Shown: piece after piece, positions 1-64,000 of the stretch | Numbering within the stretch: position 1 is the first letter of the stretch | Layout: each line of letters starts with the position of its first letter | Assembly: GCA_022844475.1 (NCBI GenBank) | Contig: JALHLR010000018.1 | Coordinates: 1 to 64,000, forward strand | Length of the DNA: 64,000 bases | From: Hyphomonadaceae bacterium | GTDB taxonomy: Bacteria; Pseudomonadota; Alphaproteobacteria; Caulobacterales; Hyphomonadaceae | Direction: 5' to 3' | The notes under the pieces: generated by a model | Databases searched by the model: none | Seen by the model: only the letters and a program-made list of their open reading frames with translations | What the model was told of the DNA's origin: nothing | Made by a program: the position numbers and the translations under genes

Positions 1-15
1 GGCCTCGCCCCGGCC

Positions 16-693
16 TCAGCCCTTGTAAGCCGAGCCGCGGCCGTCCTTCTTGCGCGCTTCCATATCGGCGAGCAGGACGTTGATGCGTCCGATCAGCTTG
101 TTGATGTCGCCATTATTGCGGTCAAGAAAGTTCACGAACTGCGCCTGCTGTTCCTGCGCCAGCCAGAGCACCGAGCCGCCAAGTTCGATGCCCACGTCGC
201 GCACGCGATAGTTCTTGCCGTCCTGGCTGAGCAGCACGTCCCAGTAGACTTTCGTGTCCTTGCCCGTCTGCGAGTTCTTGATCACCGACTCGACCGTCGA
301 GCGCTGCGGGCCGTCGTCCTTGGAGCCCGTGACGCGCAGGCCTTCGCCGCGGAACTGGTCGAAGTGAACCTGATAGACTTCGAGGGCGTAGGTTTCGAAG
401 ATCTTGTAGTACCTGTTGAAGTCCGCCTCGCTGAGGGTACGCGAGTTCGTGCCGATGACGCGGCGCGCGATCGAGGGCATGTGGGCGAACTTGTTCATGT
501 ACTCGCCGAACTTCTTCTCGCGCGCTTCGGCGGTAAGCGAGCGGTCGTTTAGTACGCTCAGCACGGAGTTGGCGTTGGTCTGGACGTAGGCTTCGGATTT
601 CTTGTCAGCGAAGGCCGCCGGCGCGAATGCAGTGGCGACAGCGACGGCAGCAAGCATGCCCTTGAGTTTCATCGAAATCTCCACGTGCGACAC
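16..693 (-). CDS. MlaC/Ttg2D-like phospholipid-binding ABC transporter substrate-binding protein
   Basis: 225 aa, N-terminal signal peptide, MlaC-like body; adjacent to an MlaA-like lipoprotein gene. Confidence 0.85.
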   Translation of the reverse strand: MSHVEISMKLKGMLAAVAVATAFAPAAFADKKSEAYVQTNANSVLSVLNDRSLTAEAREKKFGEYMNKFAHMPSIARRVIGTNSRTLSEADFNRYYKIFETYALEVYQVHFDQFRGEGLRVTGSKDDGPQRSTVESVIKNSQTGKDTKVYWDVLLSQDGKNYRVRDVGIELGGSVLWLAQEQQAQFVNFLDRNNGDINKLIGRINVLLADMEARKKDGRGSAYKG

Positions 694-695
694 GT

Positions 696-1439
696 TCAGA
701 AGTCTAGTTCGTCATCCGTCAGTTCTGGGGCGTCATTCGGCTCATCATAGGGAATTCCGATGTCGGAAGCCCTTGTGCGGCCATACAAACGCCTGAGTGT
801 GGTATAGGGGTCAATCTGCTGGCGCAGTTCGTCGAATGTCTCGATGGCGCCCTCGCGGGCGCTGATGCCGCCAAGTGCGACGATGCCAAGACGGGTCGCG
901 TCGTCGTTCTCGAATTCAGGATAGTTCAGCGGGTTGAGCGCAGCGTCGGCGCCGCGCCCGACGATATCGCGCGGGTTCGTCGGTCCGAGGAAGGGCAGGA
1001 CAATGAAGGGGCCGGAATCGACTCCCCAGACGCCGAGCGTCTGGCCGAAGTCTTCGTTGGTGCGTTGCATGCCCATGGCGGATGCCGGATCGAATACGCC
1101 AGCGATGCCAACCGTGGTGTTGACGACAAACCGCCCCAGGGTCGCGCCGGCATCGGGAAGCTTGCCCTGCAGCAGATGGTTCACGAAGGTCAGCGGCTCG
1201 CCGAGGTTGCTGGAGAAATTGCCCACGCCTTCGCGGATCGGTTCGTTCGTCACTGTGCGGTAGCCGTAGGCCACGGGCTCAATCACCGCCCGGTCCAGCC
1301 CTTCGTTGAAGGCGAACATCTGGCGGTTGAAGTCCTCGTACGGATCGGGGTTTTCTGCCGTGACGCTGGCGCAGCCGGCCGTGAACAACGCCGAGAAGGC
1401 GGCGGCGCTGCAGGACAGTCGAACGTGGATTGGTCTCAT
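696..1439 (-). CDS. MlaA/VacJ family lipoprotein
   Basis: Lipobox FTAGC; PYEDFNRQMFAFNEGLDRAVIEPVAYGY and NTTVGIAGVFDPA motifs typical of MlaA. Confidence 0.9.
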   Translation of the reverse strand: MRPIHVRLSCSAAAFSALFTAGCASVTAENPDPYEDFNRQMFAFNEGLDRAVIEPVAYGYRTVTNEPIREGVGNFSSNLGEPLTFVNHLLQGKLPDAGATLGRFVVNTTVGIAGVFDPASAMGMQRTNEDFGQTLGVWGVDSGPFIVLPFLGPTNPRDIVGRGADAALNPLNYPEFENDDATRLGIVALGGISAREGAIETFDELRQQIDPYTTLRRLYGRTRASDIGIPYDEPNDAPELTDDELDF

Positions 1440-1580
1440 GTCGATACGTTCTCACACCGGTTGGCGGATATGTGGCCGGTTTACGTGAGGATCAACCTCT
1501 CCGGACGGCGCCTTCCAAGGCAATCCTGATCACAGCGAGCATGAGTCGGGCCAGGAAACGCCACCGCGGGCGCTTGAGTT

Positions 1581-1610
1581 CATATAAGGATATGTTTATA
1601 TCGTTATATG
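1581..1610. promoter_or_regulatory. Bipartite palindrome, probable ArsR-family operator
   Basis: CATATAAGGATAT-GTTT-ATATCGTTATATG; arms match at 12 of 13 positions; overlaps the ATG at 1608. Confidence 0.7.
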
Positions 1611-2600
1611 CACTCAGTGAGTCTGGCCCAGCTCGTCACCCAGCTCCGCGCCGCCGGTGAGATCACCCGGGCCCGGATTCTCGCCCTGCTTGCGCATGGC
1701 GAGTTGTCCGTCGGCGAGCTTGCACAGGTCCTGAACCAGAGCCAGCCGAGACTTTCGCGTCATCTCAAATTCCTGACGGGCGCAGGGCTGATCGAGCGGT
1801 TGCCCGAAGGCGCCTGGGTGTTCTACCGCCTGCCGGCCGAGGGGCGCGCGCGGGCGCTGGTCGATACGCTGATCGCTTCTGTCGATGCGAACGACCCGGA
1901 GCTCAGGCGCGATCTTGATCGTCTGCGCGATGTGAAGGCCGAGCGGGCGGAAGCCGCGGGGCAGTACTTCGCGCGCGTGGCGGACGAGTGGGACCGGCTC
2001 CGCGCCTTGCATTATGCCGAAGCCGACATCGAGAAGGCCGTGCTTGCCGCGGCAGGGCCGGGGCCGTTCGATCTGGTGGTGGATTTCGGCACCGGCACGG
2101 GGCGCATGCTGACCCTTTTTGCCGGCATGGCGCGGCGGGTGGAGGGGATCGACCTTTCGCACCAGATGCTGACGGTCGCGCGCAGCAAGCTGCAGGAGGC
2201 TGGCTCGGTGAATGCCTCGGTTCGTCATGGCGATGCGACGTCGTCGCCCTATGGCGACAGCTCGGCGAGCCTGGTGATCATCCATCAGGTGCTTCACTTC
2301 CTTGATGATCCTGGCCGTGCACTCGTCGAGGCCGCGCGTGTGCTGGCGCCCGGCGGAAGGCTGATCGTCGTCGAGTTTGCGCCCCACACGCTGGAACATC
2401 TGCGCGCTGAACATGCGCATCGCCATCTGGGCGTGAGCGAGGCCGACATGGCGCGCTGGGCTGATCGCGCTGGTTTGGCGGTCAGGGCTGCAAGGACTTT
2501 CCGTGCACCGGACGGCGAAAAGGGAATCTCCGTGATGGTCTGGTCGGCCGACAGTCAGAAATCCGCCCCGTCATCGCCGGGCAAAAGGTCCGCAGCATGA
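1608..2600 (+). CDS. ArsR-family regulator fused to SAM-dependent methyltransferase (SahR-like by context)
   Basis: N-terminal winged HTH (LSVGELAQVLNQSQPRLSRHLKFLTGAGLIERLPEG), C-terminal class I MTase (VVDFGTGTGRML); next to metF. Confidence 0.85.
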   Translation: MHSVSLAQLVTQLRAAGEITRARILALLAHGELSVGELAQVLNQSQPRLSRHLKFLTGAGLIERLPEGAWVFYRLPAEGRARALVDTLIASVDANDPELRRDLDRLRDVKAERAEAAGQYFARVADEWDRLRALHYAEADIEKAVLAAAGPGPFDLVVDFGTGTGRMLTLFAGMARRVEGIDLSHQMLTVARSKLQEAGSVNASVRHGDATSSPYGDSSASLVIIHQVLHFLDDPGRALVEAARVLAPGGRLIVVEFAPHTLEHLRAEHAHRHLGVSEADMARWADRAGLAVRAARTFRAPDGEKGISVMVWSADSQKSAPSSPGKRSAA

Positions 2601-3457
2601 AGACACCAACGGTTTCATTCGAATTCTTTCCGCCCAAGAACGCGGAAATGGAAAGCAAGCTCTGGGATTCGGTGAAGCGGCTGGAGCCGCTTGCGCCGTC
2701 CTATGTGTCGGTGACGTATGGCGCTGGCGGATCCACGCGCGAGCGGACGCACGGCATCGTCAAGAAGATGGCCGAGGAGACGTCGCTGAAGCCAGCCGGA
2801 CATATCACCTGCGTTGCCGCGACGAAGGACGAGATCGACCAGGTCTTGCGCGACTATTGGGACGCTGGCGTGAAGCGCGTCGTGGCGCTGCGCGGCGATC
2901 CGACAGCCGGTATCGGCACGCGCTATGAGCCGCACCCGGGCGGTTATGCCTACGCCAACGACCTGATCGCGGGGGCGCGGAAGATTGCAGACTTCGACAT
3001 CTCCGTGGGCTGCTATCCGGAAGTGCATCCGGATGCGCCGTCGTTGAAAGCGGAGATCGACAACCTCAAGCGCAAGTTCGATGCGGGCGCGACGCGGGCG
3101 ATCACGCAGTTCTTCTTCTACCCGGATGTCTATTTCAAGTTTCTCGACCAGGCGCGGTCGGCAGGAATCACCCAGCCAGTCGTGCCGGGCATCATGCTGC
3201 AGTCCAACTTCAAGGGGTTGAAGCGGATGGCGGATTTGTGCGGCACGGCGATACCGACGCGGATCGCTGATCTCTATGAGGGGCTGGATGGCGACGCGGA
3301 GACGCGTGATCTCGTGACGGCGCATGTCGCAGCTGAGCTGTGCCACCGGCTCGCAGAGCAGGGCGTCGATCACTTCCACTTCTACACGATGAACCGTGCG
3401 GGCCTGTCGCTGTCGACGTGCCGCCTGCTGGGCATCAAGCCGGAGACAGGGGCATGA
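2597..3457 (+). CDS. metF: Methylenetetrahydrofolate reductase
   Basis: SFEFFPPK, VSVTYGAGGSTRERT, ALRGDP motifs. Confidence 0.95.
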   Translation: MKTPTVSFEFFPPKNAEMESKLWDSVKRLEPLAPSYVSVTYGAGGSTRERTHGIVKKMAEETSLKPAGHITCVAATKDEIDQVLRDYWDAGVKRVVALRGDPTAGIGTRYEPHPGGYAYANDLIAGARKIADFDISVGCYPEVHPDAPSLKAEIDNLKRKFDAGATRAITQFFFYPDVYFKFLDQARSAGITQPVVPGIMLQSNFKGLKRMADLCGTAIPTRIADLYEGLDGDAETRDLVTAHVAAELCHRLAEQGVDHFHFYTMNRAGLSLSTCRLLGIKPETGA

Positions 3458-3909
3458 GTGGTCCCGCGATCCGCATTGCGCTGGTGACGCTGGGCGTCGA
3501 GGATCTCGCGCGCGCGTCCGCCTTCTATGAAGCGATGGGCCTGAAGCGGTCGCGCGCCTCTCAGCCGACATTTCTCATCTACGACATGGCCGGCATTGTG
3601 CTGGCGCTGTTTCCGAACGAGATGCTGGCCGAGGATGCGGGCGTGCCGGGCGAGGGTCATGGCTTCCGCCGCCAGACACTGGCCTGGAACGTGCCGGATG
3701 CGGCTGAGGTCGATTCGGGCTTTGCGCGCGTGATGGCTGCGGGCGCTGTCAGCCTGAAGCCGCCGTACAAGACGTCGTGGGGCGGCTATGTCGGACATTT
3801 TGCCGATACCGAGGGGCATCTCTGGGAGATCGCGCACAATCCCTTCTTTCCGCTGGACGCCAATGGCGCGGTCTCGGTTCCCCCCCCTCGCGAAGGAGTC
3901 AAACAATGA
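3454..3909 (+). CDS. VOC (glyoxalase/bleomycin-resistance superfamily) protein
   Basis: ATG overlaps metF stop (ATGA); RASAFYEAMGL ... WGGYVGHFADTEGHLWEIAHNP. Confidence 0.85.
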   Translation: MSGPAIRIALVTLGVEDLARASAFYEAMGLKRSRASQPTFLIYDMAGIVLALFPNEMLAEDAGVPGEGHGFRRQTLAWNVPDAAEVDSGFARVMAAGAVSLKPPYKTSWGGYVGHFADTEGHLWEIAHNPFFPLDANGAVSVPPPREGVKQ

Positions 3910-4970
3910 CCCGCCAGGAACGCATTGCGAAGCTGAAGCAGACCGCGAAAGAGCGCGTCCTGATCCTTGATGGATCGTGGGGCGTGATGTTCCAGAAGAT
4001 GGGGCTGCAGGAGAGCGACTATCGCGGAACACGCTTTGCGACGCACGCCGGGCAGATGAAGGGCAACAATGACATCCTTTGCCTGACGCGGCCGGATCTC
4101 GTAGCGAAGCTGCACGAGATGTATTTCGACGCCGGCGCCGACATCTCTGAGACGAACACCTTCTCCGCGACAACGATCGCGCAGGACGACTACAAGCTCG
4201 ACGCCAGGGCGGTGTGGGACATCAACCATGAAGGCGCGCGGATCGGACGTGAGGTAGCTGATGCGTTCACCGCGAAACAGCCAGACAAGCCGCGCTTCCT
4301 CGCGGGTTCGATGGGACCGCTCAACAAGATGCTGTCGATGTCGTCGGACGTGAACGATCCGGGCGCGCGCCTGGTGGATTTCGATGAGGTCTACCACGCC
4401 TATCGCGAGCAGGTGAAAGCGCTGAACGAGGGTGGGGTCGACCTCTACCTGATCGAGACGATCACTGACACGCTGAACTGCAAGGCTGCGATCAAGGCGA
4501 TCATGGATCTGGAGGATGAGGGTCTCGAAAAGCTGCCCATCTGGATTTCCGGGACGATCACGGACCGTTCGGGTCGCACGCTGTCAGGTCAGACGACTGA
4601 AGCGTTCTGGAATTCGGTGAAGCATGCCAAGCCCTTTGCGGTGGGCTTCAACTGTGCGCTGGGTGCGGACCTGATGCGGCCGTTCATTGCCGAGATGGCG
4701 CGTGTGGCCGATACGCTGGTCGCGGCCTATCCGAATGCGGGCCTGCCCAACGAGATGGGGCAGTATGACGAGCAGCCACATGAGACGGCGCACGCAGTGG
4801 AAGCGTGGGCGAAGGAAGGGCTGGTCAACATTCTCGGTGGTTGTTGCGGCACGACGCCGGATCACATCAGGCATGTGGCGGAGTCGGTCAAGGGTATCGT
4901 TCCGCGCAAGCCGCCTGAGCGCGCGAAGGCGTTGCGGCTGGCTGGGCTTGAGCCGTTCGAGCTGGCCTGA
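3906..4970 (+). CDS. metH: Homocysteine S-methyltransferase module of split cobalamin-dependent methionine synthase
   Basis: [37 protein letters not shown]; start 3906 overlaps the VOC stop. Confidence 0.92.
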
Positions 4971-5533
4971 TGGCAAAGTTCTACGACGCACTGAACGACA
5001 AGCAGGTCGCCTTCATCAAGGCGCAGAAGATGTTCTTCGTCGCCACTGCGCCACGCTCCGATGCGGGGCGCGTGAACCTTTCGCCAAAGGGCTATGACAG
5101 TTTCCGGGTCATCGGCCCCAACCGTGTGGCCTATGCCGACCTCGGCGGGTCGGGTGCGGAGACGCTGGCGCACGTTCGGGAGAACGGGCGGATCACCTTC
5201 ATGTTCTGCGCTTATGAGGGCGCGCCCAGCATCATGCGGCTGTACGGGCGGGGACAGGTGATGCAGTTCAACGATCCGGGCTTTGCTGACGAGATCGCGC
5301 AATTCCCGTCAGGCCATGAACGCGCGCGCGACATCATCTTTGCTGACATCACGGCTGTGCAGGACAGCTGTGGCTGGGCTGTTCCATTCATGAGGTACGA
5401 GGGCGAGCGGGATCAGTTGCGCCGGTATATCGATCACATGGAGCCTGATGCCTGGCATGAGAGTCGGCTGACAAAGAACGCACAGAGCATTGACGGCCTG
5501 CCGGCGCTGTGCCGGTCGGAGGTTGCAGAATGA
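4970..5533 (+). CDS. Pyridoxamine 5'-phosphate oxidase family (PPOX) protein
   Basis: FVATAPRSDAGRVNLSPKGYDSFRVIGPNRVAYAD. Confidence 0.8.
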   Translation: MAKFYDALNDKQVAFIKAQKMFFVATAPRSDAGRVNLSPKGYDSFRVIGPNRVAYADLGGSGAETLAHVRENGRITFMFCAYEGAPSIMRLYGRGQVMQFNDPGFADEIAQFPSGHERARDIIFADITAVQDSCGWAVPFMRYEGERDQLRRYIDHMEPDAWHESRLTKNAQSIDGLPALCRSEVAE

Positions 5534-6027
5534 AGGGCGCGTTGGCGGCAATGCTGATGCTCGGTCTCGGCGGTTGCGTGATCGCCGACGTGAGCGAGAT
5601 CTCGCGTGACCTGGCGCCTGGCGCGATCCAGCGGCAATACGCGTCGCCGACGGCATTCTACGCCAGGCACATCGTCATTCCGCCGGGCTACGCGACCATC
5701 CGCCTGCCGGGGATCATTCCTGATGAAGCCGCTTTTGGAGACGATACGGAAGCGCAGGCCGAGAGCGTTTTCCGCAAGATCGCGGCGTCGCTGAAGGAAG
5801 CGGGCGCGGCCGAGAGCGATGTCGTTGCGATGACTGTCTACCTCGCAGCGCCGACGCCGGGCGGGAACATGGATTTCGATGGCATGATGCGGGCCTATGG
5901 CCGCCATTATGGCAGCGATGCACAGCCTAATCGACCTGTGCGCTCGACGGTGCAGGTCGCGGGACTTGTACGACCGGGCATACTGGTCGAGATCGAAGTC
6001 ACGGCCGCCGTGCCGGCTCCTCACTAG
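5530..6027 (+). CDS. RidA/YjgF family protein with lipoprotein-type signal sequence
   Basis: [16 protein letters not shown] lipobox, followed by a RidA-like domain ([29 protein letters not shown]). Confidence 0.75.
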
Positions 6028-6047
6028 CGTATTGCGAACAGCATCAC

Positions 6048-8675
6048 ATGACCCAGTCTACCGCCAGCTTCATCAACATCGGCGAGCGCACGAACGTCAC
6101 CGGATCGGCGGCATTCAAGAAGCTGATTGTCGATGGCAAGTATGCCGAGGCGGTCGATGTGGCGCGCCAGCAGGTGCAGAACGGCGCGCAGATCATCGAC
6201 GTCAACATGGACGAGGGGCTGCTGGATTCAAAAGCGGCCATGCGCACCTTTCTGCGCCTGATCGCGGCGGAGCCTGACATCGCCAGGGTTCCGATAATGG
6301 TCGACTCGTCCAAATGGGACGTGATCGAGGAGGGGCTGAAGAACGTCCAGGGCAAGGCGATCGTGAACTCGATCTCGATGAAGGAGGGCGAGAAGCAGTT
6401 CCTGGACCAGGCGCGCAAGGCGCTGAGCTATGGCGCTGCAGTGGTCGTCATGGCGTTTGACGAGAAAGGGCAGGCCGAGACAGCGCAGCGCAAGTACGAG
6501 ATCTCGAAGCGCGCCTACGATCTGCTGGTCGGCATGGGCTTTCCGCCCGAAGACATCATCTTCGACCCGAACATTTTCGCCGTCGCGACCGGGATCGAGG
6601 AGCACAACAACTACGCCGTCGATTTCTTCGAGGGCGTGAGGATGATCAAGCAGAGCCTGCCTTACGCGCGCACGTCGGGCGGGTTGTCAAACGTATCGTT
6701 CTCGTTCCGCGGCAATGAGCCGGTGCGGCGGGCGATGCACTCTGTCTTTCTCTATCATGCCATCAAGCTCGGCTTCGACATGGCGATCGTGAATGCCGGG
6801 CAGCTCGACATCTACGACAATATTGACCCGGAACTGCGCGAGCGGGTCGAGGATGTGATCCTCAACCGGCGCAATGATGCGACTGATCGGCTGCTGGAGA
6901 TTGCGGAGCGTTATCGCGGACAGAAGGGCGAGGTGCAGAAGAAGGACCTCCGCTGGCGCGAGAAGCCGGTGAAGGATCGCCTCGCGCATGCGCTGGTCAA
7001 CGGCATCACCGAGTTCATCGTCGAGGATACCGAGGCCGCGCGCCTTGAAGTGGAGCGGCCGCTGCACGTTATCGAAGGGCCACTGATGGACGGCATGAAC
7101 ATCGTCGGCGACCTGTTCGGCGCGGGCAAGATGTTCCTGCCGCAGGTCGTGAAGTCCGCGCGCGTCATGAAGGCGGCGGTGGCGCACCTGCTGCCCTACA
7201 TGGAAGAAGAGAAGCTGCGCACCGGCATGGCGGACAAGTCGAACGGCATCGTCGTCATGGCGACGGTGAAGGGAGATGTGCACGACATCGGCAAGAACAT
7301 CGTCGGTGTTGTCCTGCAATGCAACGGCTACAAGGTTATCGACCTTGGCGTGATGGTGCCGGCCGAGCGGATTCTCGAAACTGCCGTGAACGAGAACGCC
7401 GACATGATCGGTCTGTCTGGCCTGATCACGCCTTCGCTCGACGAGATGGTGTATTTTGCTTCCGAGATGCAGCGTCTGGGCATCCGCAAGCCGCTGCTGA
7501 TCGGCGGCGCCACGACCAGCCCGGCGCACACGGCGATCAAGATCGAACCGATGCTCAGCGATGCCCCTGTCGTGCATGTGCTCGACGCCAGCCGGGCAGT
7601 TGGTGTTGTCTCGCAGCTGATGAGCGACGAGACGCGTGACAGGTTCTGGGGCGAGACCAAAGACAAGTATGCGAAGATCCGCGACTCGCGCTCGGGTGGA
7701 CAGGCGAAGGCGCGTGTCAGCCTCGAAGCTGCGCGCGAGATGGCGCCGAAGATCGACTGGTCGACCTATACCCCGCCGAAGCCCAGCTTCCTCGGCGTGC
7801 GGGAGCTCGGGGCAGATCTTGCGACGCTCGCGCGTTACATAGACTGGACGCCGTACTTTGCGAGCTGGGATCTTGTCGGGCGCTATCCGATGATCCTTGA
7901 GGATGATGTCGTTGGGGAGGCTGCGCAGTCGTTGTGGAACGACACCCAGGCCATCCTGCAGCGGATGATCGGCGAGCAGTGGATCGAGGCGCGCGGTGTC
8001 GTCGGCTTCTGGCCAGCAAATCGTGATGGCGATGATCTCGTTGTCTGGAAGGATGAGGCGCGGAAGGAAGAGATCGCCCGCTTCTTTACGCTGCGCCAGC
8101 AGATGGAGAAGACGAACGAAAAGGGCCAGCTGGCGCTCGCCGATTTCGCTGCAGCGCGCGGCGCCGACTATATCGGCGGCTTCGCAGTGACGTCGGGCCA
8201 TGGCGAAATGGAGAAATCCAGGGAGTTCATCGACAAGGGCGACGACTACTCGTCGATCATCGTCAAGGCGCTGGCGGATCGGTTCGCCGAGGCGTTCGCC
8301 GAGTACATGCACGAACGTGTGCGGCGCGAGTTGTGGGGCTATGCACCTGACGAGGGTCTGACGAACGATGACCTGATTGCGGAGAAGTACCAGGGCATCC
8401 GCCCTGCGCCTGGCTATCCCTCGCAGCCCGACCATACGGAAAAGGCGACGCTTTTCAGCCTGCTTGATGCGACTGCGAAGGCGGGGATCGAACTCACGTC
8501 GAGCTACGCGATGAATCCGCCGGCATCCGTGTCGGGTCTGTATTTCTCGCATCCGGAGGCTGTTTATTTCGCCGTCGGCCGGATCGAGAAAGACCAGGTC
8601 GAGGACTACGCCCGTCGCAAGGGATGGGACCTGGCGACAGCCGAGCGCTGGCTGAGGCCTATACTCAACTACTAG
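6048..8675 (+). CDS. metH: Methionine synthase C-terminal part: pterin-binding, B12-binding and activation domains
   Basis: [51 protein letters not shown] (B12 motif); C-terminal AdoMet activation domain. Confidence 0.95.
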
Positions 8676-8733
8676 CTACGCAACGGTATCGCCGAGCGCA
8701 TCTATGTTTGTGGCGACACAGACGGCGGGAGCG

Positions 8734-8754
8734 ACCTGTGCGGCGCAGGTTTTT
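8734..8754 (+). terminator. Rho-independent terminator after metH
   Basis: ACCTGTG-CGG-CGCAGGT stem (one G.U pair) followed by TTTT. Confidence 0.65.
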
Positions 8755-8888
8755 CTGTTGACCTCTGGGGTATTCCCCAATCTCCTGCGCATTGTGGTGC
8801 GGTGCGGCAGGCAATTCGGTCGTCCGATTCACACATAAAAAAGGACGGCTGGGCCACATGGTCACACGTCGTCAGGGGAGGACGCATC

Positions 8889-11051
8889 TTGAGGCAGTGG
8901 AGACGGGCGCTCGTCCTGGCCGTCAGCGCATTGGCGCTCGCCGAGACAGCGCAAGCGCAGGACCCGACGCAGCAGCCGCAGACAGCGTCCGCGGAAGACG
9001 CGGTCCAGACATTCGAGCCAGGCTTCTTTGCGCGTTTCAATCCGATCACGGCCGAGGACATGGTGCGCCAGCTGCCCGGCTTCAGCCTGGACGAAGGCGC
9101 GGACCTGCGCGGCTTCGGCGCGACTGCTGGCAACGTGCTGATCGACGGACAGCGGCCCAGCAGCAAGACAAGCCTCCGCGATGAACTCGGACGCATTGCT
9201 GCGGGATCGGTGCTGCGCATCGAACTGATCCGGGCATCGGCCGCAGGCGACCTCGACGTGCGGGGCTACACCGAACTCGCCAACGTCGTGCTGAAGCCGG
9301 CGACGGGCATGCAGGTCTCGACGACCTTTGCAGCGACGACGCGCTGGTATGAGCAGGGGCGCGTGGGCGCGCAGGTCGGCGCCACACGCGCGTGGAAGAC
9401 GGACAATTTCGGATTTCGCCTCGCGCTTCAGGGCACCAATCTCGGCGAGCGCGAGGAAGTCGCTGCGACGCTGCGCAATTCCCTGGGCGCGACGGTGCGC
9501 GCACAGGATGAATTCTATCAGCAACAGGCCGGCGAGTTCCTTGTCACCGGTGCAGCCAACTGGACCCCGAGTCCGCGCGACACCTGGAACGCCAACTTCC
9601 GTATCCTTCCGCGCCTGTTCACCAACAATGCGGCGGGCAGCATCCGCCTCCCGAACGGCACGAATATCGGCGCCATCTCCTCCGACTACGAGGAGAAGGA
9701 CGTCCTGTATGTCGATCTCGGTGGCGACTACGAGCACAAGTTCGATGGCCAAAACGCGGTCAAGCTGATCAACGTCAACCGGCTGGTGAACTGGCGGCCG
9801 CAACAGGTGATCACGCAGAATGTCCTCGGCCTGCCGCGGGCTGATCAGATCGACAATTCGGACAATCGCGCCGGTGAGCATGTCGTGCGCGGTGTGTGGA
9901 CGACGCGTCCCGACAATCAGCACACGATCGAGACGGCGCTGGAGGGCGCGTACAACTATCGACGGGTCGATCGCCAGAGTCTGGCGGGCCCGATTGGTGG
10001 GCCGTTTGCGCCGCAAGCCGTCGCGGTCGCGTCGACCAAGGTCGAAGAGGATCGCATAGAAGCATCGATCAACGATGTCTGGAGAATGAACCAGCAGCTC
10101 ACACTGGAAGCAGGGTTCAACTACGAAGCCTCGACCATCTCGCAGACGATCACACAACCGATTTCGCCCGACATCGAACGCGAGTTCACGTATGCCAAGC
10201 CGCATTTCGTGGCGACCTGGCTGCCGAACGCCGAGGATCAGTGGCGCCTATCCATCGTGCGGGATGTCTCGCAGCTGGATTTCGGCGACTTCGCGACTGG
10301 CCTTCCGACCATCGGCAATGCGGCGGCGAATGTAGGCAACCCGTTTCTTGAGCCCGAGCAGAGCTGGAAGACCAGCCTGCAATGGAAGCGCCCGCTGGGA
10401 CCGCGCGGGTCCCTGTCGATCACCGGGTTCTATGACGACATCGAGGACACGCAGGACTTCATCAACGCACAGGACATTGTGCAGATCGGGATCGATCGCG
10501 GCACGCCTGTCACGGTTCCGCCCTTCTGCCTCACGCCAGCATTCACTGCGAGCCTCTGTTCCGCCGTTGGCAATACCGGCGACGGCAAGCGCTGGGGCGC
10601 GCGCATCGAGGCGACTTTGCCGCTCGATACTGTCGGCATCGGCGGGGGGTTGCTCAAACTCAATGTCGGAGCGCAGGATTCCGAAGTAACTGACCCGGAG
10701 ACGCTTGAGACACGGCAGATCTCAAGCGAGCAGGAGTTCGACTGGCTGGCAGAGTTCAGACAGGACGTCACGTCGATGAAGTTCGCATGGGGCGGCAAGG
10801 TGAACAATGTCGGCCCCGTGCCCTACTATCGCGCGGATCGCCTTGAGGTTACCGAGCCCAAGGACCCGAATGTCGATCTCTTCGTGGAGACGACCGCATT
10901 GCTTGGCGGGTTGCTGGTGCGCGTGACCGCGGCGAACCTGCTTGATGTCGAGCGCGAAACCGACCGACAATACGTTGTCTCCGGGCTGGACGAGTTTCGT
11001 TCGTCAGCGATGGGCCGCAATGTGACGCTGACGGTGGCTGGGGCGTTCTAG
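8889..11051 (+). CDS. TonB-dependent receptor
   Basis: Signal peptide, plug (DMVRQLPGFSLDEGADLRGFGATAGNVLIDGQRPSSK), beta barrel ending in F; TTG start at 8889 preceded by AGGGGAGGA (ORF is open from 8802). Confidence 0.85.
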   Translation: MRQWRRALVLAVSALALAETAQAQDPTQQPQTASAEDAVQTFEPGFFARFNPITAEDMVRQLPGFSLDEGADLRGFGATAGNVLIDGQRPSSKTSLRDELGRIAAGSVLRIELIRASAAGDLDVRGYTELANVVLKPATGMQVSTTFAATTRWYEQGRVGAQVGATRAWKTDNFGFRLALQGTNLGEREEVAATLRNSLGATVRAQDEFYQQQAGEFLVTGAANWTPSPRDTWNANFRILPRLFTNNAAGSIRLPNGTNIGAISSDYEEKDVLYVDLGGDYEHKFDGQNAVKLINVNRLVNWRPQQVITQNVLGLPRADQIDNSDNRAGEHVVRGVWTTRPDNQHTIETALEGAYNYRRVDRQSLAGPIGGPFAPQAVAVASTKVEEDRIEASINDVWRMNQQLTLEAGFNYEASTISQTITQPISPDIEREFTYAKPHFVATWLPNAEDQWRLSIVRDVSQLDFGDFATGLPTIGNAAANVGNPFLEPEQSWKTSLQWKRPLGPRGSLSITGFYDDIEDTQDFINAQDIVQIGIDRGTPVTVPPFCLTPAFTASLCSAVGNTGDGKRWGARIEATLPLDTVGIGGGLLKLNVGAQDSEVTDPETLETRQISSEQEFDWLAEFRQDVTSMKFAWGGKVNNVGPVPYYRADRLEVTEPKDPNVDLFVETTALLGGLLVRVTAANLLDVERETDRQYVVSGLDEFRSSAMGRNVTLTVAGAF

Positions 11052-12256
11052 CCGAAACGCGCCAGCACGCCGCGCGCCGCGGCTCGGCCGGTGGCCATGC
11101 AGGCCTGCAGCAGATAGCCGCCGGTCGGCGCCTCCCAGTCCAGCATCTCGCCGGCTACGAATGTGTTTGGATCGCATGCAAGGGCGTAGTCGGGCATCAG
11201 GCTGGTCCAGGCGATCCCGCCAGTGGTCGAGATTGCGCGGTCCATCCCGCTGACGCCGGTGAGACGGAGGCGCAGTGCCTTGATGCGGCGCGCCAGCTGT
11301 TCGGCGTCTGCAGGAAGCACGTTTCCCTCGATGCCTTCGCGAAGCAGGCCGGCAGCGGCGGGCGAGAGCCCGGCCTTGCGCAGGCGATTGGCGGAGGAGT
11401 CCTTTCGATTGCCGCCAAGGCGCCCGGCGAGGATGTCCAGCGGCTGGTCCGGCGCGAGATCGATCTCGAGCAAGGCCTCGCCATGCGTGGTGATCGCATC
11501 GCGCAGTCTGGCGCCGAGCGCATAGATCGCGCCGCCTTCTACGCCGTAAGCAGCAATCATCGCTTCGCCACGAACGACGTGCTCGCCGACGCGAAGGCTG
11601 ATGCTCTTCAGCGGCTCACCCGCGAAGCGCTCGCGGAAGAGTTCGGACCAGGCGACCGTGAACCCGGAATTGGCCGGGCGCAGCGGCGTGATCTCGGCGC
11701 CGCGCGCGCGGAAAGCGTCCGTCCAGCTTCCGTCGGACCCGAGTCGCGGCCAGCTTGCGCCGCCGAGCGCGAAGATGGTCGCGGCGGGCAACTCCGTGCA
11801 CGCGCCCTGAACCGTCTCGAACGTGACTGCCGCGTCGTGCCAGCCCGTCCAGCGGGAGCGCGAGACAAGCGTGACGCCGAGTGCGTTGAGCCTGGCGAGC
11901 CAGGCGCGGAGCAGAGGCGAGGCTTTCATCTGCGTTGGAAACACGCGCCCGGATGAGCCGATGAAGGTCTCGATGCCGAGACTCGCCGCCCAGGCGCGCA
12001 GGTCAGAGGGAGTGAAAGAGAGAATCGCCGGCTCCAGCCTCGCGCGGGCGGGCCCATAGCGATCGAGAAATGTCTCGAGCGGTTCGGCGTGTGTGAGGTT
12101 GAGACCGCCGCGGCCGGCGAGCAGGAATTTTCGAGCGGGGTTTGGCATGCGTTCGTGGACGGCGACGCGCCAGCCGGCTTCGGCAAGCACTTCGGCGGCA
12201 GCGAGGCCGGCCGGGCCAGCGCCCACCACTATGGCGTATCGCGTCGCAGCGTTCAT
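11048..12256 (-). CDS. NAD(P)/FAD-dependent oxidoreductase, HI0933-like (PP_4765-type flavoprotein)
   Basis: N-terminal VVGAGPAGLAAAEVLAEAG; KFLLAGRGGLNLTHAE; C-terminal FVAGEMLDWEAPTGGYLLQACMATGRAAARG. Confidence 0.88.
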   Translation of the reverse strand: MNAATRYAIVVGAGPAGLAAAEVLAEAGWRVAVHERMPNPARKFLLAGRGGLNLTHAEPLETFLDRYGPARARLEPAILSFTPSDLRAWAASLGIETFIGSSGRVFPTQMKASPLLRAWLARLNALGVTLVSRSRWTGWHDAAVTFETVQGACTELPAATIFALGGASWPRLGSDGSWTDAFRARGAEITPLRPANSGFTVAWSELFRERFAGEPLKSISLRVGEHVVRGEAMIAAYGVEGGAIYALGARLRDAITTHGEALLEIDLAPDQPLDILAGRLGGNRKDSSANRLRKAGLSPAAAGLLREGIEGNVLPADAEQLARRIKALRLRLTGVSGMDRAISTTGGIAWTSLMPDYALACDPNTFVAGEMLDWEAPTGGYLLQACMATGRAAARGVLARFG

Positions 12257-12620
12257 GGCGGGAGGCTGTGGACCAGCGGCAGGGCATCGGCAACGGGGCA
12301 GGGGAATGTTCGGTGCATCACATCACGCGCCGGGTGCGAACGATTGCCCGGATGTGGACTCGGCCTACCCTCATCATCGTCGCGAGAATCGCGAGGCAGC
12401 GTGAGGCGACATGGTCAGCGCCGTGGTTAATGCGATGCGCAGCATCGATCTGCGCTGGGTGCGGATCGAGATCGGGCTGCTGGTCGGCGCGCTGTTCATG
12501 GGCGGCTGAGCCGCGACTCTTCGGCCAGAATCAGGCCGTTAGCTTGACTTTAGGCTTTTTGCCCCTGATATACCGCTCGCGCTTCTGAAGAGGGGCGATA
12601 TCGGCGCTCCGGCTGCGTGA

Positions 12621-12640
12621 GGGACCTGAGAACAGGTCCC
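12621..12640. repeat. Inverted repeat/hairpin in the rhlE leader
   Basis: GGGACCTG-AGAA-CAGGTCCC, perfect 8-bp stem with tetraloop. Confidence 0.65.
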
Positions 12641-12771
12641 GGCCCGTTGAGCGCCCTGAAAAGATCGCTTGAACGCCCGCACACGCCGGGCCTTCCCATC
12701 GAAAAAAGCGCCTCGGCGGACCTGCACAGTCAGGCGTCCGCGTGTTCGCGCACACGAAAGAACCCTCCCAC

Positions 12772-14379
12772 TTGACCCAATTCAAAGACCTTGGACTCAA
12801 CGCTTCGATCCTCGAGGCGCTGACCCAGAAGGGCTATACAGTCCCGACGCCGATCCAGCTCGCTGCGATCCCTGGCGTGATGGAAGGCCGCGACCTGCTC
12901 GGAATCGCCCAGACAGGCACCGGCAAGACCGCCGCCTTCGCCCTGCCGATTCTCCACCGCCTCGCTGCCAACCGGAAGCCTGCGCCGAAGCGCGGATGCC
13001 GCGTGCTCGTGCTTTCGCCGACGCGCGAACTCGCGACGCAGATCGCTGACAACTTCAAGGCCTATGGCTCCAAGCTCGGCTTTTCCGTCGCCACTATCTT
13101 CGGCGGCGTCGGCCATGGCCCACAACGCCAGGCGCTGGCGCGCGGCGTCGACATCGTCGTCGCCGCTCCGGGCCGCCTGCTCGACCATCTTGGCGAGCGT
13201 GACGCAGACCTTTCGCAGACGGAAATCTTCGTCCTCGACGAAGCCGACCAGATGCTGGACATGGGCTTCATCGACCCTATCCGGCGCATTGTCCGCCATC
13301 TTCCGAAGCAACGTCAGAACCTGTTCTTCTCGGCCACCATGCCGACGGACATCGAGAAGCTGGCCAGCGACCTGCTGAACAAGGACCCGCTGAAAGTCTC
13401 CGTCGCCCCGCCGTCGACCACGGTCGAGCGCGTCAACCAGCGCGTGGTGTTCGTGGAAGCCGGCCGCAAGCGCGGCCTGCTGACGGAATTGTTTGCCGAT
13501 GAGGCGTTCAAGCGCGTGCTGGTGTTCACCCGCACCAAGCGCGGCGCCGACAAGGTTGCCCGCATTCTCGAGGGCGGCGGCGTGCCGGCCTCGGCCATCC
13601 ACGGCAACAAGAGCCAGAACCAGCGCGAGCGTGCGCTGGATGAATTCAAGGACGGCAAGGTTCGCGCCCTCGTGGCGACGGACATCGCTGCGCGCGGCAT
13701 CGACGTCTCCTCGGTGACGCATGTGGTGCAGTATGAGTTGCCGGATGTTCCCGAGCAGTATGTCCACCGCATTGGCCGCACGGCTCGTGCCGGCAAGGAA
13801 GGTTCAGCCGTGGCGTTCTGCGCCGAGGACGAGCGTTCACTGCTACGCGACATCGAGCGTGTCACGCGCCAGAAAATCCCCAGCGAGGATCGTCGCAACG
13901 ATGCTCAGCTCGCCCAGCTGTCGGCCAATGCCAACATGGACGAGAAGCGCGGGGCCAAGGCAGAGCCGCGCGGCGATGCGCAACCGCGCCGTCACCAGCC
14001 GCACAAGCCGCGTCGGGACGATCGCCGCAGTGGCGGCCGCAACGATCCACGCAGCGAGAACCGCAATGCACCGCGCAGCGAACCGCGTGCCGAGCAGGGC
14101 CAGCGCAGCGAAGGCGCGGGGGGGGAGGGCCGCTCGGGCCGCAACCGTCGTGGCAAAGGGGGATCTTCCGGTGGCGCCGGCATGGCCGCCCGCAACGGAG
14201 CGCCGAACGCTCTGCAGCAGAAACCGCGTGGTGAGAAGTCCGGAAATCATCGCAAGGGACAAGGCCATCGCGACCAGGCGCCTGCGCGCAGCGATGTGCT
14301 GAAGGTGACCTCTGGCGCTGTGACGGGTCCGGTAACGTCCGCAAGCGACCTGATGCGTCGTCTGGCCACGCAGAACTAG
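12772..14379 (+). CDS. DEAD/DEAH-box RNA helicase, RhlE-like
   Basis: AQTGTGKTAAFALPIL, DEAD, SAT, HRIGRTAR motifs; basic Arg/Gly-rich C-tail; likely TTG start 12772 (ORF open from 12742). Confidence 0.93.
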   Translation: MTQFKDLGLNASILEALTQKGYTVPTPIQLAAIPGVMEGRDLLGIAQTGTGKTAAFALPILHRLAANRKPAPKRGCRVLVLSPTRELATQIADNFKAYGSKLGFSVATIFGGVGHGPQRQALARGVDIVVAAPGRLLDHLGERDADLSQTEIFVLDEADQMLDMGFIDPIRRIVRHLPKQRQNLFFSATMPTDIEKLASDLLNKDPLKVSVAPPSTTVERVNQRVVFVEAGRKRGLLTELFADEAFKRVLVFTRTKRGADKVARILEGGGVPASAIHGNKSQNQRERALDEFKDGKVRALVATDIAARGIDVSSVTHVVQYELPDVPEQYVHRIGRTARAGKEGSAVAFCAEDERSLLRDIERVTRQKIPSEDRRNDAQLAQLSANANMDEKRGAKAEPRGDAQPRRHQPHKPRRDDRRSGGRNDPRSENRNAPRSEPRAEQGQRSEGAGGEGRSGRNRRGKGGSSGGAGMAARNGAPNALQQKPRGEKSGNHRKGQGHRDQAPARSDVLKVTSGAVTGPVTSASDLMRRLATQN

Positions 14380-14393
14380 ACCCCGGAACGCAA

Positions 14394-14422
14394 TCGGCGC
14401 CGCTCCTTGCGGGCGGCGCCGA
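14394..14422 (+). terminator. GC-rich hairpin after helicase gene, terminator-like
   Basis: TCGGCGCC...GGCGCCGA 8-bp stem shortly after the stop codon. Confidence 0.45.
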
Positions 14423-14645
14423 CGCTTCTATCCCAGCGGGGGGACGTGGGGGGACTAGATCGCTGGGAAGAGAACTTGTTTCCTTGCCGTCAGTCTCGTT
14501 TCCGCTCGCGGCAGCTGGGACAATACTCCCGAAAACCTGCCGCAGTTCCGGGTGCTTCTGCTATTTGGTGAGGCGCCCCCGATTTCCAAGCCCAGCAACT
14601 GAGTTCGATTGCGCCACACGCCCGGCGCGCTACAAGGCAGACGGG

Positions 14646-15353
14646 ATGAGCATCTGGTTGCAATTGTCGTCGCTAGCCCGGAAGGCCTTCGAGCCGGACG
14701 ACGAAACTGGGACGGACGTGGCTGCGCTCACATGCGCGCCGGATCCGGGCGACGTTGAATTCACCGCAGCGATCATCGGTCTCAGCGCAAAACTCGCCAA
14801 GGCAGATGGGCTTGTCACGACCGACGAGGTCGCCGCCTTCGCGCGGGTGTTCACGGTTGCGCCAGAGGACCGCGCGTCCATGCAGCGGGTGTTCAACATC
14901 GCGCGGCAGACTGTGCTTGGCTATGAGTCCTATGCGCGCCGGATCGCCAAACGTTATCGTGATCGCCCCTGCCTGCTCGAAGGAGTGCTCGACGGGCTGT
15001 TTCGTATCGCCACTTCGGACGGAGCCATCACTGCCGAGGAGCTGGATTACCTGCGCAGCGTGGCGGGCCATTTTGGCTTCGGCGAAGATCAGTTTCGCAG
15101 GATCAAGGCGAGCCATCTGGGCCACGATGGCGACGATCCCTACCTCGTGCTTGGCGTACGTCACGACGCGAGCTTCGAAGAGGTTCGCGCAGCCTACCGT
15201 CGTCTGATGCTGCAGAATCATCCCGATACGCTGGCGGCCACGAAATCTGCGCCGCGCGAGTTTGAACCCGTGGCGCATGAAAAATCGGCAGCGATAACCA
15301 CAGCCTATGCCCGGATACGCAATGAACGCGGAATTCTCACCCGCGCCGATTGA
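14646..15353 (+). CDS. DjlA-like TerB/DnaJ-domain co-chaperone
   Basis: TerB-like helical region plus J-domain DPYLVLGVRHDASFEEVRAAYRRLMLQNHPDTL with HPD. Confidence 0.85.
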   Translation: MSIWLQLSSLARKAFEPDDETGTDVAALTCAPDPGDVEFTAAIIGLSAKLAKADGLVTTDEVAAFARVFTVAPEDRASMQRVFNIARQTVLGYESYARRIAKRYRDRPCLLEGVLDGLFRIATSDGAITAEELDYLRSVAGHFGFGEDQFRRIKASHLGHDGDDPYLVLGVRHDASFEEVRAAYRRLMLQNHPDTLAATKSAPREFEPVAHEKSAAITTAYARIRNERGILTRAD

Positions 15354-15400
15354 CTTTCCGCCAGCCGGACGCACCTTGATCGTCTCAGGGAGCCCCGCCC

Positions 15401-15676
15401 ATGACCGAAACGCTTGGCCAGACAGACATCGGATCGCGGTTGATGCTTGGTTTTCAGCGCGTCTTCAGCGTGCTGGCAAAGGCGGGATTTGGACTTTTCC
15501 TTCTGTTCGCAGCGCTAGCCGCCCTTGTAGCAACGACTTTCATCGGCATCATGCTGGCGATAGCAGCAGTGTTCCTCACCGTTGGCCGCCCGCGCCGCAA
15601 AGCCCAGGTACAACCCGCAGCCTCCGAGACGCTCGATGCGCGCCGCACTGCGGATGGCTGGGTAATCGAGCTCTAG
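15401..15676 (+). CDS. Hypothetical small membrane protein
   Basis: 91 aa with a hydrophobic segment GLFLLFAALAALVATTFIGIMLAIAAVFL. Confidence 0.6.
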   Translation: MTETLGQTDIGSRLMLGFQRVFSVLAKAGFGLFLLFAALAALVATTFIGIMLAIAAVFLTVGRPRRKAQVQPAASETLDARRTADGWVIEL

Positions 15677-15798
15677 GGCTTCCAGAAAATCTGACCGGCC
15701 TCCATCGCGCCCGGAAAGGGCGCACGGCAGACGTTGCGCCGGTCCAGCATTGAGCACATACGCGTGTGCTCTCGATATCTTCAAAGACCAGCTCTCTC

Positions 15799-16692
15799 AT
15801 GAAACCCGCGGACTTCGCGCTTCTTGTCGCCGTGTGCCTGTTCTGGGCGCTGAACCTGGTGATCACGCGGTGGACGGTGACGGCGGGCGACGTCCCGCCG
15901 CTGTTCTTCGCTGCGGTGAGAGTGACGCTGCTGGCGGCTGTGCTCGCGCCATTCCTGCTGCCGGCGCCGCGCCAGATCGGGATGATGTTCCTGATCGCGA
16001 TGGGTATGGCCGGCATCCATTTCGGATTGCTGTTTCTCGGCCTTGCCACATCCACTGCAGGCGTCGCCGCCGTTGTCGGGCAGCTTGGCGTTCCGTTCAC
16101 GACCATCCTCTCGATCGTCTTCCTGAAGGAGCAGATCGGCATCTACCGTACCGTGGGAATTCTCCTCGCTTTTGCCGGCGTGATCATCATCGTGGCTGAT
16201 CCGGACCAGTTCACCTTCACGATCGGCGCGATCTATCTTGTTGGCGCGGCCATGGTTGGGGCGATCGCCAACATCCTGATGAAGCGCATTGATCCAATGC
16301 CGGCGATGCGGCTGCAGGCGTGGATCGGGTTGTTCTCGATCGTCCCGCTCGCCCTGATGTCGCTGGTCTGGGAGACAGGCCAGGCAGACGCCTATGCTGC
16401 GCTGGACTGGCGGGTCTATGCGGCCAGCATCTTCGCCGTGCTGGGTGTCTCCATCTTCGCGCATGGCAGCTTCTACCGCCTGATCAAGCAGTATGAGGTG
16501 ACGCTTCTGTCGCCGCTGACTCTGATGACGCCGGTGATGGGAGTTGCTCTCGGCGTGGTCATGCTCGGCGAATCGGTGACGTGGCAAATGGTGGTCGGGG
16601 GCATGATGGCGCTGGCAGGCGTCGGGATAATCGGGGTCCGGCGCAACCGGCGCTTCCCTGAAGCCCCGGTTGGCGACAAGATCAGCCAATGA
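15799..16692 (+). CDS. EamA/DMT family transporter
   Basis: About 10 TM segments, duplicated EamA pattern. Confidence 0.9.
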   Translation: MKPADFALLVAVCLFWALNLVITRWTVTAGDVPPLFFAAVRVTLLAAVLAPFLLPAPRQIGMMFLIAMGMAGIHFGLLFLGLATSTAGVAAVVGQLGVPFTTILSIVFLKEQIGIYRTVGILLAFAGVIIIVADPDQFTFTIGAIYLVGAAMVGAIANILMKRIDPMPAMRLQAWIGLFSIVPLALMSLVWETGQADAYAALDWRVYAASIFAVLGVSIFAHGSFYRLIKQYEVTLLSPLTLMTPVMGVALGVVMLGESVTWQMVVGGMMALAGVGIIGVRRNRRFPEAPVGDKISQ

Positions 16693-17441
16693 GCTTGAAC
16701 ATCACCCAGGCCCCGAGCCACAACTTCAACGAGCGACTGCATCCGCTCGACATGCTGGTGCTGCACTATACCGGGATGCCGAACGGACACGCTGCGCTCG
16801 CCCGGCTTCGCGAGGACCGGGAGCCGCGCGTTTCCGCCCATTACATGGTCGAAGAGGACGGTCGCGTCTTTGCGCTGGTGCCGGAAGACAAGCGCGCCTG
16901 GCATGCCGGGCGCAGCTGGTGGCGCGGGCGAGAGGATATCAACTCCCGCTCAATCGGCATCGAGATCGTGAACCCCGGTCATGAGTGGGGCTACCGCGCT
17001 TTTCCGGAGGAGCAGGTGGCGGCGGTTGTCACGCTCTGCCAGGGTATTCTCTCGCGCTGGTCGATCCCGCAGGTGAACATCGTCGCGCATTCCGACATCG
17101 CGCCCGACCGAAAGGAGGATCCGGGGGAACTCTTCCCGTGGAGGCAGCTGTCCGAAGCCGGCATCGGCCTCTGGCCTGAGCCCAGCCGGCCCGAGCCATG
17201 GATGATGCACGGCGCCTCGATCGGGGATGCAGGCATGACGGTCGATGGCTTGCAGGGTGATCTTGCGATGATCGGCTATCGCATCGACGTGACGTCTACG
17301 TTCGACGAGAGGACCGCCGCCGTGGTGCGCGCTTTCCAGCGGCGGTGGCGTCCCTTGCGCGTCAATGGCGAGGGCGATGTCGAGACGATCACGCTTGCGC
17401 ATGCTGTTGCAGCGATGTCGCAGGGCGGCACGGAACCGTAG
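16689..17441 (+). CDS. N-acetylmuramoyl-L-alanine amidase, AmiD-like, with C-terminal peptidoglycan-binding domain
   Basis: MLVLHYTGM, VSAHYMVEEDGRVFALV, HSDIAPDRKEDPGELFPW. Confidence 0.9.
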   Translation: MSLNITQAPSHNFNERLHPLDMLVLHYTGMPNGHAALARLREDREPRVSAHYMVEEDGRVFALVPEDKRAWHAGRSWWRGREDINSRSIGIEIVNPGHEWGYRAFPEEQVAAVVTLCQGILSRWSIPQVNIVAHSDIAPDRKEDPGELFPWRQLSEAGIGLWPEPSRPEPWMMHGASIGDAGMTVDGLQGDLAMIGYRIDVTSTFDERTAAVVRAFQRRWRPLRVNGEGDVETITLAHAVAAMSQGGTEP

Positions 17442-17512
17442 TGTGACAGAAACGCTAATTCCCGGTTCATCTTTGAAGTCCCATGCTCGCAGCAGGTTGA
17501 ACGGAGTCGGCT

Positions 17513-17950
17513 ATGCCTTCCGGAGCCCTGCACCGCACGGTCTACATGAGCACCGCCGTCGGCGTGTTGCGCGCGGAAGAGCTCGACCGCATCTATCTTC
17601 GTGCAAAGTCCGCGAATTCGCGTGAAGGCATCACCGGCCTGATGCTGTTTTACGAGGGCGTCTTCCTGCAGGTGCTGGAGGGTCCCGTGGCTGGCGTCAC
17701 CAGCTTGATGGAAAAAATCAGGCGCGACCGGAGGCATGCAAATCTTGTCGTGCTGGAGTCCGGCGCGGTGGAGGCGCGAAGCTTTCATCAGTCGCCGATG
17801 CATTTCATCGCGGCGCGGAATCTCTCAGCTGGCGAGAAGCAGGCTTTCTTGGACTTGCGGCAGGCGGTGGCCGCTCGTCCGGGCGCGCTTCTCGCAGGAC
17901 TTGGGCTGTCAGATTTCCTTGCGGCTTTCGCCGCCACCAGGACGGCCTGA
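17513..17950 (+). CDS. Stand-alone BLUF-domain protein (predicted blue-light/FAD sensor)
   Basis: TVYMSTA (flavin Tyr), GITGLMLFYEGVFLQVLEG (Gln), IRRDRRHANL. Confidence 0.9.
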   Translation: MPSGALHRTVYMSTAVGVLRAEELDRIYLRAKSANSREGITGLMLFYEGVFLQVLEGPVAGVTSLMEKIRRDRRHANLVVLESGAVEARSFHQSPMHFIAARNLSAGEKQAFLDLRQAVAARPGALLAGLGLSDFLAAFAATRTA

Positions 17951-18124
17951 TCAGTCCTCTGCCCTCTTCGCTTCCAGCGCCGCAATCTCCTGGTCCAGAT
18001 CGCGGATGCGCTTGGTCAGGACGGGGATCTGCGCCTTGTCGTCCGTGCCCTGTGCAAGGGCGAGCTCCTGCTGGAGACGGGAGCGGTCGCGGCGGAGGCG
18101 GCGGATGGGGGACTGTTTCGACAT
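17951..18124 (-). CDS. Small coiled-coil protein, 57 aa
   Basis: MSKQSPIRRLRRDRSRLQQELALAQ...RIRDLDQEIAALEAKRAED, heptad-like. Confidence 0.5.
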   Translation of the reverse strand: MSKQSPIRRLRRDRSRLQQELALAQGTDDKAQIPVLTKRIRDLDQEIAALEAKRAED

Positions 18125-18233
18125 GGCGGCCTTATAACCGGCTTGGAGAAATTCTCCATGCCCCCGGAATAGCGCCGCGGGCGGGCCAAATGGGGCTGGG
18201 CCCGGTGATCCAGGACTTGCTAGGCTGCCGTCC

Positions 18234-18881
18234 ATGACTGCCATCGACGTCACAGACCCAAAGCAGCTTCGCAGGGCCGTCAAGACGCTGGCCAGGCAGT
18301 GCCCCATCATCGAGACAGCGCACGCCCGTGTCGGCGTCCCCGCGTGGCGGACCCGGCAACGCGACTATGCAGGTCTCGCGCGCATCATCGCCTACCAGCA
18401 GCTGTCGACCAAGGCGGCCGGCACGATCTGGGGCAGGGTGGATGTGCTGCTCGGCAAGGTGACGCCGAAAGGGGTTCTCGCCGCCGACATCGACGCCCTG
18501 CGCGCCTGCGGACTTTCACGGCCCAAGATCGCGCATATCCGCTCGATCGCAGAGGCGGTGGAGAGCGGGGCATTGAACCTCAAGCGTGTCGCCAAGGCCT
18601 CGGATGAAGATGCGCAAGCCGAGCTGGTGGCCGTGAAAGGCATCGGGCCGTGGACGGCGGACGTCTATCTGATGTTCTGCCTCGGTCGTTGGGATGTGTT
18701 CCCACATGCAGACATCGGGCTGTCCGAGGCCTATCGGATGATCACAGGTGAGCGAAAGCGCCATTCGCCGAAGACGTTCCTGAAGACCGGCGAGCGCTGG
18801 CGTCCCTATCGCGGCGTCGCGGCGCACATGCTGTGGTCCTATATCAACGCGGTGCGGGAAGAGAAACGTGGCGGCGCGTAG
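18234..18881 (+). CDS. DNA-3-methyladenine glycosylase II family (AlkA-like, HhH-GPD)
   Basis: HhH-GPD: LVAVKGIGPWTADVYLMFCLGRWDVFPHADIGL. Confidence 0.9.
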   Translation: MTAIDVTDPKQLRRAVKTLARQCPIIETAHARVGVPAWRTRQRDYAGLARIIAYQQLSTKAAGTIWGRVDVLLGKVTPKGVLAADIDALRACGLSRPKIAHIRSIAEAVESGALNLKRVAKASDEDAQAELVAVKGIGPWTADVYLMFCLGRWDVFPHADIGLSEAYRMITGERKRHSPKTFLKTGERWRPYRGVAAHMLWSYINAVREEKRGGA

Positions 18882-18992
18882 GCGACACAAACCGTGGCTG
18901 TCCGCTGCCGGCGTGTTGCGGGGCTGACAGCACTGTCCATCCGGGCCGTCATTCGCTACCTAGACCCGACATGAATCGCACAGGACTTGCCA

Positions 18993-19973
18993 ATGACCAC
19001 CCGTACGCTCCGCGAATTTCTCGCCGACCCGGCAGGTGACGGAAAGCCTGCCGCACGCGAACTCGCCACCCTGGTCGAGGCCATCTCGGACAGTTGCCGC
19101 ACGATCTCCTACCTTGTCTCGCGTGGCGCGCTGGCTGGCGTGCTGGGTTCGGCCGGTACCGGGAATGTGCAGGGCGAGGAGCAGAAGCAGCTCGACATTC
19201 TCGCCAATGATGAGCTCATGGCGATGGCGAAAGCGTCCGGCGTGGTGGCCGCGGCCGCATCGGAAGAAGAGGACGAGGCGCGCCCGATCACGGAGGGAGC
19301 GCCTTACCTCCTTCTGTTCGACCCGCTCGATGGTTCATCCAATATCGACGTCAACGTCTCGATCGGCACGATTTTCTCTGTCCTGCCTGCAAGGGGAGGT
19401 GAGCACGCCTTTCTCCAACCCGGCCGCAACCAGGTCGCCGCCGGCTATTGCGTGTATGGTCCCCAGACAACGCTTGTCCTGACGTTCGGGTCGGGTGTCG
19501 TCGCTTTCACGATGGACCCGCCCACCGGGCAGTTTGTCCAGACGGGAACCGACATCCGCATACCCGAAAAGACGAAGGAGTTCGCCATCAACATGTCGAA
19601 CATGCGCCACTGGGCGGATCCTGTGCGCGCCTATGTTGACGAATGCCTTGCCGGCGACACCGGCCCGCGTGGCAAGAATTTCAACATGCGCTGGATCGCC
19701 TCGATGGTCGCTGACGTGCATCGGGTGATGACGCGCGGTGGCTTGTTCATGTATCCGTGGGACAGGCGCGAACCCGGCAAGCCGGGCAAGCTGCGCCTGA
19801 TGTATGAGGCAAATCCGATGTCGCTGCTTGTCGAGCAGGCTGGCGGCAAGTCGTTTGACGGCAACCACCGGATCCTCGACATCGAGCCCACAGGTCTGCA
19901 CCAGCGTGTCTCGGTCATGCTCGGCTCGAAGGAAGAGGTCGAGGTGCTGGAGAGGAAGCACTCGGTCTCGTGA
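18993..19973 (+). CDS. fbp: Class 1 fructose-1,6-bisphosphatase
   Basis: [46 protein letters not shown]. Confidence 0.95.
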
Positions 19974-20362
19974 CGGACGACGCAGCGCCACGCAGCGTCA
20001 TGCGGATGCTTGGACGCGTGTTCGTGATGTTCTGGTTCATCGCCGGCGGCGTCGGGCATTTCATGTTGACGGACATGTTCACATCGATCGTGCCGCCCTA
20101 CATCCCGTTTCCACGCGAGATGGTCTGGTTTACCGGTGTCCTCGAGATCGCGGGCGCGCTTGCGCTGCTCTACAAGCCGCTGCGCCACATCGCCGGTCTC
20201 TGCCTGATCGCGCTTACCATCTGCGTCACGCCCGTGCACATCCAGATGCTGATCGAGGCGGACACGTACGCGGCGCTCGGTCCGGTAGCGCTGTGGGCGC
20301 GGCTGCTGTTTCAGCCGGTGCTGATGTGGATCATCTGGGTCAGCACAAGACGCCGCGCCTAA
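19970..20362 (+). CDS. DoxX-like membrane protein
   Basis: Four-TM DoxX-like protein, start overlaps fbp stop. Confidence 0.65.
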
Positions 20363-21822
20363 CCGCGGCGCGCCGCATTCGCAAATCGCTCCAGCGCAGC
20401 CATCGCGTCGTCCTGCGCGGCGACGCTGGGCTGGCGGCGCGGCATGCGGTTCCAGGCATCCAGCGCGGCGATCTTGTAAGCTTCGGCCAGCGTCGGATAG
20501 TTGAACGTGTTCTCGACAAAGTAGTCGAGCGTGCCGCCGAGGTTCAGCACCGCCTGGCCGATATGGATCAACTCGGTTGCGCCTTCGCCGACGATGTGCG
20601 CGCCGAGAAGACGCCGCGTTTCCAGCGAGAAGATCATCTTCATGAAGCCCGAGCTGAGCCCCATGATCTGGCCACGCGCCGTCTCGCGGAAGCGCGCGAC
20701 GCCGCATTCGTAGGGGATGCCCTTGGCGCGGACCTGCTCCTCGGTCATGCCGATGGTCGACATCTCGGGCACCGAGTAGATGCCATAGGGAAAGAATTCC
20801 GGCGGCGCCTGCGACGGCGCGTCGAAGGCATGGCACGCCGCAATGCGACCTTGTTCCATCGATGTCGAGGCAAGGCTGGGGAACCCGATCACGTCGCCGA
20901 CCGCGTGGATGTGCGGCTGTTTCGTGCGGTAGGTGTTGCCGTCCACCGCGATCTTGCCACGCGCGTCGGCGGCGAGCCCCGCGTTCTGGAGCTCAAGCGC
21001 ATCGGTCGCGCCTTTGCGTCCGGCGGCGAAGAGCACCATCTCGCTCCAGATCTGGCGCGAGTCCTCCAGTTCGATCAGGCAGGCGTCCGGACCTTGGCGG
21101 CTGACGCGCTTTACGCGGCTCTGCAGGCGCAGGCTCATGCCCCGGTCGCGCAGGTCGTGGATGAATTCGTCGACCAGTTCACGGTCGATGAAGGGGAAGA
21201 TCGCCTCGCCGGGCTCGACCACCGTCACCTTGACGTCGAGCGCGGAGAATATGGTGGCATATTCGATGCCGATGACGCCGCCGCCGATCACGGCGAGGGA
21301 GCGGGGCAGGCGCTTGAGCGCGAGGATCTCGTCAGGGTCGACGATGGCGTCGCCGTCGAAGGGGATGTAGGGCGGACGATAGGGCTCGGTGCCAACGGCG
21401 AGGATGAAGCGCCCCGCCGTGAAACGCTTGGCGCTGGTTGGCGAGACGACCTCGATGTGCAGCGGGTCGATGAAGCGCGCTTCGCCTGTGACCAGTTCCA
21501 CGCCGTTGCGGGAGAACTGGTGCTCGAGAACCTCGACTTCGTGGTCGAGCGTGATGGCCAGGCGCTGGCGAAGGTCTTCCGCCGTAATGCTCTGCTTGTT
21601 GCGGTGGGAGCGGCCGTAGACGCCGCGCTCGCGCCAGCCTGACAGGTTCAGCACGGTCTCGCGCAACGTCTTGGACGGGATGGTGCCCGTGTGCACGCAG
21701 ACGCCGCCGACGCGCCGGCCCTTCTCGACCACGAGCACGGACTTCTTGAGCTTCGCGGCCTGAACGGCTGCGCGCCTTCCTGCGGGTCCGGACCCGATGA
21801 CGATGAGATCGAACGCCTGCAT
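20359..21822 (-). CDS. sthA: Soluble pyridine nucleotide transhydrogenase (Si-specific)
   Basis: FDLIVIGSGPAGRRAAVQAAKLKKSVLVVEKG, GVCVHTGTIPSKTLRE. Confidence 0.9.
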   Translation of the reverse strand: MQAFDLIVIGSGPAGRRAAVQAAKLKKSVLVVEKGRRVGGVCVHTGTIPSKTLRETVLNLSGWRERGVYGRSHRNKQSITAEDLRQRLAITLDHEVEVLEHQFSRNGVELVTGEARFIDPLHIEVVSPTSAKRFTAGRFILAVGTEPYRPPYIPFDGDAIVDPDEILALKRLPRSLAVIGGGVIGIEYATIFSALDVKVTVVEPGEAIFPFIDRELVDEFIHDLRDRGMSLRLQSRVKRVSRQGPDACLIELEDSRQIWSEMVLFAAGRKGATDALELQNAGLAADARGKIAVDGNTYRTKQPHIHAVGDVIGFPSLASTSMEQGRIAACHAFDAPSQAPPEFFPYGIYSVPEMSTIGMTEEQVRAKGIPYECGVARFRETARGQIMGLSSGFMKMIFSLETRRLLGAHIVGEGATELIHIGQAVLNLGGTLDYFVENTFNYPTLAEAYKIAALDAWNRMPRRQPSVAAQDDAMAALERFANAARRG

Positions 21823-21862
21823 GGCGGGCAGATCCTCCAACGGGAGAATCTGCAATGAATCT

Positions 21863-21880
21863 GGTTAACGGGTGTTAACC
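21863..21880. repeat. Inverted repeat between the SLC13 and sthA genes
   Basis: GGTTAAC-GGGT-GTTAACC, perfect 7-bp arms. Confidence 0.7.
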
Positions 21881-23473
21881 GCCACTGGCGCCGCCGAGAA
21901 CGAGGGGCGCGAGGGTCACGCCCGCGATCGTCAGCACGACGAGCGCGCAGGCATTCATGACCAGGCCGCGCCTGATCATGTCCGCCTGCTTCACCTTGCC
22001 GGTGCCGTAGGCGATGGCATTGGAGCCAGACCCGACCGGCATCGCGAAGCCCATCGATGCCGCCATTGCGGCGGGCACGATGAAGGACGCAGCGCCAAGG
22101 GAAGGGTGGCTGGCTGCTACGGACAGCAGCACGGGCCCCATCACCGAGATTGTAGCAATGTTGGAGGCGAATTCCGTGATCACGATGACGAGCAGCCCGA
22201 TCAGCAGAATCACGATGACCGGGTCAACCTCTGTAAGGCCGTTGAGTCCGCTTGCGAGGTAGGAGGACAGACCCGACAGCTCGGCAGCCGCCGCCAAAGC
22301 GAGTCCGCCGCCGAACAGCAGCAGGATGCCCCAGGGGATTTTCTGCGAGTCGGCCCATGTCAGGAGCGGGCCCCTGTTTCCACCGCCTGCTGGCACGATG
22401 AACAGCAGGAGCGCGCCGACAGTCGCGATGATCGTATCGACATGTCCGCTGTCGATGCGTCCACCCGCCAGCAGTACGGCGCCGATCCACTCCGCGATCA
22501 GGGTCGAGGTCATCCATAGTCCGGCGATCAGGAAGAAGATAATGGCGGTCCGCGCTTCGGGCGTTGTGAGCGAGCCAAGTTTTTCCAGTTCCTGGCGAAC
22601 ACGCGCCTCGGCCCCTGCGACGCCTTTGGGATCCACATCCAGGCCACGCGACAGGATGAACCAGGCCATCGGCAATAGAACGACGACGACAGGCACGCCG
22701 ATCGCCATCCACTGTCCGAAGGACACTTCGATGCCCTCCAGCCGCAGCTGGGTCAGTGCGATACCGTTGGTGGGCGTGCCAATCGGCGTCGCCAGTCCGC
22801 CAATCGTGGCGGCGTAAGCAATCGCCAGCACCAGAGCTGCGGCGAATCTGGGGTTCTCTTGTCCGTTGATCGCAGCCCCTGCCGCGACAGACAGCGCTAG
22901 CGGCGTCAGGATAAGGGACGTGGATGTGTTTGAGATCCACATCGAGAGGAAAGCCGCCGCCACGATGAAGCCAGCGAGCATCAGGCCGGGCTTTGCGCCC
23001 CCGCGCGCCACGAGCCCAAAGGCGATCCGGGTCGAGAGTCCGCACCGTTCGATCGCGATACCAAGAAGGAAGCCACCGATATAGAGCAGCACGATCGGGC
23101 TGGAGTAGTAGGCGCCGAGGTCGCCGAGCCCCAGCGTGCGGATGAATTCAGGCGCCGTCGCCGCTGCGTCGCGGCATAGTCCTTCAGTTGCGCATACGAG
23201 TTGGCCGCGCGGATTGATGCTGACCTCGATCCCGATCAGCGGGATTGCGATAATCGGAAGAAGCGCCGTTACAGCAACAGGTAGGGCCTCGGTGATCCAC
23301 CACGTGGCCATCAGGACAAGCAGGGCCAGCACCAGATGGGCTTCCCAGGGCAGACCCGCGAGCGGCAGCATCAGCGCGCCGATCGCCAGCGTTGGCCCGA
23401 GCCAGAGGCCTATTCGCGCCGCGCGGCCGAGCGAATCCTGTTCGACGTCCGTTACGCGCTGATTGTCCGTCAT
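21875..23473 (-). CDS. SLC13/DASS family sodium:dicarboxylate-type transporter
   Basis: Multi-TM; PIGTPTNGIALTQL, VPAAMAASMGFAMPVGSGSNAIAYGTG signature. Confidence 0.9.
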   Translation of the reverse strand: MTDNQRVTDVEQDSLGRAARIGLWLGPTLAIGALMLPLAGLPWEAHLVLALLVLMATWWITEALPVAVTALLPIIAIPLIGIEVSINPRGQLVCATEGLCRDAAATAPEFIRTLGLGDLGAYYSSPIVLLYIGGFLLGIAIERCGLSTRIAFGLVARGGAKPGLMLAGFIVAAAFLSMWISNTSTSLILTPLALSVAAGAAINGQENPRFAAALVLAIAYAATIGGLATPIGTPTNGIALTQLRLEGIEVSFGQWMAIGVPVVVVLLPMAWFILSRGLDVDPKGVAGAEARVRQELEKLGSLTTPEARTAIIFFLIAGLWMTSTLIAEWIGAVLLAGGRIDSGHVDTIIATVGALLLFIVPAGGGNRGPLLTWADSQKIPWGILLLFGGGLALAAAAELSGLSSYLASGLNGLTEVDPVIVILLIGLLVIVITEFASNIATISVMGPVLLSVAASHPSLGAASFIVPAAMAASMGFAMPVGSGSNAIAYGTGKVKQADMIRRGLVMNACALVVLTIAGVTLAPLVLGGASGG

Positions 23474-23540
23474 GGTATCCTGCTGGCAACCGCTTCACGT
23501 TTACCGTAGCATGGCCCAGCGAGAGTAAAAGCGAGCGGCG

Positions 23541-23951
23541 TTAGCTCGTCACTGCACGGCCGGTCATGACCTCGTGAGGTTCACCCATGCACTCGCCGGT
23601 CAGCGCGGTCCAGTCGCTCGGGAATTCCTTGTCCACGAAGGTCAGCGAGACGCGGCCCCAGGTCCTGCTGCGTGTGCCGTCAGGGCCGACCAGTTCGGCC
23701 GAACACATGCCCTCGTCGCTGGTGCTGATCCAGAAGCCGTCGAAATGGCCGCGCGGCATGCCGGTCGGCTCGAGGCCTTCGATATAGAAGCGGACAAACT
23801 TCCCCTTGCCCGTGTCGATCCTGAAGATCGCGCCCCCGTCGTAGTCGGTCTCCCACATGATCTCGCCGAGATCGGTTTTCCACACCTCATCGGCTGTGGC
23901 CGGCATCGCCGCCAGTAGCGCTGCGATCATGCATCGGGAAAACATCCGCAT
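23541..23951 (-). CDS. Hypothetical secreted protein
   Basis: Signal peptide and about 115 aa mature domain; start uncertain. Confidence 0.6.
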   Translation of the reverse strand: MRMFSRCMIAALLAAMPATADEVWKTDLGEIMWETDYDGGAIFRIDTGKGKFVRFYIEGLEPTGMPRGHFDGFWISTSDEGMCSAELVGPDGTRSRTWGRVSLTFVDKEFPSDWTALTGECMGEPHEVMTGRAVTS

Positions 23952-24087
23952 CGCCAATCCTCTCCAGTGCTCCTGTCCCCGCGACGACACTATCATCGGC
24001 GCCGGCAGGCGCCACTGCGAGATTCGCGCTTGCGTCTGCCAGGCGAAGGCCCTCGCACGCCGGATGGGACTCTGTCAGAAGCCGGGG

Positions 24088-25008
24088 ATGCTCGATGTCG
24101 TCCTGTCGCTCATACCTGTGTTTTCGCTCATCGCTCTGGGTGGCTTCCTGCGCCGGCTCAAGCTGCTGGCTGAGGATGGCTGGGCGGCGCTGGAGCGGCT
24201 GACCTATTTCGTGCTGTTTCCGCCGATGATGTTCATGAGCATCATCGAGGGCTCATTCGCGGGCGGGGATGCTCTGGCGCTGGGGCAGGTGCTGGCAGGG
24301 ACGGTCGTCACGATGGCGGCCCTGATGCTTCTGGCCCGGCCACTGCTGGCGAAGGACGGCCCGCAATTCACCAGTGTCTTCCAGGCCGGCATACGCTGGA
24401 ACGGCTATGTGGCGCTCGGCGTCATCGCCGGGTTGAATGGCGAGGCGGGCATTGGTCTTGCAGCGGTCGGCTTCGCCGTTCTGGTGCCGATCAACAATGT
24501 CCTGAGCGTTGTGGTTCTCAGCCGCTATGCGGGGTCCGGCCCGGCCAGCGTCGGCCGCATCGCCCGATCCATCGCGGCCAACCCGCTGATCATTTCCACC
24601 CTCCTGGCCATCATTCTCGTTCAGGCGGGCGTGCGGCTGACCGAGCCGGTTGCGCAGACGCTGAACCTGCTGGGCGACGCCACCATCGCGCTTGGCCTGA
24701 TCTGCGTGGGAGCGGCGCTGGATATTGGCTCGATGCGATCCGCCAAGCGGCCGCTGGCGATGGGTGCGCTGCTCCGGCTTGGCGTGATGCCCGCGATCAC
24801 GTTCGGTCTCTGCAATGCGATCGGCCTCGATGGCATGCCGATGCAGGTGGCCATGCTGTGCGTGGCAGCGCCTGTCGCGACATCGTCCTATATTCTCGCG
24901 CGGCAGCTGGGCGGGGATGCTCGCCTGATGGCCAATATCGTGACGCTTACGACGCTGCTGAGCCTTGTGACGATTCCGCTGACGATCTGGCTGACCAGCA
25001 GCCACTAG
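24088..25008 (+). CDS. AEC family transporter
   Basis: Multi-TM AEC-like: MLDVVLSLIPVFSLIALGGFLRR. Confidence 0.88.
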   Translation: MLDVVLSLIPVFSLIALGGFLRRLKLLAEDGWAALERLTYFVLFPPMMFMSIIEGSFAGGDALALGQVLAGTVVTMAALMLLARPLLAKDGPQFTSVFQAGIRWNGYVALGVIAGLNGEAGIGLAAVGFAVLVPINNVLSVVVLSRYAGSGPASVGRIARSIAANPLIISTLLAIILVQAGVRLTEPVAQTLNLLGDATIALGLICVGAALDIGSMRSAKRPLAMGALLRLGVMPAITFGLCNAIGLDGMPMQVAMLCVAAPVATSSYILARQLGGDARLMANIVTLTTLLSLVTIPLTIWLTSSH

Positions 25009-25508
25009 AGCTGCTTCACCATGAAGACGAGATCCAGGCGCTTGCCGAACTTGCGCCCGACGCCCTTGAGGGCGCCCTGGATCTCGAATCCGGCCTGGCT
25101 GTGCAATGCGATCGAGGCGGAGTTGCTGCTGTCGATGCCGCCGACCATGGCCTCCATGCCCTTGTCCTGTGCGCGCGCAATCAGCTCGGCGAGAAGTGTT
25201 CGTCCGATCCCGCGCCTCTGGGCGTTCGTCGCGACGTAGACTGAATGCTCGACGGTGCGCGCATAGCCGGGAAAGTCGCGAAAGACGCCGAAGCTCCCGT
25301 AGCCCATCACGTCCTGCGGGGCAGCCGGGTCGACCGCAACCAGAACCGGGAAACCCGCGGCGCGCCGTGCATCCATCCATTGGCGACGAAGGTCGACAGT
25401 CGTTTCCTTCTCCGACCAGATCGAGAATGTCTCGCGAACCGCATGGTTGTAGATCGCGGCGATCCCCGGAAGGTGAGCGTCATCCGCATCAAGAACCACA
25501 ACCGGCAT
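25005..25508 (-). CDS. GNAT family N-acetyltransferase (phosphinothricin acetyltransferase-like)
   Basis: IAAIYNHAVRETFSIWSEKETTVDLRRQW, VYVATNAQRRGIGRTLL. Confidence 0.85.
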   Translation of the reverse strand: MPVVVLDADDAHLPGIAAIYNHAVRETFSIWSEKETTVDLRRQWMDARRAAGFPVLVAVDPAAPQDVMGYGSFGVFRDFPGYARTVEHSVYVATNAQRRGIGRTLLAELIARAQDKGMEAMVGGIDSSNSASIALHSQAGFEIQGALKGVGRKFGKRLDLVFMVKQL

Positions 25509-25637
25509 TACGCCTCCATGCTGCGCTGCAGCGTCCACGACCCCAGACTGCGTCTACACGCGGATGGCCCCTAGCTCCAGCGCGCGTGCTGTGCGATTTC
25601 GGGGCCAACAAAGAGAAACCATCAGGGAGCCCACCAG

Positions 25638-27383
25638 ATGTCAGCAGACGCCGCGCCGTTTCCGGTGATGTCCATCGCCCAGTGCGATAAGCTGATGACC
25701 GCACCCGGCGCCAGGTTCGAGATGGAAGAAAAGGTCATCAACGGCATCAGGCTGCGCACCTACAAGCACGCTCCCCAGACCCTGCGTGATGTCGTCCTCA
25801 ATTCGAAGCAGTGGGATTTCAGGGAATATCTGGTCTTCGAGGACGAGCGGGTGAGCTATGCCGCCCACTTCAAGGCCGTCGCTCATCTCGCACGCAGGCT
25901 GCGCGAGGATTTCGGCGTTCAGAAAGGCGATCGCATCGCCGTGGTCATGCGCAACTACCCGCAATGGGCAGTCGGCTTCTGGGCGGCGCTTGCGATCGGC
26001 GCCATCGCGACGCCGCTCAATTCCTGGTGGACGGGTGAGGAGCTGGAGTATGGCCTTGCCGATTCCGGCGCCAAAGTCGCCATCGTCGATCCGGAAAAGC
26101 TGGAACGCATCCGCGACCACCTGCCGAAGCTGGCCCAGCTGAGAACTGTCCTTGTCGCGCGGGGAGGCGATGACGAGGCCGACCCGCGGATCGTCTCGCT
26201 GGAGAAGCTGATCGGATCTGCAAAAGCGTGGGCCAGCCTGCCGGACGCAGACATTCCGGCGGCGGAGGTAGGTCCCGATGACGACGCCACGATCATGTAT
26301 ACGTCGGGTACGACAGGAAAGCCGAAGGGTGCGCTGGCGACGCATCGGGCGATCATCTCGAACGTGTTCAACGGCATGGCCTGCCAGTCCCGGCATTTCG
26401 TGCGGCAGGGGCAGTCGCCGCCGGCGCGCGACCCGCTGAAAGATCCGCCCCGTATCCCGCTGCTGGCGATCCCGTTCTTCCACGCGACCGGCGCATTCTC
26501 GAACCTCGTGCCGGCGATCATGAATGCAGACAAGATCGTGACGATGTACAAGTGGGATCCGGGCGAGGCGCTGGCCATCATCGAGCGCGAGAAGATCACC
26601 ATGATCGGCGGCGTGCCGGCGATTGCATGGCAGGTTCTGGAGCATCCGGACCGCGACAAGTTCGATCTCTCGTCGATCCAGTTTGTGGCCTATGGCGGCG
26701 CGCCGTCTGCACCCGAACTGGTCGCCACCATCAAGCGCCGTTTCCCCAACGGGCTGGCCTCGAATGGCTGGGGCATGACCGAGACATGCGCTGCGTCCTG
26801 CGTCAATTTCGGCAAGGACTATGAAGTTCGCCCCGACAGCTGCGGCGCGGCGGCGCCGGCGATGGATTTCAAGATCGTCGGTTCGAATGGCGCGACGCTT
26901 GGGCCCAACGAGGTCGGCGAGTTGTGGGTGAAGGGTCCGAACAACTGCAAGGCCTACTGGAACAAGCCGGAGGCAACGGCGAAGACCTACATCGATGGGT
27001 GGGTTGTGACCGGCGACATTGGTCGGATAGACGAGGAGGGCTTCGTCTTCCTGCTAGATCGCGCCAAGGACATGCTGATACGCGGTGGCGAGAACATCTA
27101 CTGCATCGAAGTCGAGAGCGCGCTTTACGACCACCCCGCGATCATGGACGCAGCCGTTGTCGGCATCCCGCACAAGGTGCTGGGGGAGGAGGTCGGCGCC
27201 GTGGTGCAGGTGAAGCCGGACATGGACGTGACGGCTGACGAGCTGCGCCGGTTCACGGCCCAGAAGATCGCTGCGTTCAAGGTGCCAGTCGATATCCAGA
27301 TCCAGCGCGATCCTCTGCCGCGAAACGCCAACGGCAAGATCATGAAGAGCGAGTTGCGCACACGTTTTGCGCCGCGGGCCTGA
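25638..27383 (+). CDS. Class I adenylate-forming enzyme / acyl-CoA ligase
   Basis: IMYTSGTTGKPKGA, GWGMTETCA, GWVVTGDIGRIDEEGFVFLLDRAKDMLIRGGENIY. Confidence 0.93.
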   Translation: MSADAAPFPVMSIAQCDKLMTAPGARFEMEEKVINGIRLRTYKHAPQTLRDVVLNSKQWDFREYLVFEDERVSYAAHFKAVAHLARRLREDFGVQKGDRIAVVMRNYPQWAVGFWAALAIGAIATPLNSWWTGEELEYGLADSGAKVAIVDPEKLERIRDHLPKLAQLRTVLVARGGDDEADPRIVSLEKLIGSAKAWASLPDADIPAAEVGPDDDATIMYTSGTTGKPKGALATHRAIISNVFNGMACQSRHFVRQGQSPPARDPLKDPPRIPLLAIPFFHATGAFSNLVPAIMNADKIVTMYKWDPGEALAIIEREKITMIGGVPAIAWQVLEHPDRDKFDLSSIQFVAYGGAPSAPELVATIKRRFPNGLASNGWGMTETCAASCVNFGKDYEVRPDSCGAAAPAMDFKIVGSNGATLGPNEVGELWVKGPNNCKAYWNKPEATAKTYIDGWVVTGDIGRIDEEGFVFLLDRAKDMLIRGGENIYCIEVESALYDHPAIMDAAVVGIPHKVLGEEVGAVVQVKPDMDVTADELRRFTAQKIAAFKVPVDIQIQRDPLPRNANGKIMKSELRTRFAPRA

Positions 27384-27418
27384 CCTCGTTCGGTTCTTTT
27401 GACCTGTCCGGACTGTAA

Positions 27419-27458
27419 CGTCGATCAGGGTTTCCGTTTCGCGGAACTCTGATCGACG
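27419..27458. repeat. Imperfect inverted repeat downstream of acyl-CoA ligase
   Basis: CGTCGATCAG...CTGATCGACG, 10-bp perfect outer arms. Confidence 0.7.
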
Positions 27459-27467
27459 AACTGTGTT
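27443..27467 (+). promoter_or_regulatory. Candidate EcfG-type promoter (GGAAC-N16-TGTT)
   Basis: GGAAC at 27443-27447, TGTT at 27464-27467, 29 bp upstream of the ATG at 27497; one mismatch to GGAAC-N16-CGTT. Confidence 0.5.
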
Positions 27468-27496
27468 GTCTGGGGACCCACTCGAAGAGGGACCTC

Positions 27497-27721
27497 ATGA
27501 GCCGCACGAGAATCTGGTCTGTCCTCGTCTTCATCGCTTTCGCGTTCGCGCCGGCAACCGTGATCTTCTGGATCCGCGATGGGCCGCTGCGTGAAGCGGG
27601 CGCCTCGATGGACAACTTGCCGAGCGACCCCGGCAACGGGATTTCCGAAACCACAGGCGAGATCGTCTATAGCGCTGGCACGACGCTCCAGCGCGCGAGG
27701 GACGGGGACGATCGCACCTGA
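27497..27721 (+). CDS. Small single-TM protein, 74 aa, C-terminal DGDDRT
   Basis: N-terminal TM; ATG with upstream GAGGGA; homologous layout to next gene. Confidence 0.65.
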   Translation: MSRTRIWSVLVFIAFAFAPATVIFWIRDGPLREAGASMDNLPSDPGNGISETTGEIVYSAGTTLQRARDGDDRT

Positions 27722-27746
27722 GCGGTCAATTCAGGGAGGATCTGAT

Positions 27747-27974
27747 ATGCGTGTACTGGGTGGAATTGTCGTCGCGATCGCGGTCGGCTTCATCATGGTG
27801 ATGGGCTATTTCTGGTGGCGGGACGGGTCCCTTCAAGCGGCCGGCGCGAAAATGGATGAAGGCCTGTCCAGGATCGATAAGACGACGCAACCGCTTCAGG
27901 ACTCAGTCGGCAAGGTCGGCGAAGGCGTCAAGGAATCCATCGACAACGCCAGCGACGGCGACGACCGGACCTGA
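27747..27974 (+). CDS. Small single-TM protein, 75 aa, C-terminal DGDDRT
   Basis: GGGAGGA RBS; TM segment; FWWRDGSLQAAGAKMD parallels FWIRDGPLREAGASMD of upstream gene. Confidence 0.7.
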   Translation: MRVLGGIVVAIAVGFIMVMGYFWWRDGSLQAAGAKMDEGLSRIDKTTQPLQDSVGKVGEGVKESIDNASDGDDRT

Positions 27975-27976
27975 AT

Positions 27977-29008
27977 CTAGATCCACCTGCGCCATTTGAG
28001 GAAGGCGAGCACGCCGACCCCGAGTGTGCAGGTGACGCCGACCACCATACCGAACGACCAGGGTTCGTGCGCCCATGGGATGCCGGCGAGGTTCATGCCG
28101 AGCAGGCCGGTGACGTAGGACAGCGGCAGGAAGATTGCGGAGACGATGGAAAGCGCAAGAAGGCGCTGGTTGAGTGTTTCCTGCCTCTGGCCGACCACCT
28201 GATCCTGCAGAACGGCTGCGCGATCGCGAATCGAATCGAGCTCTTCGGCGATGCGGATGATGTGATCGGACGTGTCGCGCAGGATGACCTGATCATCTTC
28301 GTCGAACCCTGGCGCGCCAGAGCGGCGCATTCTTGCCTCGCGCTGAAGCTGGCTCATCGCCTCCGACTGTGGTTGCACATACCGGCGGAGCAGCAGGATC
28401 GTCCGTCGAAACTCTGCAAGGTCGCGCGGCGATAGCCGGCCCTTCTCGTTGAGCATCGTTTCTTCGAACTCGTCCGCTTCCTCCTTCAGCTGCTCGACCA
28501 CCGGATCGATATAGTCGACCAGCTTCGAGGCGATGCGGGCAAGGAGGTGGGCAGGCGATGTCGGCGGATCGCGGCCGGTTTCCTCGCGGACCTCGTGGAT
28601 CGCCTTCACCGGATACGACCGCATCGAGATGACAAGATTGCTCGTCGCCCAGATGCGGACGGAGATCATGTCTTCCGGCTCCGCGCCGGGATTGTGGTTG
28701 ACGCCCCGGAGGTTGAGCAGCAGGCCGTCCTCATAGGGCGCGCAGCGCGGACGGGACTCCGTCTGCAGCAGGGCGGCAATCACCGCTTCGTCGAGGTCGC
28801 TTGATTCTTCGAGCCATTCCCGTGTCTCGGCCGCCAGCCGATTGAAGTGCAGCCAGCGCCAGCCAAGCTGAGGACAAGCCGATGTCGGTTTGATCTTCGT
28901 CCAGTCGACGCGTGCGATCGCGCCGTCCGGCTGGAAATCAAACCCGAAGATGAAGGCTTCGGCGTTCGGTTCCGAGGAGTCGTTGCGTTCGACGGGAGAG
29001 ATGGGCAT
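27977..29008 (-). CDS. CorA/ZntB-family divalent cation transporter
   Basis: C-terminal YVTGLLGMNLAGIPWA (GMN) and two TM segments. Confidence 0.9.
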   Translation of the reverse strand: MPISPVERNDSSEPNAEAFIFGFDFQPDGAIARVDWTKIKPTSACPQLGWRWLHFNRLAAETREWLEESSDLDEAVIAALLQTESRPRCAPYEDGLLLNLRGVNHNPGAEPEDMISVRIWATSNLVISMRSYPVKAIHEVREETGRDPPTSPAHLLARIASKLVDYIDPVVEQLKEEADEFEETMLNEKGRLSPRDLAEFRRTILLLRRYVQPQSEAMSQLQREARMRRSGAPGFDEDDQVILRDTSDHIIRIAEELDSIRDRAAVLQDQVVGQRQETLNQRLLALSIVSAIFLPLSYVTGLLGMNLAGIPWAHEPWSFGMVVGVTCTLGVGVLAFLKWRRWI

Positions 29009-29043
29009 CAGCGGCGCCTGAACAAGGTATGCCTGCTTCTAGA

Positions 29044-29062
29044 CCGGTTCCTGATGAACCGG
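29044..29062. repeat. Inverted repeat in corA/tlyA divergent intergenic region
   Basis: CCGGTTC-CTGAT-GAACCGG. Confidence 0.65.
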
Positions 29063-29137
29063 CTAGGGCCACTTGCCGAACGCGGCGGTTGCCAATCTAA
29101 AGGTGCGCGACAAGTGGAGCGCCCCTCGAAGGACAAC

Positions 29138-29893
29138 ATGGCAACCGGCAACGCGGACGACGGCGAAAGGCGGCGGCTCGATGTCGAGTTGGTGCTGCGC
29201 GGCCTTGCGCCGACACGGGCGCGGGCGCGCGAGGCGATCGAGGCCGGCAAGGTGCTTGTCGATGCGCGCATCGCAAGCAAGCCCGGCCAGCTGGTCGCCG
29301 CCACCACGCCGATCGAGGCCGAGGCCGCCCATCCATGGGTCTCGCGAGGCGGCCTGAAACTGGACCATGCGTTGACGGTTTTCGGCATCGATGCAGCCGG
29401 CCGGCATTGCCTGGACATCGGCGCCTCGACGGGCGGGTTCACGGATGTGCTGCTGGCACGCGGTGCGCGGCGGGTTGTCGCCATCGATGTCGGTGTCGGC
29501 CAGCTGCATCCGCGGCTGCGAGCAGACCCACGTGTTGTCAGTCATGAATCGACCGACGCGCGGAACATCGATGCCGCGATGGCAATCGAGCCGCCGACGC
29601 TGATCGTGTGCGATGCGAGCTTTATCGGATTGGCCAAGCTGCTGACGCGGCCGCTCGAACTGGCGGCTTCGCAAGCGAGTCTCGTGGCGCTGTTCAAGCC
29701 GCAGTTCGAGGTGGGCCCGGCCAATGTCGGCAAGGGCGGGATTGTGTCCAACGCTGCCGCTGTTGCTGTGGCGGCGGAGGCGTTGGAGCGATGGCTCTCA
29801 AGCGTCGGATGGTTGGTCAGACAATGGTCAGAAAGCCCAATCACCGGCGCAGATGGCAATCACGAGCGGCTGTTCGTGGCGCGAAACCACTGA
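29138..29893 (+). CDS. TlyA family RNA methyltransferase / hemolysin-like
   Basis: S4 domain RLDVELVLRGLAPTRARAREAIEAGKVLVD plus FtsJ-like LDIGASTGGFTDVLL. Confidence 0.92.
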   Translation: MATGNADDGERRRLDVELVLRGLAPTRARAREAIEAGKVLVDARIASKPGQLVAATTPIEAEAAHPWVSRGGLKLDHALTVFGIDAAGRHCLDIGASTGGFTDVLLARGARRVVAIDVGVGQLHPRLRADPRVVSHESTDARNIDAAMAIEPPTLIVCDASFIGLAKLLTRPLELAASQASLVALFKPQFEVGPANVGKGGIVSNAAAVAVAAEALERWLSSVGWLVRQWSESPITGADGNHERLFVARNH

Positions 29894-30023
29894 TCAGCTT
29901 GGCGTCAGAATCAGACGAGCCGCACTGCTTGCGCAATGCGGCTCGCCCTCACAGGCCCTGGGTTGGGGGGACGGGCCTGTCCTCGAAGAGTGGCCGCGCC
30001 GCCCGAAAGGCCATGCAACCAGC

Positions 30024-30602
30024 CTAATCTATCACGCGCCACTCGCCGTAGTAGGCATCGCGGCAGACCTCCACGGGGCGGCGGATCTGAGACCCATCAG
30101 GCAAGCGCGTTACCTGAATGGACTCGGTGCAGTCAGCCCCTGCGAAGTCGTCATCGCGCGTGTAGGCTCGCCTGTCATTCGGGTAAAGGTCAGGGCGGTA
30201 TCCACCTTGTCGCAGGCCCCCGTCGAGATACGGATCGTCGCCGTAGCGCTGGGCGCCATAGCGCGCGTCGCCATAGTGCTGGCTGCCATAGGTCGGGTTC
30301 GGTCTGTATCCCGGCCCGCCGCCGTTACCATAACTGTATCCCTGCGGTGGCGCGCAGCGGACATTGCCGCCCGCCCCGGCGCCAATCATGCCGCCGAGCA
30401 CGGCGCCGACCGCGGTTCCATCACTCCGGTGGCCGCTGGCGGCTACGTTGCTGCCGAGGATTCCGCCGAGGATGCCACCCACAATTGCGCCGCCAACCTG
30501 GTTGTTCTGCCGGACTTCCTGGCACGAACGGCTCTGTGCGAAAGCTGACGGGGCCGCCATGGCCGCGACGGCGGAGATGAGAAGCAGGGCCTTGATACGC
30601 AT
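30024..30602 (-). CDS. Glycine-zipper 2TM domain secreted protein
   Basis: Signal peptide; VGGAIVGGILGGILGSNVAASG...GTAVGAVLGGMIGAGAGG; Tyr/Gly-rich repeats. Confidence 0.75.
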   Translation of the reverse strand: MRIKALLLISAVAAMAAPSAFAQSRSCQEVRQNNQVGGAIVGGILGGILGSNVAASGHRSDGTAVGAVLGGMIGAGAGGNVRCAPPQGYSYGNGGGPGYRPNPTYGSQHYGDARYGAQRYGDDPYLDGGLRQGGYRPDLYPNDRRAYTRDDDFAGADCTESIQVTRLPDGSQIRRPVEVCRDAYYGEWRVID

Positions 30603-30684
30603 CGGGGAATCCCTCCGGACACACATTGTCAGGATCGATCATCCGGCCGGCCACCTGAACGGAAGCTGAAGGGACTGCTGAAGC

Positions 30685-31776
30685 CTATCGCCCGGTCTGG
30701 CCGCGATGGCGCAGCATGTGGTCCGCAAGAACGCACGCCATCATTGCTTCCGCAACCGGAACGGCCCGGATGCCGACGCAGGGATCGTGGCGGCCTTTGG
30801 TGCGGATGTCGGTGTCCTCGCCCTGCATGGTGACAGTCTGGCGCGGCGTAAGGATGGAAGAGGTCGGCTTCACGGCGATGCGTGCGACCACCGGCTGACC
30901 GGAGGAAATTCCGCCGAGCACGCCGCCATTGTTGTTCGAGAGGAAGGCGACGCTGTTGCCGGCTCTGCGCATCTCATCGGCGTTGTCTTCGCCCGACAAC
31001 GCGGCCGATGCGAAGCCCGCACCGATCTCGACACCTTTCACGGCGTTGATGCTCATCAGCGCGCCGGCGAGGTCGGCGTCGAGCTTGCCGTACACGGGTG
31101 CGCCCCAGCCGGGCGGCACGCCGTCGGCGACCACCTCGATGATTGCGCCGCACGACGAGCCGGCCTTGCGCGTCTCGTCGAGGAACGTCTCCCACCTGGT
31201 CGCCATTTCGGCGTCAGGGCACCATAAGGGATTCTGTTCGACGGTATCCCAGTTCCAGTTGGCGCGGTTGATCGCGTGCGGACCGATCTGCACGACGGCG
31301 CCGCGGATGGTGATCGCCGCACCAAGCGCCATCCGGGCAACGGCGCCAGCCGCTACGCGCGAGGCGGTCTCGCGAGCCGACGAGCGGCCGCCGCCGCGAT
31401 AGTCGCGCACGCCATACTTCTGGTCGTAGGCGTAGTCGGCGTGGCCGGGGCGATAGCTGTCGCGGATCTCGCTGTAGTCCTTCGAGCGCTGGTCGGTGTT
31501 CTCGATCATCAGCGAGATCGGCGTGCCGGTGGTGACCGGGCCGCCGGTCCGATCATCCTCGAACACGCCTGACAGGATGCGGACCTTGTCTTCCTCCTGT
31601 CGCTGCGTGACGAAGCGCGACGTTCCGGGGCGGCGCCTGTCGAGGAATTGCTGGATGAACTCTGGCGTCAGCGTGTGGCCAGGCGGGCAGCCGTCGACGA
31701 CGCAGCCGATGGCGGGCCCATGGCTTTCGCCCCAGGTCGTCACGCGGAAGAGGTGGCCAAAGGTGTTGTGCGACAT
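30685..31776 (-). CDS. aroC: Chorismate synthase
   Basis: [47 protein letters not shown]. Confidence 0.97.
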
Positions 31777-31881
31777 GGATGCGGTTTAGGGGCAGGGCCC
31801 CGCGAATGCAAATCCTGCCGCCAGGGCGTTCCTGGCCTGCCGTCCCCTGCTTTCGCGGGAACGGCAGGCTGGAGGTTAACG

Positions 31882-32910
31882 CTAGTGCGCCCGCTTCGAC
31901 GTGCTGATGAGCGAGACCACGATTGCCCCGCCCAGCAGCACCAGGGTGGCGATGAGCGACCAGTGCGGCTCAAGATAGGGCACCAGCTTGAGCTCCTTGC
32001 TGAGCAGGAAGTTCCAGATGATCTTGACGCCGATCAGCACGAGCACGGCGGAGAGTCCGAACTTCAGATATTTGAACCTGTCAGCTGCGGCCGCCAGCAT
32101 GAAGTAGAGCGAGCGCAGCCCGAGGATGGCGAAGATGTTGGACGTGTAAACGATGAACGGATCGCGGGTCACCGCGAAGATTGCAGGCACGCTGTCGATC
32201 GCGAAGATGATGTCAGCGATCTCAACGGCGACCAGTGCGATGAGCAGGGGGGTCGCATAGAGGACCATCTTCCCCGAGGCATCGGGCAGGCGTACGACGA
32301 AGTTGTGGTTCCGGATTTCCTTCGTCACCGGCATGAACCGCTCGAACAGACGAACAATCCACGTGGCGTCGGGCGCCTCGTGCGGTTTGCTCGCCGAGAT
32401 CAGCATCTTGACGCCGCTGAAGATCAGGACCGCCGCAAAGATGTAGAGAACCCAGGTCAGCTGGTTCACGATTGCGGAGCCTGCGCCGATGAAGATCGCC
32501 CGGAACACCACCGCGCCGATGATGCCCCAGAACAGGACGCGGTGCTGGTAAGCCGGCGGTATCGCGAAGAATGCGAAGATCATCGAGATGACGAAGATGT
32601 TGTCGAACGCCAGCGCTGTCTCGAGCAAGTAACCTGTCAGGTACTGGATGGTCGCCTGCGCATTCAGGTTCTCGGGGGAATCGTAGAATGCCGGATCAGG
32701 TTCATAGAGAAAGTAGACATAGGCCGCGAAGACCATCGCGCACGCGGCGAAGCTTCCCCACATCAGGGCGCTTTTCTTCGCAGATATGCGGCCGTCCTTG
32801 TTGTTGACCAGCGCAAGATCAACCCAGAGCACGAGCGCGACGAAGGTGAGAAATGCAATCCACAGCCACACAGGCTGTCCGGCGAACTCGCCGAGCATAT
32901 CCAAATTCAT
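31882..32910 (-). CDS. TerC/Alx family integral membrane protein
   Basis: LLETALAFDNIFVISMIF and DIIFAIDSVPAIFAVT motifs. Confidence 0.93.
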   Translation of the reverse strand: MNLDMLGEFAGQPVWLWIAFLTFVALVLWVDLALVNNKDGRISAKKSALMWGSFAACAMVFAAYVYFLYEPDPAFYDSPENLNAQATIQYLTGYLLETALAFDNIFVISMIFAFFAIPPAYQHRVLFWGIIGAVVFRAIFIGAGSAIVNQLTWVLYIFAAVLIFSGVKMLISASKPHEAPDATWIVRLFERFMPVTKEIRNHNFVVRLPDASGKMVLYATPLLIALVAVEIADIIFAIDSVPAIFAVTRDPFIVYTSNIFAILGLRSLYFMLAAAADRFKYLKFGLSAVLVLIGVKIIWNFLLSKELKLVPYLEPHWSLIATLVLLGGAIVVSLISTSKRAH

Positions 32911-33178
32911 GAGGGGAACATCCGGTCCGGTGCGCTGCGTCGGCGCAAGGAGGCTTTCGCCCGCCTGAGTCCGACATCACGCAAACCGCCGTTTGCGCCA
33001 GAGGGGCCCGGACCAAACTCTGCGCGCTTATTGCTGTTCGTCGCGGACCTGTGAAGTGGGCGCCCCTCGTACCAAACGCCTTTTTTACTTCACGAATTCG
33101 TTGACTGCCTGCGTGGCCGCAGGGCGCCCAGCTGCTATACCCGTCGCGCGCGTTCCCCAGAGACAAGGACAAACGACC

Positions 33179-33934
33179 ATGACGTACAACTTCAAGGGCA
33201 AGACCGCAGTGGTGACCGGGGCCAGCCGCGGCATCGGTGAGGCGATTGCGCGGACGCTGGCCGAGGATGGGGCGAAGGTGGCGCTGGTCGCGCGCTCGGC
33301 CGACAAGTTGAAGGCGCTGGCGGCGAGCCTGCCGAACGGTGCGATCGCGATCGAAGCGGACATGGGATCAGCCGATGGCTGGCGCAAGGCGGCCGATGGC
33401 GCGCTGGCGGCGCTGGGCGAGATCGATGTGCTGGTCAACAATGCCGGCGTCAGCGCGGCGCAGGCGATGGGCAAGGTCACCGGCGAAGGGCTGGACGAGA
33501 CGTTCAACGTCAACGTGCGCAACCTGATCCTGCTCACCGATGCGCTGTCGGCCTCGTTGATCCGGCGCAAGGGTAATGTCGTGAACATCTCCTCCGTCTC
33601 ATCCTTCTCGGGCGCGCTGGGGCAGATTGCCTATGCGGCGTCGAAAGGGGCGGTGAATTCGTTCACGCGCAATGCCTCGATCGATCTGGGCCGCGCCGGC
33701 GTTCGGGTGAATGCGGTGGCGCCGGGGGTGATTGACGACGGCATGTGGTCGACCGCCTTCGCAAAGGGGCTCGATCGCGAGAAGACGCTGGAGCGGATGG
33801 GGCGGCTTGTGCCGCTGGAGAAACGGTGGGGCTCTGCGCAGGAGATTGCGGATGCGGTGGCGTTCCTCGCCTCCGACAAGGCGGCCTACATCACAGGGCA
33901 GGTGCTGCGCGTTGACGGCGGGATGATCGTGTAG
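33179..33934 (+). CDS. SDR family oxidoreductase
   Basis: AVVTGASRGIGEAIARTL, NNAG, YAASKGAV, YITGQVLRVDGG. Confidence 0.93.
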   Translation: MTYNFKGKTAVVTGASRGIGEAIARTLAEDGAKVALVARSADKLKALAASLPNGAIAIEADMGSADGWRKAADGALAALGEIDVLVNNAGVSAAQAMGKVTGEGLDETFNVNVRNLILLTDALSASLIRRKGNVVNISSVSSFSGALGQIAYAASKGAVNSFTRNASIDLGRAGVRVNAVAPGVIDDGMWSTAFAKGLDREKTLERMGRLVPLEKRWGSAQEIADAVAFLASDKAAYITGQVLRVDGGMIV

Positions 33935-33938
33935 GGTG

Positions 33939-34886
33939 TCAGCCAGGACAGCTTGCCAGCTTGTCGATCGCGGCCTGGAAGACTGGCCGCGCCTGTTCGG
34001 GGACGAGGCGGGCCAGATCCGCAAGTGACATTGTCTTGCGCGCCTCCGCGGCAATCAGCAGGCCGACATAGTAGCCGGAGCGGGCTGGCAGGCGTTCATT
34101 CGGCCGCCTGAAGTTGAAGAGCTGGCTGTAGTCGTTGGACGATAGCGAATCCAGCCTGGCGCGCACGAAGCAGATCGCCTCCGTGAAATTGGCGTCCACC
34201 GCCGGCCGGATCGGGGCAGGCAAAGTCAGCAGCAACTGCTGGTCAGTTGCGCCGGGATTCAGTTCCTGCGCTGCGAGAACGGCGAGCCCTTCGCTCCAGA
34301 TATCGCACCAGATCGGATCGCATCCGGAGAAGGATCGACCATGGTAGATGTGGAAGAGCTCGTGATGGAAAAACGGCCGCTGCGTCTCCGGCGTGTGAAT
34401 GCGGGCGATCATGTCGGCCCCGAAGATGAAGTATCTGACGCCATCGAATTGCCGCGTCCCGCCGTCCATTTCGCCAAGACTGTGGACCAGATAGACATCG
34501 CCGACCGGACCCATGTCAGGCAGAGTTCTGCGGAAAGACGCCAATGCGCTTTCTATCATGCCGCTGAAGTTGGCTGAGACCGCCTCATACTTCGGGCGTA
34601 GGGCCGGGAACTGGTTCAGCGAGGCGGCGATGCGTCCATCGAAACGCTGCTGCGATTCCGGCGTCGCCGGCCGTGGCCGGTAGAATTGCTTGAACTTGTC
34701 TGACAGCCTCTCCTTCATCACCGCGGCGCGTTCGGTGTCTGGAAGATTGGCGGTTTCATCGAAGGCCCGCGAGTACGCGGCCGTGAGATCCACGAGGCGA
34801 TAGTCCGACGGTTGCGGCGCGGATGGGCTGGTGGCCTGGCACCCAGCGAGCAAAACCCCCATGCAGATCGAGGATAGCTGGCGCAT
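33939..34886 (-). CDS. Putative zinc-metallopeptidase lipoprotein
   Basis: Lipobox LLAGC; HHELFHIYH (HExxH) followed by WSEGLAV. Confidence 0.6.
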   Translation of the reverse strand: MRQLSSICMGVLLAGCQATSPSAPQPSDYRLVDLTAAYSRAFDETANLPDTERAAVMKERLSDKFKQFYRPRPATPESQQRFDGRIAASLNQFPALRPKYEAVSANFSGMIESALASFRRTLPDMGPVGDVYLVHSLGEMDGGTRQFDGVRYFIFGADMIARIHTPETQRPFFHHELFHIYHGRSFSGCDPIWCDIWSEGLAVLAAQELNPGATDQQLLLTLPAPIRPAVDANFTEAICFVRARLDSLSSNDYSQLFNFRRPNERLPARSGYYVGLLIAAEARKTMSLADLARLVPEQARPVFQAAIDKLASCPG

Positions 34887-34935
34887 GCGTTCGACCCCCA
34901 GAGAAAAATCCTGCGTCGTCCTGGCCCGATAGGCT

Positions 34936-35667
34936 ATGCTCGCCAGGGCGGGGGCCACAAGTGATGCGACGAAAGCAGAGGCCAAGCTCTTGGGCGACAA
35001 GTCTGATCTGATTCCTCCGACGCCGGCGGCCGAAGAGTATGCGAGGGCCGCGGCTGCATCGGCCGATGACCCGGCCTTGTTCGCGACGGTCGATCCGTTT
35101 TCTTTGTTCGGGGAATGGCTGGCGGAGGCGCGGAAGTCCGAGTCGAACGACCCGAACGCCATGGCGCTGGCGACCGCCGATGCGCACGGCGCGCCGGATG
35201 TGCGGATGGTGCTGCTCAAGGACGTGTCGCGCGACGGGTTCGTGTTCTTCTCGAACGCGGAGAGCCGGAAGGGTCAGCAGCTCGCGGTGAACGCCCAGGC
35301 GGCGTTGTGCTTCCACTGGAAGAGCCTGCGCCGGCAGGTCCGGGTCTCCGGCAGGGTCGACTCAGCTTCCGACGAAGAGGCGGACGCCTATTTCGCCACG
35401 CGCGCCAAGGACAGCCAGATCGGCGCTTGGGCGTCCGAGCAGTCGCGTCCGATGGAGGGGCGGTTCGCGCTGGAGAAGCGGATCGCAATGTTTGCTGGGC
35501 GCTATGGCCTCGGGAAGACGCCGCGCCCGCCGCAATGGCAAGGGTGGCGGATCGTGCCGACGCGGATCGAGTTCTGGCGCGACCGGCCTTTCCGGCTGCA
35601 TGACAGGCTGGAGTTCACCCGTGGCGAGCCGGGACAGGCGTGGACGACACAAAGGCTTTATCCCTGA
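34936..35667 (+). CDS. pdxH: Pyridoxine/pyridoxamine 5'-phosphate oxidase
   Basis: [42 protein letters not shown]-terminus. Confidence 0.93.
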
Positions 35668-35768
35668 GCTTGAGGAGGCCTCCCCGGGAGCGGGCCGTTG
35701 GCGCGGGCGTAAACCTTTGGCAAGCTGATCACCGATACGAGTCAGGTAAACTGGCCTGAGGGAGAAAC

Positions 35769-36716
35769 ATGGATTTCCTGAAGCGGACGCTGCTGGTCAT
35801 CGCGCTGTCGGCGTGTTCGGAAAGCGCGATTGCGCAGGTGGCCGAGCATAAGGAGCCGTGGTGGGACTCGCCCTGGGGGGAGGCAGACCGGCTCGGCAAC
35901 GTCAACAATCTGAGCGCGGCGGGCGTGAAGGCGGCGGCCGGGCTGGTCAGGACCGGCAAGGTCTATGCGCTGGGTGTGCCCACTGCGCCGGAGAGCGCCG
36001 CTTACGGGACGCGCAAATACACGGTCGAGCGGCAGCCGGGGCCGAACTCAGATTACACGCCCAATGGATCGCAGCGTGTGACCGCGTTCGACGAGCGGGT
36101 CGTCTCGTCGATGGGAATCGGGACGCAGATCGACGGGTTCGGGCATCTGGGCGTCGACCACCACTACTATAACGGCGTGACGGGCAAGGAAGTTGCGACG
36201 ACGCGGGCGCTGCAGCTGGCCGATGTGCCGCCGATCGTGACGCGCGGCGTGCTGATCGACATGACGAAACACTATGGCAAGGCCAATCTCGAGGTTGGCG
36301 ACACCTACAATCGCGCCGAGATCGAGGCCGCGATGAAGGCGCAGGGCGTTACGGTGGGGAAGGGTGACGTTGTGCTGTTCCACACGGGCTGGATGGCCGC
36401 GAAGATGATGAGCGAGAAGGACGTCTACCGGTCGCGCGAGCCCGGCCTGGGAGAGGACGGGGCCATTTTTCTGGCCGACCTGGGGGTTGTTGCGATCGGA
36501 TCGGACACGGTGGCGCTCGAGGCGCTGCCTTCGCCGCCGGGCAAGGCCTTCATCGTGCACCAGACCCTGCTGGCCAAGAAGGGCGTGCACGTGCTGGAGA
36601 CGATCGACACCAACCAGCTTGCAGCGGACGGGGTGAAGGAATTCCTGTTCGTGCTGGGGATCCCGCGGTTTGTGGGGACGGTGCAGATGGTGATCAACCC
36701 GGTCGCGATAAGCTAG
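35769..36716 (+). CDS. Cyclase family protein (kynurenine formamidase-like), exported
   Basis: Signal peptide; GTQIDGFGHLGVDHHYYNG, GDVVLFHTGW. Confidence 0.85.
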   Translation: MDFLKRTLLVIALSACSESAIAQVAEHKEPWWDSPWGEADRLGNVNNLSAAGVKAAAGLVRTGKVYALGVPTAPESAAYGTRKYTVERQPGPNSDYTPNGSQRVTAFDERVVSSMGIGTQIDGFGHLGVDHHYYNGVTGKEVATTRALQLADVPPIVTRGVLIDMTKHYGKANLEVGDTYNRAEIEAAMKAQGVTVGKGDVVLFHTGWMAAKMMSEKDVYRSREPGLGEDGAIFLADLGVVAIGSDTVALEALPSPPGKAFIVHQTLLAKKGVHVLETIDTNQLAADGVKEFLFVLGIPRFVGTVQMVINPVAIS

Positions 36717-36798
36717 GCGCGCAGGCGCGCTGAGGTGAGCTGACAACTTCAGCAATCACCTTCGTACAATCCGAAGCGACACGGGGGCCGCCGCCAGC

Positions 36799-37146
36799 TC
36801 AGCGACGATGCAGCCTGCCGGTTTGGAGCGCTGATGAGCGTGAGAGGTTCTGCGCCTCGTCCACGTAAGGGCGGATGCGGGCCATGAGGGCGAGATTGGG
36901 GGGCCGCGGCGAGTTCGAGAGCTTTGCCAGCTTCGGATTGCAGCTGAGGCGGCGACAGGCTTCGCGCCACAGTGCGGAGGCCAGCGTTGCTTCTGCAGCG
37001 AGGAGCGGGTCTGCGAGGGCGTCGAACCTGCGCTGATCAGGCTTGCCGCCCCGGATGATGCTGAAGCCTTTGCTGATCAGGTGTATGACGAACAGCCAGA
37101 AGCATGCGAACGGCCCGCGCGTGCGGGAAAGTCGCTTGGCAGCCAC
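36799..37146 (-). CDS. Hypothetical protein
   Basis: 115-aa ORF with plausible protein-like composition; no recognised domain. Confidence 0.4.
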   Translation of the reverse strand: MAAKRLSRTRGPFACFWLFVIHLISKGFSIIRGGKPDQRRFDALADPLLAAEATLASALWREACRRLSCNPKLAKLSNSPRPPNLALMARIRPYVDEAQNLSRSSALQTGRLHRR

Positions 37147-37550
37147 GCGGGAATGGGGCGTTCGAGCTTCACGAGCGCGATTCCACGGCCGCCTCTTCCC
37201 GCCGATTTGGCGCCCGTGTTTCCCCCAAATCTTTGACGGAAGTCATTGATGGGATTGGAGTTCGTCGCGGAGGTCCCCAAACGCGAACAACGGTTTCACC
37301 CCAAACCCGGCGCCGAACGCGCGCCATCAACGGAGTCATTCTGGACCTTGCGCCAGGAGTCCCGGTTGGGTCGGTGGAAGAATTCGTTCGGTCGCTTTGA
37401 GGCGCGTAACGGGGATTCTCCGGTCGCGCCTCCCGCCTTCGCTGCGCGACGGCGCTGCAAGTCGGCTTGCCGGAGAACGACGGTGGTAAGGGAGAGAACG
37501 AGCGGGCCGCGGGGTCCGAAGACGCGCCCGACATGGCCCCGAATGTGTTC

Positions 37551-37578
37551 GTGCCCGCCCGGATGACCGGACGGGCAC
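37551..37578. repeat. Strong inverted repeat in noncoding gap
   Basis: GTGCCCGCCCGG-ATGA-CCGGACGGGCAC, 12-bp arms with one mismatch. Confidence 0.65.
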
Positions 37579-37663
37579 GAGGAATACACTAGTCTCTGGG
37601 AATTGGGCGGCCTCTAAGAGGCGCTGGCCAAGGACTGGCTGCCCAATGCGAAGAGCTTAGCTA

Positions 37664-37747
37664 CTACTTCTTCTTCTTCGCAGCTTTCGCCGGCTTCTTG
37701 GCGGCGGCTTTCGCCGGCTTCTTCGCAGCTTTTTTGGCAACAGCCAT
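37664..37747 (-). CDS. 27-aa Lys/Ala/Pro-rich histone H1-like microprotein
   Basis: MAVAKKAAKKPAKAAAKKPAKAAKKKK; AAGGAGA ribosome-binding site upstream on the minus strand. Confidence 0.7.
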   Translation of the reverse strand: MAVAKKAAKKPAKAAAKKPAKAAKKKK

Positions 37748-37848
37748 GGATGAGTCTCCTTGAGTGGTCCCTCGGGCGTCGCTCGCTAGCGAACGAACAC
37801 CCATCGATGTTGAGCCGTCTCCGATCGGACGCCGACTCAACGAATCTG

Positions 37849-38841
37849 TCATACACCAGACTCGCGCGAGAGTAGAGTGCCTCTTCGCAAGCGATCGTTG
37901 ATCGCCTCGCCGAGTCCCGCATCCGGAATCGTCTGCACCGCGATCATCGCATGTGACTCATCGAGCGCGCGCAGCATCGCGAAGAGGTTCGACGCAGCCT
38001 CCGCGAGGTCGCCGCGAATCGAAAGGTTGAGCGAAGGTAAAACGCCCGGAGGCGGCGCCCCGAAGGCGAGGAAGGCCTCGCCTGACTCTGCCTGCGAGGC
38101 GTCCATGCGGAGGCGCGCGCGCGGGGCGTAGTGACGCTTCATCATGCCCGGTGCGAGGATGCCTTCGGAGGCTTCGGGAGACCTCAGCGGGCCTGTGAGC
38201 AACTCGACGTCGGCGCGTGCGATGGCGCCTGGACGGAGCATCACGGCGCGCGTTTCGCCGGGCGCGATGATGGTCGATTCAACGCCCGCGATGGCGGCTC
38301 CGCCGTCGACGATGAGGTCGATGCGAGCGCCCAGTCCGGACGCCACATGAGCGGCTGTCGTGGGGCTCAACTGCTCCGATGGATTGGCCGAAGGCGCGGC
38401 GAGTGGACGACCGACGCGCGAAATAATTTCAAGTGTTGCAATGTGTTGTGGAATGCGGAGGCCGATCGACGGCAGCCCTGCAGTCGCGAGATCATGCACG
38501 GGGCAGTCGGCTCTGCGCGGGAGAACGAGGGTGAGCGGGCCGGGCCAGAAGCGCTCTGCGAGGCGGCGCGCCAGCGGACTGAAGTGGGCGAGTGACTCGG
38601 CCATCGCGAGGCTCGCGACATGGCAGATGAGCGGGTTGAAGGAGGGGCGTCCCTTCGCTGTGAAGATCGACGCGACGGCGGCGCCATTCGTGGCGTCGGC
38701 GGCGACGCCGTAGACCGTCTCGGTGGGCACCGCGACAAGGCCGCCGGCGAGGAGAATGCGGGCTGCTTCATCGAGCGATGACGCGTCCGTGCCGACGATG
38801 CGCGCGGGAGCGCGAGAGGCGTTATGTGAATCGGAGTTCAT
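37849..38841 (-). CDS. L-threonylcarbamoyladenylate synthase (Sua5/YrdC/TsaC family)
   Basis: LLAGGLVAVPTETVYGVAADATN, KGRPSFNPLICH, APSANPSEQLSPT; Sua5 C-terminal domain. Confidence 0.92.
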   Translation of the reverse strand: MNSDSHNASRAPARIVGTDASSLDEAARILLAGGLVAVPTETVYGVAADATNGAAVASIFTAKGRPSFNPLICHVASLAMAESLAHFSPLARRLAERFWPGPLTLVLPRRADCPVHDLATAGLPSIGLRIPQHIATLEIISRVGRPLAAPSANPSEQLSPTTAAHVASGLGARIDLIVDGGAAIAGVESTIIAPGETRAVMLRPGAIARADVELLTGPLRSPEASEGILAPGMMKRHYAPRARLRMDASQAESGEAFLAFGAPPPGVLPSLNLSIRGDLAEAASNLFAMLRALDESHAMIAVQTIPDAGLGEAINDRLRRGTLLSRESGV

Positions 38842-38844
38842 CGA

Positions 38845-39026
38845 ATTTCGACTCCGCTGATGACCAGGATGCGGCGCCCGCGAAGGCGCCGATGAGGCGT
38901 CGCGAGAGGTCGCGCGCGCGTGTCGATGAGGGACTCGTGCAGTGTGATTTCGACTCCGCGCTGTGACCTGATGGTCACAGTTTTTTGTGGATGAAGCGTC
39001 GTGCGAGGCGCCGATTTCGAGTCGCG
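38845..39026. repeat. Three copies of ATTTCGASTCSGCG-like element containing GANTC
   Basis: ATTTCGACTCCGC at 38845-38857 and 38947-38959 (identical), ATTTCGAGTCGCG at 39014-39026. Confidence 0.7.
38961..38986 (+). terminator. Rho-independent terminator on + strand, no annotated + strand gene upstream
   Basis: CTGTGACC-TGAT-GGTCACAG perfect 8-bp stem then TTTTTT. Confidence 0.7.
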
Positions 39027-39091
39027 ATGCGGTGTTGAGACGAGTCGCGAGGACGAATCGCACAGTGTGAGTCGCGTGTTGGCGATGACTC

Positions 39092-40381
39092 TCACTGCCG
39101 CGTCGCGGTCACGTCGATCACTACGGCGACCTCGTTGGCGACCCATTCGGCGTCGCCCTTCGCTTCGGCGGGCGTGCCGGCGCCGACATTGAGGGCGAGT
39201 CGCTGGAGCGTGACCTCGCCGCGGGCGGTGGCGGTGTTTCCATCGAGGGTGAGCGTGAAGGGGAGGCGTACGGGATGATCGACACCCTTCAGCTTCAGCA
39301 CGCCGGTGGCTTCATATTGAGTATCGCTAAGCTTGTAGACGCCGCCGGTGACTTCGAAGACAGCTTCGGGGTGCTTGCTTACGTCGAACCAGTCGCCCTG
39401 CGTGACGCTCTCGTCGAAATAGGGCTCGCCGGTGGAGACCTTGCCCATCGGGATGGCGACGCGGATGTAGCCGCCGATGGGCGTGTCGGGGTTCGGCGCG
39501 GCGGCGGTGTCGAGCTGGATCTGCGCGGTCCAGTCGGGGAAAGTGCCCTCGAAGCCGTCGCCCTGATAGCTGGCGCGGAATTTGAGCGAGCTCTTCCCAT
39601 AATCCACGGTCCATGACGGCGCGGCCGACGCGGGCTGCTGTTCTTCTTCGGTAACCGTGGCGGCGATGGCCTCGTTGGGGGGCGCTGAGAAGAGCGAGAA
39701 GCTGGCGATGGCCGCGAAGATCAGCGCCGCGGCGCCGAAGGCCCAGACATGGCCCTGACCGTTGTCAGGCGGGCCGGCTGTGCGGCCGAAAAGACCCGGC
39801 GCCATGCGGGCAAGGAGGCCGTCCCTGTCGACGAACTGGTGCTTCAGTGCGCCTGCGACGTGCAGGGCAAGAAGACCGATGATGACCCAGGCGAGGTTGG
39901 CATGGACCTGTTCGAAGCCTTCCTCGAGGCCTTCACGCGTGGCGGGGTCGAGCGCGGGGATGCCGGGCAGGCGGATATCGACGAGGCCGAAATAGCGGGT
40001 GGGCGCGTCCGACGAGGCCGACGCCATGATCCAGCCAGTGAGCGGCATGGCGATGATCAGCACATAAAAGAGGACGTGGACGGCGCTGGCGGCGAATTTC
40101 TGCCAGCCGGGCATGGGCGGCTCGGGCGGCGGCGGGTTCATCAGGCGCCAGATGATGCGTGCGACCGAGAGCAGCAGGATGGTGATGCCGAAGGATTTGT
40201 GCAGCTGGACGATGGCGAAGTAGTCGGGGCCGGGGTCCATCTCCTCCATCAGCCAGCCGACGGCGATGAGGCCGATGATCGAGAAGGCGATGATCCAGTG
40301 CAGCGCGATGGCGACGGCGGTGTAGCGCTGTTGCTGGCCATGCTCTGCGAAGGGGGCGGGCCGTGGGGCTTCAGTCGTCAT
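39092..40381 (-). CDS. Cytochrome b561 domain fused to YceI domain
   Basis: N-terminal four-helix b561 (ALHWIIAFSIIGLIAVGWLM...LHKSFGITIL); C-terminal YceI (WTVDYGKSSLKFRASYQGDGFEGTF). Confidence 0.92.
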   Translation of the reverse strand: MTTEAPRPAPFAEHGQQQRYTAVAIALHWIIAFSIIGLIAVGWLMEEMDPGPDYFAIVQLHKSFGITILLLSVARIIWRLMNPPPPEPPMPGWQKFAASAVHVLFYVLIIAMPLTGWIMASASSDAPTRYFGLVDIRLPGIPALDPATREGLEEGFEQVHANLAWVIIGLLALHVAGALKHQFVDRDGLLARMAPGLFGRTAGPPDNGQGHVWAFGAAALIFAAIASFSLFSAPPNEAIAATVTEEEQQPASAAPSWTVDYGKSSLKFRASYQGDGFEGTFPDWTAQIQLDTAAAPNPDTPIGGYIRVAIPMGKVSTGEPYFDESVTQGDWFDVSKHPEAVFEVTGGVYKLSDTQYEATGVLKLKGVDHPVRLPFTLTLDGNTATARGEVTLQRLALNVGAGTPAEAKGDAEWVANEVAVVIDVTATRQ

Positions 40382-40511
40382 GACGGGTGCTCGTGTCGGG
40401 CGCTGGTTATGGCTGTGTATGTCACGGAAGGTAGGGTGGGTTGAAGCCACCGCAATCGAGGGCCCCCGGGAGCCGAGGTCACAGATCCCGTTAGAGAAGC
40501 GTCGCGGGCGG

Positions 40512-41123
40512 CTAGCGCCGTGTGAACTCGGCTTCGATCACGATCTCCACCTCGTCTCCGACGAAGGAGGCATAGCGCGTCAGCCCGAAGTCGGAACGGT
40601 TGAGCTTTCCCTTTGCGGAGAAGCCGACGGCGGCGCGGCCCTGATAGAGGACGGCGCGGTCCATGCCGCCATTGTAGGTGACATCGAGGGTGACGGGCTC
40701 GGTGACGCCCATGAAGGCGAGGTTGCCGGTGACGCGGCCGGTGAATTCCCCGGTGGTCTCGATCTTCGTGGAGGTGAAGACGATCTGAGGAAACGCCTTC
40801 CCCTCCATCAGGTCTTCGCCGATGCGCTTGTCCCATTCGGCATCGGTGGGGTGGTCGGTGCGGACGCTCATCGGGTTGATGATGGCGTTGAGCTTCGCGG
40901 CGGTGGGGTTGGCCGGGTCGAAGTCGAGCGTGGCGTCGAAGTCGGCAAAGCGGGCGGTGTACCAGGACAGGCCCAGGTGCTTCACGCGGAAGGTCAGCGA
41001 GGCGTGCGGCTTTTCAAGCTGGTAGGCGCCGGCGGGAAGGGTGCGGAGGGTTTGCGGGGTTTGCTCTGCGGTGAAGGCGCAGGCGGTGAGGGCGAGGGGA
41101 AGAAGGAGAGTGAGCAGGCGCAT
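40512..41123 (-). CDS. YceI family protein
   Basis: Signal peptide; YQLEKPHASLTFRVKHLGLSWYTARFADFDATLDFDP. Confidence 0.93.
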   Translation of the reverse strand: MRLLTLLLPLALTACAFTAEQTPQTLRTLPAGAYQLEKPHASLTFRVKHLGLSWYTARFADFDATLDFDPANPTAAKLNAIINPMSVRTDHPTDAEWDKRIGEDLMEGKAFPQIVFTSTKIETTGEFTGRVTGNLAFMGVTEPVTLDVTYNGGMDRAVLYQGRAAVGFSAKGKLNRSDFGLTRYASFVGDEVEIVIEAEFTRR

Positions 41124-41275
41124 GCGGCGCTCCCGAACTGGTCGCTACTTATACGCAGATCCGTGGTGCATGCGCGCAAGGATCTGTCGGGTTGCGGGCG
41201 AGAAAGAGCCCGCCATCATCTCTTGAGACGCACCGTTCTGGTGCTTCCAGGGACAAGGACGGGCTCGCAGCGCTC

Positions 41276-41887
41276 TTACTTCTGGACCAGCTCGGCGTTG
41301 ATCTCGATCTGGACGTTGTCGGCGATGGGGCCGCCGGCGGCCATGCCCCATTGGGTCTTGTTGATGGTCCCGAGGGCCTGGAAGCCGACCTTGTGCTTCT
41401 TGGAGCGCGGGTCGTTACGGTTGCCGATGTAGGTCACATCGAGCGTCACCGGCTTTGTGACGCCAAGGAAGGTGAGGTTGCCAGTCATCTTGCCGGTCTT
41501 CTCGCCAGTCTTGGTGACGGCGGTCGATGTGAAGGTGATCTGCGGGAACTTGGCGGCGTTGAAGAAGCGCTCGCCGGTGGCGAGTTCGGCATTGAAGTCG
41601 GTTGTGTTGCCGGCAGGTCGCGTCTTTGCGAAGTCGGTCTCGATCGACTTGGGGTCGATCGTGGCGGTGACTTTCGACTTAGTGACGTCGGCGGGGTCGA
41701 AGGTCAGCTGGATGTCGAAGCTGGTGAAGCGGCCCGGATACCAGGCGAGACCCTGATGGAGACCCTTCCAGACGATGGAGGCGTGGGTCTTGTCGACCAC
41801 ATACTGGCCGGCGGGGGCCTGATCCTGCGCGAAGGCAGGGGCGGCGAGCAGAGTGGCGGCGGCGAGACCGGCAAGTAGAGAACGCAT
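41276..41887 (-). CDS. YceI family protein
   Basis: Signal peptide; YVVDKTHASIVWKGLHQGLAWYPGRFTSFDIQLTFDP. Confidence 0.93.
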   Translation of the reverse strand: MRSLLAGLAAATLLAAPAFAQDQAPAGQYVVDKTHASIVWKGLHQGLAWYPGRFTSFDIQLTFDPADVTKSKVTATIDPKSIETDFAKTRPAGNTTDFNAELATGERFFNAAKFPQITFTSTAVTKTGEKTGKMTGNLTFLGVTKPVTLDVTYIGNRNDPRSKKHKVGFQALGTINKTQWGMAAGGPIADNVQIEINAELVQK

Positions 41888-42112
41888 GCAGAAGCTCCGT
41901 TGGGAGGCCGCGTGTTGGTCGCGGCGTTGGCCGAGAAGTGGGCATTCCAGTGGCGGGTCGTCCAGAGGCATACGCTGCTCAGGGTGGTGGCCGGATGTCG
42001 CCTGACGCTAAGTTGATCTTTTTGACAGCGCTGCAGAGGCTGGCGCTGGCCTTGGGGGCAAGGCGGGGCTAGCGTTTGGAGGGTTGTGACGGGCGGGCGG
42101 AGACGTGTGTTC

Positions 42113-42679
42113 ATGTTCAGATTTCTGGCGGTGTCGCTTGCGAGCGGCCTGGCGCTGGCCGGCGTGGCGCATGCGCAGGATGCCGGCGATGACGGCATGG
42201 ACTGCGTCTACAACGAGCTTGTCGACAGCTACGAGCTTGTGGCGGAGGCCCTGCTCTATGGCGACCTTAGCGCGGAGGAACTCGCAAAATCGCAGCAGGC
42301 CGTCGAGGCCGCTACGGCGCGTTGCGATGCAAGGTACAGCTATGGCGCTGGCCAGGCGGAGGTTGCCGCCGAACTCGGCCAGATGGGCTCGGCGATCGAC
42401 TATCTGAGCGAGGAGTTGCTCTTCGCCGATGTGAGCGAAGCAGCGATCAGCGCTGTGCTGGACGCCTATGAAGGTTTCACGGACGAGGAATTCGAGGCGA
42501 TCGGGAATCCCGACTGGCGTGATGACGCTGCGTTCTCCGCGATGCTGAAGGCGAAGATGACGAGCGCTGGAATCCCGGACGAGACCTGGGCGATCGATAC
42601 GGCGTTTACGATCGTGGAGATCGCAGCGCTGATGGAGGAGGCGACCTACATGTTCATGCTGGAAGAGGACGCGCAGTAG
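42113..42679 (+). CDS. Hypothetical secreted protein
   Basis: Signal peptide SLASGLALAGVAHAQD; acidic helical mature part. Confidence 0.6.
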   Translation: MFRFLAVSLASGLALAGVAHAQDAGDDGMDCVYNELVDSYELVAEALLYGDLSAEELAKSQQAVEAATARCDARYSYGAGQAEVAAELGQMGSAIDYLSEELLFADVSEAAISAVLDAYEGFTDEEFEAIGNPDWRDDAAFSAMLKAKMTSAGIPDETWAIDTAFTIVEIAALMEEATYMFMLEEDAQ

Positions 42680-42899
42680 CGGCGCGCCGGCATGCCGGGG
42701 CTGCTCGATGTCAGCCGACATGCCGGATCGATCTTCGCGCTGACCTCGGCTAGCGCTCCCGAACCTCAAGTGCTCATCAGGCTTGCCGGTCTAGGCGGCG
42801 AAACGTGCAGGGAATCGTTAACTTTGCGGTTAATTCGATTTTCTCTTCTCCGGTGCAGTGTGCTCCTAGCTTCTAATTCTGACGCTCGGGTATAGTGAA

Positions 42900-45464
42900 A
42901 TGGCGGGCAGGGCCGGGCCGACTTCGCTGGTTCAAGACGGCGAGCCTGGTTTGCAACAGGGCGTGACGGCGCGTGCTTCAGGGAAGCTCCAGCCTCAGGC
43001 TGCGATGACGTGGCTGGGCGCCGCCTGTCGCCGGTCATTCGAGCTGCTTTCGCCGGGTCTGCTGCTGTCGTTTGCGGTTGTTGGCGTGACCAGCGCCGCG
43101 CTCTTTGCGTTGATCAGGTACAAGTCCAGCAGCGACATGGCCGAAGCGCTCGTTCACTATCGCAGTGAATCGCAGCTGGAAGCGGAGCGCGCGGCGGGCG
43201 AGGTCGCTGAGAAACTGCACCTGATCCAGCAGGGATTGCGCACGATCACGCTCCTTCCGGGCGTTCGCAGGATCGCCAGTGAAGGTTCGGAAATCGACGC
43301 GGATTCAAAAGCGGCAATCCAGCAGCTTTACAACAATCTCAAGAGCAATGTGGATATCTCGGAGGTCTACATTGTTCCTGCTGACATCGATCCGGATCGC
43401 CCCGAGGCTTCGCACGAACCGATAATGGCGTTCGACGAGTTGATCGTGAACGCGGCCGCCCGCGCGCGGGAACGGGGTGAGCTTGCCGAAGCGGAGCACG
43501 AGGAGGACGATCCAGAGGTCGAAATCTTCGAGTACCGCGCCTTGCGCGATCAGATGACGTGGCTGCGCGAAAACTATCCGACCGACGCAGCGTTTTCCGG
43601 CCTTGACCGGCCGATGATCTCAACCGCGGAAATGATCACGTGCGACAACACGGTCTTCATTCACACGCGCCGGGATGAAGACAGGTCCGGGATCATTCTG
43701 TCTGTGCCATTCTATGGTCTTGACGGCACATTGCATGGCGTCGTCTCGGCAATCGTGCGTACAGGCGCTCTGGTCGGCTATCTTCCGCAGAGCAATGCGG
43801 GGCTGTTGAACACCGCCCATGGCTTCAATGCACTGTCATCCGAGCCTGGCGTCGAGCGGCGGTTCCGCGATGACCTGATTGCAGGCCGTCGGTCTCCAGA
43901 TCTACTGTACTCTGCGGCAATCAAGCTCGGCGAGGACGATACGCGGGGTGACCTTGCGCCGATGGCCGCGCTGGATGTGCAGGGTGATTGGGTCCTGTGG
44001 GCAGGGCGGCCGAACTCAGACTTCTTTTCGAGCGACAGCGCCACGTCGATCAAGGCCTTTGAAAATCTGGCCACGGTGATCGCCGCCGTCTTCACGCTGT
44101 TGGCGCTGACCGGCCTTGTGATCATGCGCTTGTACCTGCTCCGGAGGACTGCCAACGAGGCGGCCCTTGCCGACGCACTGTATGCCGCTGAGGCGGCGAG
44201 CCGCGCCAAGTCGGCTTTCCTCGCGAACATGAGCCATGAGATCCGTACGCCACTGAATGGCGTTCTGGGCATGGCTCAGGTGCTGGAGTCGCAAAAGCTG
44301 AGTGCCGAGGCGCGCCCTCTCGTTGAAACGATCCGTGACTCCGGCAACAGCCTCGTGGCAATGCTCAATGATGTGCTCGATCTTTCGAAGATCGAGGCAG
44401 GCAAGGTGGACCTTTCGCCCGAGGACGCCGATCTCCGGCAGGTAATGCGCCGCGTCGAGCGCCTCTATACCGCCGCTGCTGCCGCCAAGGGGATCGCGTT
44501 GAAGGTCGAAATCGACGCGTCGGTTCCGGAGCGCCTTTCATTTGACGCCATGCGGATGCAGCAGTGCTTGTCGAACCTTGTATCGAACGCGATCAAGTTC
44601 ACGGAGTCCGGGACAGTTTCCGTTTCTGGAAACTGCCAGCCATTGGCTGGCGGCGGCTCGATGGTCCGGATTTGCGTGGCCGACACCGGCATCGGCATCA
44701 ATGAAGAAGCTGTCGGGAAGCTCTTTCAGGTCTTCACGCAGGCCGATGAATCTACGACCCGCCGTTTTGGCGGAACCGGTCTTGGTCTCGCGATCTCCCG
44801 CAAACTTGCGCGGTTGATGGGAGGCGACATCACAGTTGCCAGCACCCCCGGGCGCGGCTCCACATTCACATGCACCTTCGTCGCGCATTCGGCGGCGGCT
44901 CCGGTCTTGTCGATGCCGTTGAAGGCAGGTGCGTCGGCAGTCGACTTCACAAGCCTCGACGATCTCAGGGTTCTGGTCGTGGATGACAATCCGCTCAACC
45001 GGAAGGTCGTCAGACTGCTGCTCGCGCCGCATAATGCATGGATCGCGGAAGCCGAGAACGGGCTCGGGGCGCTCGAGCGACTTGACGCTGATACGTTCGA
45101 CATCGTGCTTCTCGACGCCCACATGCCCGTGATGGATGGAGCCACGACGATCAAGCGGATTCGCGAATCGAAGAAACCCTGGTCGCAGCTTCCCGTCATC
45201 GCCCTGACTGCGGATGCGATGAACGGCGATCGCGAGAAGTACCTCAGGATGGGCATGTCGGGCTACGCGTCCAAACCCGTCAACCGGGTCGCGCTCCTGG
45301 CCGAGATGTCAAAGGTGCTGGGTGACAGGCCAGCGAAGAGCGTCGAGCGCACCGCAAGCACGTCGTCCAATCCCGAAGCGGCAGGCGCAGACCAGCCAGC
45401 CTCAAGCCTGGCTGATGATGATCTGGCCAGCATTCTTGGCATGATTGATCGCGCGTCCGCTTGA
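42900..45464 (+). CDS. Hybrid sensor histidine kinase with C-terminal receiver domain
   Basis: TM-flanked sensor, [22 protein letters not shown]-box, N/G boxes, receiver [17 protein letters not shown]...[11 protein letters not shown]. Confidence 0.95.
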
Positions 45465-45566
45465 TCGCGGTCCGGCGCCCAATTGCATGCGAGGGGGCGT
45501 CGGCCGGGTTGTGGCTGGTAGGTTCGGGGCTACACTCCGCGCGACGCACACCATAAGGGCCCGCAC

Positions 45567-46619
45567 ATGGACGGCTTCGAAGGCAAGACCGAGCGGGTTC
45601 GCTATGACTATCCGTTTGCGGAGCCGCCTGAGCCGGGGACCACGATGGAGGTCGCGCCCGGCGTGCGCTGGGTGCGCATGCCGCTGCCTTTCTCCCTGAA
45701 GTGGATCAACCTCTGGCTGCTGGAGGATGGCGACGGATGGACTGTGGTCGACACCGGCATTCCGAACTCCGAGACTAAGGCGCACTGGCGGACGATCTTC
45801 GACAACGAGCTGCAGGGAAGGCCGGTAAAGCGCGTGATCGTCACACATATGCATCCCGATCATATCGGGCTCGCCGGGTGGATGACGAGGAAGTGGCAGT
45901 GCGATCTCTGGATCTCGCGTCTGGAATACGTGACGTGCAGGATGCTGGTGGCGGATACGGGACGCGAGGCGCCGGACGCTGGCGTGAAATTCTATCGCGC
46001 TGCTGGTTGGACGCAGGAGCAGATCGACGTCTATGTCGACAAGTTCGGCGGGTTCGGGAAGGCGGTGTCGCAACTGCCGGACGCTTTCCAGCGGCTGAGC
46101 GACGGGGACGCGATTTCGATCGGCGGACGGACGTGGCGGATTGTCACGGGATGCGGACATTCGCCGGAGCACGCCTGCCTGTGGTGCCCTGAACTCAACG
46201 TGTTCATCGCGGGCGACCAGATCCTGCCGCGCATCTCGTCCAATGTCAGCGTCTTCCCGACCGAGCCCGAGGCTGACCCGCTGTCGGACTGGATCAATTC
46301 CTGCCGGAAGCTGAAAGCCACCATTCCTGAAGGGGTGCTGGTGCTTCCCGCCCATAACGAACCCTTCCATGGCGCGCACAAGCGGCTGGATTCGCTCATT
46401 GAGGGACACGAGACGGCGCTGGCCCGGCTGCTGTCCCGGCTGGATACGCCGAAGCGGGCGGTGGACCTGTTCGGGGCGGTGTTTGCCCGCGCGATCGGTC
46501 CGGACGTGCTGGGCATGGCCACCGGGGAGACCATGGCGCACCTGAACTGCCTGAAGCGTCGCGGTCTTGTGACGTCCGAGCAGGATGGCGGGACAACGCT
46601 GTACAGGCGGGCGTCTTGA
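45567..46619 (+). CDS. MBL-fold metallo-hydrolase
   Basis: VIVTHMHPDHIGLAGWM motif; C-terminal winged-helix-like tail. Confidence 0.9.
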   Translation: MDGFEGKTERVRYDYPFAEPPEPGTTMEVAPGVRWVRMPLPFSLKWINLWLLEDGDGWTVVDTGIPNSETKAHWRTIFDNELQGRPVKRVIVTHMHPDHIGLAGWMTRKWQCDLWISRLEYVTCRMLVADTGREAPDAGVKFYRAAGWTQEQIDVYVDKFGGFGKAVSQLPDAFQRLSDGDAISIGGRTWRIVTGCGHSPEHACLWCPELNVFIAGDQILPRISSNVSVFPTEPEADPLSDWINSCRKLKATIPEGVLVLPAHNEPFHGAHKRLDSLIEGHETALARLLSRLDTPKRAVDLFGAVFARAIGPDVLGMATGETMAHLNCLKRRGLVTSEQDGGTTLYRRAS

Positions 46620-46674
46620 CGGCGGGGGCGGACGCATAACGTATACCCCTCGTATTTGCGCAAGCGGCTGCGTG

Positions 46675-46698
46675 GGCCTTTTCGCCCCCGAAAAGGCC
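46675..46698. repeat. Perfect hairpin immediately upstream of lepB
   Basis: GGCCTTTTCG-CCCC-CGAAAAGGCC, 10-bp stem ending 14 nt before the ATG at 46713. Confidence 0.75.
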
Positions 46699-46712
46699 TC
46701 AGGGACCTGTAG

Positions 46713-47648
46713 ATGACCGACACCCCGACTGAGCGGCCGGCAGACGGCCAGCCGGCCGCCAATGCCGGGGCTGAGGCTGCAGCCGAGCCCAGGCAGGGCC
46801 TCAGGAAGAAGCTGTTCCACGAGTTTCGCGAGACGGCGATGACGATCGCCATCTTCGTTCCTTTCTGGCTGGTGTTCTCGACCTTCGTCTACGAGCTGCG
46901 CTCGATCCCCTCTGAGTCGATGGTGCCTGCGCTCCAGGTCGGCGACCGGGTTGCGGTGGCGAAGTTCGCCTACGGCTACAACCGCAATTCTATCCCGTTC
47001 GGGCTTGGCCTGCTGGTGATGGGCGATGACCAGAAGAACCCGGAAGAGCGCTGGTTCGGCTCCGCACCGAAGCGCGGCGACGTGATCGTGTTCCAGCATC
47101 CGTTCGATACGAACAAGGTCATGATCAAGCGCCTGGTCGGGCTGCCAGGCGATTCCGTCGAGGTGAAGGGCGGCAGGCTGTATCTGAATGATGCGGAAGT
47201 GCTGCGCGAGCGGGTGCGCTCGACGACCTACATCCCCGATGACAACAGCCGCCTCACGACGGCGACCGAGTATCGCGAGACGATTCCGACCGGCGATGGC
47301 GAGTCCACGAAGACCTACCTCATCCATGAGTTCTCGGACTCGGATTCATTGGACGAGACGCCGCGCTTCACCGTGCCGGCGGGGCATGTCTTCATGATGG
47401 GCGATAATCGCGACAACTCTGAAGACAGCCGCGCGCCGTCCGGCCACCGCCGCATGGCGACGCAATTTCCCGAGGCATGGCCCTATCGTCCCTCCAGCCT
47501 TCCGGCCAACACGCGCGATGACGCGGTTGGCTTTGTGCCGATGGACTACCTGATCGGCCGCGCCGAGACGGTGTTGTTCACGTTGCACGGCTGCAAGCAG
47601 GCGCCGGGCGCGGAGTGCCCGGAAGGGCGGCTCTGGAAGGGGTTGTAG
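46713..47648 (+). CDS. lepB: Signal peptidase I
   Basis: SIPSESMVPALQVGDRVAVAKFAYGYN, MIKRLVGLPGDSV, MMGDNRDNSEDSR. Confidence 0.95.
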   Translation: MTDTPTERPADGQPAANAGAEAAAEPRQGLRKKLFHEFRETAMTIAIFVPFWLVFSTFVYELRSIPSESMVPALQVGDRVAVAKFAYGYNRNSIPFGLGLLVMGDDQKNPEERWFGSAPKRGDVIVFQHPFDTNKVMIKRLVGLPGDSVEVKGGRLYLNDAEVLRERVRSTTYIPDDNSRLTTATEYRETIPTGDGESTKTYLIHEFSDSDSLDETPRFTVPAGHVFMMGDNRDNSEDSRAPSGHRRMATQFPEAWPYRPSSLPANTRDDAVGFVPMDYLIGRAETVLFTLHGCKQAPGAECPEGRLWKGL

Positions 47649-47763
47649 GGGCTCGTTGCGTACCGATAATGCGTGAAATTCGACTGATCCGTTAGCGCCA
47701 AAGTTAAGCGACAACGGGTAAGCAAAACCTGCTGCGAGGGCGTCGCGAGCGCAGGTTGGGTCG

Positions 47764-48942
47764 ATGCACGTTTCCCTGAAGCCTCCTTCTGAATTGACCG
47801 GGGCCGAGGTCGCTGCGTGGCGCACGCTTGCCGTCGCGAGTCATGACAATCCCTTTCTCTCGCCCGATTTTGCGCAGGCCGTTGGTCGCGTACGGGCGGA
47901 TGCGCGCGTGCTGGTGGTGCGCGATGCTGCGGGAGAGGTACGGCTGCTGCTGCCGATGCAGCTTGCAGCGTCCGGCCTCGCGCGGCCACTGGGCGCGCCG
48001 ATGTGCGATGTGAACGGGCCGATCGGAGCCGTGAAAGATCAGGCGCTGCTGCCGCAGGCGCTTGGGCGGGCAGGGGTCGCCGCCTATGCGTTCAGCGGCT
48101 GGACCGGGGCTGCGGATGTTGGCGGTGTGAAGATCCGGGCGCGCGAAGGCTCTGCCGTGGCCGACCTGCGCGGCGGATTCGATGGCTGGCATGAAGCGCA
48201 GCGTGAGCTGTATCCGAAACACTTCAAGAAGATGCGCCGCCTTGCGCGCCAGGGCGAGAAAGAGTTCGGGCCGGAGACCGTGACGTTCGGGCCTGCGACG
48301 GCTGAAGAGCTGGCGACGCTGATCAGCTGGAAACGCGAACAGTTCGCTCGCACGCGACGGCATGACGTGCTTGGTCCCGCATGGACGCGTGGGCTGCTTG
48401 AAACCTGCGCGGCGCAGGCCGGGGATGGTTTCAGCGGCGTGATGGCGGTCCTGCGTCTTGGCACGCGGATCGCCGCGGCGGAGTTCGGACTGCGCAGCGG
48501 GGCGACGCTGCATGGCTGGATGGCGGGGTACGATCCTTCCTTCGCTTCCTGTTCGCCTGGACTGGTGCTGCAGGAGCGCCTGCTGGAGCGCGCAGCAGCC
48601 TCTGGCATCCGGCAGGTCGTGCTGGGCAAGGGCGAAGACCACTACAAAAGGCACTATGCGTCGTTCTATGCGCCGGTCGACGACGGGGTGGTGACGGCGG
48701 CTGGATTGGCGGGAGGTCCGCGCGCGATGGCGGCGGGGCTGCTGCATGTGATGGAGCAGGGCCGATTCGGGCCAGCTTCGCGGCTGGCGGGGCGTACACG
48801 GCGGCGGCTGGACGTCATTCTTGCAGTCGAGACCAGCATGGGCGGGCAGCTGCGCGGGGTGCGGCGCGCGCTGGGCGAAGATCCGGCGGTCGACCGCACA
48901 CGGGTGGCCCTGACGGCGGCCCTGCGGGTGACGCCTTTCTGA
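47764..48942 (+). CDS. GNAT family N-acetyltransferase (CelD/BioF2-like)
   Basis: Duplicated GNAT/CelD-like fold motifs, VLGKGEDHYKRHYASF. Confidence 0.75.
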   Translation: MHVSLKPPSELTGAEVAAWRTLAVASHDNPFLSPDFAQAVGRVRADARVLVVRDAAGEVRLLLPMQLAASGLARPLGAPMCDVNGPIGAVKDQALLPQALGRAGVAAYAFSGWTGAADVGGVKIRAREGSAVADLRGGFDGWHEAQRELYPKHFKKMRRLARQGEKEFGPETVTFGPATAEELATLISWKREQFARTRRHDVLGPAWTRGLLETCAAQAGDGFSGVMAVLRLGTRIAAAEFGLRSGATLHGWMAGYDPSFASCSPGLVLQERLLERAAASGIRQVVLGKGEDHYKRHYASFYAPVDDGVVTAAGLAGGPRAMAAGLLHVMEQGRFGPASRLAGRTRRRLDVILAVETSMGGQLRGVRRALGEDPAVDRTRVALTAALRVTPF

Positions 48943-49026
48943 AACTGGCCAGATTTTCCGGGAGTTTCCCGGCCCGGCTACACAAGCGGGTTGGTTTTCT
49001 GGCGCGAGGCGCTAAAGCCCTTGCGC

Positions 49027-49662
49027 ATGGACGTCGTCGTCAAACCAGTTGACCGGCCCGCTGAGCGGCCCGCCCGGGCCGCGCCCACAGGGCGTATCAT
49101 CGTCGTGCGCCATGGGCGTCCGCAGGTGATTCCCAAGGAAGGCCCGCCGATGGGCTGGAAGGACTACAAGGCCTGGTGGGCAAAGTACGAGCTGAGCTCT
49201 CTGAAGGAGGGGCAGCGATGCCCCGAGGCGCTGCTGAGCCAGATCAACGACGACGCGATCATCATGTCGAGCGCCCGGCAGCGGGCGATCGAGACGGCGG
49301 GGCAGCTCGGCCGCGGGCGTGACGTGAAGCACGACCCCATGTTCAACGAGGCGCCGCTTCCAGCGCCGAAGCTTGGCATCTTTCCGATGCGGCCGAAGAA
49401 CTGGAACAAGATCGCGCGCCTGCTCTGGATGCTCGGGCATAGCGGTGGCGAAGAGCATGTCAGTGAAGCCAAGCGCCGCGCGGCGAAGGCGGCCGAGGTG
49501 CTGGTGAAGACGGCGGAGGAAAGTGGCGGGTGCGACGTGGTGCTTGCCGCACACGGCTGGTTCAACCGCATGTTGCGGCCGCAACTGAAAAAGCGCGGCT
49601 GGGTCAACGTCCATGACGGCGGCGACAAGTACTGGTCGTTCAGGATTTATCAGAAGCGTTAG
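49027..49662 (+). CDS. Histidine phosphatase family protein
   Basis: IIVVRHGRPQ; MSSARQRAIETA; VVLAAHGWFNRML. Confidence 0.85.
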   Translation: MDVVVKPVDRPAERPARAAPTGRIIVVRHGRPQVIPKEGPPMGWKDYKAWWAKYELSSLKEGQRCPEALLSQINDDAIIMSSARQRAIETAGQLGRGRDVKHDPMFNEAPLPAPKLGIFPMRPKNWNKIARLLWMLGHSGGEEHVSEAKRRAAKAAEVLVKTAEESGGCDVVLAAHGWFNRMLRPQLKKRGWVNVHDGGDKYWSFRIYQKR

Positions 49663-49739
49663 CCCGGGTCCGGCGGTCGAGAGGCTCTGCTTGCCTCGTG
49701 GCTCGATGCGCCTATGGTGCGCCAGCTTTGGAGGCGGGC

Positions 49740-49991
49740 ATGTCGAAGGCAGAGGCCGGACCTGATATTGCGACGATGAGCTTCGAGGACGCGTTGCGCG
49801 AACTCGAGCAGATCGTGCACAGGCTCGAAGCCGGCGATGTGCCGCTGGATGACTCGATCCGCATCTATGAGCGCGGCGCTGCGCTGAAGGCGTATTGCGA
49901 CAAGCGGCTGAAAGAAGCAGAGCTGAAGATCGAGAAGGTAAAGGTCGCCGCGGACGGCGCAAAGGGGCTGGAACCTGCTGATGATCTCTAG
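49740..49991 (+). CDS. xseB: Exodeoxyribonuclease VII small subunit
   Basis: SFEDALRELEQIVHRLEAGDVPLDDSIRIYERGAALKAYCDKRLKEAE; upstream of ispA-dxs. Confidence 0.95.
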   Translation: MSKAEAGPDIATMSFEDALRELEQIVHRLEAGDVPLDDSIRIYERGAALKAYCDKRLKEAELKIEKVKVAADGAKGLEPADDL

Positions 49992-50027
49992 GTATCGGTC
50001 GGCGGCGGCAGGATTCAGGGTGATGGC

Positions 50028-50933
50028 GTGATCTACACGATCGACCCGGCATTCGAGCAGCGGCTCAACGAAGTTGCGGACCGTATCACGGTCGCGCTCG
50101 ACCAGCTGATCCCGCCTGCGTCGGGGCCGGAAGCGCAGCTGATGCGCGCGATGCGGCATGGCGCGCTGAGCAAGGGCAAGCGCCTGCGCCCGTTCATCAC
50201 CATCGAAGTGGGGCGCATGTTCGGCGCGCAGGAGAAGGCGTTGCTGCGCGGGGCGGCTGCGGTCGAGTGCATGCACGCTTACTCGCTCATCCATGACGAC
50301 CTGCCGTGCATGGACGACGACGACTATCGCCGCGGCCAGCCGACCGTGCACAAGGCGTTCGACGAGGCCACCGCCGTGCTGGCGGGCGACGCCCTGCAGG
50401 CGCTGGCCTTTGAGATCATGATTTCACCCGAGACCCATCGTGATGCCTCCATGCGTTGCAAGCTGGTGGAGCGGCTGGCGCTGGCGTCGGGAGCCCGCGG
50501 GATGGTCGGCGGGCAGATGATCGACATGCACCCGATGGCCGATGGCGAGGAGCCGCTTCAGGTACTCACACGCATGCAGCGGCTGAAGACCGGCGCGCTG
50601 ATCACGCTGGCGGGGGAGGTGGGGGCCTTGCTGGGCGGCGCCACCGAAGCCGAACGGCATGCGATTTCGGGGTATACAAACGACCTGGGGCTGGCTTTTC
50701 AGATTGTGGACGATCTGTTAGACGTGGAGGGTGATCCAACGATCCTTGGCAAGGCGACTTCCAAGGACCTGGACGCGGGGAAAATGAACTTTGTGTCCTT
50801 GTTGGGGGTCGAGGGGGCCCAGGACAGGGTGCTCTATCTCGCCGCCCAGGCGAAACAACATCTGGCGTCCTTCGGGTCCAGGGCGACATCTCTCCTTCAC
50901 ACGGTCGACTTTGTGCTCAACCGCCGCCATTAA
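50028..50933 (+). CDS. ispA: Polyprenyl (farnesyl) diphosphate synthase
   Basis: GTG start; HAYSLIHDDLPCMDDDDYRRGQPT; LAFQIVDDLLDVEGD. Confidence 0.94.
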   Translation: MIYTIDPAFEQRLNEVADRITVALDQLIPPASGPEAQLMRAMRHGALSKGKRLRPFITIEVGRMFGAQEKALLRGAAAVECMHAYSLIHDDLPCMDDDDYRRGQPTVHKAFDEATAVLAGDALQALAFEIMISPETHRDASMRCKLVERLALASGARGMVGGQMIDMHPMADGEEPLQVLTRMQRLKTGALITLAGEVGALLGGATEAERHAISGYTNDLGLAFQIVDDLLDVEGDPTILGKATSKDLDAGKMNFVSLLGVEGAQDRVLYLAAQAKQHLASFGSRATSLLHTVDFVLNRRH

Positions 50934-50963
50934 TGATCCGGAATGCGCGGACAGGGATATGGC

Positions 50964-52877
50964 ATGACGACACCGACCCCATTGCTCGACCAGATCAAGA
51001 CCCCCGCTGATCTCAAGGGGCGGAACAAGGCCGAGCTACGCCAGATCGCTGACGAGTTGCGCGCAGAGACCATCAGCGCCGTGTCGGTGACCGGCGGTCA
51101 CCTCGGTGCCGGTCTGGGCGTGGTCGAGCTGACCGTCGCCATCCACGCCGTGTTCGACACACCGGCCGACAGGCTGGTCTGGGACGTTGGCCACCAGGCC
51201 TATCCGCACAAGATCCTGACGGGACGCCGCTCGCGCATCCGGACGCTGCGCCAGGGCGGCGGCCTCTCCGGCTTCACCAAGCGTGACGAGAGCGAGTACG
51301 ATCCCTTCGGCGCAGCTCATGCGGGCACGTCGGTTTCCGCAGCCGCCGGTTTTGCCGTGGCGCGCGACCTGCTTGACCGCGACAACCGCGTGATCGCGGT
51401 GGTCGGCGACGGCGCGATGAGCGCAGGCATGATCTATGAGGCGATGAACAATGCCGGCGCGATGCACGCGCCGCTGATCGTCATCCTCAACGACAACGAC
51501 ATGTCGATCGCCCCGCCGGTTGGCGCGGTGAGCCACTACCTGTCGCGTACGGTGTCCTCGAAGGGCTATCGGAAAGTGCGCAAGCTCGCCAAGCGCGTGA
51601 CGCGCAAGATTGGCATCGAGGGCATCGTGAAGAAGGCGGAGCATTCGATCCGCAGCTTCAACATGGGCGGTGACATGTTCGACGCGCTCGGCTTCTACTA
51701 TGTCGGCCCGATCGACGGGCACGACATGGATGCGCTTGTCGACGTTTTGGAGAATGCGCGCGACATGACGAACGGGCCGGTTCTGGTCCACGTCGTGACG
51801 CAGAAGGGAAAGGGTTACGACCCCGCCGAGAACGCCGACGACAAGTATCATGGCGTCTCCAAGTTCAACGTTGTGACGGGCGAGCAGGCCAAGTCAAAGG
51901 CCGGCCCGCCGAGCTACACCAAGGTCTTCGCGCAGGAGATGGTGCGGATTGCCGAGAAGGATCCGCTCGTCATTGGCATCACAGCGGCGATGCCGTCTGG
52001 TACCGGCCTCGACGTGTTCGGCCAGAAATTCCCTGAACGCTGCTTCGATGTCGGCATCGCCGAGCAGCACGCCGTGACGTTTGCGGCCGGTCTTGCGGCG
52101 GAGGGCATGAAGCCATTTGCGGCGATCTATTCGACCTTCCTGCAGCGCGGCTATGACAGCGTCGTGCACGACGTGGCGATCCAGAAGCTTCCTGTGCGTT
52201 TCGCGCTCGATCGCGCGGGCCTGGTTGGCGCGGATGGCGCGACGCATGCGGGCACGTTCGATATCGGCTTCCTTGGCGCGCTTCCGGGCATGGTGTTGAT
52301 GGCGGCGGCCGATGAGGTTGAACTGCAGCGCATGGTCGCGACGGCACATGCGATCGACGATCGCCCGAGCGCCTTCCGATATCCGCGCGGCGAGGGCATC
52401 GGCTTGCAGATGCTCGATGATCCGCAGCCGCTGGAGATCGGCAAGGGCCGCATCGTCAAGCAGGGCACGGCTGTGGCGATCCTGTCCTATGGCGCGCGGA
52501 TGCAGGAATGTCTGCGCGCGGCGGACATGCTCGACAAGCAAGGCCTTTCCACGACTGTGGCGGACGCGCGCTTCGCCAAGCCGCTGGACGAAGCGCTGAT
52601 TGCGCAGCTGGCCAAGAACCACGAAGTGCTGATCACGATCGAGGAAGGCGCCCGCGGCGGCTTCGGCGCTTTCGTGCTGCATTCGCTGGCCGAGCGCGGC
52701 CTGCTCGACAAGGGCCTGCGCATTCGTACGCTGACGCTGCCGGACGTCTTCCAGGATCACGACACGCCAGAGAAGATGTACGAGTTCGCCGGGCTCGATG
52801 CGCGCTCGATCGCTGCAAGCGCCATCAAGGCGCTGGGCCGTGGCGACGAGCGGGCGCTGAAGCTGATCGTGGGGTAA
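50964..52877 (+). CDS. dxs: 1-deoxy-D-xylulose-5-phosphate synthase
   Basis: [61 protein letters not shown]. Confidence 0.96.
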
Positions 52878-52881
52878 GGGC

Positions 52882-53937
52882 TTAGTCGCCCCGGCCGGTC
52901 GCCTCGGTGATCACCGTCTCCACCTTGCGGCGCATGTCGGGGCCGGCGAGGTATTCGCCGATGTCTTCCAGCATCGGATTGCCGGGCGCGAATTCCACCA
53001 CATAGGCGACGACGTCCACCGTCGCGCGCGGGTCGTAGGTCTTTACGCCGGGCACCGGCATCCAGCCTGATTGCAGCGCCGTCAGCGCAGCCGCGTTGTA
53101 ATCACCCGCGCGAACGCCAGGCAGACGGATGCCCCCGACTGCGAATTTCGTCGCGAGATCTGGAACACCCGCATCTGGTCCATCAGCCTTTACGATAGTG
53201 CGCGTTGCGGCGAGCCCGTAGTTCACGATGACGGCGAGGTCGCGCGTGGAAGCGGCGCCCATCGACTGGAAGCGATTGATGTAGAGCCGGTCGAGCTTCA
53301 CGCGGAAGAAGGGCGGCGAGATCGCCGGGTTCCAGAATGCAGGTGCGCTGGTCTCTGATGGATCGCCGCTCGATGCTGTCAGGGCGCCGCCGCCGATGTC
53401 GCCGGACGTCTCGATGTAGGCGATGGCGAAGAAATCCGGTGTGCGGGTCAGTTCAAGCCGTGTCCACATCTGCCGGAGGTCGGCGGCGGCTGTCTCGGCA
53501 TACGCCTGGGGCTCGGGGCCGTAGCCATTGCGCACGATGTACATGCACCGGATGCCCGGATTGATCGACACGTCGCCGCTGCTGGGACTGGTGTAGAAAA
53601 GGCCCCCATTGGCGCCGACAGACCTGGTCACGTCTTCCTGCCCGGCGCGCTTGAGGTAAGTGCCGAATGACTCGAAGGCGATTCCGCCGATATTGGTGAT
53701 CATCTCGAGCGCGAGGCTGGGCAAGTCTGCATAGGCCTCCAGCCCCGCACCTGGTGATCCGCGGTCAGGCATGACGGGCGGGGGAGCGGCCTGTGGGCAG
53801 CGGCCATCGAGCAGGACGCGAAGATCGCCTGCATTGCCGCCGACGAAGCCGTCCGGAGAGGACGATGGCGGCGTAGTTGCGCACCCGGCCATCGCAAGCA
53901 TGCAGCCAATGCCGATCGCGCGTTTCATGCCCGTCAT
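52882..53937 (-). CDS. Hypothetical lipoprotein
   Basis: Signal peptide with lipobox MAGC; 351 aa, no domain recognised. Confidence 0.65.
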   Translation of the reverse strand: MTGMKRAIGIGCMLAMAGCATTPPSSSPDGFVGGNAGDLRVLLDGRCPQAAPPPVMPDRGSPGAGLEAYADLPSLALEMITNIGGIAFESFGTYLKRAGQEDVTRSVGANGGLFYTSPSSGDVSINPGIRCMYIVRNGYGPEPQAYAETAAADLRQMWTRLELTRTPDFFAIAYIETSGDIGGGALTASSGDPSETSAPAFWNPAISPPFFRVKLDRLYINRFQSMGAASTRDLAVIVNYGLAATRTIVKADGPDAGVPDLATKFAVGGIRLPGVRAGDYNAAALTALQSGWMPVPGVKTYDPRATVDVVAYVVEFAPGNPMLEDIGEYLAGPDMRRKVETVITEATGRGD

Positions 53938-54365
53938 CCCCTGTCGTCCGATACAGGACTGTTCCGGGTGCGAATGAATTGTGCAAGGTCAAACGCCAGC
54001 GTCGCGAGCGCGGCGGTGAGCTGCCGCACCGGGCGAATGCCGAGGCGCCGCTGTCCGGCAGAGTCGTGCAAGCTGGACAGGAAGGAGTCGATGTGGACGT
54101 TCGTCCGGGCCACGGCCGACAGCGGCGCCGTATCGTCGGAGGCGATGCGCGCCGACATGGCCCGTGACCCCCCGGCTGGAAGTCGCATTCGGTGATTGAC
54201 CTGAATTCAAGCTGTTCAAGTTCAGCCTGGCGATAACGCCCGGCTGCGGACCTGATTTGGATCAGGCGGCGCTTGGACCTGTCCGAATTGTGCCGCATGG
54301 CGGCGCCTCGCCGGCCCGTAAGCTTGTAGCGCATAGAAATGGAGGCTCCAACGAGACAGCGCCCT

Positions 54366-54737
54366 TCATCGCAAGGGGAGGTTCCGCAGGCGCTTCACGA
54401 GTTCCTGACGCACCTTCCATGGCTTGAAGCTGGCGTGCAGGCGGGAGAGCCAGTGGCTATTGACGGCCAGATAGGGCTGGCCGAGCTCGCGCGAGCGGGG
54501 GAGGATTTTCCGCGACAGGATGTCGATGACGTGGGCGATCTCTTCGGGGGAGGCGAGAACCAGCGAGCGGCCGCGGTGATCGAGGAACCAGACAGGATAG
54601 CCCTTGCCGTGCACCGGACGTGGGCAGGGCGGATCGAACACCGTGGCGGACCAGTAGGGGCCGTCCACTGCGCGATGCGCCCAGGGCGTAATCGGCGTGC
54701 GAACGGGGTTATCGCGGTATTCGATACGTATCTGCAT
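54366..54737 (-). CDS. Hypothetical protein
   Basis: MQIRIEYRDNPVRTPITPWAHRAVDGPYWSATVFDPP..., coherent 123-aa ORF. Confidence 0.5.
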   Translation of the reverse strand: MQIRIEYRDNPVRTPITPWAHRAVDGPYWSATVFDPPCPRPVHGKGYPVWFLDHRGRSLVLASPEEIAHVIDILSRKILPRSRELGQPYLAVNSHWLSRLHASFKPWKVRQELVKRLRNLPLR

Positions 54738-54752
54738 GAGCGAGGGATCGCG

Positions 54753-54896
54753 ATGGCGAAGGTGTCCGTCAAGCAGGTCGAGAAGAACCTGATCGCGTTT
54801 GCGTTGACCTGTGCCGCGGTGGTGCTGGGACATATGTGGGGCCATGACGCCGTCAGAGCGATCGCGCTGCGGCGCCGACGCCGACGGTCAGGTTGA
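54753..54896 (+). CDS. Possible 47-aa small membrane protein
   Basis: MAKVSVKQVEKNLIAFALTCAAVVLGHMWGHDAVRAIALRRRRRRSG; hydrophobic segment, GAGGGA upstream. Confidence 0.3.
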   Translation: MAKVSVKQVEKNLIAFALTCAAVVLGHMWGHDAVRAIALRRRRRRSG

Positions 54897-55116
54897 TGAG
54901 CGAAAACCTCACCATGTAGCCCGTCACGCGCCGGGCGACATCGCGGAAGACCCGCGCACATCCGGCCAGCGTGCGCTGGAAATCCATGTACCTGTTACGG
55001 AATTCCCCGCGGGTCAGCAGAAGGACGAAATTCGGGATAACGATGAAGCCGGTCTGCACGATGGCCGGCTGCACAAAGGCCATGATCGAGCCTGCCAGGC
55101 CTCGCTCATGCATCAC
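54853..55116 (-). pseudogene. Truncated AI-2E/PerM-family transporter fragment
   Basis: Internal AI-2E-like segment IPNFVLLLTRGEFRNRYMDFQRTL...VTGYMVRFSLINLTVGVG; the N- and C-terminal parts expected for the family are absent. Reading frame continues open upstream beyond 55116. Confidence 0.55.
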
Positions 55117-55348
55117 CGCTGTTCGCGACGGCAGCGTTTCGGGGGCGACGATGTTCAGACCTTTGACTTGCTTCGCTATGTTCGTGAGCTGCTTCAGCGG
55201 CGCGGGGTTCGATCGCGGCTCGCAAGGCCACTTGATGCGTGTTGCCTCTCGCTTGAGACTACGCCGGGCGACAAAACAGCGTATATCGTGTTCACCGGCC
55301 GTTCAGGGAGAACGAGACAGCCTGCACGTCCCTGATGAGGGAAGTCCC

Positions 55349-55756
55349 ATGATGAAGAATGCCAGGTTTCTTTTCGCCGCCGCCGCACTTCTTGCCGGGT
55401 GCGCCACCCCGCCAGCGGACACAGCGGATGCCAAGCCGGATCCCCGCCAGGGTGAGGAGGTGAACAACATCTGTTTTGCCCAGCAGATCCGCAACTGGCG
55501 CGAGCTCGACAACCGCTCGGTGATCGTCGAGGCGCGGATGAACGATGAATACAAGCTCGAACTGCTCGGGACGTGCAACCCGCGCGATGCTTTCCTCAAC
55601 ATCGGACTTGTGTCGCGCGGCGGCAGTTCCTGCCTCTCGAGCGGCGACCTGCTGGTCACCGATGCACGCTACAATGACGGGTCGTGCAGCATCCGGCGCA
55701 TCTACAGGTGGAACGAAAAAGCGACTCAGGCTCCTGCTGCTCCGACCGCAGGCTGA
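55349..55756 (+). CDS. Small lipoprotein, DUF6491-like
   Basis: Lipobox LLAGC; NICFAQQIRNWRELDNRSVIVEA. Confidence 0.7.
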   Translation: MMKNARFLFAAAALLAGCATPPADTADAKPDPRQGEEVNNICFAQQIRNWRELDNRSVIVEARMNDEYKLELLGTCNPRDAFLNIGLVSRGGSSCLSSGDLLVTDARYNDGSCSIRRIYRWNEKATQAPAAPTAG

Positions 55757-55795
55757 CCGTCACGTACCTTTTTCCTCCGACGTGACGATGGAAAA

Positions 55796-55822
55796 GGCCC
55801 GGGAAGCGTCGCTTCCCGGGCC
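55796..55822. terminator. Strong hairpin terminator between converging genes
   Basis: GGCCCGGGAAGC-GTC-GCTTCCCGGGCC, perfect 12-bp stem, followed by TTCTCTCT. Confidence 0.7.
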
Positions 55823-55834
55823 TTCTCTCTGGAT

Positions 55835-55865
55835 GGACCGGGCGGGCTGCACGTCCGCCCGGTCC
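55835..55865. terminator. Second hairpin of tandem terminator region
   Basis: GGACCGGGCGG ... CCGCCCGGTCC, 11-bp perfect arms. Confidence 0.5.
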
Positions 55866-55927
55866 GCCGAGCCGTGATCAGGTTGGACCCAGAAATCATG
55901 GTCCGGAACACGGAAAGGTTGAGACGC

Positions 55928-56296
55928 CTACTGCCAGTAGCGCGGGGCCTTGTAGTAGTCGTACACCTCGTCGCGTAGCGCGCTGTTGCCGTCGCCACGG
56001 GTCAGCTCATTGATGCCATCGGACGGTGCGGCCTGGAGCTGTTCCTTTGTCATGTTCACCACATACCCGTCGTGACCTTTCTGGTAGTCGAGTGTTGACC
56101 ACGGGAGCGGGTGGAATTTTTCGTTCATGCCCAGGAAGCCGCCGAAGCCGACGACCGCGAACATGATGTTGTTGGAGGTCTTGTCGAGAACCACGTCCTC
56201 GACCTTGCCGATCTTGTCTCCGGACGGATTGTAGACGCTCGTGCCGATGACCTTGGTGGCGCGGATCGCGCCGGTGTGGCCTGTTGTCATTGCCAT
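55928..56296 (-). CDS. PRC-barrel domain protein
   Basis: VIGTSVYNPSGDKIGKVEDVVLDKTSNNIMFAVVGFGGFLGMNEKFHPLPW. Confidence 0.92.
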   Translation of the reverse strand: MAMTTGHTGAIRATKVIGTSVYNPSGDKIGKVEDVVLDKTSNNIMFAVVGFGGFLGMNEKFHPLPWSTLDYQKGHDGYVVNMTKEQLQAAPSDGINELTRGDGNSALRDEVYDYYKAPRYWQ

Positions 56297-56331
56297 GGTA
56301 TTTCCTTTCGGGCTGGGGATTGCCGAGACAG

Positions 56332-56356
56332 AACGTGGCAGTCTTCCATCGGTTGC
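56332..56356 (-). promoter_or_regulatory. Weak EcfG-like promoter candidate for PRC-barrel gene
   Basis: On minus strand GCAAC-N16-CGTT, one mismatch to GGAAC-N16-CGTT, 36 nt upstream of the ATG. Confidence 0.35.
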
Positions 56357-56511
56357 GTGGCGTTCAGATTTTCAGTGCAGACGGTCGCCGATCGCCTTCG
56401 GCGCTTGAAGCAGGACAGGCGTCGGGCTCGGCCAAGGTGTGGCTTGGGTCGGGAAACGGCCGGCCGTCATGGCGCATGGCTTGCACCCCGCGAGCGATGG
56501 CCCCGGAAACC

Positions 56512-57438
56512 ATGTCTTCAGAGCCAGTTCGCGACGTATCTGTTCGCGATGTGGATGTGTGCGTGTGCACCTTCCGCAGGCCTTCGGTCGCGCGTCTGCT
56601 GGCTTCGCTCGCCAGGCAGGAGTTACCTGTCGCAACGCGGCTGAGGGTGATCGTCGCCGACAATGATGATGTCGCCTCCGGCCGAGAAACAGTACTTCGC
56701 GCGTTTGCCGAACTGGGACTCGAGGGCGTTTACCTTCATGCCCCCGCGCGGAATATCTCGGTCGCACGCAATGCCTGCCTCAACGCGGCGCGAGCAACAC
56801 TGATTGCGTTCATCGACGACGATGAAGTTGCGCAGCCCGACTGGCTCGCCTGCCTCGTCTCGGAACTGGACCGGACACGGGCGGATGTCGTGTTCGGCAA
56901 GGTTAACGCGACTTACGACGTGGATGCGCCAGGCTGGATGCGGCGCGCGGATCTTCATTCGACGCCCGCCCCGCTCAGGCGTGGCAAGATCGAAGGAGGG
57001 TACACCTGCAACGTCCTGATGAAGCGCAAGGCCATCGGCGCATTCAGGTTTGACCCCTCGTTCGGGCGCAGTGGCGGGGAAGACACCGCCTTTTTCACCA
57101 TGCTGGCGCGTGCGGGCGCGGCGATGGCGTACACGCCGTCCGCGATTGTCGTGGAGCCGGTGTCGCGTGGCCGGGCGAACCTCAGATGGTTGACGACGCG
57201 GTCTTACCGGGCGGGCCAGACCTACGGTCTGCTGCGCCTGCGCGAGGGGGAGGCGAGCACAGCCGTTGGCGTGCTCTCGCTTGCAAAGGTGGCATGGTGC
57301 CTTGTGGTCATGGGGCTGACGATCTGGTCGCCAGTGCGCTGGCGCCGCGCAGCGGTACGCGCACACCTCCATGCCGGCGTGCTGGGAGCTGCCCTGGGGC
57401 GCGCGCCCATCGAACTCTATGGAGTCGCGCGTGGCTGA
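56512..57438 (+). CDS. Family 2 glycosyltransferase
   Basis: VDVCVCTFRRPSVARLLASLARQ, VIVADNDD, ISVARNACLNAARATLIAFIDDDE. Confidence 0.9.
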   Translation: MSSEPVRDVSVRDVDVCVCTFRRPSVARLLASLARQELPVATRLRVIVADNDDVASGRETVLRAFAELGLEGVYLHAPARNISVARNACLNAARATLIAFIDDDEVAQPDWLACLVSELDRTRADVVFGKVNATYDVDAPGWMRRADLHSTPAPLRRGKIEGGYTCNVLMKRKAIGAFRFDPSFGRSGGEDTAFFTMLARAGAAMAYTPSAIVVEPVSRGRANLRWLTTRSYRAGQTYGLLRLREGEASTAVGVLSLAKVAWCLVVMGLTIWSPVRWRRAAVRAHLHAGVLGAALGRAPIELYGVARG

Positions 57439-58495
57439 CACAGGGATGCACCTGCCTCTGCTACTGGACCGGCCGGCACGCAAGAATGAGCTGGCGGGTG
57501 GGCGAAGCATTGGCGCGGCGAGGGGTGAAGACGTTGTCGTCGTGATCCCCACGCTGAATGAAGGCCGGCATATCGAGACATGCGTGCGCTCGTTGATGAC
57601 AGGTGATGCACGGCTGAAGCGGGTCGAGATGATTGTTGCCGATGGCGGCAGCCGCGACTGGACGCGGGCCGTGGTGGAAATGCTGCAGGAGGAGTTTCCC
57701 AACCTGCGCCTGCTGCACAATCCAAGGCGGCTGCAGTCGGCGGCGGTGAACGCGGCTGCGCGCGGCGCGGGTATTGGCCGGCGTATACTTGTCAGGTGCG
57801 ATGCACACGCGATCTATCCGCCGAATTATGTGATGGAGGCGGCGGACTCGCTTGCGCGACGCACCGTGGCGTCAGTTGTCGTGCCGATGGATGCGGATGG
57901 CACAAGCTGCTTCCAGAAAGCCAATGCATGGATCGTCGACACGCCGCTGGGCTCGGGAGGATCGGCGCATCGCGGCGGACGCAGGTCGGGCTTTGTCGAT
58001 CACGGCCACCACGCTGCCTTTGACCTCAAGACCTTCCTGCACGTGGGGGGCTATGACGAGACATTCTCGCACAACGAGGATGCTGAGTTCGACGCACGCC
58101 TGAGGAAGGCTGGCGGCCGCATCTTCATGGACGCTGATATCCGGGTGACCTACCTGCCGCGTGCGACGGTCGGCGCGCTGGCGCGGCAATACTACAGTTA
58201 TGGCCGCGGCCGCGCCCGCACACTGCTGAAGCATGGTGAACGGCCAAAGCTGCGCCAGCTGATCCCGCCGATGACCCTGATCGGGTGTCTGGCTGGATTT
58301 GCGCTGGCGCCTCTCACGCCATGGACCCTCCTCGCGCCGGCGAGCTATCTGGTTGCCCTTACGGGCGCATCGCTCGTCGTGGCGGTGCAGCGCATGTCGC
58401 TGTGCGGGCTGTTGGCAGGCCTGGCGTCTGGTGTGATGCACATGAGCTGGTCGGCGGGGCTGTTGCGGCAGCTGCTTGCTGGCCGCTCTTCCTGA
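57419..58495 (+). CDS. Family 2 glycosyltransferase, succinoglycan ExoA-like
   Basis: VVVVIPTLNEGRHIETCVRSLM, VADGGSRDWTRAVV, FSHNEDAEFDARLRKAGGRIFMD. Confidence 0.9.
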   Translation: MESRVADTGMHLPLLLDRPARKNELAGGRSIGAARGEDVVVVIPTLNEGRHIETCVRSLMTGDARLKRVEMIVADGGSRDWTRAVVEMLQEEFPNLRLLHNPRRLQSAAVNAAARGAGIGRRILVRCDAHAIYPPNYVMEAADSLARRTVASVVVPMDADGTSCFQKANAWIVDTPLGSGGSAHRGGRRSGFVDHGHHAAFDLKTFLHVGGYDETFSHNEDAEFDARLRKAGGRIFMDADIRVTYLPRATVGALARQYYSYGRGRARTLLKHGERPKLRQLIPPMTLIGCLAGFALAPLTPWTLLAPASYLVALTGASLVVAVQRMSLCGLLAGLASGVMHMSWSAGLLRQLLAGRSS

Positions 58496-58534
58496 TCCAT
58501 CCCTTCTGGATGGCTGGGCGCGCCCAGCCTTGAT

Positions 58535-58559
58535 GGAACCCGGGCCAAGGCTGCGCGTA
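58535..58559 (+). promoter_or_regulatory. Candidate EcfG-type promoter upstream of nepR
   Basis: GGAAC at 58535-58539, N16, CGTA at 58556-58559; one mismatch to GGAAC-N16-CGTT. Confidence 0.5.
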
Positions 58560-58654
58560 CAGTCATCTGGCGGGCTAAGCGCCGGACCATTTTCGACATT
58601 TCGTTACCGTTCATACCGTGGCAGCCGACTGCCGCGCGCGAGGCAAGACGTTGC

Positions 58655-58849
58655 ATGTCCTACACCCCCGGACCGACGCCCAGCCTGCAGGAAGCCAGGT
58701 TTCGGCAGAGATGCATCGGCAAGGCGATGAGCCAGCTGTCCGCGCGGCTGACAAGCGAAGAGCCTCCAGAGGAGCTTCTGAGCCTGCTGGCGCTGGCGGA
58801 CGTGAGACAGCAGGCGAGGCAAGGGCCGAGCCAAATGGCGCTCCGGTAG
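58655..58849 (+). CDS. nepR: NepR-like anti-sigma factor
   Basis: 64 aa; FRQRCIGKAMSQLSARLTSEEPPEELLSLLALAD resembles the NepR core; directly upstream of an EcfG-type sigma. Confidence 0.75.
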   Translation: MSYTPGPTPSLQEARFRQRCIGKAMSQLSARLTSEEPPEELLSLLALADVRQQARQGPSQMALR

Positions 58850-59451
58850 ACGACGCAGACTTCAAGTCCCAGCTGGTCGCCCTGATCCCCCATCTGCGCG
58901 CGTTTGCTTTCAGCATGACGCACCGCCCGGAGGCCGAAGACCTCGCGCAGGAAACGATGATCAAGGCCTGGCGTGCGCGCGGCAGCTATCAGGCCGGCAC
59001 CAACTTCAAGGCGTGGCTGTTCACGATCCTGCGCAACGAACACTATTCCCGCGCGCGCCGCTCCTGGCGAAGCGTTTCGCTCGATCCCGGCGTCGCCGAA
59101 AGCACGCTGGTCGTCTCCGACGATCCCTCGGTCCGCGAGGAATTGCTTGATGTGCGGAACGCCATGCAACTGCTCTCGTTCGACCAGCGGCAGGCGCTCG
59201 TTCTGGTAACGGCGGCAGGGCTTTCCTACGCGGATACCGCGGCGATCTGCGGCTGTGCGATCGGGACGGTAAAGAGCCGGGTCAATCGTGCGCGGGCCGA
59301 ACTGGTCGGGATCCTGGAGCGTCAAAGCGGAAAGCAGCGGGCGCAGTCCGACATCCTGGCATCGACGGCGTTCAGCACAATCATGACGGAAGCTGCAGCC
59401 ATGCAGGTCCAGCCTGCGACGGAGACTATGGGTACCGTCAGGTCGGCATGA
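58711..59451 (+). CDS. ecfG: EcfG-family general stress response ECF sigma factor (start uncertain)
   Basis: LVALIPHLRAFAFSMTHRPEAEDLAQETMIKAW, NFKAWLFTILRNEHYSRARRSWR, AAICGCAIGTVKSRVNRARAEL; ORF open from 58618, sigma domain begins about 58853. Confidence 0.85.
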   Translation: MHRQGDEPAVRAADKRRASRGASEPAGAGGRETAGEARAEPNGAPVDDADFKSQLVALIPHLRAFAFSMTHRPEAEDLAQETMIKAWRARGSYQAGTNFKAWLFTILRNEHYSRARRSWRSVSLDPGVAESTLVVSDDPSVREELLDVRNAMQLLSFDQRQALVLVTAAGLSYADTAAICGCAIGTVKSRVNRARAELVGILERQSGKQRAQSDILASTAFSTIMTEAAAMQVQPATETMGTVRSA

Positions 59452-59498
59452 CCGCTTGCAAAGCGCTGGTCAGGCGGCGGGCGCCCGCAGGCGGCAAG

Positions 59499-59801
59499 TC
59501 AAGCTTTCCGAGCTGAAATCAGGTTCGACCGCGCCGCAAACGCAACACCTGGATCTGGCGTGATCCGGAAGGATCCGAAACCGGATCGCTCTGGCGTGGC
59601 GCAAGCCCCGCCGGAGCGTTCACGCCAGACCAGATCGAGGTGGCCGCCAGCGCTGAGTCACTCGATTTCAAACGAGCCGCGCTGGATCGAGGGAGCATCA
59701 TACCTGGCTGCGTTGGTGGCAAGCTCGTGGAGGGCGAGGGTGATGGCGTGCGCACGGCGGCCGTCGAGGGCGAGAACGTTCGCCGGCGCGCGGTAGCGCA
59801 T
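59499..59801 (-). pseudogene. Decayed HWE/HisKA_2-type sensor histidine kinase (HATPase fragment)
   Basis: Minus-strand translation from 59801: MRYRAPANVLALDGRRAHAITLALHELATNAARYDAPSIQRGSFEIE*LSAGGHLDLVWRERSGGACATPERSGFGSFRITP; in-frame TGA at 59658-59660; in-frame stop also upstream. Confidence 0.7.
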
Positions 59802-60006
59802 TGTCCGCGTCAAGATCGCTGACCGGCTCGTCCATCAGTTCAAGGGTTTCGTGGCTCAGAACGTGTGTTCCCGCGCATCAGGCATGCAGCTGGCGCCAGT
59901 TGTCCGGGGCCTGACCTGTACGGCAACTGGAACTCCCGTCCGACTGACGATTGCACCTGTGTCCGGCGCCACGCACGCGACCGGTCGCCTGACGCAGCAC
60001 GGGACG

Positions 60007-60375
60007 TCAGAATGAGGAACTGCGCCGCTCGCCGACCTTGTTCAGGGCGCGCTCATACATCATGGCGACAAGCTGATCTGCGGCCTTCCCGTTCATGTCG
60101 ACCCGGGTCGCGAGATTGTGGTCCTTCAGCACCTTCTTGAGCTGGGCGAGCTTCATCGAGCCGAACACGGCGAAAAACTGCGCCTTGGTCGCTGAAGCGG
60201 CGAGGGCATAGGGGTTGGCGACATCAGCCCTGGTCTCATCCTCGAACACCACATTGCCGCCAAGCGCCTTGACCAGCCTGGCTGCTAGGGCCGGGTTGGA
60301 ACGTACTTCGGCGCGAAGCTCGTCGAAGAAACGGTCGATGTATTCGACGGGCGTCAGTCCCGGACCTTGTGCCAT
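60007..60375 (-). CDS. Hypothetical small protein overlapping the ParA-like gene
   Basis: 122 aa MAQGPGLTPVEYIDRFFDELRAEVRS...; start overlaps parA-like 3' end by 22 nt. Confidence 0.7.
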   Translation of the reverse strand: MAQGPGLTPVEYIDRFFDELRAEVRSNPALAARLVKALGGNVVFEDETRADVANPYALAASATKAQFFAVFGSMKLAQLKKVLKDHNLATRVDMNGKAADQLVAMMYERALNKVGERRSSSF

Positions 60376-61274
60376 GAGATCCCTGTCTGCTGAGTCATGA
60401 AGTCGGAAAAACGTTCGGATAGCCGCCGCACATCGCCCGTGACGCCAGCGTATTTGCCGCGGAAGGTGTTGTAGCTGTCGAGAGCTGCACGATCCATCGC
60501 ATTCAGGACATGCACGGATTCGGGAATGGTGGGGCCGAACCAGCGGTCCTTGAGATAGATGTCGCGCAGGTCGGACGCGACCTGGCGCGCATACTTGGTA
60601 TCGCGGAAGCGCGTGATCAGTACGAAGTTGCGGCTCGCCAGGTCTGGCGCGATGAATTTGCCGACCCAGTCGGAGAACTGCTTCGTTCCCCATGTCGAGA
60701 CCGAGTCGGCGATGGTCGGCGTCACATAGGCGTCGGCGAGCGCAAGGCCGGCCCGCGCCAGAGGCGACAGGTGCGGCGGGCAGTCGATCAGGATGATGTC
60801 GTAGAGAGACTGCAGCGGTTCAAAGGCTTTGCGATAATGCTCGGCCAGCGCATCTGCCAGCGTGGTCGGCGTGCCTGCGCGGCCATACCATTCTTCCTCG
60901 AGGCTGAGTTCACGCAGGCGCAGATGAGGATGCGAGGGCAGGCTGGAAATCCAGCCGAGCCGGACGTCCTGCTCCTCGGCAAGGCGTAGCTCCTCCAGTG
61001 TGACGGCGTTGGGCATGATGTAGGGCGCAGCCGAGGGCGGCTTGCCGGCCATGAAGCTGGCGAGAAGGTGGTGCGTGCCCTTGCCCTGGTCGGACGCCGC
61101 CTGGACGCCCATCTCGGTGAGCAGCATCTGGCTGGAATTCGCCTGCGGATCGAGATCGATCACGAGCACGCTCATGCCATAGTAATAGGCCAGCCCGTCG
61201 GCCAGCATTACGGTCGTCGTGGATTTGCCGACCCCGCCCTTGAGATTGGCGATCGCAGCGGTGAGTGCGGCCAT
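60354..61274 (-). CDS. ParA/MinD-family ATPase, orphan (no ParB in window)
   Basis: AIANLKGGVGKSTTTVMLADGLA deviant Walker A, VLVIDLDPQANSSQMLL, IILIDCPPHLSPL. Confidence 0.92.
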   Translation of the reverse strand: MAALTAAIANLKGGVGKSTTTVMLADGLAYYYGMSVLVIDLDPQANSSQMLLTEMGVQAASDQGKGTHHLLASFMAGKPPSAAPYIMPNAVTLEELRLAEEQDVRLGWISSLPSHPHLRLRELSLEEEWYGRAGTPTTLADALAEHYRKAFEPLQSLYDIILIDCPPHLSPLARAGLALADAYVTPTIADSVSTWGTKQFSDWVGKFIAPDLASRNFVLITRFRDTKYARQVASDLRDIYLKDRWFGPTIPESVHVLNAMDRAALDSYNTFRGKYAGVTGDVRRLSERFSDFMTQQTGISWHKVRD

Positions 61275-61367
61275 ACGAGCATGTTCCCCGATATCCGCTA
61301 ACCTTAGAGTGATTTTTGAGGATGTCTCCCCGCAAGCCCGCGCGGGCAGGTCGCCCCTCAGGATGCG

Positions 61368-62606
61368 CTATTCTGCAGCTTGTGGCGGGGTGATCCGGCC
61401 CAGGGCCCGAGTTTCCTCCACGTTCGTACGCCCCAGCGCCCGATCGATCAGGCCGCCGAGTTCTCCACGCGGAGCCACAAGGGTGGATTCGGGCAGGTTG
61501 AGCAGGCGCTTGCGGCGAACGGCGACGGGCGATCCGTTGGCGGCAAGGCTGAGGATCAGCGCCGGCAGGGTGGTGGCAAGGCTTTCCGGCAGGGTGAAGC
61601 CTACATCCCGCGCTTCGATCCAGCTCGCGGTTTGCGTGCCCGCGGGCGCGATGGCCGGCACGCCATAGTATCCGCCTTCGTAGATGCGGTTTGGCAGGAG
61701 CCAGGCGGAGTTGAAGCCCGCCTCCATGAAGTCGCCAGCCCAAACGACATCGAGCCCGGAATAGATGTTCGACAGGTCTTCGGGCGAGCGGTAGCGGCCA
61801 TGGAAGGTCAGGTTCGCGACGCCCTTGATCCGCGCGTGGAAGTCCGGAATCTCAGTCAGCGCCGGAACACCGTGGAGGTGGATATGAACCTTCGCTCCAG
61901 CCTCGCGCGCCGTGTTCAGGAGCAGGTCCAGCGAGCGACGGCAGCGAAGCACGCCGACCCAGCCCAGTTGCAGGGGGCCGGTCCGGAGGTCCGTCCTGGA
62001 GGGTCGGGGCCCATAGTCCGCGCCAGCGGCGAGACGGTTTTCCAGAACAAAAGGGACGTAACGTCCGTGATGATGCAGATCGAAGTGGTTGCGGAGGAAG
62101 CCGGGGGAGGAAACCACCAGCGCGCGCGTGCGTGCCAGCAGCGCGCCTTCAAGCCTGCGAAAGGCGAGGCCGAGCATGTCCTTCCGGGTCAGCAGGCGAT
62201 GGACGTCCAGCGCTTCGTAGATGACTGGCGTGTCCAGGCCTGCGATGCGCCGGGCGCGGAAGGCCGTCGCAAGCATGTCGAGGTTGCGCGCGTAGATGAC
62301 GTCAGCCTGCGCCAGGAGATCAGGCTGCCCCGCCGCGAGCCGCGCCCCGCGAAAGATTGACCTGATCCGCTGCAGGTAGGCCGCGTCATAGGTTCGACCA
62401 AGGTCTACATTGTCCCAGTCGACTTCAACCTGATCGCGGCGCCGCATGGTGAATCCGGTTACCTTCAGACCATCATCGCGGAATCCCTGTACCCGTCGGC
62501 GCACTGCGGCGTCGGCGGCGTCCTGAGCGAAGAAGGCGACGTGCGTCATGAGGTCGACAGGTGCAAGCTGCGCGCCTGTCACCCTGTAGAAATGTTGTGT
62601 AGTCAC
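61368..62606 (-). CDS. Glycosyltransferase (GT4-like fold)
   Basis: Likely GTG start at 62606; YEALDVHRLLTRKDMLG, PLQLGWVGVLRCRRSLDLLL, GGYYGVPAIAPAGT. Confidence 0.8.
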   Translation of the reverse strand: MTTQHFYRVTGAQLAPVDLMTHVAFFAQDAADAAVRRRVQGFRDDGLKVTGFTMRRRDQVEVDWDNVDLGRTYDAAYLQRIRSIFRGARLAAGQPDLLAQADVIYARNLDMLATAFRARRIAGLDTPVIYEALDVHRLLTRKDMLGLAFRRLEGALLARTRALVVSSPGFLRNHFDLHHHGRYVPFVLENRLAAGADYGPRPSRTDLRTGPLQLGWVGVLRCRRSLDLLLNTAREAGAKVHIHLHGVPALTEIPDFHARIKGVANLTFHGRYRSPEDLSNIYSGLDVVWAGDFMEAGFNSAWLLPNRIYEGGYYGVPAIAPAGTQTASWIEARDVGFTLPESLATTLPALILSLAANGSPVAVRRKRLLNLPESTLVAPRGELGGLIDRALGRTNVEETRALGRITPPQAAE

Positions 62607-62715
62607 ACTAGCTAACCGAAGGTGGTTTGGTCGGCGGTCGGGACGGCGTGGCTCGCCTGTTGCGTGGCAGTGGGCTCCGCCAAACCCCGGCGGCGGCCAT
62701 GTTCGGGAGTTCGGG

Positions 62716-63642
62716 TTGAAGTTTCCGCCCCTCCGATTGCGGGAAAGGCTGGAAGCCGCGCGCGATTGGGCGCGACTGGCCTGGGACAGGTGCGTGCGGT
62801 TCGTGGCGGGGGTTGGTTCTGCGGGATCGGTCGACCCGGGCGCTAAAATCGTGTCTTTTGAGGGGCCTGCGGCCATTGTCCCTGAAGGGCGTCGCATCTA
62901 TGCGGTCGGCGATATTCACGGCCGTGCCGACCTGCTGGAGAAGCTTCTCGGGATAATCCGTGCCGACGCGCTGGGAGAACCGGCCAGGGAAAAGCCGATC
63001 CTGATTTTCCTCGGCGATTACATCGACCGCGGTTTCCAGTCGAAGGAGGTGATCGATCTCCTCATGGGCGATCTGGTGTCCCCATTCGAGACACATTTCC
63101 TGAAGGGTAACCATGAAGCGGCCATGCTGCAGTTTCTTGATGAACCCGCCATGGGGCCGCGCTGGGCGGAGTTTGGCGGAGCGGAAACGCTGGTTTCGTA
63201 CGGCGTGAGGCCGCCGCGATCACGGACGTCCCTCGATGGCTGGGCCATCGCCTCGGACCAGTTGAACAGCCTTCTGCCGTCCGCGCATCTGGCCTTCCTC
63301 AAGAACCTGCAGGTCAGTGTCCGCATCGGCGATTACATGTTCGTACATGCGGGCGTGCGACCAGGCGTGGATCTCGCCCGACAGTCCGAACAGGACATGC
63401 TGTGGATCCGCGAGGAGTTCCTGAACGACAAGCGCCCGCTCGGCGCAGTGGTGGTTCACGGTCACACCCCCACCACGCGCCCGCACCGGGATTCCAGACG
63501 GATCGGCATCGATACGGGCGCCTATCTCAGTGGCCGGCTGACGGCGGCCCGTTTTGAGCATGATGGCGTGGACTTCCTGTCGACTGGCCCTTCCGCAGAG
63601 CCGGCGACGGACACACCAACATACCAGGAGGTTCGCCGTTGA
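62716..63642 (+). CDS. Metallophosphoesterase, serine/threonine protein phosphatase-like
   Basis: YAVGDIHGRADLLEKLL, FLGDYIDRGFQSKEVIDLL, FLKGNHEAAML, VVVHGHTPT; TTG start. Confidence 0.9.
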   Translation: MKFPPLRLRERLEAARDWARLAWDRCVRFVAGVGSAGSVDPGAKIVSFEGPAAIVPEGRRIYAVGDIHGRADLLEKLLGIIRADALGEPAREKPILIFLGDYIDRGFQSKEVIDLLMGDLVSPFETHFLKGNHEAAMLQFLDEPAMGPRWAEFGGAETLVSYGVRPPRSRTSLDGWAIASDQLNSLLPSAHLAFLKNLQVSVRIGDYMFVHAGVRPGVDLARQSEQDMLWIREEFLNDKRPLGAVVVHGHTPTTRPHRDSRRIGIDTGAYLSGRLTAARFEHDGVDFLSTGPSAEPATDTPTYQEVRR

Positions 63643-64000
63643 ATCCCGTGAAGACCCTTGCTTTCATGCTTGTCGGCATCGTGGCCGTGCTGATTTCGGC
63701 GTGCGCATCAGGGCCCGCCAAGGGCGGCCCGGTTGATGCGGCGCCGGCAGGGCTGACAGGCTATCGGCTCGGCTCCGGCGACGAGATCAAGGTTACCGTA
63801 TATGGCGAGCCCGATCTCTCGGGCAATTTCGTCGTCGATGGCGAAGGCGAGATCGCGATGTCGCTGATCGGCCAGGCGCCCGTTGGCACTCTCACGCTCA
63901 CCGAGGCAAGCCAGAGCATCGAGGCGCGTCTGAAGGACGGCTATCTGCGCGATCCGAAGGTGACGGCCGAACTGGTGAAGGGGCGCCCGTACTACATTCT
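63639..64000 (+). CDS. Polysaccharide export protein (Wza/BexD family), truncated by window end
   Basis: TTG overlapping upstream stop; lipobox ISAC; GYRLGSGDEIKVTVYGEPDLSGNFVVDGEGEIAMSLIG. Confidence 0.88.
   Translation, partial: MNPVKTLAFMLVGIVAVLISACASGPAKGGPVDAAPAGLTGYRLGSGDEIKVTVYGEPDLSGNFVVDGEGEIAMSLIGQAPVGTLTLTEASQSIEARLKDGYLRDPKVTAELVKGRPYYI

Follow-up and report, generated by a model that had tools for sequence, protein, structure and literature searches.

Near its far end, the window analysed here (64,000 nucleotides of contig C18 from a Hyphomonadaceae genome that is an incomplete draft, 78% complete in 50 contigs) carries an exopolysaccharide (EPS) locus that includes a gene for a ParA-type ATPase and a small gene overlapping it (Table 1). 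A preliminary description had read a glycosyltransferase, a ParA-like ATPase with the motif KGGVGKST and a 122-aa gene, in this order on the minus strand and with a 22-nt overlap between the last two; coordinates and translations agree with this reading. The start of the glycosyltransferase is best placed at 62549 by comparison with the relative L002; the mechanical open reading frame extends to 62897. Profile matches likewise confirm that this set is divergent from a metallophosphatase-Wza operon, in which the end of the metallophosphatase gene overlaps the start of the Wza-type gene at 63639. Read to its full length, the latter carries SLBB, and past the window the operon continues with a BBP2_2 porin followed by a Wzc-like protein (Wzz+AAA_31). 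A sugar transferase also lies near the locus.

Two features set this copy of the locus apart from those of the relatives compared. At 61275-61367, between the glycosyltransferase and ParA, relatives carry a Wzy_C-type gene that is missing here, and the rest of the genome, 78% complete, yielded no copy. In addition, an ECF sigma factor gene not seen there in these relatives is inserted at 58618-59451. Since the EPS genes fall short of holdfast models (HfsE 131 of 750 bits; HfsG 22.6 of 500), we do not refer to the region as a holdfast locus.

Table 1. Features of the EPS locus, in window coordinates.
Feature	Position	Strand	Basis
ParA-type ATPase (P0002), 306 aa	60354..61274	-	ATG start; translation, AAA_31, PHROG
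Deviant Walker A motif KGGVGKST, ATPase residues 12-19	61218..61241	-	Translation
Partner protein (P0001), 122 aa	60007..60375	-	ATG start; translation
ATPase/partner gene overlap, exactly 22 nt	60354..60375	-	Coordinates and translations
Putative SAP/HeH-like helices in the partner, residues ~71-110	60046..60165	-	Sub-cut-off PF02037 match and AF2 helices
Glycosyltransferase upstream of ParA, 393 aa from conserved start	61368..62549	-	Glyco_trans_1_4, E 0.0012
Calcineurin-like metallophosphatase, divergent	62716..63642	+	PF00149, 4e-16
Wza-type polysaccharide export protein, runs beyond window end	63639..64000	+	PF02563 Poly_export, 1.7e-20
GT2 glycosyltransferase, cluster c6 of EPS locus	57371..58495	+	PF00535, 1.6e-16; syntenic in relatives
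GT2 glycosyltransferase, cluster c13	56284..57438	+	PF00535, 3.9e-19; syntenic in relatives

The ATPase and its small partner

By sequence and modelling, the ATPase is a ParA-type protein with a predicted ParA fold and intact active-site motifs. It matches AAA_31 above the Pfam cut-off (3.1e-26) and the ParA-like phrog_164 (1.2e-37), and its AF2 model (pLDDT 90) finds Soj (2bej, 1.4e-15) and McdA as best Foldseek matches. The KGGxxK[S/T] signature of ParA-type ATPases is present and intact in relatives; KGGVGKST and the other ATPase motifs are invariant across 25 ParAs of the EPS clade, a clade with tree support of 98/89. The protein scored under every NCBIfam equivalog cut-off, including those for BcsQ (TIGR03371, 41.5 bits against 157.85), MinD (TIGR01968, 25.1 bits against 212.9) and plasmid RepA. 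PF06564 exceeds its cut-off (30.8 over 21.3), yet is weaker than AAA_31. A role as a defence system was discarded, as the PADLOC matches are short and confined to the ATP-binding motif. For the sister group of the EPS clade (L116-L121), whose ParAs are about 40% identical to this one, no partner could be detected nearby.

The ATPase had been described as an orphan ParA. In line with this, the ParB_N profile has no match on contig C18 and two in the genome, on C7 and C25, and the canonical parA-parB pair lies on C7. No repeat array or parS-like cluster was seen near the pair, with only short two-copy repeats at 59400-61400, a search that a single unknown site would escape.

The 122-aa partner matches no curated family in any of the profile libraries searched (Pfam, NCBIfam, PHROG); the profile search proposed in the preliminary description hence returned no known unrelated domain. 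Its closest approach is to SAP (PF02037, E 0.0049), at 16.9 bits against a cut-off of 23.9. SAP/HeH/Rho_N-like matches (best E 0.0021) fall in the C-terminal part of 8 of the 22 partner homologs, and none was found in homologs linked to a glutathione-reductase-like gene (gor-linked, see below). The AF2 model, of moderate confidence (pLDDT 75), is all-helical, with an N-terminal helix from residue 9 and helices at 76-85 and 99-120, where SAP helices would be expected. The C-terminal half of the protein may be said to resemble SAP weakly. The model has no solved-fold match in Foldseek, and a search for direct PDB homology yielded nothing by sequence or by fold; matches to PF00588 and TIGR01198 were at chance level. 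Known ParA partners have a positively charged, disordered N-terminus, whereas residues 1-30 of this protein are net acidic (mean charge -3.6) and predicted helical. Its last 20 residues carry a mildly basic charge (+1.7) and form a low-confidence tail in the model. Literature searches returned no description of such a ParA/partner pair.

Co-inheritance and linkage to exopolysaccharide genes

We compared 105 genomes of the family Hyphomonadaceae, 36 of which (the window's own counted) carry an intact ParA ortholog. Both genes are present in 35 genomes, ParA alone in one, the partner alone in none and neither in 69 (Fisher 4e-27, a value that, like the other Fisher values given here, overstates the evidence because genomes share ancestry and are not independent). 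The sole ParA-only genome, G024, belongs to genus g3, and a partner was not detectable in it. The pair does not represent chance open reading frames, because ParA is 59-91% identical to the window's ATPase across eight genera and the 22-nt overlap recurs, being present in every adjacent copy read from six genera (g1, g4, g6, g7, g9, g10). A 5-nt gap separates the genes in genus g2. In genus g3 they lie 6-40 kb apart where they share a contig, and both are nevertheless kept in 14 of 15 genomes; for this genus alone, 14 genomes have both genes, one ParA only, none the partner only and 14 neither (Fisher 2e-7). This within-genus contrast, together with the rearrangements, is better evidence than the family-wide tests. 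The data support ParA and partner as a real co-inherited two-gene module, as the preliminary description had proposed.

The same description had called for the pair's co-occurrence with EPS loci to be examined across genomes. ParA and the BBP2_2 porin share a contig in 29 genomes, and in all 29 they lie within 18.2 kb of each other (median 6.3 kb). The pair is present in 35 of 85 porin-bearing genomes and 1 of 20 porin-less genomes (Fisher 0.0015), the latter being the 80% complete G089. Within genus g3, ParA tracks the EPS porin: 15 genomes have both, none ParA only, three the porin only and 11 neither (1e-5). Gene order in the EPS locus varies between genera, but the linkage of ParA persists through several rearrangements, and in several arrangements ParA adjoins or follows a Wzy_C gene. 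These observations support a module that is tied to the EPS locus across genera and inherited with it in many Hyphomonadaceae.

Shared ancestry alone might keep a pair with a housekeeping role unrelated to EPS in this locus. Such hitch-hiking would fit genus g10, where the pair lies on a different contig from the export genes and porin, and the gor-linked paralogous pairs, which exist in the same genome and show no EPS link. However, the tracking of the porin within genus g3, the survival of the linkage through several rearrangements and the scarcity of the pair among porin-less genomes render this explanation improbable.

The pair is, on the other hand, dispensable for the EPS locus. Genome G096, of the same genus, retains the entire syntenic locus, but ParA and partner are cleanly absent from the stretch between a glycosyltransferase and a Wzy-like gene (L134; G096:C8:12001-32000). 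In G103, ParA is decayed by three stops, and the decayed ParA and partner (L057:8528-9372; G103:C3) sit in an otherwise intact EPS locus. Genus g5 has the EPS porin in 40 of 42 genomes and lacks the pair. Given these losses from intact loci and export genes that occur without the pair, the module is an accessory and not a core part of the locus.

Paralogous and distant pairs

The window's genome encodes a second ParA with a 121-aa partner beside a glutathione-reductase-like gene (G000:C2, about 110870-112100; L109:4368-5601). This gor-linked arrangement is conserved in several Hyphomonadaceae and in several genera of f174, a different family within the order. In the gor-type module, ParA precedes a small partner that has a helix motif at its N-terminus and a related domain at its C-terminus, and the two genes often overlap by 4 nt. 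Because the neighbours of these paralogous pairs are other genes, EPS loci are not the only setting for this type of module. When the EPS partner profile was run across the class and the phylum, it hit only the window's own genome; 11 candidates were scored per genome in these runs, so that distant homologs were missed, as a gor-type partner profile later revealed. A further arrangement, without EPS linkage, is a three-gene set of a ~195-aa protein, ParA and partner (L053-L056; L053:38-1901, L055:4667-6539, L056:9634-11538), in which the ~195-aa protein has no Pfam or PADLOC match.

Three other alphaproteobacterial families and Methylocystis plasmids encode a ParA with an N-terminal HTH and a partner homolog, and a Rhizobium plasmid also gave a partner homolog match. 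On the Methylocystis plasmid pSS37A-Re-4 (L166:13955-16075), the HTH-fused ParA and partner homolog lie by a ubiquitin-like (E2/ThiF) set and a Fic gene. The window's partner itself has no match in plasmid records or viral contigs, and among plasmid ParAs the one closest to the window's ATPase shares 30% identity with it. A plasmid or phage origin of this clade's pair was rejected on these grounds, with plasmid ParAs at most ~30% identical.

The preliminary description had named residence of the pair mainly in partition loci with parB/parS as a finding that would speak against an EPS role. For this clade nothing of the kind emerged, as parB, a plasmid match to the partner and a close plasmid ParA are all lacking; the concern survives only in the distant HTH-ParA/partner pairs on a few plasmids. 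These distant and plasmid homologs and the SAP/HeH/Rho_N-like matches would suit a DNA-partition or DNA-tethering pair whose partner is a ParB-like adaptor with SAP-like DNA binding, the EPS locus being merely where the chromosomal copy sits. We regard this as quite improbable, given that the SAP matches are below cut-off and absent from gor-linked homologs, no repeat array or parS-like cluster was seen near the pair, plasmid records lack the window's partner, and the pair stays in the EPS locus despite changing gene order.

Comparison with known systems and candidate function

It is accepted practice to read the cargo of a ParA protein from its gene neighbourhood, and partners of orphan ParAs often go unidentified because they are so diverse (PMC10241942). 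The nearest functional precedent is BcsQ, a polar ParA/MinD homolog that is required, with the small protein BcsR, for cellulose secretion in E. coli; within cellulose synthase, BcsQ binds to the glycosyltransferase and PilZ parts, and BcsR is indispensable for secretion (PMC5727187). Like BcsQ/BcsR, the window's pair is encoded in an exopolysaccharide operon and consists of an ATPase of the ParA/MinD superfamily and a small protein encoded together with it. Unlike BcsQ, with its motif RGGVGTT (PMC9178275), the window's ATPase carries KGGVGKST and scores far short of the BcsQ model; the surrounding system is of the Wza/Wzc/Wzy type instead of a cellulose synthase, and no library match makes the partner BcsR-like. 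McdA/McdB similarly pairs an orphan ParA-type ATPase with a small adaptor in the operon of its cargo, and McdA ranks with the nearest solved structures, but its cargo is the carboxysome, its motif is SGGQGKT, and the partner has no McdB-like library match. The ATPase fails the sequence test for BcsQ, and the partner has no tie to BcsR or McdB; we therefore do not file the pair under either family, although it most likely works by analogy with one or the other.

Other comparisons are more distant. Soj of the ParABS (Soj-Spo0J) systems is closest to the ATPase in fold and sequence, but those systems involve ParB and parS, which have no counterpart seen at this locus, and the genome has its canonical parAB elsewhere. 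PpfA, ParC and other orphan ParAs share the location in the operon of a presumed cargo; there the cargo is chemotaxis arrays, and the partners are different. Wzc/CpsD BY-kinases are also P-loop ATPases of polysaccharide loci, and CpsD is ParA-like (PMC4574921), whereas the locus here has its own Wzc (Wzz+AAA_31) and a separate ParA that lacks a Wzz domain and falls in the ParA clade.

With moderate confidence, we interpret the pair as a ParA-type module on the chromosome that is dedicated to positioning or regulating the EPS machinery of the locus, i.e., Wza, the BBP2_2 porin, Wzc and the sugar transferase, and in relatives also Wzy. We base this on the co-inheritance, the overlap, the EPS linkage through rearrangements, the predicted ParA fold and motifs, and the BcsQ precedent. 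From these, we infer which cargo the module serves, that the partner and the ATPase interact physically, that a matrix is bound and that the effect is one of positioning. The ATPase would form ATP-dependent dimers on a matrix that is probably the nucleoid. The partner would attach to the dimer, stimulate its hydrolysis of ATP and connect the dimer with an EPS component. As a result, the machinery might be placed or shared out, for example to a pole or a new site, or its activity gated in time. Several observations sit uneasily with this interpretation: the G096 locus without the pair, the decayed ParA of G103 and the g5 porins without it, the g10 pair off the export-gene contig, the paralogous pairs linked to other genes, and the acidic, helical N-terminus of the partner, which differs from that of known partners.

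The main rival is that the pair positions nothing and regulates EPS synthesis directly, by assembling, stabilising or gating the synthase, the polymerase or Wzc, much as BcsQ/BcsR act inside the Bcs complex; DNA partition is less likely than this. Direct regulation draws on the same linkage and co-inheritance, on the Wzy_C genes that often adjoin ParA, and on the contacts of BcsQ with cellulose synthase parts and the essential role of BcsR (PMC5727187). We nevertheless consider it unlikely. The ATPase has a full ParA signature (KGGVGKS and switch motifs), unlike the RGGVGTT of BcsQ (PMC9178275), and a dynamic ATPase cycle is therefore expected; moreover, some intact loci lack the pair, which is therefore not a core subunit.

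Returning to a dedicated EPS module, we tentatively propose, as a possibility somewhat short of an even chance, that it belongs to a so far undescribed family of ParA modules, each of two genes, that occurs across alphaproteobacteria, with partners composed of an N-terminal helical and a SAP-like C-terminal domain, and that one clade was recruited to position Wzy/Wzc-type EPS machines. If this is true, the EPS-clade module would, as far as the literature searches show, be the first ParA system for Wzy/Wzc-type exopolysaccharide cargo. Stalked or budding forms with polar adhesins occur among the Hyphomonadaceae. With the partner family defined by co-inheritance and its cargo suggested by gene neighbourhood, the EPS-positioning hypothesis is directly testable in this family, for which the natural losses in G096 and G103 and the rearranged genus g3 offer ready-made comparisons.
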